DNA of 64,000 bases from Flavobacteriales bacterium (lineage in GTDB: Bacteria; Bacteroidota; Bacteroidia; Flavobacteriales_D; Crocinitomicaceae), in assembly GCA_018883325.1 (NCBI GenBank), contig VEQH01000010.1, positions 1 through 64,000 on the forward strand, read 5' to 3'. Shown here piece after piece: positions 1 to 64,000 of this stretch. The stretch's first letter is position 1, and each line of letters opens with the position of its first letter. The notes beneath the pieces were generated by a model, which was not told the DNA's origin, searched no databases, and worked only from the letters and a program-made list of their open reading frames with translations. Position numbers and translations under genes: made by a program.

Positions 1-111
1 GAAAACACACAAATGGCTATGTTCTAAAAAGAGGGAGGTGGTTTTTTCTGAAAATTAATTTTAGCCCTTAAAATCAAACAGTTAGTGCTGAAACAAAGCA
101 TTTTTTGATTT

Positions 112-378
112 TTGTCGGTCGGTAGTGCTTTTTTATATCTAAATGGTGATTTTTCAGATGTTGAAACAAGCAATGGTTTCGTTGTGTTTTTTGACCATGT
201 GCTCACTTCTCCAACACACTTAATTTTTGACAATTACCAAAATCCACTTCACACGCTTTCAATTACAAATTTATTTCTAGTTTTCTCTTTGATTTGGATT
301 TTCTTCATCGGTTTGATATTGGCTTATACCGTAATCAGACTGTCAATATCTAGAAGAAATAGCAATTACGAATATTGA
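112..378 (+). CDS. Doubtful small membrane ORF at the left edge
   Basis: The first 391 bases hold no gene I recognise. The only open stretch is this 88-codon plus-strand ORF. It begins at TTG directly after an in-frame stop and encodes a soluble first half and one strongly hydrophobic segment near residues 52-76, followed by a basic tail (RLSISRR). There is no visible promoter box or ribosome binding site. It converges on the minus-strand O-antigen-ligase-like gene, 13 bases before that gene's stop. It could be a small membrane protein, a decayed gene end or chance. I give no function. Confidence 0.2.
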   Translation: MSVGSAFLYLNGDFSDVETSNGFVVFFDHVLTSPTHLIFDNYQNPLHTLSITNLFLVFSLIWIFFIGLILAYTVIRLSISRRNSNYEY

Positions 379-391
379 ATAAAACAACAAT

Positions 392-1831
392 TTAGTTGTT
401 GAGCTTCTTTCCCTCTTTTAATTGGATTTCCATCACTATCACCATTGCACACATTGCCCAAATGGGAACGGCAGCCTTATCTGTATCTAGAAAGTTATTC
501 AAAAATGCGTGTACAAAATAAGTGGTTTGGGCAGCTATCATTCCCATAAGTAAAACGCGACTTTTTTTATCTGTGAGTGGTAGTTTGTTATAAAGAGAAA
601 CCATTGCATAGAAAATAGCAACAACAATCCCTAAAAAGCTAAGCAATCCCATTATCCCCATTTCAGCAAGCGCACCCAGGTATTCGCTATGTGCATTTCC
701 CATGTCACCGAAGTTTGTTGAAATAATCGTAAGGTTTTCAGGTTCTTGGAAAGGCGCGTATTCAAAGGCATAAGTTCCAGGTCCATAACCAAAAATTGGA
801 CGTTGTTCAAACATTGCAATGGCGCAACTCCAACGATTTATGCGTTCCAAATTAGAGGCATCAGTTGTAACATTGGTGGCGCTTTGCAAACGTTCGTCAA
901 AGGATTCAGTGGTGTGTTCGTATTTATTGCGTCCCAATTCCATTTGAATTTGATCCCATTTGTAAAACCCTATTATCAAAGCAATGATTCCTATTCCTGC
1001 TAATATTTTGAAATTGATGCGGTAATAAACGACCAAGCAAACTATAGAAGCACAAATTATGCTCAACCATGCAGCTCTTGTGTAGGAATAATACAAACCA
1101 ACGAGAACTATTGCAATTAAAACGATTAAAATTGCTTGCGTCAAAGGACTGTGTTTTTCTGCAAAATAGATGGAAATTACAATAGGTAGAACAAGTGCCA
1201 CAATTGCTCCATAAATCGTGTGGTCTTTAAAAAGTGGCCACATCACCCAATGCCCTTCTTTTTCGCCAAAACCATACAAACTATGATGAGCAAGGGAATA
1301 GATAATGGCAATACAAGTCGCAATAACAAATAACCAAAGAAATTGCATTCTGCTTTTTTCTTTTTGGAAAAAGTGAGTTCCAAATAGAAGAACAGGAACA
1401 ATAAACCACAAGCGTGCAATTAAAAACTTAAACGAAACAAGTGGGTGACTACTGGTTATTGCAGTAACGATGACTACCAACAAATAGAACAATACGGCAT
1501 GAATAATTGGATTTCTCCATATTTCTTTGCGCAAGAATGGACTTTGGATTTCCATAGCTACGAGAAGTAACATCATGCCAAAAAGCAAAGGTTCAGTTGG
1601 TAGAAACAAACCAAAACTTTGGGTGAATTCTTCGATATTTACAGAAAGTGGGGTAAGGAAGGCAAGTGAAATGAAAACCTTTTCGGTTTGATAAATCGCA
1701 AAATAAACCAACAATAATCCAAGGGGAAACAGGGTTAATTCAGCTGAATCTTGCCAAATTAAAACACCAAAAATAGCTGCTAAAATAGTGGCTAAAACGA
1801 ATGGAATTGTTGCATTTGCAATCGAACGCAC
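392..1831 (-). CDS. O-antigen ligase / polymerase-like membrane protein (Wzy_C family)
   Basis: The 479-residue polytopic protein has about ten or more hydrophobic segments. A long extracytoplasmic loop (about residues 295-385) lies before the last membrane spans and contains RWSCAIAMFEQRPIFGYGPG, followed by a HSEYLGALAEMG stretch. That layout, with the periplasmic loop and the conserved RP.FG.G and H..YL....G motifs, is typical of the WaaL/Wzy_C superfamily, which joins or polymerises lipid-linked glycans at the outer face of the inner membrane. Its start touches the stop of the Wzz-like gene upstream (shared base 1831), so the two are almost certainly cotranscribed. Whether it is a ligase or a polymerase cannot be told from sequence alone. 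Confidence 0.85.
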   Translation of the reverse strand: MRSIANATIPFVLATILAAIFGVLIWQDSAELTLFPLGLLLVYFAIYQTEKVFISLAFLTPLSVNIEEFTQSFGLFLPTEPLLFGMMLLLVAMEIQSPFLRKEIWRNPIIHAVLFYLLVVIVTAITSSHPLVSFKFLIARLWFIVPVLLFGTHFFQKEKSRMQFLWLFVIATCIAIIYSLAHHSLYGFGEKEGHWVMWPLFKDHTIYGAIVALVLPIVISIYFAEKHSPLTQAILIVLIAIVLVGLYYSYTRAAWLSIICASIVCLVVYYRINFKILAGIGIIALIIGFYKWDQIQMELGRNKYEHTTESFDERLQSATNVTTDASNLERINRWSCAIAMFEQRPIFGYGPGTYAFEYAPFQEPENLTIISTNFGDMGNAHSEYLGALAEMGIMGLLSFLGIVVAIFYAMVSLYNKLPLTDKKSRVLLMGMIAAQTTYFVHAFLNNFLDTDKAAVPIWAMCAMVIVMEIQLKEGKKLNN

Positions 1832-2826
1832 TATGCTTTCAATTTAAGTTCTTGAATTCTTTGTCTGATTAAAAGGAAGAAAATAGAAAAAATCAATCCT
1901 CCGATAGTTGCAACAAGTACAATTATCATTCTTTTAGGTTTTTCTTTTCGGTCGGCAACAACTGCTTTTTCAACGACAAATTTATGGTTGAATGCAGCGT
2001 TGGCATCAGATTCTGCTTGTTCATAAGAAACACGGAATTCTTCAATTTTGATGATAAGCTCATTTCTTGTGTGTTCAAGTGCGTCGTAAAGAGAACCTAA
2101 CTTTGTGTTGATTGCAATTCTTTCTTTGATTTCAGCTTTTTCAGCCGCATTATTTGCATCAACAAGCGCTTGGAATAAATTGGAACGAATATCGTTTGAA
2201 ACAACACCTAAATTATTAAGGCTGTCTAATTGAAATAGAATTAAATCTTTTTGTTGTACTAATTGAGCCATTTTACGTTTATTCACCTCAAATGCCGGAA
2301 TAGTTCGTTCTTTAATCATTTCGTTTTTAACAGTATCAATTAAATCAACGATTTCATTTGCCATTTTTGCTGCTAATTCAGGGTCTTCGTCGAGTACGTC
2401 AATTTGGATAGATCCGAAACGTGTACGCGTGAATGAAAAATTACCGTTATAAGCTTTGTTTAACTTATAGTTTTTGTTCACATCGTCTTTTGAAATCTCG
2501 TAATGATCGAGTAATTTATATTTGTTGACAATCTTATCGCGAATACGTGATGATTGAAGGATTTGAACCAATTGTTCAGCTTGCTCTTCTTCACCAAAAT
2601 CCATTGCTGCTGCTTTTACATTTCGTTGCTCCGAAAAAGAAACGTTACTAGATGCAGCTGGAAAAACGATTGCTGTTGAGAGATAAAGTGGAGTAATTAA
2701 CAGAGAAACAATTACCGCAACAACGAAAGAAACTGAGGTGATGATTATGATTGGTTTGCGTTCTTGCCAAATAAATTGAACTAAATTATTGCGTTCTTTT
2801 TCTAAGTTTAAATCTTGTTTTTCCAT
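1831..2826 (-). CDS. Wzz/GumC-like polysaccharide chain-length determinant protein
   Basis: The 331-residue protein has the Wzz topology: a short cytoplasmic N-terminus, a membrane segment near residues 27-47, a large alpha-helical periplasmic domain rich in Lys/Glu/Ala (about 50-290) with coiled-coil character, and a second membrane segment near 299-320 with a basic cytoplasmic tail. No tyrosine-kinase domain is fused. Proteins of this family set polysaccharide chain length by working with a Wzy polymerase in the inner membrane, which fits the overlapping downstream ligase/polymerase gene. A 146-bp gap separates it from the flippase gene upstream; I see no clear terminator or promoter there, only a weak inverted repeat (TTCAATT/AATTGAA) at 2953-2970. 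Confidence 0.85.
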   Translation of the reverse strand: MEKQDLNLEKERNNLVQFIWQERKPIIIITSVSFVVAVIVSLLITPLYLSTAIVFPAASSNVSFSEQRNVKAAAMDFGEEEQAEQLVQILQSSRIRDKIVNKYKLLDHYEISKDDVNKNYKLNKAYNGNFSFTRTRFGSIQIDVLDEDPELAAKMANEIVDLIDTVKNEMIKERTIPAFEVNKRKMAQLVQQKDLILFQLDSLNNLGVVSNDIRSNLFQALVDANNAAEKAEIKERIAINTKLGSLYDALEHTRNELIIKIEEFRVSYEQAESDANAAFNHKFVVEKAVVADRKEKPKRMIIVLVATIGGLIFSIFFLLIRQRIQELKLKA

Positions 2827-2972
2827 ATTAATTATTGCCCCGCGAAGTTACTATTTTTATAAGCGATAACAAGTAAAACTTAAAAATCAGGAATTTATTT
2901 GATTCAATTGTTTTTTATGTTAATCTGACCGCGAAACAGCACCGTAGGTAATTTCAATTTTAGAATTGAATC

Positions 2973-4400
2973 TCAGGTTTTTATTAAAAGGGATTTCAAA
3001 TTATTGATTTGAATAAACGAAAGTAAAAACAATAAAACAGTGCCAGAAGAAATTTGAATTAGCAAAACGTAATCACTTTTTTTGAATAAATAGCGAATAA
3101 GAAGCAATGTACAAATTAAGATTACATAGCGTAGAACAAGCTTCCAATTGATTTTAATTTCAAATAAACGCAAGCAATAAACAAATTGAATAATAGAAAT
3201 AAAAGTTTGCGTAATAAAAGCAGTGAAAGCAGCTCCGGGTGCACCATATATTGGAATCAAGTAGTAATTGACAATCACATTTATTATTATTCCAAAAAAT
3301 GAACTTATGTTCAAAAATCGCAAGTTTCCGTTCGCAGTAAGAAGTGTCCCAAAAATAAAATTCAAACAAATCGAAAGAAAACTCAACATCAACCATTGAA
3401 AAGCAGGAACCGCTTCGGAGGCATGGTCGTAAACTAAGTTTAAGAGATAATATCCATTTGTTATGGCGATAAAAACGATTACAATCGAACCGCCCATTAA
3501 CAAATTGCCTGCATTGCTTAATAATTCAACGATTGATTCTCTTGATTCCTTGAGTTGTTTTGAAAACATAGGGAACAATAAATTTGCGAAAATCATCCCG
3601 AACATAAAAAGCGCATCTAACAAACGAAACCCTTGTGCATAAATCCCCGATTCGTAAGCGCCATTTGGATGGATTCGTTCCAGCATAACTCCATCAACGC
3701 GCGTATAGAGCAACATTAAAACAACTAAAAGCGCATAGGGAATACTTTTCTTAACGATAGAAAAACTAAAAGGAAAATTCCATTTGAAAAAAGGTTTTTC
3801 AATATGTTTTAATAGTAAAATGAGAGCAACCAAAAGCGTAATTCCATAACAGAGCATCTGTACCCAAATAAATAATTCTATGGAAATTTTGAAACCGAAT
3901 TGCGGGACAAAAAGAATTGCGCTACCAAAAATGATAAGTAAGGTTCTGTCTAAAACCGACATCAACGCATCATATTTGAAAAAGTGAAATCCAGAAAAAT
4001 GACTTCTACAATAGGCTGTCGTCATAATAAGAAACTGATTGATTCCGAGCAGTCCGAGTAGATAAAGTTGATAGCTATTGTAGCCAACAAACAAGGCGAA
4101 AATTAGCGCAGAAAGGATGTAAAATCCAAAAAGGAGGACACGAAAACTAATGATTTTACCGAAGTAGGTTTTAGCTTCTTCAGGGTTTTGAGCAATGCTT
4201 TTAACCGTGTAGTTATTGATTCCTAGGTCCAATAACATATTCAAAATAACAGAAAAGTTGAGTAGCGAAAAATACAATCCGTATTCTGCGGCCCCAACTC
4301 TGTTTTGTACTGTTGCATCTATTCCAAAAAGCGCCAATGGTTTAATCAATAAATTGAGAAAAATCATCAACACTAAATTGGAAAAGAAAACGCGTTGCAT
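2973..4400 (-). CDS. Wzx-like polysaccharide flippase (MATE/MVF superfamily)
   Basis: The 475-residue protein is nearly all hydrophobic, with 12-14 predicted membrane helices. The opening RVFFSNLVLMIFLNLLIKPL and NRVGAAEYGLYFSLLNFSVI resemble the first helices of polysaccharide-biosynthesis flippases, which carry undecaprenyl-linked repeat units across the inner membrane. It sits 8 bases after the response regulator gene on the same strand, and the Wzz-like and ligase-like genes follow, so it is probably the export step of a surface glycan pathway. No glycosyltransferases lie in this window, so the glycan itself cannot be inferred. Confidence 0.85.
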   Translation of the reverse strand: MQRVFFSNLVLMIFLNLLIKPLALFGIDATVQNRVGAAEYGLYFSLLNFSVILNMLLDLGINNYTVKSIAQNPEEAKTYFGKIISFRVLLFGFYILSALIFALFVGYNSYQLYLLGLLGINQFLIMTTAYCRSHFSGFHFFKYDALMSVLDRTLLIIFGSAILFVPQFGFKISIELFIWVQMLCYGITLLVALILLLKHIEKPFFKWNFPFSFSIVKKSIPYALLVVLMLLYTRVDGVMLERIHPNGAYESGIYAQGFRLLDALFMFGMIFANLLFPMFSKQLKESRESIVELLSNAGNLLMGGSIVIVFIAITNGYYLLNLVYDHASEAVPAFQWLMLSFLSICLNFIFGTLLTANGNLRFLNISSFFGIIINVIVNYYLIPIYGAPGAAFTAFITQTFISIIQFVYCLRLFEIKINWKLVLRYVILICTLLLIRYLFKKSDYVLLIQISSGTVLLFLLSFIQINNLKSLLIKT

Positions 4401-4408
4401 TAAATAGT

Positions 4409-5107
4409 TTACCCTTTTATAATAAGTTTAAAACCAACACCATGAATATTCATGATTTCAATGCTTTCATCCTCTTTTAACAACTTGCGTAATTTCGCAA
4501 TGTAAACATCCATACTTCTTCCGTTGAAATAATTGTCATCTCCCCAAACAGCACGAAGTGTTGCTTGACGATCGAGAATTTCGTTTTTGTTTTTCACCAA
4601 CAATTGAAGTAATTGATTTTCTTTGGTAGTTAACTTTTTAATTCCATCTACAAGGTGAAGCGTACTTAATTCAGGTTCATATTTGATTTTCCCAACATAC
4701 ATCGCTTCGTTTACATCCTTTGTTTCAGGAGCAGAACGACGTAAAATTGCTTGAATTCGCGCTAATAACTCTTCCATAGAAAACGGTTTTGTCATATAGT
4801 CATCAGCACCAATGTCGAAACCTTGCAATTTATCTTCTTTCATTGCTTTAGCAGTCAGGAAAAGAATAGGAATTTGTTTGTCTAATTCTCTAATTTCTTT
4901 TGCTAAGGTAAACCCATCCATTTCTGGCATCATTACATCGAAAATCAAAAAGTCGAATTGAGTTTTGTTTCCATTGTATTTTTCGTAAGCTGCTTTTCCT
5001 GTGCGAGCTAATGTAACTGAAAAACCTTTACCTTGAAGGTAAGCATAAAGCAATTGCCCTAAGTTTTCGTCGTCTTCAGCAAGTAAGATATTTAATTTTT
5101 TTTCCAT
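4409..5107 (-). CDS. OmpR-family response regulator
   Basis: A 232-residue two-domain regulator. Residues 1-120 form the receiver domain with the acidic pair E11-D12, the phospho-acceptor D57 (FDVMMPEMDG), T85 and K107 (TKPF). Residues 135-232 form an OmpR/PhoB winged-helix DNA-binding domain (TTKENQLLQLLVKNKNEILD ... RSMDVYIAKLRKLL). Its start overlaps the end of the sensor kinase gene by 16 bases, so the pair is translated together and should act together. The flippase gene follows after 8 bases, so the regulator may be cotranscribed with the surface-polysaccharide genes. It resembles Bacteroidota RprY-like regulators; that name is only a family guess. Confidence 0.93.
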   Translation of the reverse strand: MEKKLNILLAEDDENLGQLLYAYLQGKGFSVTLARTGKAAYEKYNGNKTQFDFLIFDVMMPEMDGFTLAKEIRELDKQIPILFLTAKAMKEDKLQGFDIGADDYMTKPFSMEELLARIQAILRRSAPETKDVNEAMYVGKIKYEPELSTLHLVDGIKKLTTKENQLLQLLVKNKNEILDRQATLRAVWGDDNYFNGRSMDVYIAKLRKLLKEDESIEIMNIHGVGFKLIIKG

Positions 5108-6732
5108 TTTCTTTTTGTATTAAAGGTTACGGTGAAAGTTGTTCCCTCACCAAATTGACTTTTCACATTTATTTCCCATCCGTATTCTTCACAAATAGAT
5201 TTTACATAACTTAAACCAAGACCGAATCCTTTAACGTTGTGGACATTTCCAGTCGGAACGCGATAAAGTTTATCAAATATCTTTGGTAAATGTTCTTTAT
5301 TAATTCCAATTCCCTTATCAATAACGCTTAATTGTAAACCTTTAGTATTTCGTTCCAAAAATAGTTTTATTTCTGGCGTTTCTTTACTGTATTTTATTGC
5401 GTTTTCAATGAGGTTAGCTAGTAAATTCGTTAAGTGCATTCGATCTGCAACAAGATGAAAATCATTTCCAATAAATTCCGTTGTTATTGTACCGTTTGTT
5501 ACCTGAAGTCTAAACTTAGCATTTTCAACCAAACCTAAAATCAATTCTTTCACATCTATATCTACATGATTGTGTTGAATTTCTCCTTTGTCAATTACAG
5601 CACTGTGTAAAATACTTTCCACCAACAATTCCAGTCTTTTATTTTCTTGGTGAATCATTTTAACAAATGGAGAAATGGTTTGCTTACTATTTTCATCTAC
5701 CATATCTGAATCTCCTAAAGCCTCACAAGCCAAGGAAATGGTAGAAATTGGTGTTTTAAATTCATGCGTCATATTTGATATGAAATCTGACTTTAATTCT
5801 GAAAGTTTGCGTTGTTCTAAAATTGTTCTAAACATAAAGACCAATGCAATTATAATAATCACAACAAGTAGAATTGTAACGAAAAATGAAGCTTTCATTT
5901 CTTTGAAAATGAAGGCATTTCGATTTGGGAAGTATAAATGCAAGTATAAATCTTCATCCAATACATTACTTGGAAATAAATTTATTCTGCCACATTTTGT
6001 TGAATCTAAATCGTTTTTTAAAGTCGAGGGAGCAACATCAAAATTGATGATTCTACCATATTCATTGGTTATCATAAAAGAATACTTCTGAGGCAATTCT
6101 TCTTTTTTCAATTCCATACGAATAATTGAATCCAAAAAGATTGCATCAATTCTTCGTTGAGGAGTTTCATACATATTATCTCTAAAAGCTTGAATCATCA
6201 TTTCGTTGACGAATTTTGCCTTTTTAAAAATATGTTGTAGTACTTTTTGATTTAATTGAATCGCAATCGCAGAAGAATCTTTGTGTGCTATTTGACCTGA
6301 TTTACCTTGAAATAAATCACGCATTTCACGAACATCTCTTGCAAGTACCTTTTGTTCAGACCGAACACCAGAAATAGAATCAAATGCATCACCTTTAATC
6401 ACAAGGTAATTTTCCATTTTTCCATTTACCATAATTACGGTATCTTGAATGGAAATGGATTCTTGAATAGGCATTAAGTTTTTGAATTCTTGTTTTAATG
6501 CGTCTTTGTATTGCCCACTGAAATCTTTATTGATGATATTCATGTAGCGTTTATAATCCTCTGCCTTCTCGTGTCTGAAAGCAATTTTATCCAAACAGTT
6601 ATTTAGATTTTGACGAAATTGAATGTTTTTTCGTTCATACAACTGAATCATTTGAAAAGTCTGAATAATAAATAGACTTAACACAGAAATAGTTAACAAT
6701 ACAGTAGCAATACTTAATCGTATTTTTTTCAT
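5092..6732 (-). CDS. Membrane sensor histidine kinase
   Basis: The 546-residue kinase has a membrane helix near residues 8-28, a periplasmic sensor region of about 250 residues with no domain I recognise, a second helix near 283-303, then HisKA and HATPase_c domains. The H-box MTHEFKTPIS carries the phosphorylatable His near residue 323. The N-box is NLLANLIENAIKYS, G1 is DKGIGI and G2 is GFGLGLSYV. All catalytic motifs are intact. It overlaps the response regulator gene by 16 bases. It lies 65 bases downstream of the giant secreted-protein gene on the same strand, with no clear terminator between them, so read-through is possible. Confidence 0.93.
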   Translation of the reverse strand: MKKIRLSIATVLLTISVLSLFIIQTFQMIQLYERKNIQFRQNLNNCLDKIAFRHEKAEDYKRYMNIINKDFSGQYKDALKQEFKNLMPIQESISIQDTVIMVNGKMENYLVIKGDAFDSISGVRSEQKVLARDVREMRDLFQGKSGQIAHKDSSAIAIQLNQKVLQHIFKKAKFVNEMMIQAFRDNMYETPQRRIDAIFLDSIIRMELKKEELPQKYSFMITNEYGRIINFDVAPSTLKNDLDSTKCGRINLFPSNVLDEDLYLHLYFPNRNAFIFKEMKASFFVTILLVVIIIIALVFMFRTILEQRKLSELKSDFISNMTHEFKTPISTISLACEALGDSDMVDENSKQTISPFVKMIHQENKRLELLVESILHSAVIDKGEIQHNHVDIDVKELILGLVENAKFRLQVTNGTITTEFIGNDFHLVADRMHLTNLLANLIENAIKYSKETPEIKLFLERNTKGLQLSVIDKGIGINKEHLPKIFDKLYRVPTGNVHNVKGFGLGLSYVKSICEEYGWEINVKSQFGEGTTFTVTFNTKRKWKKN

Positions 6733-6797
6733 AGGATAAGCACGAATCTAAAGATTATTCGAGGACGACAGGGGTTTGCTTAACCTTTTTTAACAAG

Positions 6798-9700
6798 CTA
6801 CTTAATCAAATTAACGTGACCACTTATTGTTTTAGATCCTGCAGAATTTAAACTTCTAAAGTTAATTCGGTAAACATAAGTTCCTTGTTGAACATCGCGA
6901 CCTTCAAAACCATAGCTTCCGTCCCAACCTTCGAGATGGTTTGTGGTTTCAAAGATAAGTTCTCCCCATCTGTCATAAATTTGAAATAGATAATTGTGAA
7001 AATCAATTCCTGAGGTAAAAATTGGTAGAAAAACTTGGTTGTGTTCATCCGCATCTGGGGTAAATGTATTCGGTATGTAATATACAACAGGTTCTTTGTA
7101 TGTGATAGGTAATTGATATTCAGCCGTACATCCGAAAGAAGAAGTAACTGTTAAACTTACAGTGTAACCATTTTCTGTGCCTTCAAAATAATGCATTGGA
7201 CCCGTTAATTGACTGAATGAATTATCTCCAAAATCCCACTCATAAGATACAGCACCTGTGGAAGTATTTACAAAATTGATAGTTTGATTAATCTCTGTAA
7301 AAGTTGGAGGGTTTGCTTCAAAACTTGCAATTGGTGGATTTTCCACACAGATAAATGCACTTTGTGAATTTGATCCGATACAGCCATTTGCAGTAGTTGA
7401 AAGTGATACATCGTAACATCCAGCCTGATTGAAAACATAGGTTACTGAATCACAATCATACAATTGTGAATTAGTATTTAATGCCCAAACACAATTGCTA
7501 ATATCGTTAGTTGCCTGTGTTGTATTGTAGAATGTAACTCGCAATGGTGCACAGCCTTCAGTTACACTTGCAGTAAAGGATACATTTGGTGTTTCACTTA
7601 TGGTTACAACTCCTGTTGAAATAGTACTTGTACAACCTTCTAAAGTTGTGTACGTTGCAGAATAGGTACTTGTGCTCAATGGAGAAACAGTAATTGAAGC
7701 GGTTGTTTCTCCTGTTGGAATCCAGTTAAAAGTTCCTCCAGGAATAGAAGGTGTGGCGTTTAAGGTGAAATTTTGACCTGTACAAATTGAACCACTGTTT
7801 ATTGTTAAAACTGGAACAGGATTTACAACAACCGTTGCTGAAGCTGAAGGACTAGAACAATTATTTAGAGTATAAACAACTGAATAATTACTTGTTGTAG
7901 TTGGATTTACAGCAATAGTTCCTGTTGTTGAACCTCCTGGTGACCAAACATAGGTTCCTCCTGTCAAATTTGGAATTGCAATTAAATCAATTGTTTCTCC
8001 AGCACAAATTGTTTCACTAGCAATAGTTACTTGAGGTATTGGATTCACAGTTACAGTGGTGTTTGCGGTTGCATTACAACCATTTAGCGTATAAAGTACA
8101 TTATAAGTTGAGGTAGAAGTAGGGGAAACAACGATGCTGTTTACATTTTGAGCATTACTCCACAAATAATTTCCTCCAATTGGGGTGGCATTTGCCGTGA
8201 TTGTTGTTGTTTGACCATTACATATTGTACTACTATTTACTGTTATTACCGGCGTTGGATTTACAGTTAATGTTGTTGAACCCGTTACAGAACAGTTGTT
8301 AATCGAATAAGTAACTGTATAGTTTGTCGTTGTACTTGGGTTGACATTTATTGAAGAAGTTGTTGCACCAGTTGACCAACTGTAGCTTCCACCGTTCACG
8401 GATGGTGTTGCTACGATGCTACTAGAACTACCAGAGCATATTGTTGGACTTGTAATTGATATAGTTGGAGTTGGATTGACTGTAATTGTTCCTGATGCAA
8501 TTGCAGGTGTACAAGCACCAAGTGTATAGGTAACAGTGTACGTTGTTGTAGTTGTTGGATTTATTGTGTAAGTTGACGTGTTTACTCCAGCAGACCACGC
8601 ATAATTTCCACCAGGTAGGGATGGAGTTGCAGTTAATGTATTTGTTTCACCTGAACAAATGGTTATTGAATTAACAGTTAATGTTGGCGCTGGTGTAACT
8701 GTTACCGTCGCAGATGCAGTTGCTGACGTACAAGCGCCTAATGAGTATGTAACTGAATAAGAAGTTGTAGCTGTTGGATTGACAGCAATTGAATTCGTTG
8801 TAGCTCCAGTTGACCAAGCGTAAGTTCCTCCTGTTTGATCTGGAGTTGCTGTTAATGTATTTGTTTCACCTGAGCAGATTGTAATTGGGTTTATTGCAAC
8901 TGTTGGCGCTGGATTCACGGTTACCGTTGCCGTAGCAGTTGCTGGTGTGCAAGCTCCTAATGAGTATGTAACTGAATAAGAAGTTGTAGCAGTTGGATTG
9001 ACTGAAATTGAATTTGTAGTTGCACCAGTTGACCAAGCGTAAGTTCCTCCTGTTTGATCAGGAGTTGCTGTTAAATTTCCTGTTTCACCTGAGCAGATGG
9101 TAATTGGGTTTATTGAAACAGTTGGCGCTGGATTTACGGTTACCATTGTAGTTGCAGTTGCTGGTGTACAAGCACCTAACGAATAGGTAACGGAATACGT
9201 TGTGTTGGTCGTTGGATTAATTGAAATACTTGCCGTGGTTGCACCAGTCGACCAAGCATAAGTACCTCCCGATTGGTCAGGTGTTGCGGTTAAAGTGTTT
9301 GTTTCTCCTGAGCAGATGGTAATCGGGTTTATAGAAACAATTGGTGCTGGATTTACAGTTACAACCGCAGTCGCAGTTGCTGGCGTACAAGCACCTAATG
9401 AATAAGTAACGGAGTAAGAAGTTGTAGTAGTTGGATTTACAGCAATTGAATTTGTAGTTGCACCAGTTGACCAAGCATAAGTTCCTCCTGTTTGGTCAGG
9501 TGTTGCTGTTAAAGAATTTGTTTCACCAGAACAGATGGTGATTGGGTTAACAGTAATGATTGGTGCTGGATTTACAGTTACAACCGCATTTGCAGTTGCT
9601 AGCGTACAAGCACCGATTGAATATGTAACGGAGTAAGTTGTTGTAGTTGTTGGATTGACAGCAATTGAATTCGTTGTAGCTCCAGTTGACCAAGCGTATG

Positions 9701-12700
9701 TTCCTCCTGTTTGATCAGGAGTTGCTGTTAAATTTCCAGTTTCACCAGAACAAATCGTAATCGGTGTTACGGAAACCAAAGGAGCAGGATTTACGGTTAC
9801 CGTTGCATTCGATGTTGCCGGTGTACAAGCACCTAATGAATAAGTAACAGAATAAGAAGTTGTAGCGGTTGGATTCACTGTAATACTCGCAGATGTAGCC
9901 CCAGTTGACCAAGCGTAAGTTCCTCCTGATTGGTCAGGTGTTGCTGTTAAAGAATTTGTTTCACCAGAACAGATGGTGATTGGGTTTATTAAAACAGTTG
10001 GTGCTGGATTTACGGTTATCGTTGCATTCGCTGTTGCTGGTGTACAAGCACCTAATGAATAGGTAACGGAATATGTTGTGTTGGTCGTTGGGTTAATTGA
10101 AATACTTGCCGTGGTTGCACCATTCGACCAAGCATAAGTTCCTCCTGATTGGTCAGGTGTTGCTGTTAAAGAATTTGTTTCACCAGAACAGATGGTGATT
10201 GGGTTAACAGTAATGATTGGTGCTGGATTTACAGTTACAACCGCAGTTGCAGTAGCTGGCGTACAAGCTCCTAATGAGTAAGTAACTGAATAAGTTGTTG
10301 TAATTGTTGGATTTACAGCAATTGAATTTGTAGTTGCACCAGTTGACCAAGCATAAGTTCCTCCTGTTTGGTCAGGTGTTGCTGTTAAAGTATTTGTTTC
10401 ACCAGAACAGATGGTGATTGGGTTAACAGTAATGATTGGTGCTGGATTTACAGTTACAACCGCAGTTACAGTTGCTGGAGTACAAGCTCCTAATGAATAA
10501 GTGACAGAATAAGTTGTTGTAGTTGTTGGATTTACAGCAATTGAATTCGTTGTAGTTCCTGTTGACCAAGTGTAAGTTCCTCCTGTTTGATCTGGAGTTG
10601 CAGTTAAATTTCCAGTTTCACCAGAACAAATCGTTATCGGTGTTACGGAAATCAAAGGAGCAGGATTTACGGTTACCGTTGCATTTGCAGTTGCTGGTGT
10701 GCAAGCTCCTAATGAATAAGTAACGGAGTAAGTCGTTGTAGTAGTTGGATTGACTGAAATTGAATTTGTTGTTGCACCAGTTGACCAAGCGTATGTTCCT
10801 CCTGTTTGATCAGGAGTTGCAGTTAAATTTCCTGTTTCACCTGAGCAGATGGTAATTGGGTTTATAGCAACTGTTGGCGCTGGATTTACGGTTACTGTTG
10901 CATTCGCAGTTGCTGGCGTACAAGCACCTAATGCATAGGTTACTGAATAATTTGTTACTGAAGTTGGATTTACTGAAATTGAATTTGTAGTTGCCCCTGT
11001 TGACCAAGCGTAAGTACCGCCACCTATGCTCGGATTAGCAGTTAAAGTGCTAGTTTCTCCTGAGCAAATTGTAATGTTATTCAATGAAACTGTTGGTGCT
11101 GACGTAATTGTAACTGTACCACTTGCCGTTGAAGGAGTACACCCACCACTTGAATAAGTTACGGTATATGTACTTGTAGCATTGGGATTAACCACAATGT
11201 TTTGAGTTGTTGCACCAGTTGACCACGCGTAAGTTCCACCAGCTACGGTAGGCGTTGCTGTTAAAGTTGTAGAACTTCCTATACAAACTGTAACGCTATT
11301 TACGGAAACTGATGGTGATGGATTAACTGTAACAGTACCTGTTGCAGTTACTGGATTACAACCAGCAACCGTGTAGGATGCTGTATAACTAGTTGTTGAA
11401 TTCGGCGAAACATTTATACTTTGAGAAGTGCTACCTTGTGACCAAGAATAAGTTCCTCCTGCAACTGATGGCGTAGCTGTTAATGTTGCAGATTGACCAG
11501 AACAAATTGTCAAACTATTCACAGTCAAGGTTGGATTCTGATTCACTGTTACTGTTTGAGAAACACAAGCTGTATTTCCACATTGACCTTTTTTAGTTGT
11601 GAAATAAGTTGTTGTTGCACTTGGATTAACTGTTATTGATGGACCAACTGCAAATATTGGAATGTTGGCTAATGTAATAAAATCAATTTCTATTCTTGAA
11701 CCATTCACAGTACACCAGTCAAATCGCCAACCAGTTATTGTACCTGTCCAATTGGCGCTCGTAGCCATATCAATATTCAATACATTCCACTGACCGTTTG
11801 CAACAATATTTCCTCTTGCAACTTGTGCTTCTGACAAATCGGACTGATTAGCATTTTTTGAATAATATATTTCCATCTGACCACCTGTACCTGACACAAC
11901 TCGATAACGAATACTTATGTATCTGCAATTCGTGGCGTTAAAACTTCCAATATTATACATGTGAATCATAGCATCACCATTTGTTGCGGTAACATTTAAG
12001 ATTCCATTTGTATTACTATTGATTGTTGTATTTGTGGTTGATGTTGGATTACTAGCAAATTCATTACTGTAACATTCATTTGGACAACTTCCTACATACC
12101 AAGCATCGTCAGCATCGGTAGCCAGAGTTCCACCTTGTGATGTTAGTGTGGTTGAACTTCCCTGACAAATCGTTGAATTCCCACTAATCGAAGTTGGTGC
12201 TGTTGAATGAGGAATAACTGTTATCGTAATTGAATAACTGGTATTTCCAGGTCCGCATCCTCCAGTATTATCCCTAAACCAACAGACTCCGTCTCGAACT
12301 AAATCCACATAAATTGTGTAAGTACCAGGTGTTGTTGGAACAGTAACAGGAAAGGTAATTGTTTGACTTTGATTTGGCGCTAAACTATTAAAAGGAAGAA
12401 TTCTAGGGTTTGCATCTTGACCACTTTGCCAACTTCCCCACCAAGAAAAATTCACTGAATTTGGAGATGTCCATCCACTTGTCCATGATTTACAGCCAAT
12501 ATTTGTGACATTTACACTCATATTTTGAGTAGTCCCAGCGCAAAATGTATTTGGTCCTAAATTTGAAAATTGAGCAACGTATCCCGCCGTATAGTTAACA
12601 GAAAGATATGGCTTGTTTGCATGAGAGTATCCTCTTATTTCAAGATAGCATGTGTTATGATTGTTTGCACCTTCATAATTATGGAAACCGACAGCAAACC

Positions 12701-14102
12701 ATCCTGTTCCGTTGTTAATATTTGTTTGTAAATGATTCAAATTACTAGAAAGAGGAGTGTTAAACCAACCCGAATTCCCATTCATTATTGCTAAGTTTCT
12801 AGATTCATAAATGTCACCGTCTCTAATATCTGTCAAACGTGTAGCGTTGTTCCCAGCATTATAGGCAACAGAAGGGTCACTATTCATGTGGCGAATATTT
12901 GTCCACACTCTACAAGCCCCTTGGGTTGTTGCATTGTAATAAACGTTATAATTAAGATTCACACTGTTAACACATGAAGTATTATTTAAACTTGATATAT
13001 TAAATTTTGCCCATGAATGAAGTACATCCGTTGCACCAGACCTTCCTAGCACCAAAAAATCATCATAAGTAGTCCAAATATTTGTAGAAACATAAGGTGC
13101 AGAACCTGCTGCCCAAGCATTTGTATTACTTATTGTATGGTGAGATCCCGTCCAATTTGCTGTGTTATTTGGAGTGCAATTTATTGTTGGATCAATGAAT
13201 ATAGGAAATTGTCTTTCTGTCGATTTCAACCAAGAAATAGGAACAAGTGTTCTTATTGTTAAAAACTGCCCATTTTGGCTTATTTGAAAATCCCCATTTA
13301 TTCGATGCTCATATGATTCTTCATGAATTTCATTTTCATGGTTATGAACAGGAGTATCATAAAATATAGGTTGTTCATACCTAGCCATAATTAGACCGTT
13401 TTCGTCTAAAACATGAATGGATTGGTTTGTTAGTTGAGCGTTCCAGCCTCCAGGTAAAATCACTTTTTCTTCGAAGACAAGAAATTGAGCATCTGCTGGA
13501 AATTGAGAAATACTTGAAGCATCATTTAGAACAAATTCCATTTTACGTCCATTTGTTCGCTGTGTCAATAAAAGGTCGATGCCACTTCCAAATGCATCGG
13601 TATAATTTACCTTGTCAAAAATTGCGTTTCCAATCGCAGCATTTATAGTTTTTTGATTTTGTACATTCCCATTCTTAATGAGATACATTTTCATTTCTTT
13701 CATTTCCAGTAATTCATGACCAGATGGAAGAATTGTTTTAAGTTCCCCATTTGCTCTTTCAGGATATGTAGTCTGAAAACTATTGTGAACATTTTGAAAT
13801 CCGCCTTGAATTGGTTCGATGGAATGTAGAATTGTCTTCCATTCACCATTTTTCCAGTAGTGTATTGCACCACTTGCAATATGCGCAGTCATTTTACCGT
13901 TTTGACCCATAAAATGCTTAGTCGTTTGATCTCTTTTAGAAGTTATCTCTTTGGTAGGGTCTTGGTATCCAAAAGATTCTTTTTGCCAAAGATGAAATGG
14001 AATTTGCTCAGATGAATTTCCTTGAGCCAACAGTTTCCCTTGATCAAATAAAATTGAGCAAAAATAAAGTGAACACAGCAACAACAAGGTATTGAAGCGC
14101 AT
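6798..14102 (-). CDS. Giant secreted Ig-repeat protein with type B T9SS (gliding-motility-associated) C-terminal domain
   Basis: I start it at 14102 (MRFNTLLLLCSLYFC...), which gives a clean signal peptide ending near LLAQ and 2434 residues. The longer reading from 14162 would begin inside the terminator of the accC operon. After an N-terminal region of about 450 residues comes a beta-sandwich segment resembling NBR1/CARDB-type Ig domains, a Gly/Asn-rich segment, then 18 tandem units of about 73 residues (consensus ICSGET..LTATP...GGTYAWS) from about 11540 down to 7590. Two PKD-like domains follow (YEWDFGDNSFSQ in the second). The tail VVYYIPNTFTPDADEHNQVF ... RWGE ... GWDG ... GTYVYRI ... 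GHVNLIK is the CHU_C / type B T9SS sorting domain. It should be exported by Sec and T9SS and displayed or released. A role in adhesion or gliding is inferred only. Confidence 0.9.
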   Translation of the reverse strand: MRFNTLLLLCSLYFCSILFDQGKLLAQGNSSEQIPFHLWQKESFGYQDPTKEITSKRDQTTKHFMGQNGKMTAHIASGAIHYWKNGEWKTILHSIEPIQGGFQNVHNSFQTTYPERANGELKTILPSGHELLEMKEMKMYLIKNGNVQNQKTINAAIGNAIFDKVNYTDAFGSGIDLLLTQRTNGRKMEFVLNDASSISQFPADAQFLVFEEKVILPGGWNAQLTNQSIHVLDENGLIMARYEQPIFYDTPVHNHENEIHEESYEHRINGDFQISQNGQFLTIRTLVPISWLKSTERQFPIFIDPTINCTPNNTANWTGSHHTISNTNAWAAGSAPYVSTNIWTTYDDFLVLGRSGATDVLHSWAKFNISSLNNTSCVNSVNLNYNVYYNATTQGACRVWTNIRHMNSDPSVAYNAGNNATRLTDIRDGDIYESRNLAIMNGNSGWFNTPLSSNLNHLQTNINNGTGWFAVGFHNYEGANNHNTCYLEIRGYSHANKPYLSVNYTAGYVAQFSNLGPNTFCAGTTQNMSVNVTNIGCKSWTSGWTSPNSVNFSWWGSWQSGQDANPRILPFNSLAPNQSQTITFPVTVPTTPGTYTIYVDLVRDGVCWFRDNTGGCGPGNTSYSITITVIPHSTAPTSISGNSTICQGSSTTLTSQGGTLATDADDAWYVGSCPNECYSNEFASNPTSTTNTTINSNTNGILNVTATNGDAMIHMYNIGSFNATNCRYISIRYRVVSGTGGQMEIYYSKNANQSDLSEAQVARGNIVANGQWNVLNIDMATSANWTGTITGWRFDWCTVNGSRIEIDFITLANIPIFAVGPSITVNPSATTTYFTTKKGQCGNTACVSQTVTVNQNPTLTVNSLTICSGQSATLTATPSVAGGTYSWSQGSTSQSINVSPNSTTSYTASYTVAGCNPVTATGTVTVNPSPSVSVNSVTVCIGSSTTLTATPTVAGGTYAWSTGATTQNIVVNPNATSTYTVTYSSGGCTPSTASGTVTITSAPTVSLNNITICSGETSTLTANPSIGGGTYAWSTGATTNSISVNPTSVTNYSVTYALGACTPATANATVTVNPAPTVAINPITICSGETGNLTATPDQTGGTYAWSTGATTNSISVNPTTTTTYSVTYSLGACTPATANATVTVNPAPLISVTPITICSGETGNLTATPDQTGGTYTWSTGTTTNSIAVNPTTTTTYSVTYSLGACTPATVTAVVTVNPAPIITVNPITICSGETNTLTATPDQTGGTYAWSTGATTNSIAVNPTITTTYSVTYSLGACTPATATAVVTVNPAPIITVNPITICSGETNSLTATPDQSGGTYAWSNGATTASISINPTTNTTYSVTYSLGACTPATANATITVNPAPTVLINPITICSGETNSLTATPDQSGGTYAWSTGATSASITVNPTATTSYSVTYSLGACTPATSNATVTVNPAPLVSVTPITICSGETGNLTATPDQTGGTYAWSTGATTNSIAVNPTTTTTYSVTYSIGACTLATANAVVTVNPAPIITVNPITICSGETNSLTATPDQTGGTYAWSTGATTNSIAVNPTTTTSYSVTYSLGACTPATATAVVTVNPAPIVSINPITICSGETNTLTATPDQSGGTYAWSTGATTASISINPTTNTTYSVTYSLGACTPATATTMVTVNPAPTVSINPITICSGETGNLTATPDQTGGTYAWSTGATTNSISVNPTATTSYSVTYSLGACTPATATATVTVNPAPTVAINPITICSGETNTLTATPDQTGGTYAWSTGATTNSIAVNPTATTSYSVTYSLGACTSATASATVTVTPAPTLTVNSITICSGETNTLTATPSLPGGNYAWSAGVNTSTYTINPTTTTTYTVTYTLGACTPAIASGTITVNPTPTISITSPTICSGSSSSIVATPSVNGGSYSWSTGATTSSINVNPSTTTNYTVTYSINNCSVTGSTTLTVNPTPVITVNSSTICNGQTTTITANATPIGGNYLWSNAQNVNSIVVSPTSTSTYNVLYTLNGCNATANTTVTVNPIPQVTIASETICAGETIDLIAIPNLTGGTYVWSPGGSTTGTIAVNPTTTSNYSVVYTLNNCSSPSASATVVVNPVPVLTINSGSICTGQNFTLNATPSIPGGTFNWIPTGETTASITVSPLSTSTYSATYTTLEGCTSTISTGVVTISETPNVSFTASVTEGCAPLRVTFYNTTQATNDISNCVWALNTNSQLYDCDSVTYVFNQAGCYDVSLSTTANGCIGSNSQSAFICVENPPIASFEANPPTFTEINQTINFVNTSTGAVSYEWDFGDNSFSQLTGPMHYFEGTENGYTVSLTVTSSFGCTAEYQLPITYKEPVVYYIPNTFTPDADEHNQVFLPIFTSGIDFHNYLFQIYDRWGELIFETTNHLEGWDGSYGFEGRDVQQGTYVYRINFRSLNSAGSKTISGHVNLIK
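7590..11540 (-). repeat. 18 tandem ~219-bp repeats encoding 73-residue Ig-like units
   Basis: Each unit encodes a beta-sandwich with one Cys near the start (TICSGE) and one near the end (GACTPA), probably a disulfide pair. Units 4-13 (about 8690-10882, ten units) are nearly identical at DNA level; the outer units have diverged. The core has a higher-order period of four units: the segment at 9781 (ggagcaggatttacgg) recurs at 10657 and the one at 9211 (gttggattaattg) recurs at 10087 with one change, both exactly 876 bp apart, which is 4 x 219. Confidence 0.92.
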
Positions 14103-14160
14103 AAGTTTATAGTTTGTTAGTTTTAGCGTCCCTAAATTAACAAAAATTAAATATAAAGCC

Positions 14161-14194
14161 AAAAAAAAAAGTCCGAATTTTTCGATTCGGACTT
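14161..14194 (-). terminator. Intrinsic terminator of the accB-accC operon
   Basis: A 10-bp perfect stem (aagtccgaat / attcggactt) with a 6-nt loop lies 24 bases past the accC stop and, read on the minus strand, is followed by a run of at least 10 T. It ends the lipid-synthesis operon before the giant secreted-protein gene. Confidence 0.9.
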
Positions 14195-14217
14195 AGTGTT
14201 ATTTTAACGTTTACTTA

Positions 14218-15552
14218 TTAGAAATCAAATGTTTCCATAAATTTAGTGGTGAAATTACCACTTTTGAAGTCTTCGTTTTCCATTAATTTTTGATGGAAAG
14301 GAATTGTTGTTTTCACTCCTTCAATGATGTATTCATCAAGCGCTCTTTTCATTTTAAGAATTGCTTCTTCTCTTGTTTGAGCTACGACAATTAATTTGGA
14401 AATCATTGAATCGTAATTCGGCGGTATTGTGTAACCTGAATAAACATGTGCGTCAATTCTAATACCATGACCACCAGGACAATGATAGTCAGTTATTTTC
14501 CCCGGACAAGGTCTGAAATCCATAAATGGATCCTCAGCATTTATACGACATTGCATCGCATGCATCAGAGGGTAATAATTTTTTCCTGAGATTTTATGAC
14601 CAGCTGCAATTTTAATTTGTTCTTTAATCAAATCGAAATTGATAACTTCTTCCGTAATTGTATGTTCAACTTGGATACGCGTGTTCATTTCCATAAAATA
14701 GAAATCACGGTTTTTATCCACTAAAAACTCAACAGTACCAACGCCCTCATATCTAACAGCTTTTGCAGCTTTAATCGCAGCTTCTCCCATTCGTTCTCTT
14801 AACTCATCAGTCATAAATGGTGAAGGTGTTTCTTCTACCAATTTTTGATGACGTCGTTGAATTGAACAATCGCGCTCGGACAAATGACAAGCGTTTCCGA
14901 ACTGATCTCCTGCAATTTGTATTTCGATATGACGTGGTTCTTCAATGTATTTTTCCATGTAGATTCCATCGTTTCCAAAGGCTGCTCCCGCTTCTTGACG
15001 AGCTGAATCCCACGCTGCTTGCATGTCCTCCTCTTTCCAAACGATACGCATCCCTTTTCCACCACCACCTGCGGTAGCTTTAAGAATTACTGGATATTTG
15101 ATTTCTTTAGCGATTTTCATTCCTTCAGCTACATTTTTCAATAAGCCTTTAGAACCAGGAATACAAGGTACACCTGCTTTAATCATGGTTGCTTTTGCAG
15201 TTGCTTTGTCACCCATTCCGGCAATTTGTTCTGGCAAAGCACCAATAAATTTGATTCCTTGTTCTTGACAAACTTTAGAAAATTTTTCATTTTCAGACAA
15301 GAAACCGTAACCTGGGTGAATTGCATCAGCATTCGTGATTTCAGCTGCTGCAATAATATTTGGAATAGACAAATACGACTTTGAACTAACTGGTGGGCCT
15401 ATACAAACAGCCTCATCCGCAAAGCGAACAGGTAAACTATCTTTATCCGCAGTAGAATAGACAGCAACTGTTTTAATTCCCATTTCCTTACAAGTACGAA
15501 TTACGCGAAGAGCAATTTCCCCACGATTCGCAATGAGTATCTTCTTAAACAT
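14218..15552 (-). CDS. accC: Acetyl-CoA carboxylase, biotin carboxylase subunit
   Basis: The 444-residue enzyme carboxylates the biotin on AccB using ATP and bicarbonate, the first half-reaction of malonyl-CoA formation. The length is close to the usual ~449. The start [19 protein letters not shown], the glycine-rich ATP-grasp loop [14 protein letters not shown], the central [14 protein letters not shown] and the catalytic [17 protein letters not shown] are all present. It is the last gene of the yceD-rpmF-plsX-fabH-accB-accC operon, 35 bases after accB, and is followed by a strong terminator. Confidence 0.97.
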
Positions 15553-15587
15553 AAGCTAAGCTTTAAATTGTGAACTTAATGTTTGAA

Positions 15588-16079
15588 TTAAGCTGGATCT
15601 ACCAAAAATAAAGGTTGGTCGTAGTCAACTGGTGTTGCATTATCAACCAATACTTTCACGATTTTACCTGAAATCTCAGCTTCAATTTCGTTGAAAGTTT
15701 TCATTGCTTCAATGATACATAATTTGCTTCCTACTTGAATTGTTGAACCAACATTTACAAAAGGATCTTTGTCAGGGCCTGGTGTTCTGTAGAATGTTCC
15801 AATCATAGGAGATTTGATAGTAACGTATTTTGAATCGTCACTCTCAGCTGCTGCAACAGGAGCTGCAGGAGTTGTTGCTACAGGTGCGGCTGCAACTGGT
15901 GCAACTGGAGTTGCTGCAACAAATGGTTGTGCAGGAGCTTGAACAATTATAGGTTGCTCACCACTTCCGTTAGAACCGCCATCTATTGAAATTTTAAAGC
16001 CTTCGCTTTCAATTTTAACTTTACCAATTCCTGTTTTAGAAACAAGTTTAATTAGGTCTTTAATTTCTTCTAAATTCAT
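15588..16079 (-). CDS. accB: Acetyl-CoA carboxylase biotin carboxyl carrier protein
   Basis: The 163-residue protein has an N-terminal dimerisation segment (about 1-35), a flexible Ala/Pro/Val-rich linker (about 45-78) and a C-terminal biotinyl domain. The biotin-accepting lysine is K127 in [12 protein letters not shown]; the usual EAMK followed by Met or Leu is here EAMKTF, a small variation outside the acceptor. It carries carboxybiotin between AccC and the carboxyltransferase, whose genes are not in this window. It sits 37 bases after fabH and 35 before accC. Confidence 0.97.
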
Positions 16080-16116
16080 GATTTTTGGTTTAATTCTGGT
16101 TAAATATAGTTTTTAA

Positions 16117-17106
16117 TTAGGAATTGTAAGCCCATTTTAAATAAACTGCTCCCCATGTAAAACCACCTCCAAAAGCAGACAAGATAATATTGTCTCCTTT
16201 TTTCAATTGTTTTTCATAATCCCACAAACACAAAGGCAAAGTTCCTGCCGTTGTATTTCCGTATTTTTCAATATTAATCATTACTTTCTCACGAGGTAAA
16301 CCCATTCGTTCTGCCGTCGCATCAATGATTCTTAAATTCGCTTGATGAGGTACTAACCAATCAACATCCTCACTTGTCAAATTGTTTTTTTCCATTATTT
16401 CAGCTGATACTTCTGCCATATTGGTAACGGCAAATTTGAACACCTGTTTACCTTCTTGTTTCACAAAGTGCATTCTTTTCTCAACTGTTTCGATTGTTGG
16501 TGGATTAACACATCCTCCCGCTGGTTGCACTAAATATTCGCGTCCAGAACCATCGCTTCTCAAAATGAAATCTTGCAATCCCATTCCTTCGTCGTTTGGT
16601 TCTAATAAAACTACACCTGCACCATCACCAAAAATCACGCAAGTTGCACGATCTTGATAATCCATAATTGAGGTCATTTTATCAACGCCAACAACTAAAA
16701 CTTTCTTGTGTCTCCCAGTTTCAATAAATTGTGACGCAGTTGAAAGCGCGTAAATAAATCCAGAACAAGCAGCTTTCAAATCAAATCCCCAAGCGTTTTT
16801 CATTCCTACTTTATCGCACAAAACGTTAGCGGTACTTGGAAATGGATAATCGGGTGTAACAGTTGCTAGAATAACCAATTCGATTTCAAGCGGATCAATA
16901 TTTTTTTTTGCAAGTAAACCTTTTACTGCCTCAACAGCCATGTCAGAAGAAGCTCCATTTTTCATGATTCTTCTTTCCTTAATTCCTGTACGCGTTGTAA
17001 TCCATTCATCTGTTGTATCGACCATTTTTGCTAAATCGTCGTTACTTAAAATGTCTTCTGGAATAAAACCTTGTACACCAGTAATTGCTGCAGTTATTTT
17101 ACTCAT
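16117..17106 (-). CDS. fabH: 3-oxoacyl-ACP synthase III (KAS III)
   Basis: The 329-residue condensing enzyme starts fatty-acid synthesis by joining acetyl-CoA (or a branched acyl-CoA) to malonyl-ACP. The nucleophile is C114 in [11 protein letters not shown], the His is in VPHQANLR and the Asn in EKYGNTTAG, a complete Cys-His-Asn triad. The full-length thiolase fold and the TGIKERR element (residues 40-46) near the N-terminus match FabH. It lies 5 bases after plsX in the lipid operon. Confidence 0.97.
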
Positions 17107-17111
17107 ATTTT

Positions 17112-18050
17112 TTAATTAAAAGCGTCATTTACTTTAGATGCCAAACCTGATACTGCAACTTCATTTGCGAGTAAAATCATGTTCTTAACGGCAATATCAT
17201 TCGAGATACCGTGACCTATAATTACGTTTCCTTTAACTCCCAAGATTGGAGTTCCTCCGTAGTTTTCGTAATTAAATCGATCAAAATATTCGTCTTTAAT
17301 TCCTCTTTGTTTCATCAAAGTGTAAATTCCTTCGGCTTGTTTTAGAACGATGTTGCCTGTAAAACCATCACACACAATAACGTCTGCTTTCCCAGTAAAA
17401 ATATCTCGTCCTTCAATGTTTCCAACAAAGTTGATATCTTCAGATTCAGAAAGCAATTTATGTGCAGCGATAGTCAATAGATTACCCTTTGAATCTTCTT
17501 CTCCGATATTGAGTAAAGCAATTCTTGGTTTTTCAATTCCATAAACGTTTTTTGCATAAATAGAGCCTAAAACTGCAAATTGACTAAGTACATCAACTTT
17601 ACAATCAGCATTTGAGCCAACGTCTAACAAAATAGTTTTTTCTCCGTTTATTGCTGGAAGAGTGGAAGTTATACAAGGACGAATAATTCCAGGAATTGTA
17701 TTGAGTTTATACATAGACCCAACCAACATTGCACCTGTATTTCCTGTACTTGCAAAAACAGAAAGTTCACCTTTTGCGAGTAAATCAAAACCTACAGCAA
17801 TTGAACTATTGGGTTTTTTAGGAATGGCACGTGTCGGATGATCGTGAAAAGTAATCACTTCTGGGGCATGTATAATATCAAAAAAATCGTGAGAAATCCC
17901 ACGATTTTTAAGTCCATCTCGAATCACTGACTCGTCGCCTATAAGCACAAGGCGGGAATCTTTTGGTAATTCATTGTAGGCTAATAAAGCTCCGTCAATA
18001 TTGACATCTGGAGCAAAATCGCCACCTGAAATATCTAAGCCTATTTTCAT
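17112..18050 (-). CDS. plsX: Phosphate acyltransferase PlsX
   Basis: The 312-residue soluble enzyme makes acyl-phosphate from acyl-ACP, feeding PlsY and phospholipid synthesis. Diagnostic stretches are [14 protein letters not shown] at the start (MG is more usual where this has SG), [13 protein letters not shown] and [20 protein letters not shown]. Its position between rpmF and fabH is the classic bacterial arrangement and supports the call. Confidence 0.97.
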
Positions 18051-18071
18051 TCGAAAATGAGAAAACAGCTA

Positions 18072-18266
18072 TTACTCAGCAACAACTTCTTTTTCAGCAA
18101 CAACTCTACCTTTATAGTACAATTTTCCTTCATGCCAGTGAGCATGGTGGAAAAGGTGTGGTTGACCAGTTGTTGGGCATGTTGCAACGTTATGAGCAAT
18201 TGCATTTTTGTGAGTTCTACGCTTATCACGTCTCGTTTTCGAAATCTTGCGTTTAGGATGTGCCAT
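18072..18266 (-). CDS. rpmF: 50S ribosomal protein L32
   Basis: The 64-residue basic protein begins with [19 protein letters not shown], the hallmark L32 N-terminus, followed by a His-rich middle ([15 protein letters not shown]). Only one Cys is present, so the zinc-ribbon cysteines seen in some L32 forms are absent. It is 14 bases after the DUF177 gene and 21 before plsX, the usual yceD-rpmF-plsX order. Confidence 0.97.
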
Positions 18267-18280
18267 AATTCAACTATTAC

Positions 18281-18793
18281 TTAATTTAAATTCTTTAAAG
18301 CTGACCACCTTGGGTCTATATCGTCTTCTTTTTTATTGTCTTCTTTTTGTTGATTTTGAAATTTCTCAATCAACTTTACCATTTCTTCGTCGCATTCACC
18401 TTCTTCATGTACAGGTCGAAGTGGAATAGCCATTGTTATCATTTCGTAGATAGGCTGTGTTACGTCTATCTGATAACTTTCGTAAGGAATTACGATTAAA
18501 TTTTCATCTTCAGCTTCTTCGTTGCCAAATTTGTAATAAATCGTCAAATCTCCTTCAACTTCAACGTCAATTTCTTCGTTACACCTCGCACAATCCATTT
18601 TGATAGTACCGAAAAATTCAAAATCGGCAATCAACATGGTTTCTTTTCTCTCCAATTCCATCCAAATTTTTAAATCTCCATTGTTAATAATAGAGTAGGG
18701 CATGGATTCAAAAAACGACTTATCTATCTTAAATTCAAAATCATGAATTCCAATTTTTAATCCTACAAATGGTATTTCAAACTGATTTTTCAC
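18281..18793 (-). CDS. yceD: DUF177 / YceD family protein
   Basis: The 170-residue protein starts at GTG 18793 and heads the lipid operon. The central MDCARCNEEIDVEVEGDLTI holds the CxxC pair typical of DUF177, and the ending DPRWSALKNLN matches the conserved DPR.a.L..L signature. The family has been linked to large-subunit rRNA processing. A TACATTTG -7 box lies about 33 bases upstream. The symbol is used by family analogy. Confidence 0.9.
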   Translation of the reverse strand: MKNQFEIPFVGLKIGIHDFEFKIDKSFFESMPYSIINNGDLKIWMELERKETMLIADFEFFGTIKMDCARCNEEIDVEVEGDLTIYYKFGNEEAEDENLIVIPYESYQIDVTQPIYEMITMAIPLRPVHEEGECDEEMVKLIEKFQNQQKEDNKKEDDIDPRWSALKNLN

Positions 18794-18825
18794 GACTTAA
18801 TTATAAAAGATAAAAAAACGGACGG

Positions 18826-18833
18826 CAAATGTA
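18826..18833 (-). promoter_or_regulatory. -7 promoter box (TAcaTTTG) for the yceD-rpmF-plsX-fabH-acc operon
   Basis: On the minus strand TACATTTG fits the Bacteroidota TAnnTTTG consensus exactly and places transcription start near 18819, a leader of about 26 nt before GTG 18793. No well-spaced -33 TTG was found. The MITE-like element begins 55 bases further upstream. Confidence 0.65.
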
Positions 18834-18882
18834 ATTATTTTTTTTCAATAACGGAAAGTTGATTTAAAGTAATTGTGGAAAT

Positions 18883-19171
18883 TAGTTAGGGTCTGTTGAA
18901 AAAGTCAGAAATGAGCCATATTCTAGACGCGGTCAATGAGGATGTATATTAATACTTCGATTTACCTTCGGTGCTACTCCGTGGTGACTGCAACGAAGAA
19001 GATGGTTTATTTGCTTTCAGCGCTACTTCGTGGTCTGGCTAACAAAAAATTATCATCATTGATGCAAAAAAAAATCTAAAAGGAACTCAAAAATCTTGCA
19101 TCAAAAAGAATATTTTTAACCTAAACACAAGATAAAATAAAGATTTTGTGTTTTTCAGCAGACCCTAGTTA
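18883..19171. mobile_element. MITE-like element with terminal inverted repeats and TAGTTA target duplication
   Basis: Left end gggtctgttgaaaaa (18889-18903) and right end tttttcagcagaccc (19151-19165) are inverted repeats of 15 bp with one mismatch. They are flanked directly by TAGTTA at 18883-18888 and 19166-19171, a probable 6-bp target-site duplication. The 277-bp interior has no ORF of useful length. It holds a degenerate direct repeat (gctactccgtggt at about 18972 and gctacttcgtggt at about 19022) and an internal inverted repeat ttgatgcaa/ttgcatcaa (19059-19067 / 19096-19104). This is how a non-autonomous miniature transposon looks; the ends resemble DDE-transposase IS termini, but I cannot name the family. 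It fills most of the 18794-19222 gene-free stretch. Confidence 0.8.
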
Positions 19172-19222
19172 AATGTGAAGAGTAATCTCCAGCGATTGAG
19201 CCAATAGAATGCTTCAGATTTA

Positions 19223-19876
19223 TCAAAAGTCAGAATAGGTCATTACGTGTATTCCTTTTTTAGCACTTAAATGGTGCTTGAGCATTGCTTTTGCTAATTT
19301 TTCTTTGCTAACACTATGGTATTTTTTAAGGCTACCCAACATCAATAAATCAAAAAATGGCATCAATTTTTGGAAAATTAATTCAACAGGTCGTGATTCA
19401 TCCCTTGCTCCAATTAACATTGACGGTTGGTAAATGTAAGTTGAAGTGAAACCAATTTTGATTAAATCTTCTTCAATTTCACCTTTTAATTTATTGTAAA
19501 AAATGGTGGAATTAGAGCTTGCTCCAATGGCAGAAATCAAGTGTACTTCTTCAATACCTGAAGCTTTTGCCAAGTTTGCTGCACGCAAGGTAATACCATA
19601 ATCTATCGCGCGATATTCCTCCAAATTTGGTGTTTTTTTGCGTGTAGTTCCGATGCAAAGAAAAAGCACAGAGCCATCGAAATCAGCGCTGTATTGTTCT
19701 AGTTGTTTGAAGTCTAAAACTATTTGTTGGAGTTTCTCGTTTAATATGGGTAAAGCTTTCCTAACGAATATTGTGACTTTAGTAAAAGTAGAATCATCGA
19801 GTAAGAAGTGGACTAACTGTTTTCCAATTAGCCCACTCGCACCTATTACAATTGCTTTTTTTAATTGAGTTGGCAT
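19223..19876 (-). CDS. NAD(P)-binding Rossmann-fold protein (atypical SDR, YbjT/HTATIP2-like)
   Basis: The 217-residue protein opens with AIVIGASGLIGKQLVHFLL, a GxxGxxG nucleotide-binding loop, and has the VHLISAIGASSNSTIFYNKLKGEIE segment typical of atypical short-chain dehydrogenases that act as oxidoreductase-like or regulatory proteins (CC3/TIP30 group). A YNKLKG motif stands where classical SDRs have YxxxK. The substrate is unknown. It follows the carbonic anhydrase gene after 37 bases on the same strand and may be its operon partner, but no functional link is evident. Confidence 0.8.
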   Translation of the reverse strand: MPTQLKKAIVIGASGLIGKQLVHFLLDDSTFTKVTIFVRKALPILNEKLQQIVLDFKQLEQYSADFDGSVLFLCIGTTRKKTPNLEEYRAIDYGITLRAANLAKASGIEEVHLISAIGASSNSTIFYNKLKGEIEEDLIKIGFTSTYIYQPSMLIGARDESRPVELIFQKLMPFFDLLMLGSLKKYHSVSKEKLAKAMLKHHLSAKKGIHVMTYSDF

Positions 19877-19913
19877 TTTTTGAATTTGAACCCAAAAGTA
19901 GTTGGTTTTATTT

Positions 19914-20549
19914 CTACAAATCCAATTGATAAACCTCAGAAAGATTTTTATTGTCTTTTATTGTGATTTTTAAATCGTTTATTAAACCATCTTTTACATC
20001 GTAAACCCATCCATGAACGTGTAATTCTTGATTGTTTTCCCAAGCTCCTTGAACGATTGAGGTTTTTGCTAAATCAAGAACTTGTTCCATGACATTTAAT
20101 TCTACAAAGCGATTAAATCTTTCTTTTTCGTCCTCGATTTTATTGAGTTCTTTTTGATGAAAACGATATACGTCTTTGATATGTCGAATCCAATTGTCAA
20201 TGATACCAACGTGTTTATTGGTCATTGCTGTTTGTACTCCACCACAGCCGTAATGACCACAAACAATTATGTGTTTTACTTGCAATACATTCACCGCATA
20301 ATCAAGCACCGACAATAAATTCATATCTGAATGCACAACCATATTTGCAATATTGCGGTGAACAAATACTTCTCCAGGTTCTGCACCAATTATTTCATTT
20401 GCAGGAACACGACTGTCTGAACACCCAATCCATAAAACAGGTGGTTTCTGTCCTGATGCTAGTCGTTTAAAATAGTCGGGGTCTTGCTTTGTTTTTCTTG
20501 CTACCCATTCTTTGTTGTTTTCTAATAGTTTATTATAAAATGCTTCCAT
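19914..20549 (-). CDS. can: Beta-class carbonic anhydrase
   Basis: The 211-residue enzyme interconverts CO2 and bicarbonate. The zinc ligands are C43 (in CSDSRVPANEIIGAEPGE, with the D45/R47 dyad), H99 and C102 (CGHYGCGGV), all intact. The length is standard for bacterial Can. It lies only 8 bases after the SulP transporter gene, so the two are surely cotranscribed. A SulP transporter with an anhydrase partner suggests bicarbonate uptake or pH and CO2 balance, inferred from context. Confidence 0.95.
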   Translation of the reverse strand: MEAFYNKLLENNKEWVARKTKQDPDYFKRLASGQKPPVLWIGCSDSRVPANEIIGAEPGEVFVHRNIANMVVHSDMNLLSVLDYAVNVLQVKHIIVCGHYGCGGVQTAMTNKHVGIIDNWIRHIKDVYRFHQKELNKIEDEKERFNRFVELNVMEQVLDLAKTSIVQGAWENNQELHVHGWVYDVKDGLINDLKITIKDNKNLSEVYQLDL

Positions 20550-20557
20550 TCTTTTGT

Positions 20558-22108
20558 TTAGTTTTTTACATTAATATTTATCATTTGTAATTGAATATTC
20601 TTGTTTTTTGAGCCAAATTCTTTGAACTCACTTAGAATTTCAATTATGTCATAATCAATTGATTTACATTTACTTCCATCGATAATGAGTTTTGAGTTTT
20701 CAGGGGTTTTTTCTAGAATTTTGATGATTCCAGCCTTGTTTAAGAAAGTTACTTCTTCAGAAAGTGTGACTTTGGTCTCGTTGTTGGATTGTTCTTTAAA
20801 GAAGTTGTTTTTGTAGTTCTTTTTAAGAATGTAGAAAATTGAAATAGCTAAACCAATTGCAATTCCTTTTAATAAGTCAGTCAATAATACTCCAATAATT
20901 GTTGTTGCAAAAGGAATAAATTGTTCCCAACCCAATTTGTACATCGATTTAAAAAGCGAAACTTTTGCGAGTTTGTATCCAACCATTATTAACACGGCTG
21001 CAAGGGCTGCTAAAGGGATTTGATTGAGTAATTGCGGTATAAACACAATAGCTATTAAAATCAGAAATCCATGAACAATTGTTGACAGTTTGGATTGACC
21101 ACCAGCATTAACATTTGCCGAACTTCTAACAATTACTTGTGTAATAGGCAGACCACCTAAAAATCCGCTAACTATATTTCCAATTCCTTGCGCTTTTAAT
21201 TCTTGGTTGGTGGGTGTGATGTGTTTTTGAGGATCTAATTTGTCGGTAGCTTCAACAGAAAGTAAAGTTTCCAAACTCCCAACTAGCGCTAATGTAAATG
21301 CAATCATATATACATTTGGGTTGCTCAAAACCGAAAAATCAGGAAATGAGAAAAATCCAACAAAATCATTTAGGGATTTGGGAACCGGAAGTTGAACTAG
21401 ATGAATGCTAGCAACTTTTAAGTCACCTGCAATTATTCCAAGTAAATTATTTAACAAGATGGAAATTACAACAACAATCAAAGCTCCTGGAATCAGTGAA
21501 AAAAGTTTATTTTCCTTAATCCATTTTGTGTCGAACAAAAGTAGAATGAGAAGTGAAACAACCCCAATAGCTATTGCTCCTGGATGCAAAGCTTGGAGTG
21601 AATAATAAATTTCTGAAAAGGTATTATGTCCGTCCTTCTGTAAAAACGACTCATCGCCAAAGAAATCTTTATCGTAACCAACTAAATGAGGAATTTCTTT
21701 TAAGATAAGTGTGATACCAATTGCGGCAAGCATGCCTTTAATAATTGAAGAAGGAATGTAATTTGCAATTATTCCAGCTTTGAGAAATCCTGCAATGAGT
21801 TGAAAAATGCCAGAAATTACGACAGCTACTAAAAAAGCTTCATAGCTTCCTAAAGTTGAAATTGCTGAAACTATTATAGTTATCAAACCTGCAGCTGGGC
21901 CAGAAACACCAAGTCGTGAACCACTTAATAAACCTACAATAATTCCACCTATGATTCCAGCTACTAATCCAGAAAATAAATTTGGTAAACCTTCAATTCC
22001 TTCAACAGAAGTGGAGGCTAACCCAACGCCCAAACACAATGGAAGGGCAACTAAAAATACAACTAAACCTGCTGGCAAATCTTTTTGCCATGTTTTAAAA
22101 TGAACCAT
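20558..22108 (-). CDS. SulP-family inorganic anion transporter with STAS domain
   Basis: The 516-residue membrane protein has the SulP core of about 12-14 helices (residues 10-410), including the opening WQKDLPAGLVVFLVALPLCL and the GSRLGVSGPAAGLI stretch, and a cytoplasmic C-terminal STAS-like domain (about 430-516, SKLIIDGSKCKSIDYDIIEI). SulP proteins carry sulfate, bicarbonate or other anions. The directly adjacent carbonic anhydrase gene favours bicarbonate (BicA-like), but the substrate cannot be proved here. It is the second gene after the small secreted protein, 34 bases downstream. Confidence 0.9.
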   Translation of the reverse strand: MVHFKTWQKDLPAGLVVFLVALPLCLGVGLASTSVEGIEGLPNLFSGLVAGIIGGIIVGLLSGSRLGVSGPAAGLITIIVSAISTLGSYEAFLVAVVISGIFQLIAGFLKAGIIANYIPSSIIKGMLAAIGITLILKEIPHLVGYDKDFFGDESFLQKDGHNTFSEIYYSLQALHPGAIAIGVVSLLILLLFDTKWIKENKLFSLIPGALIVVVISILLNNLLGIIAGDLKVASIHLVQLPVPKSLNDFVGFFSFPDFSVLSNPNVYMIAFTLALVGSLETLLSVEATDKLDPQKHITPTNQELKAQGIGNIVSGFLGGLPITQVIVRSSANVNAGGQSKLSTIVHGFLILIAIVFIPQLLNQIPLAALAAVLIMVGYKLAKVSLFKSMYKLGWEQFIPFATTIIGVLLTDLLKGIAIGLAISIFYILKKNYKNNFFKEQSNNETKVTLSEEVTFLNKAGIIKILEKTPENSKLIIDGSKCKSIDYDIIEILSEFKEFGSKNKNIQLQMININVKN

Positions 22109-22142
22109 GAAAAATTAAATTAATTAAAGAATAAGAATCGCT

Positions 22143-22487
22143 TTAACTAATTTTTTCAGGTGGGGAATAGGGAATGATTGAGAAATTTCTTGAATCAAAG
22201 TCTTCTTTAAATTCAAACCAAGACTTGGTGCTGAAATTTAAAATTCGAGTTAGATTGACAGAAAAGTGATTTAATTCAATGTCTTCTTTTGTTTCTTGTA
22301 TCATCACTAACAAACTTTCTGTTTCCTCAATTGCTTGCGAATTTGAGTCTAGTTGTTTGAAAGTGGTTTCATTTTGACGATAAGAAATTGTTGTGCTGAA
22401 ATCAATTAAGCAAAAAGAAGATAGCACTAGTTGAAAAACCAGAATGCTGGTTAAAAACATAGACCACTTAACGCTATTAATTTTCAT
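22143..22487 (-). CDS. Small hypothetical secreted or membrane-anchored protein
   Basis: The 114-residue protein has a hydrophobic N-terminal segment (WSMFLTSILVFQLVLSSFC, about 8-26), either a signal peptide or an anchor, followed by a polar Glu/Asn/Ser-rich remainder. I do not recognise the family. It is the first gene before SulP and the carbonic anhydrase on the minus strand. Its ATG is preceded, 5 bases away, by TAAATTTG (22493-22500 read on the minus strand), a perfect -7 box, suggesting a leaderless or nearly leaderless transcript. Confidence 0.6.
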   Translation of the reverse strand: MKINSVKWSMFLTSILVFQLVLSSFCLIDFSTTISYRQNETTFKQLDSNSQAIEETESLLVMIQETKEDIELNHFSVNLTRILNFSTKSWFEFKEDFDSRNFSIIPYSPPEKIS

Positions 22488-22492
22488 TACCC

Positions 22493-22500
22493 CAAATTTA
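22493..22500 (-). promoter_or_regulatory. -7 box TAaaTTTG very close to the start codon of the 114-aa gene
   Basis: TAAATTTG on the minus strand ends 5 bases before ATG 22487. If used, the mRNA would begin at or within a few bases of the start codon. No clear -33 element. Confidence 0.45.
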
Positions 22501-22612
22501 ATCGTTTTAGCTTGTTTTATTTATTTGATAAGTTTTTTTTATGATTGTTTGGCTGTTTTATTAACTATAGTCAGAACCTTTTTTCTTAATAAATGTTATC
22601 ACTAACAATTAA

Positions 22613-22646
22613 GATAGTATTACTATCGTTTTAGTTAGTATGTTTG
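22613..22646 (+). promoter_or_regulatory. Palindromic operator candidate and -7 box before the tetR-like gene
   Basis: gatagta-t-tactatc (22613-22627) is a perfect inverted repeat with 7-bp arms and a 1-nt centre. It is followed 11 bases later by TATGTTTG (22639-22646), a TAnnTTTG -7 box ending 4 bases before ATG 22651. The palindrome sits where a -33 region would be, the place for autorepression by the TetR-type protein encoded next. Confidence 0.55.
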
Positions 22647-22650
22647 CAAC

Positions 22651-23340
22651 ATGGAAGATTTATTATCAACAGTAGATATTAAAGTAAACGAGAAGTTGTT
22701 TTTAAAAAACCCAACTAGTTCAGAATTAGGGATGAGAATTGTTAATTTCGGAATCTCAATGATTCAAGAAGTTGGATTTGAAAATTTTACATTTAAAAAA
22801 TTAGCTGCAAGAATAGAAACAACAGAAGCTTCTATTTACAGGTATTTTGAGTGTAAACATTCTTTTTTACTTTATCTCATCAATTGGTATTGGGGAATGA
22901 TTGAATATCGTTTGTTAATCGAAACGGCAAATATTGATGATCCAATTCGTAAATTATATAAATCATTGCATGTAATTACCTCTGTACCCAATCCTGAAAA
23001 TGAATTGGTTTTTCAACGCGAATTAAGCTTGAAAAGCTTAGTAATCAATGAGTCTGCAAAAATCTACAGAACAAAAGCTGTTGATAAAGAAAATGAAGAT
23101 GGAGCTTACAGTGTATACAAATCAATAGTTGCTCGAATCGTTGAATTGATTGTGGCGATAAATCCAAATTATCCTTATCCTGCAATGTTGATTTCAACAA
23201 TCATAGAAAGTAGCAATCACCAACGATTTTTTAAAGATCATTTACCCAAACTAACAAATACAGTTTCAAACAAAGATGCTTTTGAGCATTTTGCATTAGA
23301 TTTAATCAACAAAACCTTAGAAATCAATGGAAAAAGATAA
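22651..23340 (+). CDS. TetR/AcrR-family transcriptional regulator
   Basis: The 229-residue protein carries an N-terminal helix-turn-helix (about 25-70). The stretch FENFTFKKLAARIETTEASIYRYFECK matches the TetR pattern in which the second helix precedes a recognition helix ending in YRYF. The C-terminal two thirds are helical and variable, as in ligand-binding TetR domains. Its stop overlaps the exporter gene start by 14 bases (23327-23340), so it is translationally linked to the efflux genes and probably controls them and itself through the palindrome at 22613-22627. The inducer is unknown. Confidence 0.9.
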   Translation: MEDLLSTVDIKVNEKLFLKNPTSSELGMRIVNFGISMIQEVGFENFTFKKLAARIETTEASIYRYFECKHSFLLYLINWYWGMIEYRLLIETANIDDPIRKLYKSLHVITSVPNPENELVFQRELSLKSLVINESAKIYRTKAVDKENEDGAYSVYKSIVARIVELIVAINPNYPYPAMLISTIIESSNHQRFFKDHLPKLTNTVSNKDAFEHFALDLINKTLEINGKR

Positions 23341-25018
23341 TATTTCACCTATAAATCGTTTTTGGTTATTGCTAAAACCTGACAGTATTGAAATTCGAAA
23401 CATTTATATTTTTGCTGTTTTTAGTGGGATTCTTTCAATGGCTTTACCATTGGGAATTCAAGCGATTATAAATTTTATACAAGTTGGACAAGTTAGTACT
23501 TCTTGGATTGTACTTGTCTTTTTAGTTGTATTAGCAATTGGATTTTCAGGTGTTTTGACAATTGCACAGATGCGTATTACGGAGAATTTACAACAACGTA
23601 TTTTTGTTAAAGCCGCTTTTGAATTTGCAGATCGAATTCCAAAAATTAAAATGGAAGAACTAATCAAACGATACGCGCCAGAACTAACAAATCGTTTCTT
23701 TGATACCTTGACCATTCAAAAAGGACTTTCAAAGTTATTGATTGACTTCACTGCAGCGAGTTTGCAAATTATATTTGGCTTAGTTTTACTTTCATTCTAC
23801 CATAGTTTTTTCATCTTTTTCGGATTAGCTTTGGTTTTTCTGTTGGCGCTTGTTTTGAAGTTTACTTCCCAAAAAGGTTTTGATTCTAGTTTGACCGAAT
23901 CTAAATACAAGTATAAGATTGCGCATTGGCTAGAAGAAATTGCGCATGCAAGATTCAGTTTTAAAATGGCTGGAAATCCAGAACTATCATTAACACAAAC
24001 GGATGATTATTTGAAAGGATATTTAACTGCTCGTAATATTCACTTTCGAGTTTTGGTGCAACAATTTACATTTTTAATTGCGTTCAAAGTGTTGATTGCT
24101 TTGGCATTATTAATAATTGGCGGCTTATTGGTTCTTAATCAAAGCATGAATATTGGTCAATTTGTTGCTGCTGAAATTATTATTCTTCTTGTTTTAAATT
24201 CGGTTGAAAAATTAATCATGAGTTTAGAAGTGGTTTATGATGTTTTAACTGCCGTGGAGAAAATCGGACAAGTTACTGATATAGAATTAGAAAATTACGA
24301 TGGCATAAAAATCCCTGAAAATGAAAATGGTTTCGAACTTTCGATTGATAAAGTTTCTTTTCAAACTGATTTATATAGGAATCCGATTTTAAAAGATATT
24401 TCTTTGGAAGTCGCTGCTAATCAAAAGGTTTGTATTGTTTCCGATTCAACCGTGACCGTCAATACGCTTTTCTGTTTAATTGGAGGTGTGTATCCAGTTA
24501 GTGCGGGGAATATTTCAATTGAAGGACTACCAATCGGAAATTTAGATATTCAGGAGATGAGAAATAAAATTGGTAACTTGTTGATGCAAGACAGATTATT
24601 TCACGCAAGTATTTTAGAAAATATTACGCTGGGTAGAAAATACATTTCTTTCGAGGAGGTTCAAAAAGTTGCGAAAATCTTGACGCTTTCTGAAGCAATT
24701 AATAATTTTTCTGAAGGTTATAATACAGATTTAAACCCAGAGGCGCACTTCATTCCTCGAGATATCACTAAAAAAATCTTGTTGATTAGAGCGTTTGTTG
24801 GAAATCCAAAATTAATTCTTTTGGAAGAACCATCTGATACGCTGAATGAAGAACAAACAGATCAATTAATTTCTTTAATGGACGAGAAGAAAAACGTTTC
24901 AATATTTTATTCTTCTTCGGATGAAAAGTTAATGAAAATTGCAGATAAAATTATTCAGTTCGAGAAAGGAAAAGTGATTTTCGAGGGAACATATCAATCA
25001 TATAAAGCAAAAAAATAG
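23327..25018 (+). CDS. ABC exporter with degenerate nucleotide-binding domain
   Basis: The 563-residue protein has the layout of a half-size ABC exporter: membrane domain (about 20-300) then nucleotide-binding domain (about 335-563). Aligned by eye to the family, Walker A (GxxGxGKST) reads SDSTVTVNT near residues 370-378. The LSGGQ signature is replaced by IPRDITK near 476. The Walker B line is LILLEEPSDTL with the Asp changed to Glu. The H-switch His is Ser (FYSSSDEK). The Q-loop Gln (LMQDRLFHASILENI) is kept. No peptidase or CLD domain is fused. The reading frame is intact and overlaps tetR, so this is not simple decay. It should form the inner-membrane part of a tripartite system with the HlyD and TolC proteins that follow, but probably does not hydrolyse ATP in the ordinary way. 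Confidence 0.88.
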   Translation: MEKDNISPINRFWLLLKPDSIEIRNIYIFAVFSGILSMALPLGIQAIINFIQVGQVSTSWIVLVFLVVLAIGFSGVLTIAQMRITENLQQRIFVKAAFEFADRIPKIKMEELIKRYAPELTNRFFDTLTIQKGLSKLLIDFTAASLQIIFGLVLLSFYHSFFIFFGLALVFLLALVLKFTSQKGFDSSLTESKYKYKIAHWLEEIAHARFSFKMAGNPELSLTQTDDYLKGYLTARNIHFRVLVQQFTFLIAFKVLIALALLIIGGLLVLNQSMNIGQFVAAEIIILLVLNSVEKLIMSLEVVYDVLTAVEKIGQVTDIELENYDGIKIPENENGFELSIDKVSFQTDLYRNPILKDISLEVAANQKVCIVSDSTVTVNTLFCLIGGVYPVSAGNISIEGLPIGNLDIQEMRNKIGNLLMQDRLFHASILENITLGRKYISFEEVQKVAKILTLSEAINNFSEGYNTDLNPEAHFIPRDITKKILLIRAFVGNPKLILLEEPSDTLNEEQTDQLISLMDEKKNVSIFYSSSDEKLMKIADKIIQFEKGKVIFEGTYQSYKAKK

Positions 25019-25021
25019 GCA

Positions 25022-26374
25022 ATGTTAAATTTATCTCCTACAAATAAAAATCAATTGCCCAGAGAAGATTTTTGGGCTTTGAAGTCAGTAATAAAAGAGA
25101 AATCTTCAAAGAAAATTATCCGTGTTTTTTACGTTTTTTTCGTCCTTGCGCTTATTTTTATGTTCATTCCTTGGACACAGAATGTGCGTTCAAATGGAAA
25201 ACTAATTACCCTTCGACCGGAACAACGTCCACAAACTATCAATACCATCATTGCAGGTAGAATTGAGAAATGGTATGTGAAAGACGGAGATATTGTAAAA
25301 AAAGGAGACACCTTACTTTTTATTTCCGAGGTGAAAGATGGTTATTTTGATCCAAAATTAGTGGAACGAACGAAAGACCAAATTCGAGTTAAAGAACAAT
25401 CAGTGAAAACTTATGGCGACAAAGTTGTTTCTCTTGATAATCGAATTGATGCATTGATTGAAGCGGGTAAATTGAAATTACAACAAGCTCAAATCAAATT
25501 GAAGCAAACTAAGTTGAAATTGATTAGTGACAGCATTGATTATCAAGTTGCTAGAAATAATTTTGAAATTGCAAAAGATCAGTTTGAACGTTTTGAAAAA
25601 TTGACCAAAGAAGGTTTGAAATCACAAACAGATTTGGAGGTTCGTAAAGTTTCAATGCAACGCGCACAAGGAAGTATGATTAGTGCTCAACAGAAATTGT
25701 TGCAATCTCGAAATGATATTATTGATGCTAAAGTTGAATTGTCTTCGATTGAGGCTAAATATCGCGACGAGATTTCAAAAGCAGAATCAGATAAGTTTTC
25801 TGCGATGACAAGTATGTTTGAAACAGAAGTTGATGTAACTAAATTACAAACACAATCAGCTAATTATTCTATTCGAAATGGAATGTATGTAATTACTGCA
25901 CCTCAAGATGGCGTAGTCACGAAAGTCATTCAAAGCGGAATCGGTGAAACGGTAAAGCAAGGAGAAGAAGTGTTGACAATTATGCCGAAAGTTTATGATT
26001 TGGCTGTAGAAATGTACATTCGTCCAATGGATTTACCTTTGATTGAAAAAGGACAAAAAGTTAGAATTCAATTTGATGGATGGCCTGCAATTGTTTTTTC
26101 TGGTTGGCCAAATACAAGTCACGGAACGTATGGTGGAGAGGTGTTTGCAGTTGATAATTTTGCGCAAGAAGATGGAACTTTTAGGGTTTTAATTCAACCT
26201 GACAAAAAAGATAATAAATGGCCGAGTGAACTTCGCGTTGGAGGAGGAACGAATTCTATGATTTTATTAAAAGATGTTCCTGTTTGGTATGAATTGTGGC
26301 GAATCATCAATGGTTTCCCTCCAGATTTCTATAAAAAATCAGATGTAAAAGCTAAAAAAGATCAAAAAAAATGA
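25022..26374 (+). CDS. HlyD-family periplasmic adaptor subunit
   Basis: The 450-residue protein has a cytoplasmic N-terminus, one membrane helix near 36-54 (IRVFYVFFVLALIFMFIPW), a first lipoyl half-motif (GRIEKWYVKDGDIVKKGDTL), a long alpha-helical hairpin of about 190 residues (coiled coil) and a second lipoyl half (GMYVITAPQDGVVTKVIQSG) plus a beta-barrel region. It would bridge the inner-membrane exporter and the TolC channel. It begins 3 bases after the exporter gene and overlaps the TolC gene by 4 bases. Confidence 0.93.
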   Translation: MLNLSPTNKNQLPREDFWALKSVIKEKSSKKIIRVFYVFFVLALIFMFIPWTQNVRSNGKLITLRPEQRPQTINTIIAGRIEKWYVKDGDIVKKGDTLLFISEVKDGYFDPKLVERTKDQIRVKEQSVKTYGDKVVSLDNRIDALIEAGKLKLQQAQIKLKQTKLKLISDSIDYQVARNNFEIAKDQFERFEKLTKEGLKSQTDLEVRKVSMQRAQGSMISAQQKLLQSRNDIIDAKVELSSIEAKYRDEISKAESDKFSAMTSMFETEVDVTKLQTQSANYSIRNGMYVITAPQDGVVTKVIQSGIGETVKQGEEVLTIMPKVYDLAVEMYIRPMDLPLIEKGQKVRIQFDGWPAIVFSGWPNTSHGTYGGEVFAVDNFAQEDGTFRVLIQPDKKDNKWPSELRVGGGTNSMILLKDVPVWYELWRIINGFPPDFYKKSDVKAKKDQKK

Positions 26375-27756
26375 AAGCAATCTTAAATGTTTTATTTTTA
26401 GGTATTTGTCTTTCTTTTTCAAGTCAAGTAGTTTTCACTGAGCAAGGATTTCAAGAATTAGTTTTGCGCAATCATCCTTTAGCAAAGCAAGCTAATTTAC
26501 AACCAGAAGTTGGGGAAAGCTATTTATTGAAGGCAAAAGGAGGATTTGACCCAAAAGTGTACAATCAAACAGATCAAAAGTATTTTAAAGGTTCACAATA
26601 TTACAGCTTGATAAACTCAGGTTTAAAGCTTCCAACTTGGTATGGTGTTGAATTAAAGTCAGGCTTTGAAAATAACCGCGGAACAAATTTGGATTTGCAA
26701 AACAAAACACCAAATAGTGGTTTGTGGTACGGAGGTGTGTCTGTAAATCTTGGACAAGGATTGTTTATCGACCAACGAAGAGCAGAATTATTCAAGGCGC
26801 GTATTTATCAAAAAAGTACATTGGCAGAGCAAAAATTACAACTTAATGAACTGTTTTACGAGTCTGGCTATTCTTATTGGAATTGGTTTTTGGCTTATCA
26901 TTCCAATCAGATTTTACGCGAAGCATTGTCATTGGCTGAAATTCGGTACGATGCAATTAAAAGAACAGCCGACCTTGGTGATCGCCCAGGAATTGATAGT
27001 GTTGAAGCAAGAATTCAAGTACAAACGCGCGCTGTATTATTGCAGCAATATGAAGCTGAACTTCAAAATGCAAAACTCAAACTTTCTACTTTTTTATGGA
27101 CAGAAAATGACGAGCCACTTGAATTAGAAGAAACCACAATTCCACTTCCAAAGACGGATATTGCTATTCAGAATTCAGCAGATTACAGAACTTTAATTAG
27201 TGATTCTGTTATTCAAACGCATCCGTACTTACAAATTGCAAATTTCAAAATCGAAACATTAGAAGTTGAAAAAAGATTGAAAAGAGAACAACTTAAACCA
27301 CAATTGAATTTGCAGTACAATTTTTTGAATGAACCAATCAATTACAATCCCTTGGACGGTTTTTCCATCAATAATTACAAATGGGGTTTGACCTTTGAAA
27401 TGCCACTGTTTTTGAGAAAAGAACGCGGTGATTTACAATTGGCTGATTTAAAAATCCAATCGGCGGAATTTCAATTGGACAACACAATTGCTTCTTTGAA
27501 TTTTAAAATAAAAAGCTCGCTTGTTGACTTGGAAAATATGAGTGCGCAGTTAGAGATTTACAAACAAACTGTAGAAGACAACCGCACTTTGCTAGAAGCT
27601 GAAAAGCGTATGTTTGAGAACGGAGAAAGCTCTTTGTTTTTGATAAACGTTCGCGAAATGGCTTACATTCAATCTCAATTGAAATACATTGAATTACTAA
27701 CGAAAAATCAACAAGCTGCAATTGCTTTGAAGTTTGCGTTGGCTCGATTGATTTAG
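26371..27756 (+). CDS. TolC-family outer-membrane efflux protein
   Basis: The 461-residue protein has a signal peptide (about 1-19, LNVLFLGICLSFSSQ) and the two repeated helical halves of outer membrane factors, with the long heptad-rich segments (EVEKRLKREQLKPQLNLQYN; YKQTVEDNRTLLEAEKRMFE). It is the last gene of the tetR-ABC-hlyD-tolC operon, overlapping hlyD by 4 bases, and converges on the DUF4143 ATPase gene 16 bases away. Confidence 0.93.
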   Translation: MKAILNVLFLGICLSFSSQVVFTEQGFQELVLRNHPLAKQANLQPEVGESYLLKAKGGFDPKVYNQTDQKYFKGSQYYSLINSGLKLPTWYGVELKSGFENNRGTNLDLQNKTPNSGLWYGGVSVNLGQGLFIDQRRAELFKARIYQKSTLAEQKLQLNELFYESGYSYWNWFLAYHSNQILREALSLAEIRYDAIKRTADLGDRPGIDSVEARIQVQTRAVLLQQYEAELQNAKLKLSTFLWTENDEPLELEETTIPLPKTDIAIQNSADYRTLISDSVIQTHPYLQIANFKIETLEVEKRLKREQLKPQLNLQYNFLNEPINYNPLDGFSINNYKWGLTFEMPLFLRKERGDLQLADLKIQSAEFQLDNTIASLNFKIKSSLVDLENMSAQLEIYKQTVEDNRTLLEAEKRMFENGESSLFLINVREMAYIQSQLKYIELLTKNQQAAIALKFALARLI

Positions 27757-27772
27757 TTGAAAGCCTTTAAAA

Positions 27773-28960
27773 TCAATTAAATAAATCACTGGGATTCATT
27801 CTTAAAAATGTTTCAATTGCTATACCACCTGTCCCAACTAACAAAACTTTTTGTGGTTTAAAAGTTTGCGCAAAGACACGCATTCCATTGTTCTCAGCTC
27901 GTTTTCCTGTTTTTACTTCTAAAGCAATTAAGGTATTTTTACGTTCAAGTATGAAGTCAACTTCGTCGTTCTTTTCTCGCCAATAATAAACCTTGTAGTT
28001 GTTAGTTATGGCGTTATTTATTAGATGTGCTCCAATTGCAGATTCTGTTAGTCTTCCCCAAATTTTTGAATCTGAAACAGCCTTTTCAAATGTTAAATCA
28101 TCTTGTGCAGTTAGCAACGCATTATTGAAAACTTGAAATTTTGGTTTGGAAGCACGTTTACGAATGATGTTTCCAGCAAATTTTTCAGTTGCTCCCAATA
28201 ATCCTGAATCTGAAAGTAAAGTTAAATAGTGTGATAAAGTAGTTGTGTTTCCTGCGTCTTGCAATTCACCTAAAAGTTTAGTGTAAGCCAATATTTTTCC
28301 TGAATACAAGCATCCTAATTCAAACAAACGTCTTAAAACAGCTGGTTTGTCAACACGTGTTAACATTAAAATATCTTTAGAAATACTCGTTTCAATCAAA
28401 GAATCTTTAATGTAATTTTTCCAACGTTCTTCTTCATGAATTAAACCCACAGCACCAGGATATGACCCATAGTAAATGAATTGATTGACATTCCATCCAA
28501 ATGCTTCTTCAATTTCAGAGAATGACCAATGTCCAACATAAGTAATTTCAAACCTTCCAGCGAGTGATTCGGTTAAACCTTTTTGAATCATCAATCGCGA
28601 AGAGCCGAGTAAGATTAATTTGATGTTTATATTTTCTCTTGTGTCAAAATCCCATTGTTCTTTTACGATTTCACTCCAATTATCCAATTTTTGAATTTCG
28701 TCGATTATTAGAATTAACTCAGTGTTTGCTTCGTTTTTTAACTGAATACGTGCATTTTCCCAGATTTGCTGAATCCACAACCAATTCGAATTAATTACTC
28801 CATCAGCTGAAACATAAATTGTTTCGGATTCCATTTCTTCCCTTAGTTGTTTCATCATTGTTGTTTTACCAACTTGCCGAGGTCCCATCAAAACTTGGAT
28901 GAATTTTCGAGGTTCATTCATTCTTGATTTTACTGTTTCCAACTGATTTCTTCGTATCAT
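27773..28960 (-). CDS. AAA ATPase of the AAA_14/DUF4143 family
   Basis: The 395-residue protein has Walker A GPRQVGKTT (26-34) and Walker B ELILIIDEIQKL in an N-terminal AAA_14 domain. The C-terminal DUF4143 domain ends in the nuclease-like pattern VDFILERKNTLIALEVKTGK (D...E.K), which resembles the PD-(D/E)XK core. These proteins are widespread, often mobile, and have no agreed function. Upstream (28991-29033) lies a cluster of TTACT/AGTAA inverted repeats that could be an operator. It appears to be transcribed alone. Confidence 0.9.
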   Translation of the reverse strand: MIRRNQLETVKSRMNEPRKFIQVLMGPRQVGKTTMMKQLREEMESETIYVSADGVINSNWLWIQQIWENARIQLKNEANTELILIIDEIQKLDNWSEIVKEQWDFDTRENINIKLILLGSSRLMIQKGLTESLAGRFEITYVGHWSFSEIEEAFGWNVNQFIYYGSYPGAVGLIHEEERWKNYIKDSLIETSISKDILMLTRVDKPAVLRRLFELGCLYSGKILAYTKLLGELQDAGNTTTLSHYLTLLSDSGLLGATEKFAGNIIRKRASKPKFQVFNNALLTAQDDLTFEKAVSDSKIWGRLTESAIGAHLINNAITNNYKVYYWREKNDEVDFILERKNTLIALEVKTGKRAENNGMRVFAQTFKPQKVLLVGTGGIAIETFLRMNPSDLFN

Positions 28961-28990
28961 AACTCAACTTTACTAAACAAATCTAGTAAA

Positions 28991-29033
28991 ATTACTCAAT
29001 ATAATGAGTAATTTATTTATCTCTATTGAGTAA
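28991..29033 (-). promoter_or_regulatory. Clustered inverted repeats upstream of the DUF4143 ATPase gene
   Basis: attactca (28991-28998) and tgagtaat (29005-29012) form a perfect 8-bp inverted repeat with a 6-nt spacer. A further attgagtaa (29025-29033) repeats the same half-site, and tagtaa occurs at about 28985. The gap 28961-29196 holds no gene otherwise. The arrangement looks like multiple sites for a dimeric DNA-binding protein. Confidence 0.45.
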
Positions 29034-29196
29034 AATATTTTTATTCAGTATAAATAACAGAAAGTCAAAGTTTTACATATATTTAAAAAATAAATTTTTG
29101 TGTGAAAAATGAAACCTTAAAGAATAATTTGGAAGATTTTCATTGGGAATATTGAAATTTCAGCAGTTTATTGTTAGTGATTTCCAATAAATAGAT

Positions 29197-30000
29197 TTAG
29201 ACCGAGCGATCGATTTTTTTCTTTTCACGTTGATTTCCAATATTTTCTACAATTTCAAATAAATGGTTGGCATTATCAATTAAGCGGTCAAGTTCAAGGT
29301 CGAAGAATTGTGCGATGTGTTTGTTCCATTTACCTGGATTTTTATCTAAGTCTCTAAAACTGTTTCCAAGAACTTGGATGTATTCTTTTTTTTCAGTTGC
29401 ATCGCTGATAAATGTTGGTGGAAACAAATCATACATTAAAATCCAGTTTTTGGCAACGCGTGTTACTCTACCATTTCCATCTGCAAAAGGATGAATACGA
29501 ATCAATTCGTGGTGAAAATAAATCGCGCGTATTATCGGATTTGAAATTTGTTTCATTTGGTAAAATAACTCTGCGACTAAACTTGGAACTTCGCTTCCGT
29601 CAGGACAAATATGTGCACCAATTTGCACTAATGTATTTCTGTATTTATTCGGATGAATGCTATTTGTTTCTGGTGAAATTAAACGCAACAATTGAAATAA
29701 TTGAACTTCACTATCAAAGCGATTGTGATCATTTATTTCATCAACTACAAAATCTAGTGATTTTTTCAAGTTAATGATATATTCTTCCAGTTCTTCCTCA
29801 GTTTGCGCTTCCATTTGCGCATTTTTTATTCCTACCAATTCTTTCAAATTGTGCATTCCAGTCAAATAGGAATCTAACAAATCGTCGTCAAAATGGTAAC
29901 GACTGTAAATGATTAATCGGTAAATTTTACGAACGGTGTCTTCTAATTGTTGAATTTTAGAAAAATTAAAAACGATTTCTGACGGAGGAAGTAATTGCAT
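29197..30000 (-). CDS. Fic-domain protein (putative AMP-transferase)
   Basis: The 267-residue protein contains the complete Fic motif HPFADGNGRVTR near residues 169-180 (HxFx(D/E)GNGRxxR), with catalytic His and phosphate-binding GNGR, so it should transfer AMP or a related group to a protein Ser, Thr or Tyr. Fic proteins usually carry an inhibitory (S/T)xxxE(G/N) helix; the N-terminal candidate segment reads SRYHFDDD and lacks the Glu, so I see no intramolecular inhibitor and no separate antitoxin gene beside it. The 196 bp upstream of the DUF4143 gene separate the two. Targets are unknown. Confidence 0.9.
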   Translation of the reverse strand: MQLLPPSEIVFNFSKIQQLEDTVRKIYRLIIYSRYHFDDDLLDSYLTGMHNLKELVGIKNAQMEAQTEEELEEYIINLKKSLDFVVDEINDHNRFDSEVQLFQLLRLISPETNSIHPNKYRNTLVQIGAHICPDGSEVPSLVAELFYQMKQISNPIIRAIYFHHELIRIHPFADGNGRVTRVAKNWILMYDLFPPTFISDATEKKEYIQVLGNSFRDLDKNPGKWNKHIAQFFDLELDRLIDNANHLFEIVENIGNQREKKKIDRSV

Positions 30001-30097
30001 TATGATGTGTTTTTCACAAAAATAGGAATAGTTCGAGCTTTGAAGCCTTATTCTAAATTTGTTTCAAAACAATTCTTCTTACTCCTTGTTAAAATTG

Positions 30098-30105
30098 TAA
30101 ATTTG
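30098..30105 (+). promoter_or_regulatory. -7 box TAaaTTTG before the DUF2911 gene
   Basis: A perfect TAnnTTTG ends 17 bases before ATG 30123. An identical octamer occurs at 30054-30061, so a second start site is possible. No well-spaced -33 box stands out for either. Confidence 0.55.
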
Positions 30106-30122
30106 AAACAAAAAAATAAAAC

Positions 30123-30965
30123 ATGAAAAAATTATTGATTGCATCTTTTGCATTATTGACACTTTCTCTAAATGCACAAATCACTGTTCCAAAGGCGAGC
30201 CCGGCAGGAAAAATCGAACAAAGAGTTGGTTTAGCTGATCTTTCAATTACATACAATCGCCCTGCGAAAAGAGATCGAGTTGTATTTGGAGATGTTGTTC
30301 CTTACGGTGAAATGTGGCGTTTTGGCGCAAATGAAACAACGAATTTAACAACAAGTCAAGCTTTGATTTTTGGAAAAGACACGTTGAAATCAGGTTCTTA
30401 TGCTATTTATGTGAAACCGTCTAAAGACAATTGGGAAATCGTTTTCTACAAAGAAACTAGCAATTGGGGATTACCAGAGAATTGGGATGAAAAGAAAGTA
30501 GCTTTGAAAACAACTGCTCCCGTTTTGACATCAGCTGACGTGGTTGAAAACTTGACAATCAACATTGATAATATACAAAACAGTAGTGCTGTGATTCAAA
30601 TTTCTTGGGATAAAACAAGAGTAAATCTTCCTTTTACTTTGAATACGAAAGATAAAGTAATGGCAAGCATCAAAAAAACGATGGACGGCCCAACAGCAAA
30701 TGATTATCACCAAGCAGCAAATTACTATTTTTCAGAAAAAACGGATTTAAAACAAGCATTAGCTTGGTCAACAAAAGCAGTTGAATTACGTCCAGAGGCT
30801 TATTGGATGTCGCGCTTGAAAGCTCAAATCCAAGCTGCAACTGGTGATTACAAAGGAGCTATCGAAACTGCTAAATTTTCTATTGCAGCAGCAGAAAAAG
30901 ACGGCGACCAGAACTATGTAAAAATGAACAAAGCTTCTATCGAAGAGTGGAGTAAGAAAAAATAA
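30123..30965 (+). CDS. DUF2911 domain secreted protein
   Basis: The 280-residue protein has a Sec signal peptide (KKLLIASFALLTLSLNAQ, cleaved near residue 19). A DUF2911 domain follows (about 25-165, beginning KASPAGKIEQRVGLADLSIT and containing YGEMWRFGANETT). The C-terminal part is helical and TPR-like (about 190-280). The family is common in Bacteroidota and uncharacterised. It heads a plus-strand group with an EamA transporter (6 bases later) and an aldo/keto reductase. Confidence 0.9.
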   Translation: MKKLLIASFALLTLSLNAQITVPKASPAGKIEQRVGLADLSITYNRPAKRDRVVFGDVVPYGEMWRFGANETTNLTTSQALIFGKDTLKSGSYAIYVKPSKDNWEIVFYKETSNWGLPENWDEKKVALKTTAPVLTSADVVENLTINIDNIQNSSAVIQISWDKTRVNLPFTLNTKDKVMASIKKTMDGPTANDYHQAANYYFSEKTDLKQALAWSTKAVELRPEAYWMSRLKAQIQAATGDYKGAIETAKFSIAAAEKDGDQNYVKMNKASIEEWSKKK

Positions 30966-30971
30966 TCCGTT

Positions 30972-31865
30972 TTGCTTCAAAAATATAAGTTCCATATTTT
31001 GATGCATGTCATCATTTTTATATGGGGTTTTACTGGAATATTAGGGAAATTAATTCATTTGGATGCCATCGTAATTGTTTGGTACAGAGTCATTATTGCC
31101 CCACTTTTCCTTGCCTTATTCTTTGTTTTTACAAAACGTTCATTTAAGATTGATTTAAAGCATCTTTGGAAGATAGTAGTTGTTGGGATTTTTGTTGCCT
31201 TGCATTGGTTAACGTTTTATTATTCCATTCAACTTTCTACAGCCTCATTAGGTGTTTTATGTCTTTCAACAACAACTTTACACGTAACATGGCTTGAGCC
31301 AATTGTTATGAAACGAAAGTTTTCTTGGATAGAATTTGCAATGGGAGCCATTGTTATTTTTGGGATTTATTTCATTTCTGGAGATTTCAATGCAACAGAA
31401 CGAACTGCAATGTATTTCGGTTTATCATCTGCTCTTTGTGCTGCATTATTTTCTGTTTTCAATGCAAAATTATCTGAAGATGTTCCTTCCACACAAATGA
31501 CATTTTATGAGTTGATAGTTGGATTTTTGTTTGTCACTCTTTTCTTAGCTTGGCAAGGAAAGTTGGATGTGGAATTACTAAAAATGACTGGTTCCGACTT
31601 CGCTTGGTTGTTGTTTTTAGGAATTGTTTGTACTTCTTTTGCCTTTTTAGTTATGATTGAAATAGTAAAACGATTGGGTACATTTACGGCTTCTTTAAGT
31701 ATTAATTTAGAGCCAGTTTATACAATTTTGTTGGCGATTTTTATTCTCAATGAGCACAAATTGTTGAACTTAAACTTTTACATCGGTTCATTAATAATTA
31801 TTCTTGTCGTTGTTTTAAACGGAGTAATTAAGCATTATCAGAAAAAGAAATTAGAAACACTTTAA
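30972..31865 (+). CDS. EamA-family (DMT superfamily) transporter
   Basis: The 297-residue protein has ten hydrophobic segments in two EamA halves; the start FIWGFTGILGKLI and the mid-protein LSSALCAALFSVFNAKL are family-typical. I keep the TTG start at 30972, since it leaves a short cytoplasmic lead before helix 1; ATG 31002 is the alternative. The substrate is unknown (small metabolites or drugs in relatives). It lies between the DUF2911 and aldo/keto reductase genes with short gaps. Confidence 0.88.
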   Translation: MLQKYKFHILMHVIIFIWGFTGILGKLIHLDAIVIVWYRVIIAPLFLALFFVFTKRSFKIDLKHLWKIVVVGIFVALHWLTFYYSIQLSTASLGVLCLSTTTLHVTWLEPIVMKRKFSWIEFAMGAIVIFGIYFISGDFNATERTAMYFGLSSALCAALFSVFNAKLSEDVPSTQMTFYELIVGFLFVTLFLAWQGKLDVELLKMTGSDFAWLLFLGIVCTSFAFLVMIEIVKRLGTFTASLSINLEPVYTILLAIFILNEHKLLNLNFYIGSLIIILVVVLNGVIKHYQKKKLETL

Positions 31866-31873
31866 ATAGTATT

Positions 31874-32833
31874 ATGGAATATAATAGCTTAGGTAAATCA
31901 GGTTTGCAAATAAGTCGTTTATCATTGGGTTCTTGGTTGACTTTTGGGAAGCAGATTAGCGATGCAGAGGCACAACGATTAATGGAGATAGCGTATGAAA
32001 ATGGAATTAATTTCTTTGATAACGCTGAAATATATGCTCATGGTGAAAGTGAGCGAGTGATGGGTAGAATTTTAAAAAACACCAATTGGTCTCGTGACAG
32101 TTACATTGTTAGTAGTAAGGCTTTTTTTGGTAATGGAGGACAATTGCCAACTCAAGTTGGGTGTAGCCGAAAGCATCTTTTTGAAGCATGCCACCAAGCT
32201 TTAGAGCGTTTTCAGTTGGATTATTTAGATTTATTTTATTGCCATCGTCCAGATAAAAAAACACCAATTGAAGAGACCGTATGGACTATGCATCAGTTAA
32301 TAATGCAAGGCAAAATTTTGTATTGGGGAACGTCTGAGTGGAGCGCACAAGAAATAATGGAAGCTCACATGTTTGCAAAACAAAATCACTTGATTGGTCC
32401 TATAGTTGAGCAACCTGAATACAACCTATTTACACGTCATAAAGTTGAGGTAGAATTTGCCCAAATTTATAAAACGGTAGGTTTGGGAACAACAGTTTGG
32501 TCACCTATGGCAAGTGGAATTTTAAGCGGTAAATACAACGATGTTTTCCCAGATGGCACACGCTTGGGAATCGAAGGTTTAGAATGGTTGCGCGATAAGA
32601 ATTTAACGGAGGAACGATTGGTTGTGATTAAAAAACTTTCAAATTTAGCTAAGGATATTAATTTAAGTCTTCCGGTTATGAGTCTTGCTTGGATATTAAA
32701 GAATCCAAATGTTAGTACCATTATCTTAGGGGCAAGTAAAGAAACTCAATTACTTGAGAATCTAAAATCAATCGAAGCTCAAGTCAAAATGACAAGCGAA
32801 GTAATGAATCAGATTGAAGATATTTTAAGCTAA
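31874..32833 (+). CDS. Aldo/keto reductase (Kv-beta-like)
   Basis: The 319-residue TIM-barrel oxidoreductase has the catalytic tetrad visible as Asp and Tyr in FFDNAEIYAHGESE, Lys in VSSKAFF and His in YCHRPD. The NADPH-binding end is seen in TIILGASKETQLLENLK. It is closest in style to the voltage-gated potassium channel beta-subunit group (YhdN/YghZ-like). It is the last gene of the plus-strand group and is followed by a strong bidirectional terminator. Confidence 0.93.
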   Translation: MEYNSLGKSGLQISRLSLGSWLTFGKQISDAEAQRLMEIAYENGINFFDNAEIYAHGESERVMGRILKNTNWSRDSYIVSSKAFFGNGGQLPTQVGCSRKHLFEACHQALERFQLDYLDLFYCHRPDKKTPIEETVWTMHQLIMQGKILYWGTSEWSAQEIMEAHMFAKQNHLIGPIVEQPEYNLFTRHKVEVEFAQIYKTVGLGTTVWSPMASGILSGKYNDVFPDGTRLGIEGLEWLRDKNLTEERLVVIKKLSNLAKDINLSLPVMSLAWILKNPNVSTIILGASKETQLLENLKSIEAQVKMTSEVMNQIEDILS

Positions 32834-32851
32834 TTTAAACTTAAATGCAAA

Positions 32852-32885
32852 AAGAAAGGCGATTCAATTTTGAATCGCCTTTCTT
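32852..32885. terminator. Bidirectional terminator between the aldo/keto reductase and lipoprotein genes
   Basis: A perfect 15-bp stem (aagaaaggcgattca / tgaatcgcctttctt) with a 4-nt loop. A-rich and T-rich flanks lie on both sides, so it can end both the plus-strand operon and the minus-strand lipoprotein gene whose stop is at 32903. Confidence 0.88.
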
Positions 32886-32902
32886 ATATAATTAGCTTTT
32901 TA

Positions 32903-33619
32903 TTATTGTTTAGTATATGTTGCAACACATGTATCTTCACCTCCAATTAATGGAATTGTATTAATGTACGAGTAATTGATATTAATGATGTTACCTGTAG
33001 CAGTCATTGTTCCATTTCCCGTGAAAGTAACTTCTCCTCCAGTTACTGCAATCGTTTGTTCTGGCATTGTTATGTTAGCACCTGAAATAGTTGCATAAGC
33101 AGTTCCACCTACTAAAGTGAACATATTGTCTATTACTAATTCATTAGCATTTGAACCTGAAGTAACAGTTGGAGATCCCGCTAGTGGGAAACTAGTTGTA
33201 CCACAGTTACTTGTTACACTCCAGTTAACAAGCCAATTGTCTTTTCCAATGATTACACTTACTTTTCTTTTCGCTGTAGCAGAACCATTTGCGTTTGTTG
33301 CTTTGTAGTTTACATAATAAACTCCAGTTGTCGCAGTGTTAACAGAATCAGCCATTTGCTCAACAACAACATCTACTGAAGAACCATCTTTATTAACCGC
33401 TGTAGCACCTGGATCGTTGTAAGTAGAACCAACATTTACAGTAGTATCAGAAGCTCCAACAATTGTAATTGTAGGAATGTAAACACAAGAAGCATCATCT
33501 TTTTTAGCTTTTGAGTTATAGTTTGTAGCAGATGAATCTGTACATCCTTTTTTCTTACAACCCGTGAACGTCATTGCGCCGATAGTTGCAACAGATAATA
33601 AAATAAGTGTCTTTTTCAT
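32903..33619 (-). CDS. Ig-like (DUF5011-type) surface lipoprotein
   Basis: Starting at ATG 33619 gives 238 residues with a lipoprotein signal (MKKTLILLSVATIGAMTFTGC), the lipobox ending TGC. A GCTDSSATNYN...DDASC unit follows, a Cys-bounded motif frequent in Bacteroidota surface proteins. Residues about 55-125 form a DUF5011 Ig-like domain (GASDTTVNVGSTYNDPGATA), and a C-terminal beta-rich region has one CysCys-like pair. Longer starts would run over the recA terminator, which supports this choice. Function unknown. Confidence 0.82.
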   Translation of the reverse strand: MKKTLILLSVATIGAMTFTGCKKKGCTDSSATNYNSKAKKDDASCVYIPTITIVGASDTTVNVGSTYNDPGATAVNKDGSSVDVVVEQMADSVNTATTGVYYVNYKATNANGSATAKRKVSVIIGKDNWLVNWSVTSNCGTTSFPLAGSPTVTSGSNANELVIDNMFTLVGGTAYATISGANITMPEQTIAVTGGEVTFTGNGTMTATGNIININYSYINTIPLIGGEDTCVATYTKQ

Positions 33620-33655
33620 AGAATATTTTTTGTCAAATGTAATGAAATAAATCAA

Positions 33656-33685
33656 AAAAGCGAAGCTCCAAAGAACTTCGCTTTT
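33656..33685 (-). terminator. Intrinsic terminator of recA
   Basis: aaaagcgaag / cttcgctttt (33656-33665 and 33676-33685), a 10-bp stem with 10-nt loop, 22 bases beyond the recA stop, followed on the minus strand by a T tract. Confidence 0.85.
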
Positions 33686-33706
33686 AACCAACCAAACGAT
33701 ATGCGC

Positions 33707-34765
33707 TTAGTCTTGCAAAATCTGATCAATTACTTCAGGTTTGCTGAGCGCGTCTTTGATTTTTTTCTCTAACTCTTCACATAACTCAGGATTGTCGTGA
33801 AGAATTGATTTAATAGCATCTCTTCCTTGTCCTAATCTAGTTTCTCCATAAGAGAACCATGAACCACTTTTCTTTAAGATGTTAAGGTCAACTCCAAGGT
33901 CAATGATTTCTCCTATTTTAGAAATACCTTCGCCATACATGATGTCGAATTCAGCTTTTCTGAATGGAGGTGCAACTTTATTTTTAACTACTTTAACTTT
34001 AACTCTATTTCCTGAAATTTCTTCTCCATCTTTAATTTGTGAAGCTTTACGAATGTCAATTCTAATCGAAGAATAGAATTTTAAAGCATTTCCTCCGGTT
34101 GTTGTTTCAGGATTACCAAACATCACCCCAATTTTGTCTCTTAATTGGTTGATGAAAATACAACAACAGCCAGCTTTATTAATCGACCCAGTTAATTTTC
34201 TTAAGGCTTTTGACATTAAGCGTGCTTGTAAGCCCATTTGAGAATCACCCATTTCACCTTCAATCTCTGCTTTTGGGGTAAGTGCCGCAACTGAATCAAT
34301 TACGATTAGGTCAATAGCGCCTGATCGAATTAAGTTATCTGCAATTTCTAGTGCTTGTTCACCATTATCAGGTTGAGAAATTAAAAGGTTTGCTACATCC
34401 ACTCCTAATTTTTGCGCATAAAATTGGTCAAATGCATGTTCTGCATCAATAAATGCAGCAATCCCACCATTTTTTTGTGCTTCTGCAATTGCGTGAATTG
34501 CTAAAGTTGTTTTTCCTGAAGACTCAGGGCCATATATTTCAATCACGCGACCTTTAGGAAATCCACCTACACCTAATGCAATATCCAGAGATATTGAACC
34601 AGTTGGGATTACATCTACTTTTTCAACAGGTGCGTCACCTAATTTCATAACGGAACCTTTTCCGTATGCTTTGTCTAATTTCTCCATTGTTAATTGGAGT
34701 GCTTTCAATTTTTCAGCGTTTACTTCTTTTGCTGCGTTTAAGTCTTTTGCATCTTTTGCTGCCAT
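33707..34765 (-). CDS. recA: Recombinase RecA
   Basis: The 352-residue RecA is of normal length. It has Walker [10 protein letters not shown] (69-77), Walker [19 protein letters not shown], the L1/L2 region including [20 protein letters not shown] and the acidic C-terminus. It binds single-stranded DNA, exchanges strands and stimulates SOS cleavage. An initiation box TACATTTG and a long palindrome lie upstream. It has its own terminator. Confidence 0.99.
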
Positions 34766-34818
34766 ATCGTTTGTTGTTGTGAGTGGTTAACTCGGTTTAT
34801 TATTTGTTTTGGTTGTTG

Positions 34819-34826
34819 CAAATGTA
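34819..34826 (-). promoter_or_regulatory. -7 box TAcaTTTG of recA
   Basis: A perfect TAnnTTTG on the minus strand puts the start near 34813 and gives a leader of about 48 nt. The palindrome at 34834-34858 covers where a -33 box should be. Confidence 0.6.
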
Positions 34827-34833
34827 TGTTGTT

Positions 34834-34858
34834 GTGAACGTAATCTATTTATGTTCAC
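34834..34858. promoter_or_regulatory. Inverted repeat just upstream of the recA promoter
   Basis: Arms gtgaacgtaa (34834-34843) and ttatgttcac (34849-34858) match in 9 of 10 positions with a 5-nt AT-rich centre. It lies 7 bases upstream of the -7 box and abuts the bcp stop codon. It could be a repressor (SOS-type) operator for recA, or a weak structure ending bcp. It lacks a T tract on the minus strand, which favours the operator. Confidence 0.5.
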
Positions 34859-35326
34859 TTAAGAAATTCCAAATTCTTTTAAAATTTCTTCCACATGGTT
34901 TTTAGTATTCGGTTTTTCGATAATTGAAATCAGTTTGCCTTCTTCATTGAATAAGAATGTGTTACGGTGAATTCCGTCATAAACTTTACCCATGAATTTT
35001 TTTGTACCCCAAACACCAAAAAGATTAATTATTTCTTTTGATTCGTCAAGGATTAAAGGAAAAGGTAATTCATATTTATTCGCAAAACTTTGGTGTGATT
35101 TTAAAGAATCTGCGCTTACACCAAGGATTTGTATTTCATTCGCTAGTAATGTTTCGTAGTTGTCACGAATATTACATGCTTGTGCAGTGCACCCTGGGGT
35201 ATTGTCTTTTGGGTAAAAGTATATCACCAATTTTTTACCAATCAATGCTTGAGAAGTAATTACTTTTTCATTTTGGTCAGTTGTGCTGAACGCTGGAAGT
35301 ATTGTTCCAATTTTTAATTTTTCCAT
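34859..35326 (-). CDS. bcp: Thioredoxin-dependent peroxiredoxin (BCP/PrxQ)
   Basis: The 155-residue protein reduces peroxides. The peroxidatic Cys is C46 in DNTPGCTAQACNIRD and the resolving Cys is C51, five residues away, as in atypical 2-Cys PrxQ enzymes. The thioredoxin fold is complete. It has its own well-formed promoter (35368-35397) and its stop abuts the recA upstream palindrome. Confidence 0.96.
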   Translation of the reverse strand: MEKLKIGTILPAFSTTDQNEKVITSQALIGKKLVIYFYPKDNTPGCTAQACNIRDNYETLLANEIQILGVSADSLKSHQSFANKYELPFPLILDESKEIINLFGVWGTKKFMGKVYDGIHRNTFLFNEEGKLISIIEKPNTKNHVEEILKEFGIS

Positions 35327-35367
35327 ACAAGTTTAAATAATAATCGTTTGTTAGTTTAGTTTCTAAT

Positions 35368-35397
35368 CAAAGGTAAAAACAATTTTCAATATTCAAA
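35368..35397 (-). promoter_or_regulatory. bcp promoter with both Bacteroidota boxes
   Basis: On the minus strand TTTG (35397-35394), an 18-nt spacer and TACCTTTG (35375-35368) match the TTTG/TAnnTTTG pattern of the Bacteroidota housekeeping sigma factor. The leader would be about 36 nt. Confidence 0.75.
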
Positions 35398-35420
35398 CAA
35401 AAAAGAAAAAAAATAGTTGA

Positions 35421-35801
35421 TTAATTTTTTCGTATTTTATAAAGTAGAAAAGACCAATTGAGAATTAAAATTAGTCCACCTATCGGGGTTATAGGGCCAA
35501 TGAAAGCTTTATTCCAATTGAAAATACTGGCAATACTCAATAAGTAGATTGAGCCGCTAAAAAAGAGAATTCCTAAAATGGAAAACAGTAAAAATCTATT
35601 TAAAGGAAAGTTTAGTTTCTCAGCATTAAAGCCAATAATTAATAATGCGACGGCTTGGTAAAACTGATAACGAACGCCAACTTCATAAGAATTCAATTGT
35701 TCAATGCTCAGATTTTTCTTCAATGCATGTGCACCAAATGCGCCAAGAATTATTGCTAAAATAAAAAGTACTAGGCTTGTGATTATAATTCTTTTGTTCA
35801 T
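35421..35801 (-). CDS. DUF423 small membrane protein
   Basis: I start at ATG 35801 (MNKRIIITSLVLFIL), giving 126 residues with four membrane helices. The early LGAFGAHALKKNLS is the DUF423 signature. The family is widespread and uncharacterised. It is divergent from the lipoprotein gene whose ATG is at 35854; the 52 bases between hold the TATCTTTG box of the plus-strand gene. Confidence 0.9.
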   Translation of the reverse strand: MNKRIIITSLVLFILAIILGAFGAHALKKNLSIEQLNSYEVGVRYQFYQAVALLIIGFNAEKLNFPLNRFLLFSILGILFFSGSIYLLSIASIFNWNKAFIGPITPIGGLILILNWSFLLYKIRKN

Positions 35802-35839
35802 ATTACAAAGTTGAGAAAAAAGATATGAACTCAAAATCT

Positions 35840-35847
35840 TATCTTTG
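35840..35847 (+). promoter_or_regulatory. -7 box TAtcTTTG before the seven-gene plus-strand operon
   Basis: A perfect TAnnTTTG 6 bases before ATG 35854, so the leader is very short. TTG at 35811 is 26 nt upstream, rather far for a -33 box. Confidence 0.55.
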
Positions 35848-35853
35848 TTTTTT

Positions 35854-36396
35854 ATGAAGCAAATTTTGACCGTTTTATTTTTAATTTTTCTTAATTCCTG
35901 TGGTAATGAAGAGAAAAAAGCGGATTCTCAAAATATTGATTATTATCAATTCCAGAAAGTTAGTTTAGCTAAATATGATATTCCAGCGAGTATTTATTTG
36001 CCGGATGCTAGTGCTGGAATCGGTACATCATTCAAACCTTTAATTGAACATGAGATAGGGGATTATAAGTGGAAGATTAAAGTGGGCAGGTATTTTACTT
36101 TAAACATTGAAGATTACGGCGATTTTAAATATTTATTCGAGGAAAAGAAGAAAGAAATTTTATCAAACAAGGTTTATAAGTCTTCCATATTAAAAGAAGA
36201 GGGGGCAATTTTGGTTTACCAACAAACTTTAATAGAAGATATTGGTTTAAAAAGAAGTTATACTTTTCATATTTATGCAGTTGTAAAATTAGACGATGTT
36301 TTTTATCAAATAACAAATTCAGAGAAAGGAAATACCAAAAAGGAAATAGAATTTATGTTTAAATCGATTAAATCAATTAAAAAAATAAACGAATAG
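35854..36396 (+). CDS. Hypothetical lipoprotein
   Basis: Starting at ATG 35854 gives 180 residues with a lipoprotein signal (MKQILTVLFLIFLNSC) and lipobox NSC at Cys16, then a soluble domain of about 160 residues with a GDYKWKIKVGRYFTLNIEDYG stretch (split here by length limits, not by any break). I do not recognise the family. It is the first gene of a compact plus-strand row, 2 bases before mrp, and begins almost on its promoter box. Confidence 0.75.
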   Translation: MKQILTVLFLIFLNSCGNEEKKADSQNIDYYQFQKVSLAKYDIPASIYLPDASAGIGTSFKPLIEHEIGDYKWKIKVGRYFTLNIEDYGDFKYLFEEKKKEILSNKVYKSSILKEEGAILVYQQTLIEDIGLKRSYTFHIYAVVKLDDVFYQITNSEKGNTKKEIEFMFKSIKSIKKINE

Positions 36397-36398
36397 AA

Positions 36399-37472
36399 AT
36401 GGAATTAAATAGAGATGAAATATTAAAAGTATTAGGAAACATATTAGAACCAGACTTAAAAAAAGATATTGTTAGTTTAAATTTGGTTGATGAGTTGACT
36501 TTTTCTGAGAATGAAATCAGCTTGACAGTTTCGCTTTCAAATCCTGCGTTACATGCTAGAAAACGAATGCAAGAAGCGGTAGAATTTAATTTGAAACGTT
36601 TTTTTGGTCAAGAAATTCAAGTGGTTTGTACTGTTAAAGGCTTAAATAACGAAAGTAAAAAAGCGAGAAGAAAAGTACTTCCTGATGTGAAAAACATAGT
36701 TGCAATTGCCTCTGGAAAAGGTGGAGTTGGTAAATCAACTGTTACAGCAAATATTGCCGGAGGACTTTTGAAAGCAGGGTATTCAGTTGGAATTGTTGAT
36801 GCTGATATTTATGGACCTTCAATGCCAACTATGTTTGATGTGGTGAGTGAACGTCCAACAATGGCAGAAATAGATGGAAAAAATTTAATCAATCCTGTTG
36901 AAAGCAATGGAGTTAAGTTATTATCAATTGGGTTCTTTACTGATCAAGATAATGCTGTTGTTTGGCGTGGTCCAATGGCAGCCAAAGCTTTGACTCAAAT
37001 GTTGACGGATGCGAATTGGGGTGAATTAGATTATTTGTTAATTGACTTACCGCCAGGAACAGGAGACATTCATTTGTCCTTGGTTCAAACAGTTCCTTTG
37101 GATGGTGTTGTAATTGTAAGTACACCTCAAGAAGTTGCACTTGCAGATGCGAGACGTGGCGTTAATATGTTTAAAATGGACACGATTAAAGTACCGATTA
37201 TTGGAATCGTAGAAAACATGGCTTATTTTACACCAGCTGAATTACCAGATAACAAGTATTACATTTTTGGGAGAGATGGTGCTAAGAATTTAGCAGAAGG
37301 AATGAAAGTTCCATTTTTAGGGGCAATTCCTTTGGTGCAAAGCGTTTGTGAAGCAGGAGATTCAGGTAAACCAGCTGTATTTCAAGAAAACACACCAATT
37401 GCTAAGGCTTTTGATGATTTAGTTAATACATTTGTTGAGCAATTAAAAAGCATTAAAGATTCAAGTAATTAA
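36399..37472 (+). CDS. mrp: Mrp/NBP35-type Fe-S cluster carrier ATPase
   Basis: The 357-residue protein has an N-terminal DUF59/MIP18-like domain (about 1-80), then a P-loop ATPase with the deviant Walker A GKGGVGKST (107-115) and the DLPPGTGD switch segment. The C-terminal CxxC that binds the bridging cluster in E. coli Mrp is missing: the segment reads ENMAYFTPAELPDNKYYIFG. Bacteroidota Mrp proteins often lack it. The nifU-like gene starts 2 bases later, supporting a role in Fe-S assembly. Confidence 0.93.
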   Translation: MELNRDEILKVLGNILEPDLKKDIVSLNLVDELTFSENEISLTVSLSNPALHARKRMQEAVEFNLKRFFGQEIQVVCTVKGLNNESKKARRKVLPDVKNIVAIASGKGGVGKSTVTANIAGGLLKAGYSVGIVDADIYGPSMPTMFDVVSERPTMAEIDGKNLINPVESNGVKLLSIGFFTDQDNAVVWRGPMAAKALTQMLTDANWGELDYLLIDLPPGTGDIHLSLVQTVPLDGVVIVSTPQEVALADARRGVNMFKMDTIKVPIIGIVENMAYFTPAELPDNKYYIFGRDGAKNLAEGMKVPFLGAIPLVQSVCEAGDSGKPAVFQENTPIAKAFDDLVNTFVEQLKSIKDSSN

Positions 37473-37474
37473 TT

Positions 37475-37720
37475 ATGGTTATTATTGATAAACAACAAAT
37501 TACAACAAAAGTATTAGACGCAATAGAACAGTTACGCCCTTTTCTGCATGCAGATGGTGGTGATATGGAATTAGTGGAAATAACTGATGATGCAACTGTT
37601 AGAGTTCGCTTGATGGGTTCTTGCAGTGATTGTTCAATGAGTTTCATGACTTTGAAGGCAGGATTAGAAGATGCGCTAAAATTAGTTGCACCTGAAGTTA
37701 AAGCGGTTGAATCGATTTAA
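37475..37720 (+). CDS. NifU C-terminal domain scaffold protein
   Basis: The 81-residue protein is a lone NifU C-terminal domain (NfuA-like core) with the cluster-binding pair C50 and C53 in GSCSDCSMS. It can carry a 4Fe-4S cluster between two subunits. It sits between mrp and rlmH with tiny gaps, a frequent order in Bacteroidota. Confidence 0.95.
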   Translation: MVIIDKQQITTKVLDAIEQLRPFLHADGGDMELVEITDDATVRVRLMGSCSDCSMSFMTLKAGLEDALKLVAPEVKAVESI

Positions 37721-37727
37721 TTTTTAA

Positions 37728-38201
37728 ATGAAATTAAAACTAATCCTTGTTGGTAAGTCGGCCTTTGATTTTGTGAAAGAAGGAGAATTAGTTTACGAAA
37801 AACGATTGGTTCACTACCTTCCTTTTGAAAAATTGATTTTGCCGGATATTAAGAATCCAAAAAATCTTTCATTAGAGGAATTAAAGAAAAAAGAAGGTGA
37901 ATTGATTTTATCAAAAATAACCAATCAGGATTTTTTGGTTTTGATGGATGAAAATGGAACTCATTTTTCTTCAACTAAATTTGCAAGTTGGTTAGAGCAG
38001 AAAGTAAATGAAGGTACACGCTCTATGGTTTTTGTTATAGGAGGCGCTTTTGGATTCTCAAAGGAAGTTTACAATCGTTCTAATCAATTGATTTCATTGT
38101 CTAAAATGACTTTTTCTCATCAACTTGTGCGGGTGATTTTTTTAGAACAATTATATAGGGCACAAACAATTTTGAAAGGTGAGCCATACCATCATGAATA
38201 A
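37728..38201 (+). CDS. rlmH: 23S rRNA pseudouridine-1915 N3-methyltransferase
   Basis: The 157-residue SPOUT methyltransferase has the knot motif FVIGGAFGFSKEVYNRS and the conserved C-terminal SHQLVRVIFLEQLYRAQTIL ending in EPYHHE. It modifies helix 69 of the 50S subunit. It lies 7 bases after the NifU-like gene. Confidence 0.97.
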   Translation: MKLKLILVGKSAFDFVKEGELVYEKRLVHYLPFEKLILPDIKNPKNLSLEELKKKEGELILSKITNQDFLVLMDENGTHFSSTKFASWLEQKVNEGTRSMVFVIGGAFGFSKEVYNRSNQLISLSKMTFSHQLVRVIFLEQLYRAQTILKGEPYHHE

Positions 38202-38218
38202 TAAAATATTTTTATAAT

Positions 38219-39562
38219 TTGATTTCAAATTACTTCTCATTTATAGATATTTTCTCAGCCATATTGTGGTATGGAATTCTTTCTGTTATTGTCAACAGAC
38301 AGTCAAAAAATATTACAAATGAAGAACTAAAACCTTATTATGTTACTAATTTCAATGTTAAAGTTGTTTATGGTTTAGCGTTTACAATAATCTACTTAAC
38401 AATTTTAGGTGGAGGAGATACTAAAGCCTATTGGGATGGTGCTGCGGTACTAAATAAACTATTTTTCAAATCTCCTGGTTTATATCTAGATGCCATATCT
38501 TCTGCACCTACTAATGAAAATAGGCTCATTCACTTTAATAGCGAAACAGGATTTCCACCTGGATGGATTTATAGAGAAGCTCAAGGTTGGTTTATTTCAC
38601 AGATTACCTCTGTTGTTTCAATTTTTACATTTAGATCCTATTTTGCAACAGTAATTATTTTTGCCTATTTTGTTTCAAGAGCAACATGGAAAATTTTTGA
38701 ACTTGTAACAAGATTAAATCTTCATACTATAAGAATTGCAGCGTGGTGTATGTTGTATGTTCCATCAGTAGGTTTTTGGTGTACAGGGATTTCAAAAGAT
38801 ACGGTAATCTTTGTTTCAATTTTAAACATTTTGTACTATGTACTAGATATTTTGATCTTGAAAAATAAGATAAGGTTGAAACATATTATAGGTATATTTT
38901 TCTTTGTTTTTCTAATAACCCAAATCCGTTCCTTTGCCTTGGCAGCTACTTTTGCGCCACTTTTAGCTGCGTTTGGTACACGATTGACCAATAAATACTC
39001 TTCAAATCTTTTTGCTAAATTTTCTTTTAGAATTGTTTTTTTAGGTGTTGGAACTTTTGGATTTTTAATGTTTTTTTCATCGAGTGTAGTAGCTGAACTT
39101 GCACAAGAGGCAGCTGTAGTTCAAGGTGATTTTAAAAATAATTTAACATACACTGGTAAGAAATACGATATAGGTGTGGTTGATGGTACACCAGCCGGAA
39201 TGATTCGAGCTTTTCCTATATCCGTTTTTTATGGGGTTTACAAGCCTTTTATTTATGAAGCGTTGTCACCAACTTTAATATTAAATGGAATCGAAAGTTT
39301 AATTTTAGTTGTAATGACCTTGAATTTTTTCTTTGTTGGGAATGTATTAAAGAAAATAAAACGAGTCAGGTCAAATGAATTCTTAATTTTTGCTTTTGTA
39401 TTTACTTTGTTAATTGGCTTTATGGCTGGTTATACTTCTGTATTGTATGGTGTACTTGTAAGAATTCGCGCACCTCTATTACCTTTTTTATTCTTAATTT
39501 TCACAACCAAACCAGAGGAAATTAAACAACCCGAAGAAAATCTACTAACCGAAAAAGTTTAA
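38219..39562 (+). CDS. Polytopic membrane protein, possibly a glycan polymerase
   Basis: The 447-residue protein starts at TTG 38219 after an in-frame stop and has about 9-10 membrane helices with an extracytoplasmic loop between the first helices (about 70-125, containing GGGDTKAYWDGA). I recognise no signature motif. The long loop, the Arg-rich cytoplasmic turns and the neighbouring asnB gene (3 bases downstream) suggest a surface-polysaccharide polymerase or transferase; this is weak inference. It is 17 bases after rlmH. Confidence 0.7.
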   Translation: MISNYFSFIDIFSAILWYGILSVIVNRQSKNITNEELKPYYVTNFNVKVVYGLAFTIIYLTILGGGDTKAYWDGAAVLNKLFFKSPGLYLDAISSAPTNENRLIHFNSETGFPPGWIYREAQGWFISQITSVVSIFTFRSYFATVIIFAYFVSRATWKIFELVTRLNLHTIRIAAWCMLYVPSVGFWCTGISKDTVIFVSILNILYYVLDILILKNKIRLKHIIGIFFFVFLITQIRSFALAATFAPLLAAFGTRLTNKYSSNLFAKFSFRIVFLGVGTFGFLMFFSSSVVAELAQEAAVVQGDFKNNLTYTGKKYDIGVVDGTPAGMIRAFPISVFYGVYKPFIYEALSPTLILNGIESLILVVMTLNFFFVGNVLKKIKRVRSNEFLIFAFVFTLLIGFMAGYTSVLYGVLVRIRAPLLPFLFLIFTTKPEEIKQPEENLLTEKV

Positions 39563-39565
39563 AAT

Positions 39566-41494
39566 ATGTGTGGAATAACTGGATTCATAGATTTTAATAA
39601 AAAGTCAAACAACGAAACCATTTTAAAAATGACTGCATCTTTGCATCACAGAGGTCCTGATGCAAGTGGAACGGAAATTTTACAAGATGAAAAAGCGATT
39701 CTTGGTTTAGGCCACGCGCGATTATCGATCATAGATTTAACTGAATCAGGTAAACAACCAATGCGCTTTCAAAATTATTGGATCTGTTTCAATGGTGAGG
39801 TGTATAATTTTGCTGAAATAAAAAAAGATTTACTTGAATTAGGTCATTCATTTGTTGGTTCTTCTGATACAGAGGTGATTCTTCATGCCTATATTCAATG
39901 GGGGAAAGCATGTTTGTCTAGATTCATTGGGATGTATGCTTTTTTAATTTATAATGTAGATACAAAAGATGTATTTTGTGTGCGCGATAGAGCAGGAATC
40001 AAACCTTTTTTCTATTATTGGAAAGATGGACTTTTTATGTTTGCTTCTGAGCTAAAAGCTTTTCACGAACACCCAAATTTTCAAAAGAAAATTAACCTTC
40101 AGGCAGTAAACGCATTTATGCAATACGGAAATGTTCCAACTCCATATTGTATTTTTCATAATTGCATAAAACTAAAACCGGGTCATTTTATTGAGTTTAA
40201 TTTAGTAAATGCAAATCAAGTGTTGGATAATTCTTTGGTTCATCAAAAGCAATATTGGAATGTTTATGATGCATACAACAAGAAAAAATTAGACATTTCT
40301 TTCGAAGAGGCAAAAACAGAAACAGAGAAATTATTGAAGTCGGCTTGTGATTACAGAATGGTAGCTGATGTGCCTGTTGGTGTATTTTTAAGTGGAGGAT
40401 ATGACAGTGCTTCAGTAACCGCTTTACTTCAAAAAGATCGCACTGAAAAACTAAAAACATTTACGATTGGGGTTCCAGATATTGGATTAAATGAAGCTCC
40501 TTACGCTAAAGATGTTGCAGCATATTTAGGAACAGATCATACAGAAATTAATTGCACTCAAAAGGAAGCGATTGATTTAATTCCGGATTTGCCCTTTTAT
40601 TACGATGAGCCTTTTGCCGACAGTAGTGCAATTCCAACAACATTGGTAAGTAAAGCTGCTCGTCAACACGTGACTGTTGCGCTAAGTGCGGATGCTGGCG
40701 ATGAGGTTTTTGCGGGTTACAATCGTTATGATTATTTATATCGCTTTGGTCCTAAAATAAATCGTATTCCAAGTCCTATTCGTAAAATATTGGCTGGTAC
40801 GATGGACATTATTCCTTCGAATGCTTTACCGATTTTGAAAAATAAATACAATTTCCATAATCGCTACGAGAAATTAAAAGGCATTTTACGTAATCCGTCT
40901 CCTGAAAGTATTATGTTGAGTTTGAGTCAACAATTTACAAATAGTCAGTTGGATAAATTGATGAAAAACAAAGTTGATGAGTTGGAAACGGCCTATCACT
41001 CAAAGGAGTTGTTGAAAGAAAACTACACACCTCTCGCTTATATGATGGCTATAGATTATCAAACTTATATGGTTGATGATATATTGCAAAAAGTGGATAG
41101 AGCAACGATGACCGTCAGTTTAGAAGGTAGAGAACCGTATCTTGATCATCGAATTATTGACTGGGCTGCGCAATTACCCGATGATTTCAAATACAATAAT
41201 GGAAGTAAAAAATACATTTTAAAAGAAATTACGCATCAATACATTCCAAAAGGAATGATGGATCGCCCAAAGATGGGATTTGCAATTCCGATTGCCGATT
41301 GGTTACAAAAAGACTTGAAAGATTTGGTGCTTACTTATATTAACGAAAAGCGAATTTCAGAACAAGGAATTTTTAACTGGCCACAAGTTAAAGGTATTTT
41401 AGATGCTTTTTATAACGGCAAAAAAGAGTTGGATTACAAACTTTGGTATTTATTAATGTTTCAAATGTGGCATGCAAGGTGGATGGAAAAATAA
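39566..41494 (+). CDS. asnB: Glutamine-dependent asparagine synthase (AsnB type)
   Basis: The 642-residue enzyme has a class II amidotransferase domain with nucleophile Cys2 (MCGITGFIDF), the RLSIIDL and CFNGEVYN motifs, and a synthetase domain with the PP-loop VFLSGGYDSASV. All catalytic elements are present. It may make asparagine, or, like relatives in polysaccharide clusters, amidate a sugar acid. The preceding membrane protein gene makes the second option worth considering. Confidence 0.92.
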   Translation: MCGITGFIDFNKKSNNETILKMTASLHHRGPDASGTEILQDEKAILGLGHARLSIIDLTESGKQPMRFQNYWICFNGEVYNFAEIKKDLLELGHSFVGSSDTEVILHAYIQWGKACLSRFIGMYAFLIYNVDTKDVFCVRDRAGIKPFFYYWKDGLFMFASELKAFHEHPNFQKKINLQAVNAFMQYGNVPTPYCIFHNCIKLKPGHFIEFNLVNANQVLDNSLVHQKQYWNVYDAYNKKKLDISFEEAKTETEKLLKSACDYRMVADVPVGVFLSGGYDSASVTALLQKDRTEKLKTFTIGVPDIGLNEAPYAKDVAAYLGTDHTEINCTQKEAIDLIPDLPFYYDEPFADSSAIPTTLVSKAARQHVTVALSADAGDEVFAGYNRYDYLYRFGPKINRIPSPIRKILAGTMDIIPSNALPILKNKYNFHNRYEKLKGILRNPSPESIMLSLSQQFTNSQLDKLMKNKVDELETAYHSKELLKENYTPLAYMMAIDYQTYMVDDILQKVDRATMTVSLEGREPYLDHRIIDWAAQLPDDFKYNNGSKKYILKEITHQYIPKGMMDRPKMGFAIPIADWLQKDLKDLVLTYINEKRISEQGIFNWPQVKGILDAFYNGKKELDYKLWYLLMFQMWHARWMEK

Positions 41495-42570
41495 GTGTTT
41501 CATTTCGAAAGTTTCTTCTAGAATTTAAAAATCCAAGCGGCACAAGTCGAGGAATTTTAACGCATAAATCTTCCTGGTTACTTGAAATTTCAAATGGAAT
41601 TAAAATTGGAGTAGGGGAGTGCAGTATCATTGAAGGATTGTCGCCAGATTTTTCAGATGAGGTGCAATATGAATCAATTTTGAGAACAACTTGCTTAAAG
41701 CTTCAAACGCATTTGTATGGCATTGAAAAAATTGATTTTAGTAAAACAAATTATCAGTTTTTAAATCCTGAATTGCAAGAATTATTCAAAGAAATCAGTT
41801 CATTTCCTTCAATTATTTTTGGTTTAGAAGTAGCCTTGTTGGATTTTATGGCTTCAGAAAAAGGGGTCTTGTTTGAAAATGATTTTTCACGTGCAAAAAC
41901 TTCAATTCCAATAAATGGTTTAGTTTGGATGGGTTCTGAAGAATTTATGCAAACGCAAATCGAACAAAAATTGGCTGCAGGATTTTCAACTATTAAAATG
42001 AAAATTGGAGCAATTGATTTTCAAAAAGAGTATGCGTTATTGAGTTCAATTAGGCATCGATTTTCAAAGGATGAAATAACGCTTCGTGTTGACGCAAATG
42101 GCGCTTTTACTTACGAACAAGCATTGACTGTTTTAGAGCAGTTAAAAAAGTTAGATATTCATTCAATTGAACAACCAATCGCGGTGGGTAATATTGAATC
42201 AATGCGTCAACTTTGTGCTGAAAATCTTATTTCAATTGCTTTAGATGAAGAGTTAATTGGAATTAATTCATTACAAGAGAAAGAAGAATTATTAGCCGCA
42301 ATCTTGCCACAATTTATCATTCTAAAACCAAGTCTTCACGGTGGTATTGCTGGAACTTTTGAGTGGATTCAATTAGCAACGCGCAAAAATATCGGTTGGT
42401 GGATCACATCGGCGCTTGAGTCTTCTGTTGGATTAAATGCAATAGCGCAATTTACAGGTGAATTTAAAGTAACTATTCCTCAAGGTTTGGGTACAGGTGG
42501 ACTTTACACCAATAATTTACCAACAGATTTGATAATTGAAAAAGGTTATTTGAAACGTGTTTTAAATTAA
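41479..42570 (+). CDS. menC: Enolase-superfamily enzyme, probable o-succinylbenzoate synthase
   Basis: The catalytic residues of the MLE/OSBS subgroup are all visible: Lys pair in STIKMKIGAIDF, Asp in LRVDANGAF, Glu in SIEQPIA, Asp in IALDEELIG and Lys in ILKPSLHGGI. The N-terminus FLLEFKNPSGTSRG matches Bacteroidota MenC, the menaquinone pathway dehydratase. The start is uncertain: there is no ATG, GTG 41479 gives a plausible N-terminus of about 363 residues, and TTG 41443 is longer. All overlap asnB (by 16 bases at GTG). No other men genes are nearby. Its stop overlaps the convergent lytic transglycosylase stop by 4 bases. Confidence 0.85.
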   Translation: MDGKISVSFRKFLLEFKNPSGTSRGILTHKSSWLLEISNGIKIGVGECSIIEGLSPDFSDEVQYESILRTTCLKLQTHLYGIEKIDFSKTNYQFLNPELQELFKEISSFPSIIFGLEVALLDFMASEKGVLFENDFSRAKTSIPINGLVWMGSEEFMQTQIEQKLAAGFSTIKMKIGAIDFQKEYALLSSIRHRFSKDEITLRVDANGAFTYEQALTVLEQLKKLDIHSIEQPIAVGNIESMRQLCAENLISIALDEELIGINSLQEKEELLAAILPQFIILKPSLHGGIAGTFEWIQLATRKNIGWWITSALESSVGLNAIAQFTGEFKVTIPQGLGTGGLYTNNLPTDLIIEKGYLKRVLN

Positions 42571-43517
42571 CGTGCAGCAAAATCAGAAATTTCATCACAT
42601 TGCTCGTAAATCATTTCATGAAGAATCAATTGCGCAGCCAAAGCTAATTGCGTATAATTTTGAGAGCCGTTTCCGAATTTAGCAGCTTTGTTTTGCCACA
42701 TATCTAAAATTAATTGTTGTGAACCTTCTTTCGGTTGAATTTTAGCTACAACGGCAGCAACGTTTCCTGCTCCTGCGTGATAGACATGAAGCACAAAAAG
42801 TCGAAACCACAAATCATTTACATCGTAACTCATTTGATGTCTATCAAGTATTTTTTTAGCTTCAGGAATACAAATTTTTTGAATCAGTCGGGCTGCACCA
42901 TAAGCACATCTGTCAAAATCTTTTCGTTCATCAATTTTATCGGTAACTGTTAGTCCCATGGAACGCGCAACATCAGGCATCAATTGAAAAGCACCATACG
43001 CTCCAGCAGAAGATTTTTTTAATTGACCTGGACTTTCAATCAATAAAATAGCTTGTGCATACCAAGGGTCAACGCCTTGTTTTTCAAAAGCAGCAACTCC
43101 TTTTGAGATCGAAGGATAAACATCTTTAAAGCGATAGAAATCACTTTTCCCAATTGTTACATTGATAAGCGATTCTTCAGGTAAATTGTATTCTTTTTTC
43201 AATGCAGCTTTGAATTCATCTTTTTCCAATTCTGTTTTTGAATTCCAATCTTTATTCGATACTTTCAACAATACTTGGCGCGTATTTCCAACATTGATAA
43301 TACAAGAATCGGGTGATAAAACCATTATTTGTTTCCAAAATTGGGTTTGAGCCAAAATATCCCAACGGTCTTTAAAAATATCCTCCGCATGCATTATTGT
43401 GCTAACATTGCTTTCTTTTTTCACCACAATTTTTTCTTTACTCCAATTGTTAAGTGATTGAGAATAAGTGGTGTAAATAAATGAACAAGAAATAATACTT
43501 AGAAGGAGAGCGCGCAT
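42567..43517 (-). CDS. Lytic murein transglycosylase (SLT domain)
   Basis: The 316-residue protein has a signal peptide (MRALLLSIISCSFIYTTYSQ), a region of about 110 residues without a known motif, then a goose-type SLT domain (about 135-300). The catalytic Glu is in LLIESPGQLKKSSAG, followed by YGAFQLMPDVARSMGL, and the late YHAGAGNVAAVVAKI is the typical Ala-Gly-Ala motif. It cleaves peptidoglycan in the periplasm. Its family is close to MltD/Slt-type proteins, but no LysM domain is present. Confidence 0.9.
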   Translation of the reverse strand: MRALLLSIISCSFIYTTYSQSLNNWSKEKIVVKKESNVSTIMHAEDIFKDRWDILAQTQFWKQIMVLSPDSCIINVGNTRQVLLKVSNKDWNSKTELEKDEFKAALKKEYNLPEESLINVTIGKSDFYRFKDVYPSISKGVAAFEKQGVDPWYAQAILLIESPGQLKKSSAGAYGAFQLMPDVARSMGLTVTDKIDERKDFDRCAYGAARLIQKICIPEAKKILDRHQMSYDVNDLWFRLFVLHVYHAGAGNVAAVVAKIQPKEGSQQLILDMWQNKAAKFGNGSQNYTQLALAAQLILHEMIYEQCDEISDFAAR

Positions 43518-43620
43518 ATCATTTTGGTTTGGTTAAATATAAGTATTTAGCGTAAAAACCCAATGTTGTTACATGAATTATTTACAACATAAGTTTGTGA
43601 ATTAGTTGTAATTTTGACTA

Positions 43621-43869
43621 ATGAATTGGTTGGGTAAATTGTTGGTTTTTCCGCTGATTGTATTGGTTCGCATTTATCAATACATCATTTCGCCAATATT
43701 TCCAGCAACTTGTCGCTACACCCCAACTTGCTCACATTACACGGTCGAAGCATTGAAAGTTTGGGGACCATTTAAAGGAACTTATTTGGCTGTGAAAAGA
43801 ATTGCGTCGTGCCATCCAAGGGGAGGTTTTGGTTATGATCCTGTTCCTGAGAAAAAATCTAAAAAGTAA
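43621..43869 (+). CDS. yidD: Membrane protein insertion efficiency factor YidD
   Basis: The 82-residue protein contains the YidD core [24 protein letters not shown] (written here without its first residue context: RIYQYIISP... [15 protein letters not shown]) and [13 protein letters not shown], with the conserved Cys residues. It is an amphipathic peripheral membrane protein that helps YidC insertion. It lies alone on the plus strand and overlaps the convergent helicase stop by 11 bases. Confidence 0.94.
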
Positions 43870-46800
43870 ATTTCCAACCTCGCTCTTCCCAAACTGAAAT
43901 TTTATTCAAGAGTTCAACACCACTTTTCGAGTCATAAACTAATTTGTCAAATGGAAGTTCGTTTGAAACTGTTTTCTCACTTTTATCCTTTTGAGATTTT
44001 TCAATGAAACAAAACCAAAGCCATAGCAAGCGAATTGATTCATTATCCGAAATTGAAAAATCGGAGGCTTTGACACTCGCAAAAAACAAAATTTTATTTC
44101 TTGCTCTTGTGAAAAGTACATTCAAACGCTTTTTGCCGTTTTGTTGATTTATTGGTCCAAAGCGCATTTCGAATTTTCCTTCTGCATTTTTTCCGTAACC
44201 AAAACTGATAATCAAAAAATCACACTCATCTCCTTGAACTTGCTCCAAAGTTTTGAAAAAAGTAGTGTCATTAGAAATTCGTTCGAGTAATAATTCTTGA
44301 GAAGCATTGTTTAATTTACTGAAAATTAAATTTAACTGTGTTTCAGAAAAAGCAACAATTCCGAGGTTTTCATTGAGAAGTAATCGTTTTTCAATTTCAG
44401 TTGCTACTTGTGTTGCTTCAATTTCATTTTGCCCCTCTTTATAAATCCCATTTTTTACATAGTTAAATTGAATAACCTCTTCATTCAAAGAATTATAGTT
44501 TGGGTAAACTTTTAGTTTGTTATTATAAAAATGATTGTTTGAAAATGAAATTAAATTTTCAGATTTACTTCTGTAATGATTACTAAGGAAAACATTTTTA
44601 TAATAATAAGTTGCTTGATGAAGTAAATCTGTTTCGTCGATTTGATTTTCTCCAAAATAGTTTGAAGGTCCCATTTGTTGAGGGTCACCAGCCACAATTG
44701 CTTTTTTAGCACGTTGCATTGCACCTAAACTATGCGTCAATGGAATTCGACCAGCTTCATCAAAAATCACTAAATCAAAAAGCGCTTGTTTCATTGGGAA
44801 ACTTACAGCTAATTTCGTTGGATTAGTCAAGCAAATCGGCTTAAGAACAGAAAGCCAAATTTCTGCTTCAGTTTCTATCAATTGACGAAGTGATAAATGA
44901 TTTCTTTGCTTGGAAAATTCTTTTACTAAAATTGATTTACCTCTTTTAAGTTTAGCTTTTAGTTCTTTTTGATCTTCCTTCAGCTTGCTATTTGACGTGT
45001 TTATCAAATCGTGAAAAGTTCTGAATTTTTCAACTTGTTGCTCAATAATCAATTGGCTGTTGCGAATTGCATTCACTTTTTGATCTGCAATTGTTTTTTT
45101 GCAAAGTGCATACAAGTCAGAAAATTCAAAGTTTCTAAATGCTGGATTTTCGAAAACGTAATTTCGCCAGGCATCCGCATGAATTAGTTGATTGTACTCT
45201 TCAAAATTTGAAGCATATTTTAGACTTTCGAAAAGCGATTTGGAAACACCGTTTAATTCAGTTTTTAGTTCAAGTACTAAATTCAAATTTGAATAAAGTT
45301 GTTCTATAGCAATTTCTAGAAGTTGCCCATTTCTTAAATCCAAAAAAGTTGCATATTCTTGTTGTAAACGTTTCAATAAAGAATGGCTATTAAGAATTTG
45401 ATTTAATTGCTCTTTTTCGGTTGCGATAAAGTCATTCCAATCGGATAGATTTGTTGTTTTTATTAATGTGTAAATCGTTTCAATTTCGGCAGTATTTACA
45501 ATATCTAATTCAAGAAATTGATTTTTAATTTTTTCGATTTCAAGATTGATAAGTAACGTTTTTTCATAAGCGTTCAATTGTTCAATTGGATCTAATTCTG
45601 GACTGCGAGTCCATTTCTTCCATTTGTTTTTCCAAACAATTTTATCGATGAATTTTGTTGAACTTGCATGTTTTTTTAGAATTGCTATTTCGTCAAATGT
45701 TGGTTTTTTCAGCCAATGATTTTCTTGAATTTTATATTTTGCAAGCTCGATTGAAAGTTGATTCCATTTTTTTCTAAGTGATAGAAATTTCTTGGTGTTT
45801 TTTGTTAAAATCCCACCATATTTTTTGTAGATCGTAGCATTAAAATTTTGAAAAGAAATTGCTTTTTCAATCAATCGATTTAGGTCAGAAATTGGATGAA
45901 AATCGAATGTTTTTTTAAGTAAATTAATTGATTCAAAACAATTTGTAACAGATGCACTTAAATCCATGTTTTTTAAATCAAATACTTTGAAATTCAATAG
46001 TTTAATTAATTCAAAATCACTTTCACTTAATTCTGAAAGAAAATGTTTACAGCTATTGAATTCACTGAGTTGTGGGAAATTTGTTCCACTGATTTTAATC
46101 GAGTTTAAATCTAATTTTGGAATGGATTCAAAGAAATTTTTGAGTGATAAACCCGCTATTGCTTCTTGATCTTGGAAACCTTTAATTAAAGCCTCAATTT
46201 GTTCTAAATTTTTTGAAGTATTCAATGAAGAAATTGAACTTTCAGATTGATGATTTTCAAAGTAAATCCAAGTGTTTTTAAGGCTAGTGTAAATCTCTTG
46301 ATTGTTTTCTGTAGAAGTGATGAAAAGTGAAATTAAATCTAAATTTCTTTCTTTCAATTTAGAATGAATTACGTCAAGAGCGGCTTTTTTTTCGGAGATA
46401 ACAAGAATCGTTTTTTCTAAGGCTAAAAATTTGAAAATGGTATTGGTAATTGTTTGAGATTTACCAGTTCCTGGTGGACCTTGAATGATTAAAGATTCGT
46501 TGGCAATTAATTCCGTCACTTTTTGTTGGTCTTCATCACAACTGTAAATTACGTTTGAAGTTAAAGCTTCATTTTCATAAGACGCGCTTAAATCCCCAAA
46601 AAGCTGTTTTAAAGGTTTCGAGAATTCAGTTGCTAAAAGAATATTGTTGATTTCATAAAGAAAACGATGTCGGTGTGGATGAAGATTACTAATATAACTT
46701 TCGTGTTCAGAGAAGTTTTCTTTGAAATTTTCTCTTAAAAACATTACACATTCTTCACTATTTTTTGGCTCAAATTGAAAAAAATCGTTTAGGTAAAATT

Positions 46801-47146
46801 GTAAAAAAGGATTTATTTCAAATGATTCATCGTCTGCATTAAAAGCAACAGTTGCGTTTATTTTGTGCTCTGAGAACTGACAGTTTTTTATAAAAACAGG
46901 TGTAAGTAGTTGTTTTTGGCGATAATTCAATTTAACAAAACCCTCTACTAAACAGAGCGCATTAATTCCAAATTCTTTTTCAAAAAAAACAGCTTCTTTC
47001 AAGATAGATTTAACAAGGTGTTTTTCGAATATTAAATTTTGATGAACTTGAATAGCTTTTGAAAAGTTGAAATTCACCAAAGAATCATCAATTGAAAATT
47101 GATAAAACTGTTGTTTGAACTCCTCTAAACGTTGATTGATAATCAT
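43859..47146 (-). CDS. Large superfamily 1 helicase (Upf1/DNA2-like AAA_11/AAA_12)
   Basis: The 1095-residue protein has about 215 N-terminal residues without a known domain, then Walker [14 protein letters not shown] (near 221-233). A helical, probably coiled-coil insertion of about 500 residues follows. Motif II is [11 protein letters not shown] (near 792), with [10 protein letters not shown] as motif III. Motifs V and VI are [19 protein letters not shown] and [11 protein letters not shown]. This is the Upf1-like SF1B layout with an unusually long insertion between motifs Ia and II. I see no nuclease domain. It could be a housekeeping DNA/RNA helicase or a defence-type helicase; neighbours (yidD, a secreted giant) give no clue. 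Confidence 0.85.
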
Positions 47147-47222
47147 TTTGTTCGGTAAATTTAACTACTATTTTTAAATCAAAAAAAATGAGGCAACGCA
47201 CCAGAACTTTGTGCGTCAATGC

Positions 47223-47252
47223 TTTGAAGCTAAGATAAAAAGTGTACTTTTG
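47223..47252 (+). promoter_or_regulatory. Promoter of the giant secreted-protein operon
   Basis: TTTG (47223-47226), an 18-nt spacer and TACTTTTG (47245-47252) match the Bacteroidota -33/-7 pattern perfectly. The transcript would start near 47258, leaving a leader of about 86 nt before ATG 47344. This rules out starts at or before 47252. Confidence 0.8.
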
Positions 47253-47343
47253 CGGTTGTAACTTAATGATAGTTATGTACTTTAAAAAGATGCTGCAGTT
47301 AAACAAGATAAATTTGGAAGAGATGAGAGTGGAATTTTCAATA

Positions 47344-50300
47344 ATGAAAATCAGAAGTTTAGGTATTATGCTTTTGATTGTTTTAAGTTCTTTTGTGAGC
47401 TTTTCGCAGTTGGATGCGACGTTTTCTAGCCCTGATGCTACGCAATGTCCTGAGAATTTATTTACATTAAATGCGACAAATACAACTTATGGTAATGCGA
47501 ATTACACATGGTTAATAACAGGTCCATCATCGTTTTCGCAGACTTTTACAGGTAGTTCGGTTGCCGTTTACTTGACGGTTTCAGGATTTTACAACGTAAA
47601 ATTGACAGTAACAGATGGAGTTACAACAACCTCGAATACTCAAAATAGTTTCATTCAAGTTTACAGTAAACCAACAATTTCTTATTCCGTAACGCCTACC
47701 ACAGGCTGTTCTCCACTTTTAGTTACTTTTAATGGAAGTTGTTCACCAGGAAGTGGAACTTTAGGTTCGTTTCAAGCTAATGCAGGTGATGGAACGCCTT
47801 ATTCAACAGAGGATTTTACACATACATTTACCAGCGGAGGAACATTTACGCCAAGTGTCACAGTAACAAATTCATTTGGTTGTAACACAACAGGGAATTT
47901 AACACCTGTAACCGTTACAGCATCTCCAAGTTTAACAAGTCCACTTAATCCAAATTCAATTTGTAGTGGCTCAACTTTTAACTACACGCCAACAAGTAAT
48001 ACTTCTGGTTCGACTTATTCTTGGGTAAGAACATTGCCTTCAGGAGTTACTGGTTCCGGTTCAAATACAAGCACAGGAACATCAGGTGTAATTAGTCAGA
48101 CTTTAACTAACAATACTTCTGGAAATCTACAAGTTACTTATGCAATGACTGTAACAGCAAATGGTTGTTCAAGAACACAAAACGTGGTTGTGACTGTTAG
48201 AGCATTACCAACTGTGTCAATTACTCAAGGTTCAACGCTAGCTATTTGTACTGGTCAAACAGGAACAATAACAGCTGCTGGTCTTCCTTCAGGTGGTACA
48301 TACACTTGGTCAACCTCTGCAACAACAGCTTCAATTAATGTTTCAACTGCTGGGGTTAGAACAGTAACATACTCAGATGGAACTTGTTCAAGTTTAGCAG
48401 CTTCTTCAACTGTTTCGATTACTTCTCCTCCAACAATTTCTAGTTTCACAAGAACAGAAACATCAGGTACTGTAGCAAATGATGGTTCAATTTGTCCAGG
48501 AGCATCGGCAGTAATCTCTGCTACTGTTTCAGCACCCGGAGGAACTTATCTTTGGTCAACAAATGCAACAACTTCTACTATAACTGTAAACCCAGCTATT
48601 ACATCAACTTACACACTTACTTACACCTTAGGTTGTTCTACAAATAATTCCACTCAAATTACTGTCTTAGGTTTACCAACCCCAAGTTTTACCCCACCTG
48701 TTTCCAATTTTTGTTCACCACCAGTAACAACAACTTTTACAAATACTTCTACCAATGCAGGAGGAGGAGTTGAATGGACTTTTCAAAGTGGAACACCAAA
48801 TACTTCAACTGTAAATGCACCGAATGTAACTTATAATACATCAGGAAGTTTTTCAGTTACGTTAAAAGCAACAAGTGCCGCAGGTTGTTCAAGAACAACT
48901 GTCTTTCCAAATGCAATTACAATAGGTAGCGGTACGCCTCCAACTTCTTTATTTAACCCAACAACACCTTTAACCCAATGTTATTCATCATTTGCAGCAC
49001 CAACAATTGCTGTAGCGAATAATAGTGTGTGTTTTCAATATACTGGAACAGGTGCTGATACCTTAGTTTGGAATTGGGGTGACGGTTCTGCATTAGAGCA
49101 AACAAGTACGGCAGGTACATTTTGTCATACATACACGAATGTTGGAAACTACACTGTGGTTGCAACACCTTATACAACAGTTGGTAATCAACTTGGATGT
49201 TCAGGAACTCCAGCGAGTTTCTCTGTTGTAATTAAAGGTCCTGTTTCATCTTTCTCATTAAGCACAATTGATTGTGATAATCAGAAAACACGAACTTTTA
49301 CAAGCACAGCAACTGGAACAACAGGTGCAGCAACTTATTCTTGGAATTTTGGTGACCCGGGTTCTGGAGTAAATAACACTTCAACTTTGCCGTCGGTTGC
49401 GCATACATTTACCAATTTTCAATCGTCAGCTTATTCTGTTGTATTAACAGTTTCTGATCCTTCAACGGGATGTCCAGCATCTGCATCAAGTACAAATGTT
49501 TTCGCATACCCAAATAATACAGCTGCTTTTCAATCTTACAACAACACAACTGCATCAAGAGTTGTTACTACCGAGGTTTGTTTGAATGGTTCGCTGTCTT
49601 TTTACAATGAAACACCAGCTCCTCAATTAGCAACACAAGCAGCTCATACAGTTTGGAATATTAATAATACCAATCCAACTTGGTCAACAGTTACAGCAGT
49701 TAGAGGAAACCCAAATACCTATACATTTTTAGAAACGGGGGCTACTTCTAATTTTGATGTAAGTTGGGTTCCTGGAATTTATTCCGTTTCGATGCGTAAT
49801 AGACGCGACAATCCAGATGTGAATAACCAATGTTTTGAAATTGAAACAAAAACAAATTACATTAAAGTACACGGAATAAACGGAACATTTACGGTTGCCG
49901 ACACAGTTTGTGCGAATGCAAGTATGACTGTAAACAGTAGTTCAATGGCAGCTCCTGTTTCTTCAATTGCAAGTAGAGTTTGGAATTGGGGAGATGGTTC
50001 GGCAAATACAACAGGAAATGTCGTAAGCCCTACACATACTTATTCAAGTCCAGGTACATATACTATAACCCTAACAGCAACCGATGCTTTCGGATGTACA
50101 AGAATAATAACAAAACAAGTTGTAGTTAGAAGACCTTTAGCAAGTTTTTCTGTCGACAGAAACTTTATTTGTCCTGGGCAAACAGTCTCAGTTACAAACA
50201 ATTCTTCTGGATTAGGTTTAACATCTTATGCTTGGGCAGCTCCAACTGCAACACCAGCAACAGCAACAGGTTCAAGTCCAGCTCCATTTACATTTCCAAC

Positions 50301-53300
50301 GGCAGGAAGCAGAAGTATAAAATTAACAGTAACAGATAATTTGGGTTGTGTGAAAGATTCAACTATTGCGATTACTGTTCAAAATCCTACACCTTCAGCT
50401 ACAGCATCTCCAAGTTCTGTTTCATGTTTTAATCCCCCAACAGCAGTTTCGTTTACAAATAACTCAACAAATAACGTTGATAACACTTCTGCAGTTTGGA
50501 ATTTTAATTCAACAAATATTTATAATGGAACAGGAACAAGTCCTTCAACATCTACTAACTGGCAACCAACAGTTACCTATTCTTTACCGGGTACATATAT
50601 TGTAACCTTACAAGTAGGATCATTAACAGGTTGTACTTCAACTGTTCAACAAGTTGCAACTGTTACAATTGGCGGTCCTTCAGGAACGGTGAATGTTACA
50701 AATACTAATTTAACAGGTTGTTCTTGTTATACAGCTAATATGACAGTGACAACAGCTAACGTTACTGAAGCGAGATTACTTTATGGTGACGGACAATTCT
50801 TAGTTTTAACACCTAATACTACTCAAAACGTTTCTTATTCTTATTGTAACACAGGTGCAACGACAATTACAAGAACTCCATCATTATACATATCTAACGG
50901 AACTTGTAATGGTTTTATACCGGCTACACAAACGATAAATATTAAACCAACACCAACCGTTACAGCAATTCCTAATCAATTAAAATGTGCAGGTGTAAAT
51001 TCTGATGCAGTTACATTTACTGGAAATGTACCAACAGCAACTTATACTTGGTCAAATTCAAACACTGCGACTGGGTTGACAGCAACTTCAGGAACTGGAA
51101 ATATCGCATCATTTTTAACTGATAACGTTAATTCAACTGCAATTAATTCTGTTGTTACCGTGACCCCATCTTATGATGGTTGTACAGGTTCTCCAACTAA
51201 CTTTACAATTACAGTTGGTCCTCGACCAGTTTCTACTGTAAGCACAACATCTGTGTGCGTTGGTGGAACAGTTACTACCACACCAAATACAGGTGGTACT
51301 TGGACAAGTACAAATAACACAGCTGCATCAATAACTTCTTCAGGAATTGTTAGTGTTGGAACTGCTTCAACTACTCAAACTACTACTTTAAGATATACCG
51401 AAACAACTTCTGGTTGTTTTAGAGATCACGTTTTAACAGTAAATCCAAAACCAACTGTTACAGCATCTTCTTCTGTTTGTATCGGAAGTACAATTAATCT
51501 TTCTCCAAATTCTCTCGGTACATGGATAAGTAGTGCTCCTTCAACTGCCTCTGTTGTATCTACAACTGGAGTTGTAACTGGACTTCAAACAGGAACTGCT
51601 AATTTCACTTACACATTGACTTCAACAGGTTGTTCTAACACAACATCCAATGTTACAGTTAATCCTTTACCTGTTGTTACTTTAAACCCAACAACAATCT
51701 GTCAAGGTCAGGGAGCAACAGCAACACCTTCAACTTTGGGTACTTGGACAGTTGTAACAGGAACAGAAGTTTCAATTACTAATGGTGGCGTAATTACCAC
51801 TACAACATCGGCAACAGGACCCGCAAGTTTCAAGTATAAAATTACAGCTACAGGATGTGAAGCTACGACTGGAAATTTAACAATCAATTCAATACCTGCT
51901 GTGACAGCACCAAGTTCAATTTGTTTCGGTTCAACAGGCAATTTAACTCCATCAACTGGCGGAACTTGGACATCAAGTAATACAGCAAGAGCAACAGTAA
52001 CCAATGCAGGGGTTGTTACACCAGCTACTCCAGTAAATTCGGGAACAGTTAATTTTACTTTCACTCAAACTTCAACAGGATGTACTAATACAACATCCAA
52101 TGTGACAATAAACGCTTTACCTACAGTTACTGCACCAAGTTCAATTTGTGTTGGTTCAACGGCTACTTTGTCGCCAACCACCGGAGGAACTTGGACATCA
52201 AGTAACAACGGAAGAGCGACTGTTACGAATGCAGGTGTTGCAACTGGTGTCGCAGCAGGAAATGTTACTTTTACTTTTACACAAACTTCAACAACATGTT
52301 CTAGCACAACAAGTAATGTTACAATCAATGCATTACCAACTGTTACGGCAGCATCTAATTCAATTTGTATCGGCGGAACGACAACTTTAACTCCTATAAC
52401 TGGAGGATCATGGGTTTCTAGTTTACCTAGTGTTGCAACGGTTGACAATGCAGGACTAGTAACTGGTGTGTCTGCAGGTTCAGCAACTATGACATTTACA
52501 AATTCAACCACAGGTTGTTCAAGAGCAACAAGTGCGATAACTGTTAATGCCCTTCCAACATTTGGTTTGACAAAAGTAGACCCGTCAGTATGTAATGCTA
52601 CAAATGGTACAGTAACAATAACAGGTTTAACGCCAAGTGTAAGTTATCAATATACATATGTTTTATTAGGTAATACAACGGGTCCTGTAACTGCATCATC
52701 AAATAGTTCTGGTCAAATTACAGTCTCAAATTTAGGTGCAGGAACTTATACGTTCTCTGTTAAATTGGTAAGTTCTGGTTGTCAATCATCAACTCAAAAT
52801 ATTACGTTAGTCAACCCTAATGCACCAGATATCAATGATATCGCAGATCAGTTTTTATGTGGTACAACTTATACTTTACCTGCAATAACGGGAACAAATT
52901 TACCAGGTAATCAAAAATATTCTACTGCTCCAAATGGAGGAGGAACAACTTTACCTGTTGGTACAATAATTACAACATCTCAAACAATTTACATTTGGAC
53001 ACAAACACCCACAACCGGTGGATGTTCAGATCAAGAAAGTTTTACAGTAACAATCAGTTCAAATCCAACAATTACAGCTCCTAGTTCACTTTGTGTGGGG
53101 GCAACAGCTCAACTTTCTCCTAGTACGAATGTTACTTGGTCAAGTAGTCATGTATCAAGAGCAACTGTAACAAATGCAGGTGTACTCACTGGAGTTGCAG
53201 CTGGAAATGTTACTTTAACTGTTCTTGATAATACAACTCAATGTTCGAATACAGCAATTGTAACTATTGTAGCAAAACCAACTGTAACTGCTGCTGCATT

Positions 53301-56300
53301 TGTTTGTGTGAACGGCACAATTAATTTATCTCCTGCCACAGGAGGAACTTGGGCTACATCAGATGGTTTATTAGCAAGCGTTACAAACGCAGGTTTAGTG
53401 ACAGGAATTGCTCCAGGGTCAGTGCAATTTACATTCACTAATTCTACAACAACTTGTTCAAATACTACTTCAGCGGTTACTGTTAGACCACAGCCAATTT
53501 TAACTTCGCCTGCATCTGTTTGTATGGGAAGTACAGGTTTACTTTCTCCAATTTCAGGAGGAACTTGGACTTCATTAGCAACGGGAACTGCAACAGTTAC
53601 AAATGCAGGTGTCATTTCGCCAGTTAATCCAGGTAATGTTACGTTTAGATTTTTTGAAACGTCTTCAGGTTGTTCTGACACAACATCAAATGTAGTTATC
53701 AATGCACTACCAGTTTTAGGTGGACCTACGCAAGTTTGTGTTGGTGCTAATATTAATTTAACACCTTCAACAGGTGGAACTTGGTCTGGTGGAAATTCAA
53801 CAATTGCAACAATTTCACCTAGTGGAGTTGTATTGGGTGGAAGTGTGGGAACTACGTCATTTGATTTCGTAAGTACAGCAACTGGTTGTTCAAACACATC
53901 TGCAACCATTACTGTAAATCCAAATCCTACGGTAAATGGTCCGTCTCAAGTTTGTGTTGGTTCAACAGTAAACTTTACAGGAGGAACTGGTTTTACTTGG
54001 TCAAGTAATAATACTGCAATTGCGACTGTAAATCAAAATACAGGTGTAGTTACTGGTGTCGCTGCTGGTACAACATTTTTAATAAATACCAATCCATTCA
54101 CAGGATGTTTTGCAAATTCACAACCTTTAACTGTTAATGCTTTACCAACAGTTACAGCGCCTGCTTCTGTTTGTGTAGGAGGAAACATTACACTTTCTCC
54201 AACAAGTGGTGGAACATGGGCAACGAGCAACGGAAATATTGCAACCGTTTCAAGTGGTGGTGTTGTAGAAGGAGAGGCTGCAGGAAGCGCAACTTTTACT
54301 TTTACAAATTCTTTAACAACTTGTTCTAGAACAACATCTGCTGTTACCGTTATTGCAAATCCAGTGATTACCCTTTCGAGAACAAATCCAACTGTTTGTA
54401 ATGGAACAGACGGAACAATTCGAATTAGTGGTTTAACAGCAAATACAAGTTTCCAGTACAATTATACAGGTCCTAATGGTCCAGTTGGTCCGGTAACTGC
54501 AACCACAAATGCTTCAGGTCAAATAACAATTTCTGGTTTAGGAGCTGGAACATATACTGTTACAGCAACCAATCCTGTAACAACTTGTACATCAGCCGAA
54601 GTTATCATTTCTTTAACAAATCCAAATGCTCCAAACGTTACGGATATTGCAGATCAAACATTGTGTGGAACCACATATACTTTACCTGCAATTACAGGTT
54701 CAAACTTAACGAATGCTCAATATTGGACAGCATCGGGCGGAACAGGAACTGTTCTTCCAGTTGGAACAGTAATTTCTACAATTGGTGTTACAACAATTTA
54801 TATGTATTCTGCGACGCCAGGAGGTTGTTCTGATGAAGAAAGCTTTACGGTTACAATTAATTCAGTTCCTGTAGCTTCAGCACCAGCAAACGTTTGTCAA
54901 AATGAAACAATTGCTGCTTCTCCTGCAACAGGAGGTTCATGGGCAGTTGTTACTGGTCCAACATTTGTTTCGGTAAACGGAAGTGGAACTGTAACTGGAT
55001 TATTACCAGGAGTTGCAACAATTCGATTTACAGACGGTACAACTAACTGTCCAAGTAATACTGTTTCAATTACAGTTAAAGCTGTTCAAACAGTTGACGC
55101 AGGTCCAGCACAAACAGTATGTTCGAATTCTACCGTAACTTTAGCAGGAACAAGAGGTGGAAGTGCAACGGCTTCAACTTGGACAGATGGTACTGGAAGT
55201 TTTTCTAATGCATCTTCATTAACACCAACCTATACATTAGGATTAGGAGATGTTGGTACAGTCGCTTTAACATTAACTGCTGTCGATCCAACAGGTATTT
55301 GTCCGAATGTAACAGATCAAGTATTAATAACGATAGATCAAGCACCAGTTATAAGTGCAGGTTTGGGACAAACAATTTGTTCTAATGGAACAGTAACTTT
55401 AGGTGGGACATTAGGAGGTGTAGCTTCCAACCCAACTTGGTCAGTTACAGCTGGTGGAGCAGCAGGTACATTTGACAACGTTAACTCGTTAAATGCAATT
55501 TACACACCTAGTACAGCGAATATTACTAATGGATTTGTAACATTAACCTTGACAACTTCGGATCCAGCTGGACCTTGTACAGCAGTATCAAGCAATGTAT
55601 CTATCACAATAAATCCTGTTGCAACAGTTAGTGCAGGAACTGATTTTGTTTCTTGTAAAGGTTCACCAATTTCGTTACCAGGTGTAATCGGAGGCTCTGC
55701 AACATCTGCAACTTGGTCTGGCGGAAACGGTGGAACTTTCTCTCCTGATGCGAATGCATTAACAGGTACATACATGCCAACAGATCAAGAATTTATTGAT
55801 GGAACGGTTTTCTTAACTTTAACAACAAATGACCCAGTTGGACCTTGTCCTGCTGTTGATGCAAGTGTTACCATTACATTTGCTAATCCAGCAATTTCAA
55901 CGGTAAGTCCTGACGATACAATTTGTGAAGGTGAAACAGTAAACGTTACTGGAACTTTCGATGGTGCAGCAAGTTCAGCCTCTTGGGTATATGTATCTGA
56001 AAATGGTTCAACACCAGGCTTAATTTTACCAAATGCAAATGCAGCAGCAATTACTTATACACCAAGTCAAACTGATATTAGCAACGGTAGAGTAAGGTTA
56101 GTATATTTAACAAATGATCCTGCGGGTCCTTGTGGTCCTGTTGGTGACACAGTTACAATTACAATTAATCGTACACCATTCTTATTGAATAATAACACAG
56201 CAATTGGTTGTACAGGTGATCCAATTAACTTACAATTAGTTGTTGGAGGAGGTTTAACTGCTGATTTTTCATGGTTTGCAAATGACAATCCAAATGTAAC

Positions 56301-59300
56301 TGGAGAATCAGTTGGTGTTCAAACTACTTCCTTAATATCTGATGTATTAACATTAAATTCAGGAATTACAACCAATCAAACAGTGCTTTATACTGTGACA
56401 CCCACAATTTTAGCATCAGGTTGTGTTGGAACACCATTGCAAATAAGTTTAACGGTAGTTCCTAGACCAACTATTTCTAATGTTACCGATCAGTTATTGT
56501 GTGCGAACACAGCAACACAAGCAACTAACTGGCAAACTAATGTTTTTGGTGGAGGTTATTCTTGGGTATATGATAATTATACAATTCCATCAATTGGAAT
56601 TGGACAAAATGGAAATGGTCAAATTCCATCCTTTACGGCTGTAAATAATTCAGGTGTTACACAAGTTGCTAGAATTATAGTTACACCTTTAAATGCAGGA
56701 TGTCCAGGGATTACTGATACTATGTTGATTACAGTATTGCCTATTTCAACAGTTGCCGACCCAGCCGATCAAGTTTTGTGTGCTAACACAATGACTAACG
56801 CAGTTACATTTACTGGAAGTGATCCAAATACGGTTTATGATTGGGTGAATGATAATACAACAATTGGTTTGCCTGCAAGTGGAGTAGGAAATATTCCAGC
56901 TTTTGAAGCACTTAATGCAGGAACAACAACTGTAACATCAACTATTACTGTTACTCCTTCTTTAAATGGTTGTATCGGTGTGCCACAAACGTTTACCATT
57001 CAAGTGAAACCAATTCCGGTTATGCAAGCAATTGCAGACCAAACTGTTTGTGTAGGAAATGCAACAGCTCCTGTTGTGTTTAACGCAGTGCCTGCAGGCA
57101 CGACTTATACTTGGAATAACAATAACACTAGCCCAACAATGAACTTAGGTTTAGGAGCATCTGGAACTTCAAGTATTATTCCTTCTTTTATTGGAAATAA
57201 TATTGATAATGTTGTTCATACACATTTCATTTCTGTAACACCAAGATTTAATGGATGTGCAGGTGATTCAGTAATGTTTGCAATCAATGTTAATCCAGTA
57301 TTACAAGTGAATCCAATTTTCTCTCCAACTCATTGTGCTGGAGAAACAAATCCAGGTGTTGTTTTCTCAGGAAACGTGCAAGGCGTTGTTTATCATTGGA
57401 ATCATGATAACGTAGGTATTGGGCTTTCAACTCCGTCAGGAACAGGGGATATTCTTCCTTTTATTACAACAGCTGGTGGAGCAGGAAATTTAACACAAGT
57501 TGCTACATTTAATGTAACTCCTGTATTACCAGGTTGTCAAGGAATCTCATCAACATTTACGATTACTGTAAAACCTATTCCTACTGTTGACGTGAATCCT
57601 GTTTCTCAGTCTGTTTGTCATAATCAAATGACTTCTACAGTTGTATTTACTGGAAATATCCAACAAACAACATATACTTGGTCACAGACAAATATTTCAA
57701 TAATGCCACCAAATTATGTGAACCCTTCAAATGGTATTGGAAATATTTTATCTTTCGCTGGAACAAACACAGGTTTAGTTACACAAACCTCAGTTTTTAC
57801 AGTTATTCCTTCTTTCAATGGTTGTGTAGGAAGTCCAAAAGAATTTACAATTACTGTTGAGCCAATCCCAACAGTTGCAAACATCCTTGACCAAACTATG
57901 TGTGCTGGAGTTCCAACTACACCGGTTGCATTCACAGGAAGTTTAGGAAATGCAGCTACTTATAACTGGACTAATTCAAACATTACTGTTAATCCTCCAA
58001 ATGGACCATTAAATGCCAATGGTTCTGGTGATATTCCTTCTTTTGTTCCGGTTAATCAAGGCTGGGTGCCTCAAGTGGCAACTATAACATGTACGCCAAC
58101 ATTTAATGGATGTGCTGGAGTACCAAGATCATTCAATATTACTGTTAAACCAATACCAACAGTAGTCCAAGTTCCAAATCAATCATTGTGTGCCGGAGCA
58201 ACAACAAACTTGGTTTCTTTCACAGGAAATATGGCAAATAATCCACAAGATTTAACGAACTACAATTGGATTAATGATAATACTGCAATTGGTTTACAAG
58301 CAGCTGGTTCTGGAAATATTATTCCATTCGTTACTTCTGGTGCAGCAAACACGTTGGTCGCTTCTACTATCAAAGTTGTTCCTGAAATTGATGCTTGTTA
58401 TGGAGATACGATGAGTTTCACAATTACAACAGTAGATCCAATTCCGTTGGTAAATCAGCCTTTAGATCAAACACTTTGTGCAGGTCAAGCTACTTCAGCT
58501 GTGATTTTCTCAGGTGCTAATCCTGTTACAAGCTACATCTGGACAAACAATAATACTTCAATTGGTTTATCTTCAAGTGGTGTAGCTACAGTTGCTAATG
58601 GTAATGGAATTGCTTCATTTACAACATTAGATCCAGGATTAACACCACAAACAGGAACTATTACTGTAACCCCTGAATATTTTGGTTGTTTGGGTACTCC
58701 AAGAACATTTGATATTACAGTGAAACCAGTACCTAGAGTATTTATAACTCCTGCGAATCAAATGTTGTGTGCCAATACAATGTCGCAAACGGTTCAATTT
58801 ACAGGAACTTTAACAGGTACAAGTTACGATTGGACGAATGATAATATTTCTATAGGTCTAGCAGCTGCTGGAAATGGTGATGTTGCTTCTTTCTTAACTG
58901 TAAATACTTCTGATATTGTTCAAGATGGTAAAATTAAAGTAACACCTTCATTTAACGGTTGTACAGGAATAACTGATTCAACAATAATTTCAGTGAATCC
59001 AATTTCAACAGTTGTTCTTCCAAACTTAAATTATGCTTACTGTCATGGCGATGTAGTTCCTCAAAATTGTTTTAATGGTAACAACCCAGCAACAACTTAT
59101 TTGTGGACAAACACGAACACAAACATCGGATTACCAAGTTCTGGAACGGGTTGTATCCCATCTTTCAGCGCCACAAATACAAGTTTGTTTAATGATACAG
59201 CCTATATCATTGTATTGCCAACATTAAATGGATGCCCTGGAATTCCTGATACATTCATGATTGTAACAAAACCAATTCCGAACGTATATGCTGTAGCAGA

Positions 59301-61581
59301 TATTAACGTATGTGCGGGTGTTACTATTCCAGCAATCAATTTCCAAGGAGACATGACAAGTACAACTACTTTTAATTGGTCTGGAAATACTAATATTGGT
59401 TTGAATCCAAATCTTGGAACTAACACAATTCCTTCTTTTGTTGGAGTAAATACTTCTCAATTGATTTTGATTGATTCAATTATCATTCAACCAGAGCGTC
59501 AAGGTTGTTTTGGACTGAAAGATACAATGTTGATTAGTGTAAATCCAATTTCAACGGTAACTGTAAATGATATCACTGTTTGTAATGGTGTTACAGTTCC
59601 AACATTGCCAATCAATGGTCCAAGTCTAACAGCTGTTTATACATGGACAAATGATAATATTTCAATTGGTTTACCTGGTTCAGGAACTTCATTAACTGCA
59701 CCTCATTCCTTACCAAGCTTTACAGCAATTGGTGGTGTTGTTCCTCAAACGGCTCAAATAGTGGTAACTCCATTTGTTAATGGTTGTCCTGGTGTGAATG
59801 ATACAATGACAATTACAGTTAATCCTACACCAATTGTAAACCCTGTTCCTAGTCAATCATTATGTGCAGGGACAACAAGTTCTTTAATTCAATTTAGTGG
59901 GCCTGTTGCAGGTACAGTTTATAACTGGTCACACAACAACGCTTCGATTGGTTTAGTACCAACATCAGGAACTGGAGATATTCCTCCTTTTAATGGAGGT
60001 CAAAATTTATATCCATCTCCAAGTAATGTTGCTTCAGTTACTGTGACACCTGTAGCGAATGGTTGTTCGGGAATTCCAATCAACTTCTCTATAACTGTAC
60101 ATCCTTTACCTGTAGTTAATGCTGGATTCGATACAACTTTATGTTTGGGTCAATTCATCATTCCACAAGGTTCTGGAAACAGTATTGCAGGTTCTTCGTT
60201 TGGTTTCCAATGGACAGCGAATCCAACAAACGGAACTAGCACTCCATTGAATGGTGTTCCTTACTATCCAAATGCAACAACTACACTTACAGTTGTTGGA
60301 ACTGATATGAACTTATGTCAAAATAGAGATTCGTTGGTAGTAACGTATTTACAAGTTCAACCGCCACAAGTGTTTGCAGGTTTGGACACAGCTTTATGTT
60401 TCGGTGAAAGCATTACTTTAACAGCGATTCACGATGGAGACTTACTTGTTTGGGACAACGGCGTATTTGACGGTCAAGAGTTTACACCTGATACAACAAC
60501 TACATACATCGCAACAGCTTCTCACGTAAATGGTTGTTATTCTAAAGATACAGTTGTTGTTACAGTAAACCCACTTCCAATAATTACAGCAAATGCTTCA
60601 GATGACTTCATTTGTGATGGTGATATGACAATCCTTTGGGGTGATGGAGCTGGAGTTGGAGCTGTTTACACTTGGGATAATAGCGTTATTGATAGTGTAG
60701 GTTTTGTTCCTTTAGTAACAAATACTTATACAGTTATTGGAACTGATGTAAATGGTTGTAAAGACACAGCAGACATCGTTGTAACCGTAAATCCAAATCC
60801 TGTTGTGTTGTTCTCATCGAATATTACATTTGGTGGATGTCTTCCATTTAGACCAACGTTCTACGATTTAAGTAGCCCAACATCTGGAAGTGTAACTTGG
60901 GATTTTGGTGATGGAAACATTTCTAACCAATTAGACTCAGCGATTAATATCTATGATAATTACGGTTGTTATGATGTTACTTTAACAAGCACAACACCTG
61001 AAGGCTGTTCAACTTCATTAACACAGCAAGATTTCGTTTGTGTAAATGAAATCATTGCAGATTTTGATCCAGACACATTTGAACAACCAATTTCTGACCC
61101 ATCTTTTGAGTTCAATAATACTTCTCAAAATGCAACAAGCTACCAATGGTACTTTGGTGATGGAGATAGTTCAACTGCTGTGCATCCTGATCACACTTAC
61201 GATGAGATTGGTTTGTACCCAGTAACATTAGTGGCATCTGCGCAAGATGGTTGTACTGATACTGCAATCATTGTAATCAAAGTAAGAGACGAGGTAATTG
61301 TTTATGTACCGAATTCATTTACTCCTGATGACAATGGCTTGAACGATGTATTCACACCTGTTTTAACTGCTGGTTATGATAGAACTGACGGATGGCAGTT
61401 TAAAATCTACAACCGTTGGGGAGAAGAAGTATTCAATAGTGAAATCATCGGAAATGGATGGGATGGTACTTACAAAGGCGAACCTGCACAAATTGGATCT
61501 TATACTTGGTCACTTCGATTCAAGGATTCACAGAATAATAAAATCCACGACTTTACAGGTCACGTTAACTTAATTAGATAA
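47344..61581 (+). CDS. Giant (4745-aa) secreted multi-repeat protein with type B T9SS C-terminal domain
   Basis: The start at ATG 47344 gives the signal peptide KIRSLGIMLLIVLSSFVSFSQ. N-terminal third: PKD and Ig-like domains, several with WNWGDGS or YSWNFGDP motifs. Middle: a 1.8-kb block of six BIG2-like units (VC.GST..L.P..GGTW), a SprB-type unit and a DIADQ.LCGTTYTLPAITG unit, present twice (about 51220-54860), and four units of the ..AG..QT.CSN type (55085-56160). Next come 13 consecutive units of about 95 residues (CAG..T....F.G ... W.N.N..IGL ... VTP..NGC.G), about 56460-60110. The end has three CHU-type Ig units, two PKD domains (WDFGDGNIS; WYFGDGDSS) and the sorting domain IVYVPNSFTPDDNGLNDVF ... 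IYNRWGEEVF ... GHVNLIR. It should pass Sec and T9SS. An adhesion, gliding or surface-layer role is inferred from family habit only. Confidence 0.9.
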   Translation: MKIRSLGIMLLIVLSSFVSFSQLDATFSSPDATQCPENLFTLNATNTTYGNANYTWLITGPSSFSQTFTGSSVAVYLTVSGFYNVKLTVTDGVTTTSNTQNSFIQVYSKPTISYSVTPTTGCSPLLVTFNGSCSPGSGTLGSFQANAGDGTPYSTEDFTHTFTSGGTFTPSVTVTNSFGCNTTGNLTPVTVTASPSLTSPLNPNSICSGSTFNYTPTSNTSGSTYSWVRTLPSGVTGSGSNTSTGTSGVISQTLTNNTSGNLQVTYAMTVTANGCSRTQNVVVTVRALPTVSITQGSTLAICTGQTGTITAAGLPSGGTYTWSTSATTASINVSTAGVRTVTYSDGTCSSLAASSTVSITSPPTISSFTRTETSGTVANDGSICPGASAVISATVSAPGGTYLWSTNATTSTITVNPAITSTYTLTYTLGCSTNNSTQITVLGLPTPSFTPPVSNFCSPPVTTTFTNTSTNAGGGVEWTFQSGTPNTSTVNAPNVTYNTSGSFSVTLKATSAAGCSRTTVFPNAITIGSGTPPTSLFNPTTPLTQCYSSFAAPTIAVANNSVCFQYTGTGADTLVWNWGDGSALEQTSTAGTFCHTYTNVGNYTVVATPYTTVGNQLGCSGTPASFSVVIKGPVSSFSLSTIDCDNQKTRTFTSTATGTTGAATYSWNFGDPGSGVNNTSTLPSVAHTFTNFQSSAYSVVLTVSDPSTGCPASASSTNVFAYPNNTAAFQSYNNTTASRVVTTEVCLNGSLSFYNETPAPQLATQAAHTVWNINNTNPTWSTVTAVRGNPNTYTFLETGATSNFDVSWVPGIYSVSMRNRRDNPDVNNQCFEIETKTNYIKVHGINGTFTVADTVCANASMTVNSSSMAAPVSSIASRVWNWGDGSANTTGNVVSPTHTYSSPGTYTITLTATDAFGCTRIITKQVVVRRPLASFSVDRNFICPGQTVSVTNNSSGLGLTSYAWAAPTATPATATGSSPAPFTFPTAGSRSIKLTVTDNLGCVKDSTIAITVQNPTPSATASPSSVSCFNPPTAVSFTNNSTNNVDNTSAVWNFNSTNIYNGTGTSPSTSTNWQPTVTYSLPGTYIVTLQVGSLTGCTSTVQQVATVTIGGPSGTVNVTNTNLTGCSCYTANMTVTTANVTEARLLYGDGQFLVLTPNTTQNVSYSYCNTGATTITRTPSLYISNGTCNGFIPATQTINIKPTPTVTAIPNQLKCAGVNSDAVTFTGNVPTATYTWSNSNTATGLTATSGTGNIASFLTDNVNSTAINSVVTVTPSYDGCTGSPTNFTITVGPRPVSTVSTTSVCVGGTVTTTPNTGGTWTSTNNTAASITSSGIVSVGTASTTQTTTLRYTETTSGCFRDHVLTVNPKPTVTASSSVCIGSTINLSPNSLGTWISSAPSTASVVSTTGVVTGLQTGTANFTYTLTSTGCSNTTSNVTVNPLPVVTLNPTTICQGQGATATPSTLGTWTVVTGTEVSITNGGVITTTTSATGPASFKYKITATGCEATTGNLTINSIPAVTAPSSICFGSTGNLTPSTGGTWTSSNTARATVTNAGVVTPATPVNSGTVNFTFTQTSTGCTNTTSNVTINALPTVTAPSSICVGSTATLSPTTGGTWTSSNNGRATVTNAGVATGVAAGNVTFTFTQTSTTCSSTTSNVTINALPTVTAASNSICIGGTTTLTPITGGSWVSSLPSVATVDNAGLVTGVSAGSATMTFTNSTTGCSRATSAITVNALPTFGLTKVDPSVCNATNGTVTITGLTPSVSYQYTYVLLGNTTGPVTASSNSSGQITVSNLGAGTYTFSVKLVSSGCQSSTQNITLVNPNAPDINDIADQFLCGTTYTLPAITGTNLPGNQKYSTAPNGGGTTLPVGTIITTSQTIYIWTQTPTTGGCSDQESFTVTISSNPTITAPSSLCVGATAQLSPSTNVTWSSSHVSRATVTNAGVLTGVAAGNVTLTVLDNTTQCSNTAIVTIVAKPTVTAAAFVCVNGTINLSPATGGTWATSDGLLASVTNAGLVTGIAPGSVQFTFTNSTTTCSNTTSAVTVRPQPILTSPASVCMGSTGLLSPISGGTWTSLATGTATVTNAGVISPVNPGNVTFRFFETSSGCSDTTSNVVINALPVLGGPTQVCVGANINLTPSTGGTWSGGNSTIATISPSGVVLGGSVGTTSFDFVSTATGCSNTSATITVNPNPTVNGPSQVCVGSTVNFTGGTGFTWSSNNTAIATVNQNTGVVTGVAAGTTFLINTNPFTGCFANSQPLTVNALPTVTAPASVCVGGNITLSPTSGGTWATSNGNIATVSSGGVVEGEAAGSATFTFTNSLTTCSRTTSAVTVIANPVITLSRTNPTVCNGTDGTIRISGLTANTSFQYNYTGPNGPVGPVTATTNASGQITISGLGAGTYTVTATNPVTTCTSAEVIISLTNPNAPNVTDIADQTLCGTTYTLPAITGSNLTNAQYWTASGGTGTVLPVGTVISTIGVTTIYMYSATPGGCSDEESFTVTINSVPVASAPANVCQNETIAASPATGGSWAVVTGPTFVSVNGSGTVTGLLPGVATIRFTDGTTNCPSNTVSITVKAVQTVDAGPAQTVCSNSTVTLAGTRGGSATASTWTDGTGSFSNASSLTPTYTLGLGDVGTVALTLTAVDPTGICPNVTDQVLITIDQAPVISAGLGQTICSNGTVTLGGTLGGVASNPTWSVTAGGAAGTFDNVNSLNAIYTPSTANITNGFVTLTLTTSDPAGPCTAVSSNVSITINPVATVSAGTDFVSCKGSPISLPGVIGGSATSATWSGGNGGTFSPDANALTGTYMPTDQEFIDGTVFLTLTTNDPVGPCPAVDASVTITFANPAISTVSPDDTICEGETVNVTGTFDGAASSASWVYVSENGSTPGLILPNANAAAITYTPSQTDISNGRVRLVYLTNDPAGPCGPVGDTVTITINRTPFLLNNNTAIGCTGDPINLQLVVGGGLTADFSWFANDNPNVTGESVGVQTTSLISDVLTLNSGITTNQTVLYTVTPTILASGCVGTPLQISLTVVPRPTISNVTDQLLCANTATQATNWQTNVFGGGYSWVYDNYTIPSIGIGQNGNGQIPSFTAVNNSGVTQVARIIVTPLNAGCPGITDTMLITVLPISTVADPADQVLCANTMTNAVTFTGSDPNTVYDWVNDNTTIGLPASGVGNIPAFEALNAGTTTVTSTITVTPSLNGCIGVPQTFTIQVKPIPVMQAIADQTVCVGNATAPVVFNAVPAGTTYTWNNNNTSPTMNLGLGASGTSSIIPSFIGNNIDNVVHTHFISVTPRFNGCAGDSVMFAINVNPVLQVNPIFSPTHCAGETNPGVVFSGNVQGVVYHWNHDNVGIGLSTPSGTGDILPFITTAGGAGNLTQVATFNVTPVLPGCQGISSTFTITVKPIPTVDVNPVSQSVCHNQMTSTVVFTGNIQQTTYTWSQTNISIMPPNYVNPSNGIGNILSFAGTNTGLVTQTSVFTVIPSFNGCVGSPKEFTITVEPIPTVANILDQTMCAGVPTTPVAFTGSLGNAATYNWTNSNITVNPPNGPLNANGSGDIPSFVPVNQGWVPQVATITCTPTFNGCAGVPRSFNITVKPIPTVVQVPNQSLCAGATTNLVSFTGNMANNPQDLTNYNWINDNTAIGLQAAGSGNIIPFVTSGAANTLVASTIKVVPEIDACYGDTMSFTITTVDPIPLVNQPLDQTLCAGQATSAVIFSGANPVTSYIWTNNNTSIGLSSSGVATVANGNGIASFTTLDPGLTPQTGTITVTPEYFGCLGTPRTFDITVKPVPRVFITPANQMLCANTMSQTVQFTGTLTGTSYDWTNDNISIGLAAAGNGDVASFLTVNTSDIVQDGKIKVTPSFNGCTGITDSTIISVNPISTVVLPNLNYAYCHGDVVPQNCFNGNNPATTYLWTNTNTNIGLPSSGTGCIPSFSATNTSLFNDTAYIIVLPTLNGCPGIPDTFMIVTKPIPNVYAVADINVCAGVTIPAINFQGDMTSTTTFNWSGNTNIGLNPNLGTNTIPSFVGVNTSQLILIDSIIIQPERQGCFGLKDTMLISVNPISTVTVNDITVCNGVTVPTLPINGPSLTAVYTWTNDNISIGLPGSGTSLTAPHSLPSFTAIGGVVPQTAQIVVTPFVNGCPGVNDTMTITVNPTPIVNPVPSQSLCAGTTSSLIQFSGPVAGTVYNWSHNNASIGLVPTSGTGDIPPFNGGQNLYPSPSNVASVTVTPVANGCSGIPINFSITVHPLPVVNAGFDTTLCLGQFIIPQGSGNSIAGSSFGFQWTANPTNGTSTPLNGVPYYPNATTTLTVVGTDMNLCQNRDSLVVTYLQVQPPQVFAGLDTALCFGESITLTAIHDGDLLVWDNGVFDGQEFTPDTTTTYIATASHVNGCYSKDTVVVTVNPLPIITANASDDFICDGDMTILWGDGAGVGAVYTWDNSVIDSVGFVPLVTNTYTVIGTDVNGCKDTADIVVTVNPNPVVLFSSNITFGGCLPFRPTFYDLSSPTSGSVTWDFGDGNISNQLDSAINIYDNYGCYDVTLTSTTPEGCSTSLTQQDFVCVNEIIADFDPDTFEQPISDPSFEFNNTSQNATSYQWYFGDGDSSTAVHPDHTYDEIGLYPVTLVASAQDGCTDTAIIVIKVRDEVIVYVPNSFTPDDNGLNDVFTPVLTAGYDRTDGWQFKIYNRWGEEVFNSEIIGNGWDGTYKGEPAQIGSYTWSLRFKDSQNNKIHDFTGHVNLIR
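51220..54860 (+). repeat. Duplicated 1.8-kb block of six BIG2-like units plus two distinct modules
   Basis: Within the giant gene, six BIG2-like units, one SprB-type unit (PSVCNATNGTVTITGLTPS) and one GTTYTLPAITG unit occur in that order, then the same 6+1+1 order recurs. The element gatat(c/t)gcagatca lies at 52837 and 54643, 1806 bp (602 codons) apart. Confidence 0.85.
56460..60110 (+). repeat. 13 tandem ~285-bp repeats (95-residue CAG...NGC.G units)
   Basis: Thirteen consecutive units, each with an early Cys (LCAG/VCHN/MCAG) and a late NGC.G, repeat the pattern Y.W.N.N..IGL...G.G.IPSF. One further copy stands alone at about 50950-51230. Identity is lower than in the 219-bp repeats of the minus-strand giant, so these are older. 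Confidence 0.85.
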
Positions 61582-62672
61582 TGAAAATATTTTCAGTAGT
61601 TTTTTCTTTCGCTTTAACGGGTAGTTTGTTTTCACAAATTACCCTTAGCGAAAATGATTTTGCAGGGGCAAATGACACAGTAAGAATAAGTCAAACAATG
61701 GATCCTGTGATCGATTACACACTTACTGGACCCAATTTCAATTGGGATTTTAGTGGTTTAACTGCTGCATCGCAATACTTGAAATATTTTCAACCCGTTT
61801 CTAATAGTACAATTTTAGTGGAAGCAGAATATGGTTTCACTGCACCCACAAAATACAAAGCAAGTTATTTCCTAGAATCTCGTGATATTCCGATTGACCA
61901 ATTGAATCAATTTTTACCTGCTGAATTATCGGATTTGAATCAATTTTCAAGAAAAACAGCTGACTCAATTACTTCCTTAGGTTATTCTCTTTCTGTAAAT
62001 GGTCAAGCTTTACCCTTCAAGTCTGACACTATTGAAACACATTATAAATTCCCAACAAACTTTGAAGATACATTTTCAACACGTGGCTACACTTTCATAG
62101 ACTTAAATCCTGTTACTGATTTTAAATTGAAACAATATCGTCAAAGAACGAGTGTCGTGGATGGTTTCGGAACTTTAGTTACACCTTTGGGTTCATTTGA
62201 AGTTTTAAGAATTAAAAGTGTAATTAATGAACTAGATTCTGTTTACCAAACTTTCTTTGGTGGTGGAAGTTGGAACGTTCTTCCGCAAACTATTATTACA
62301 GAATATGAGTGGTGGGCGCAAGGAAAAGACGAAGCAATGCTTAAAATTGTAGCAATCGAAAACAATGGAACAGCTCAAGTTCGTTCGGTTGAATACCAAG
62401 ATATTTACCTTGGATTGGATGCAAGTATTGAGGAAAATTCATTTGAATTTAATGTCGTACCAAATCCTGCAAATAATTTGATTACAGTTGAATCTGATTT
62501 AGCTATTGAGCAAATTAAACTTATTGGTTTAGATGGCACGGTTGCAATCAAACAAAACACAACTAATCTTTCTAAAGTTGCGATTGATATTTCAACGCTT
62601 CAATCAGGAGTCTATTTTGTAGAAGTTGTCGCAGGTAAATATTCTTCTACTAAAAAATTAATTAAGCTTTAA
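61581..62672 (+). CDS. Secreted protein with type A T9SS sorting domain
   Basis: The 363-residue protein has a signal peptide (KIFSVVFSFALTGSLFSQ). A beta-rich body follows (about 20-270, with a TITEYEWWAQGKDEAMLKIV-like segment) that I do not recognise. The C-terminal domain of about 75 residues (VVPNPANNLITVESDLAIEQ ... SGVYFVEVVAGKYSSTKKLI) is a clear Por-secretion type A tail. Its ATG overlaps the stop of the giant gene by one base (TAATG), so the pair is coexpressed and perhaps translationally coupled. A partner role for the giant protein is plausible but unproved. Confidence 0.88.
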   Translation: MKIFSVVFSFALTGSLFSQITLSENDFAGANDTVRISQTMDPVIDYTLTGPNFNWDFSGLTAASQYLKYFQPVSNSTILVEAEYGFTAPTKYKASYFLESRDIPIDQLNQFLPAELSDLNQFSRKTADSITSLGYSLSVNGQALPFKSDTIETHYKFPTNFEDTFSTRGYTFIDLNPVTDFKLKQYRQRTSVVDGFGTLVTPLGSFEVLRIKSVINELDSVYQTFFGGGSWNVLPQTIITEYEWWAQGKDEAMLKIVAIENNGTAQVRSVEYQDIYLGLDASIEENSFEFNVVPNPANNLITVESDLAIEQIKLIGLDGTVAIKQNTTNLSKVAIDISTLQSGVYFVEVVAGKYSSTKKLIKL

Positions 62673-62675
62673 TCT

Positions 62676-62683
62676 TACTTTTG
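62676..62683 (+). promoter_or_regulatory. -7 box TAcTTTTG of the RNase P RNA gene
   Basis: Perfect TAnnTTTG, 4 bases before the 5-prime arm of the P1 helix at 62688, which is the expected transcript start. It lies just after the type A protein's stop codon. Confidence 0.75.
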
Positions 62684-62687
62684 TATT

Positions 62688-63100
62688 AGGCAAATCAGTC
62701 TATCGCTGTTCGTCAATTGACGGAGAGAGGAAAGTCCGGGCAGTGTAGAGCATCGTACTTCCTAACGGGAAGGTCTTATTGGATCAATCCAATGGGAACA
62801 GAAAGTGCCGCAGAAAGGTAAACTACCTAGACAAGCTTGCTTCGTCTAGGAAAAGGTGAAAAGGTGGGGTAAGAGCTCACCGCTTCTTCAGTGATGAAGG
62901 AGGCATGGTAAACCTTACGAACTGAAAGACCAAATATACCGAGGCTTGAAGGATTGAAAAATTTTTCAAAAAGGGTTGCTCGCCCGATCTCGGAGGGTAG
63001 GTTGATGGATGCTGATAGTGATGTCAGTGCTAGATAAATGATAGATAATAACGAGGATTCATCCTTGTTTGAAACAGAACCCGGCTTATGATTTGCCTTT
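62688..63100 (+). ncRNA. rnpB: RNase P RNA (bacterial type A-like)
   Basis: The catalytic RNA that trims tRNA 5-prime ends. The 5-prime conserved core gaggaaagtccgggc is at about 62729-62743 and the complementary 3-prime core acagaacccggctta at about 63074-63088. The ends pair as helix P1: aggcaaatca (62688-62697) with tgatttgcct (63089-63098). Between them lie the usual helices, including the cagaaagtgccgcagaaagg segment. The P1 3-prime arm runs directly into a T tract (63099 onward), so P1 together with the U run may serve as terminator. The promoter box is 4 bases upstream. Confidence 0.96.
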
Positions 63101-63104
63101 TTTT

Positions 63105-63776
63105 ATGAAAGAATTTGTAGAAGATTTAAGATTGCGTTTTCAGCAAGTTGAAAACAATTTACAAGCAGTTAAAATGGCTGCCTACATGAAAAACATCGCT
63201 CCCTTTTTTGGTATTTCTAGTGTTCCAAGAAAAGCAATTTATACTGATTGGAAAAACAATCTTCCTGCGAATTTGGATTTTGACCAACGATGGGATTTAG
63301 TCTTTGAATTATGGGAGCAGGAAGAAAGAGAATTTCAGTATGTTGCAGTTGATTGGATTAATTCTTGGAACATAAAGTCCTTGCAAAAAGAAGATGCGAA
63401 TAAGTTGAAGTTGATTATTCAAAGCAAATCGTGGTGGGATACGGTTGACTTATTGGCGAGTACATTTTTAGGAAAGGTAGTAATGAAATTTCCAGAAATG
63501 AAAAACGAACTTATCGAAAGTTGGTCGGAAACAAATGATTTTTGGTTGCACCGATCTACACTTATTTTCCAATTGAAATACAAGCAAAAAACGGATTTAG
63601 ACTTGCTGTCGATGCAAATTGAAAGGTTCAAATCCAACAAAGAATTCTTTATTCAAAAGGCAATTGGTTGGTCGTTAAGAGAAGTTTCAAAATGGAATCC
63701 AATATGGGTAATAAACGAAATTGAAAAACAACAATTAATCGGTCTTGCTAAGCGGGTAGCATCGAAGTATGTTTAG
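63105..63776 (+). CDS. AlkD-like DNA alkylation repair protein (HEAT-like repeats)
   Basis: The start at ATG 63105 gives 223 residues; earlier in-frame starts would lie inside the RNase P RNA. The all-helical sequence with repeated Trp/Leu patterns (FFGISSVPRKAIYTDWKNNL, DFDQRWDLVFELWEQEEREF, WSETNDFWLHRSTLIFQLKY) matches the ALK/AlkD family of DNA glycosylases, which remove N3- and N7-alkylated purines. The W.R.STLIFQL line and the C-terminal AIGWSLREVSKWNP are conserved in that family. It starts in the T-rich tail of rnpB and so may depend on read-through or its own promoter. Confidence 0.88.
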   Translation: MKEFVEDLRLRFQQVENNLQAVKMAAYMKNIAPFFGISSVPRKAIYTDWKNNLPANLDFDQRWDLVFELWEQEEREFQYVAVDWINSWNIKSLQKEDANKLKLIIQSKSWWDTVDLLASTFLGKVVMKFPEMKNELIESWSETNDFWLHRSTLIFQLKYKQKTDLDLLSMQIERFKSNKEFFIQKAIGWSLREVSKWNPIWVINEIEKQQLIGLAKRVASKYV

Positions 63777-63798
63777 AATTTTGTGTTTTTCAAACCAA

Positions 63799-64000
63799 TT
63801 AAGGTGGACTTAAAAATATAACACTTGGATTGGTAACAACTGAAACATTTACTGCGTTTGATTGCGCTGAACAGTTGTTTGAATCTGTTACGGTTACAGA
63901 ATATGTTCCTGCACTATTCACCGAAATAGATTGCGTATTTTGTCCTCCAGGCGACCATAAATAGCTTTGTCCGGCAGGATTTGTTGTTAATATTGTTGTG
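63799..64000 (-). CDS. Partial Ig-like surface protein, cut by the right edge
   Basis: Reading the minus strand from the window end gives 66 open codons, [20 protein letters not shown] ... [20 protein letters not shown] ... [10 protein letters not shown], then TAA at 63801-63799. The SYLWSPGGQ and [13 protein letters not shown] patterns are the CHU/PKD-like Ig fold found in Bacteroidota secreted proteins. The N-terminus is outside the window. Unlike the other secreted proteins here, it ends shortly after an Ig unit without a visible T9SS tail, so it may be truncated or use another anchor. Confidence 0.7.

Follow-up and report, generated by a model that had tools for sequence, protein, structure and literature searches.

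Tripartite exporter operons of Bacteroidota with an ABC-type membrane protein whose nucleotide-binding domain is degenerate or missing

Introduction

What powers a tripartite exporter whose ABC-type inner membrane protein has lost the motifs of its own ATPase? ATP-powered transport has its textbook example in ABC exporters, and truncated MsbA and SbmA have been the basis for arguing whether an ABC membrane domain can run on ion gradients alone. The question is raised by an operon in the window analyzed here, i.e., the whole 64,000-nucleotide stretch (positions 1 to 64,000 of contig VEQH01000010.1, GenBank assembly GCA_018883325.1) from a Flavobacteriales bacterium. A preliminary description, made from this stretch alone, had recognized an ABC exporter gene with an apparently inactive nucleotide-binding domain (NBD) and suggested that the system is either powered or gated differently or paired with a second ABC protein encoded elsewhere. 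Here we examine the locus together with its relatives across Bacteroidota and weigh the possible sources of energy.

Results

The operon and its surroundings

The genes of the operon, and the domains and altered motifs of its ABC-exporter-like protein, are as follows:

22651..23340, + strand: tetR-type regulator of 229 aa that opens the operon (PF00440, 30.1 bits)
23327..25018, + strand: ABC-exporter-like protein, 563 aa, an open reading frame with an intact transmembrane domain (TMD) and a degenerate NBD
23327..24316, + strand: TMD, residues 1-330 (PF00664 at residues 26-290)
24329..25015, + strand: degenerate NBD, residues 335-563 (PF00005, 26.2 bits)
24440..24466, + strand: Walker A site, SDSTVTVNT in place of GxxGxGK[ST]T (P-glycoprotein alignment)
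24587..24589, + strand: Q-loop Gln421, kept (alignment)
24752..24766, + strand: signature site, IPRDI in place of LSGGQ (residues 476-480)
24824..24829, + strand: end of Walker B, Glu500 replacing Asp, followed by Glu501 at the preserved catalytic-Glu position (alignment)
24917..24919, + strand: H-switch position, Ser531 instead of His (alignment)
25022..26374, + strand: HlyD-type periplasmic adaptor, 450 aa (PF13437, 54.2 bits; TIGR01843, 95.9 bits)
26371..27756, + strand: TolC-type outer membrane channel, 461 aa (PF02321, 111.1 bits)

The reported open frame overlapping tetR and followed by hlyD and tolC is borne out, with a 14-bp overlap between tetR and the ABC gene, a 3-bp gap between the latter and hlyD, and a 4-bp overlap of hlyD and tolC; the inner membrane protein, HlyD adaptor, and TolC channel of a tripartite export system are co-encoded. 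A tetR orthologue also lies upstream of the ABC gene in most relatives, and the TetR control suggests induced efflux, the cargo of which would be either a small compound or one of the cell's own products.

Just upstream of the operon, on the opposite strand (window positions 19914-22108), are genes for a Pro_CA carbonic anhydrase and a SulP-type permease; SulP, with or without the carbonic anhydrase, adjoins the exporter operon in only a few members, viz., the window, L070 (a close relative), L158, and L188. A 114-aa protein with no family assigned is encoded between SulP and tetR (22143-22487), a position that it keeps in L070. Just 3′ of tolC, the minus strand carries genes for an AAA_14/DUF4143 ATPase (27773-28960) and a Fic-domain protein (29197-30000).

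An exporter fold lacking the catalytic motifs

The window protein combines a six-helix ABC-type TMD with an ABC NBD fold: its matches to the Pfam ABC_membrane (31.7 bits, cut-off 28) and ABC_tran (26.2 bits, cut-off 25) models both barely pass, and its AlphaFold2 model (pLDDT 83.7 overall, mostly 85-93 in the NBD) displays the complete exporter fold, which a VIA structure search matched to HlyB (8dck, Z 30.3) and TmrB (Z 30.5), i.e., Z ~30 over 550 residues. Its best NCBIfam names are NHLM/PrtD/LssB-type exporters, far under their cut-offs (143.7 versus 709.4 bits).

Alignment with P-glycoprotein upholds the reported absence of Walker A, LSGGQ, the Walker B Asp, and the H-switch His, and the retention of the Q-loop Gln. 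In the HMMER alignment, GNSGCGKST of P-glycoprotein corresponds to SDSTVTVNT (residues 372-380) of the window protein, with Val378 at the Lys position. The substitution of the Walker B Asp is likewise real (Glu500), but the account needs correcting in that the position of the catalytic Glu is retained as Glu501. No canonical motif surfaced at a shifted position by alignment or regular expression: G4GK[ST] and [LIVMF]SGG have zero matches in the whole protein, so no displaced Walker A or signature has been overlooked. As read from these alignments, a canonical catalytic site is impossible in this NBD.

With the entire motif set gone, one might suspect a gene in decay or a mistake in the sequence, an explanation that is hardly credible and already refuted by the open frame, the overlapping genes of the operon, dN/dS values well below 1, and altered motifs common to relatives. 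The altered motifs of the window protein recur in three independent relatives (L012, L013, and L070; 84-85% identity), which excludes a sequencing error. The NG86 estimates of dN/dS, rough and with dS near saturation, are 0.06-0.11 for the NBD and 0.015-0.04 for the TMD, and by this measure purifying selection acts on the window protein. Conservation within the window clade extends to the altered signature stretch, NPEGHFIPxD (N470 and D479 in 21/22 each, P477 in 19/22).

A widespread family with graded motif decay

A first contig scan yielded 69 loci and was followed by whole-genome searches with a 40-row profile (A1), which matched 63 of 100 sampled genomes of the window's own taxonomic family, 97/395 genomes of a phylum sample, and 197/395 of a class sample. 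The searches brought the distinct homologues from Bacteroidota to about 200. Among 202 distinct proteins whose loci were read, 192 have hlyD directly 3′, many of the loci being short, and tolC and tetR are mostly present where the locus is long enough. The shared gene order and altered motifs that the preliminary description proposed to look for were found, the operon being common across the family and the motifs shared by close relatives. The stretch VIFEGTYQSY, which it had taken for the family core, is present in some members only. In the A1 alignment the TMD is the most conserved part and has nearly all of the invariant columns, with only 5 of about 60 falling in the NBD.

None of the 188 NBD-bearing members has an exact LSGGQ, whereas the Walker A Lys persists in 154, the Walker B Asp in 28, and the H-switch His in 8; a wholly missing motif set, earlier deemed rare, is within this family the rule. 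Homologues with all motifs intact did not emerge either. The most canonical members, five basal ones (L149-L153), keep Walker A and the Walker B Asp-Glu, and three of them the His, still without LSGGQ (their signatures read LSTGQ, LPQGM, MPIGL, ISFGM, and LSESL), and the signature Ser and second Gly are still present in some other lineages (e.g., FSKGI). From these partly kept motifs, the ancestral state of the family was probably an ATPase, and the decay across the family is graded. Nearly restored signatures were seen in L110 (LSGGI) and L149 (LSTGQ).

As a control, we assembled the orthologues of a canonical ABC exporter encoded in the same genomes (23 sequences, L238-L260), all of which have GK[ST], LSGGQ, DE, and H (23/23). 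The NBD/TMD divergence ratio is 0.73 in this control versus 1.6-2.7 in the present family, which indicates that the usual stronger constraint on the NBD than on the TMD is inverted here.

Many members bear an N-terminal extension of about 130-200 aa before the TMD (L041, L053, L065, L068, L069, L072, L073, L148, L150-L152, L156, L206, L207, L228, and L230-L233), and no Pfam domain was detected in it in the four members examined. The titles of some metagenome-assembled records clash with their Flavobacteriales/Bacteroidota-type content, viz., L013, L018, and L070 (Chitinophaga pinensis), L026 (Polynucleobacter meluiroseus), and L073 (Bifidobacterium breve); these are probably mislabelled or contaminated bins.

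Complete loss of the NBD

In nine members (L140-L145 and L200-L202; 332-339 aa) the protein ends just after TM6 with hlyD directly downstream, and in the fully read loci among them (L140-L145) hlyD and then tolC follow directly 3′. Their genomes are 99-100% complete, one being a single-contig 7.0-Mb genome. In three further members (L212-L214; 749-781 aa) the TMD is fused to HlyD without an NBD; at the L213 locus tetR is kept in divergent orientation and tolC is also kept. A search of 12 genomes with NBD-less forms using an NBD profile (A2) found no family NBD in trans, only NBDs of full-size exporters at no more than 175 bits; the positive control, the family NBD of genome G288, scored 323 bits. 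An apparent NBD-less member accompanied by a separate NBD (L198/L199 in genome G698) was rejected as an assembly break, both pieces stopping at contig ends.

Decay of ICL2 is specific to the forms that have lost the NBD. The ICL2 region is the NBD-docking loop in exporters, and its identity falls from 0.58 in NBD-bearing sisters to 0.25 in the NBD-less forms and 0.15 in the fusions; ICL1 identity stays at 0.56 in the NBD-less forms and drops to 0.19 in the fusions. In the window clade ICL2 identity is 0.45, versus 0.57 among Walker-A-bearing members. The pattern fits an NBD that is truly absent from the NBD-less and fused forms and would still be docked in the window protein.

A TMD tree of 118 members and 5 outgroups requires at least 10 state changes, and a reduced tree without the long branches (L149, L205, and the outgroups) 9. 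On the reduced tree, a single clade of all the members with losses is rejected (p-AU 3.8e-5), a test in which the grouping was chosen after viewing the first tree and the trees were built by a quick method. The window protein falls in a fully supported Walker-A-less clade (15 sampled rows), and the NBD-less forms nest next to the NBD-bearing L148. Walker A is intact in most members; several lineages, the clade of the window among them, lost it independently.

Charged residues of the membrane domain

Two charged residues of the TMD stand out:

24086..24088, + strand: Lys254 in TM5, 96% conserved; Lys or Arg in NBD-less forms
24173..24175, + strand: Glu283 in TM6, acidic in 181/181 main-set members (179 E, 2 D)

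The Glu283 position is also acidic in every NBD-less, fused, and near-canonical or basal member, and is occupied by Phe in P-glycoprotein and Asn in ComA; further conserved acids of the TMD are Glu86, Glu294, and Asp305. Glu283 is a candidate proton-coupling residue. It and Lys254 show the same degree of conservation where Walker A and Walker B are intact, and so did not arise with the loss of the ATPase. The NBD-less forms have gained no new acids in the membrane helices, as would have been expected had proton coupling arisen with that loss; proton coupling, if used, may therefore predate it.

Discussion

How the exporter may be energized

The TMD-HlyD-TolC unit is, judging from gene order and conservation, maintained without a canonical catalytic site, and the earlier conclusion that it is powered or gated differently is now well supported, the loss being conserved, lineage-wide, and repeated, up to removal of the NBD from maintained operons. 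The best explanation, which we regard as fairly probable, is a working TMD-HlyD-TolC exporter under TetR control whose own NBD no longer hydrolyzes ATP. We infer secondary transport by this unit, with proton coupling as the most likely, if unproven, source of energy. There are precedents: MsbA deprived of its NBD exports ethidium by delta-pH (PMC4979069), and SbmA is an NBD-less, proton-driven secondary transporter related to ABC TMDs, for which descent from full ABC transporters has been proposed (PMC13316013). In the family under study, Glu283 of TM6 with Lys254 of TM5 would be the candidate coupling pair, and in the window clade the folded, degenerate NBD would stay as a docking or structural element. 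Several considerations count against this explanation, among them the undiminished conservation of Glu283 and Lys254 in members that keep Walker A and Walker B. The Walker A Lys is retained in 154/188 NBD-bearing members, for which reason nucleotide binding may remain important for a large part of the family; and a generic ABC ATPase may be recruited in trans, which is compatible with the sequences. Whether the family further represents a natural series leading, in separate Bacteroidota lineages, from an ATP-driven ABC exporter to a proton-driven tripartite efflux pump is a proposal that could equally well hold or fail; its steps would be the loss of the signature, and then the loss of Walker A, the deletion of the NBD, or the joining of the TMD to the adaptor.

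ATP could still power the system if the window protein were a non-catalytic subunit that joined an exporter of canonical ABC type, or a free ABC ATPase, encoded elsewhere, in a mixed dimer or some larger mixed assembly. Heterodimers with one degenerate half, e.g., TmrAB, occur commonly (PMC7756269), and the genome of the window has genes for five ABC exporters of canonical size as well as for several free ABC ATPases. However, these exporters are just 21-27% identical to the window protein, which is the single family member in its genome; each operon has one ABC gene, and in none of the loci examined does a second family member lie beside it. Furthermore, the NBD-less and HlyD-fused members offer no NBD for pairing, their NBD-contacting ICL2 has decayed, and the 12 NBD-less genomes lack a family NBD in trans. 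On these grounds the suggested second ABC partner appears unlikely.

Similarly improbable is a gated or passive conduit, in which the substrate moves down its own gradient via TMD, HlyD, and TolC and an NBD with Walker A is only a nucleotide-sensing gate. A D-loop mutation does turn TAP into an ATP-gated facilitator (PMC7756269), and the persistence of the Walker A Lys in a family devoid of LSGGQ (0/188) would suit such a gate, but no site for sensing nucleotides is left in the window clade, the NBD-less clade, or the fusions, all of which retain the same TMD and operon, and a passive TolC conduit does not provide uphill export. Very doubtful, finally, is hydrolysis of ATP by the NBD through a non-canonical site: Glu501 and Gln421 are kept, and a folded NBD is predicted, with purifying selection acting on it, yet the Walker A Lys and the signature, the two halves of the composite site, are lost together, and some relatives have no NBD at all.

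Under the preferred reading of an exporter that no longer uses its own ATPase, a widespread family has kept membrane domain, adaptor, and channel and dropped the ATPase in steps still visible side by side, and its living relatives make the conversion of a primary to a secondary pump directly testable by comparison. The annotation "ABC transporter ATP-binding protein" in Bacteroidota may misstate the energy source and, if true, the proton-driven series would add an energy class to the tripartite exporters, beside ABC, RND, and MFS. A literature search, covering few subscription papers, found no description of a fully degenerate tripartite ABC exporter in Bacteroidota.

Comparison with known systems

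The closest likeness is to type I secretion and other tripartite ABC exporters (HlyB-HlyD-TolC, PrtD, NHLM TIGR03796/TIGR03797, PCAT1, and ComA), which have the same ABC-hlyD-tolC order and give the best sequence-family matches; HlyB (8dck) and PCAT1, along with TmrB, share the TMD and NBD fold with the window protein (Z ~30). Unlike them, the latter is without Walker A, signature, Walker B Asp, and H-switch His, some members have no NBD, and scores are far below every curated NCBIfam cut-off. By its motifs, it does not qualify as the ATPase-driven inner membrane component of type I secretion. Heterodimers with one degenerate site (TmrAB, TM287/288, and TAP) have altered NBD motifs in one chain and are the closest PDB folds, but here the operon has no second chain and all motif types are altered in one protein, a homodimer of which would be unable to form a canonical site.

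The SLiPTs are peptide importers with an extra TM0, and they are not known to have a HlyD/TolC operon. Transport by SbmA/BacA is proton-driven and involves a glutamate ladder; what the present family displays in this respect is the set of conserved TMD acids Glu86, Glu283, Glu294, and Asp305. As in SbmA/BacA of this group, supposed to descend from full ABC transporters (PMC13316013), an ABC-type TMD of the NBD-less relatives would function without an NBD; a PDB search with a profile of these forms (A3) matched only ComA at E<=0.001, and SbmA was not matched. The window protein differs in retaining a degenerate NBD, which only L140-L145/L200-L202 and L212-L214 lack, and intermediate stages of NBD loss survive in this family. 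MsbA-MD, a laboratory NBD truncation of MsbA, likewise works with a membrane domain only, which suffices for efflux driven by delta-pH (PMC4979069); there the construct is artificial, whereas here a comparable cut is natural and has been retained.
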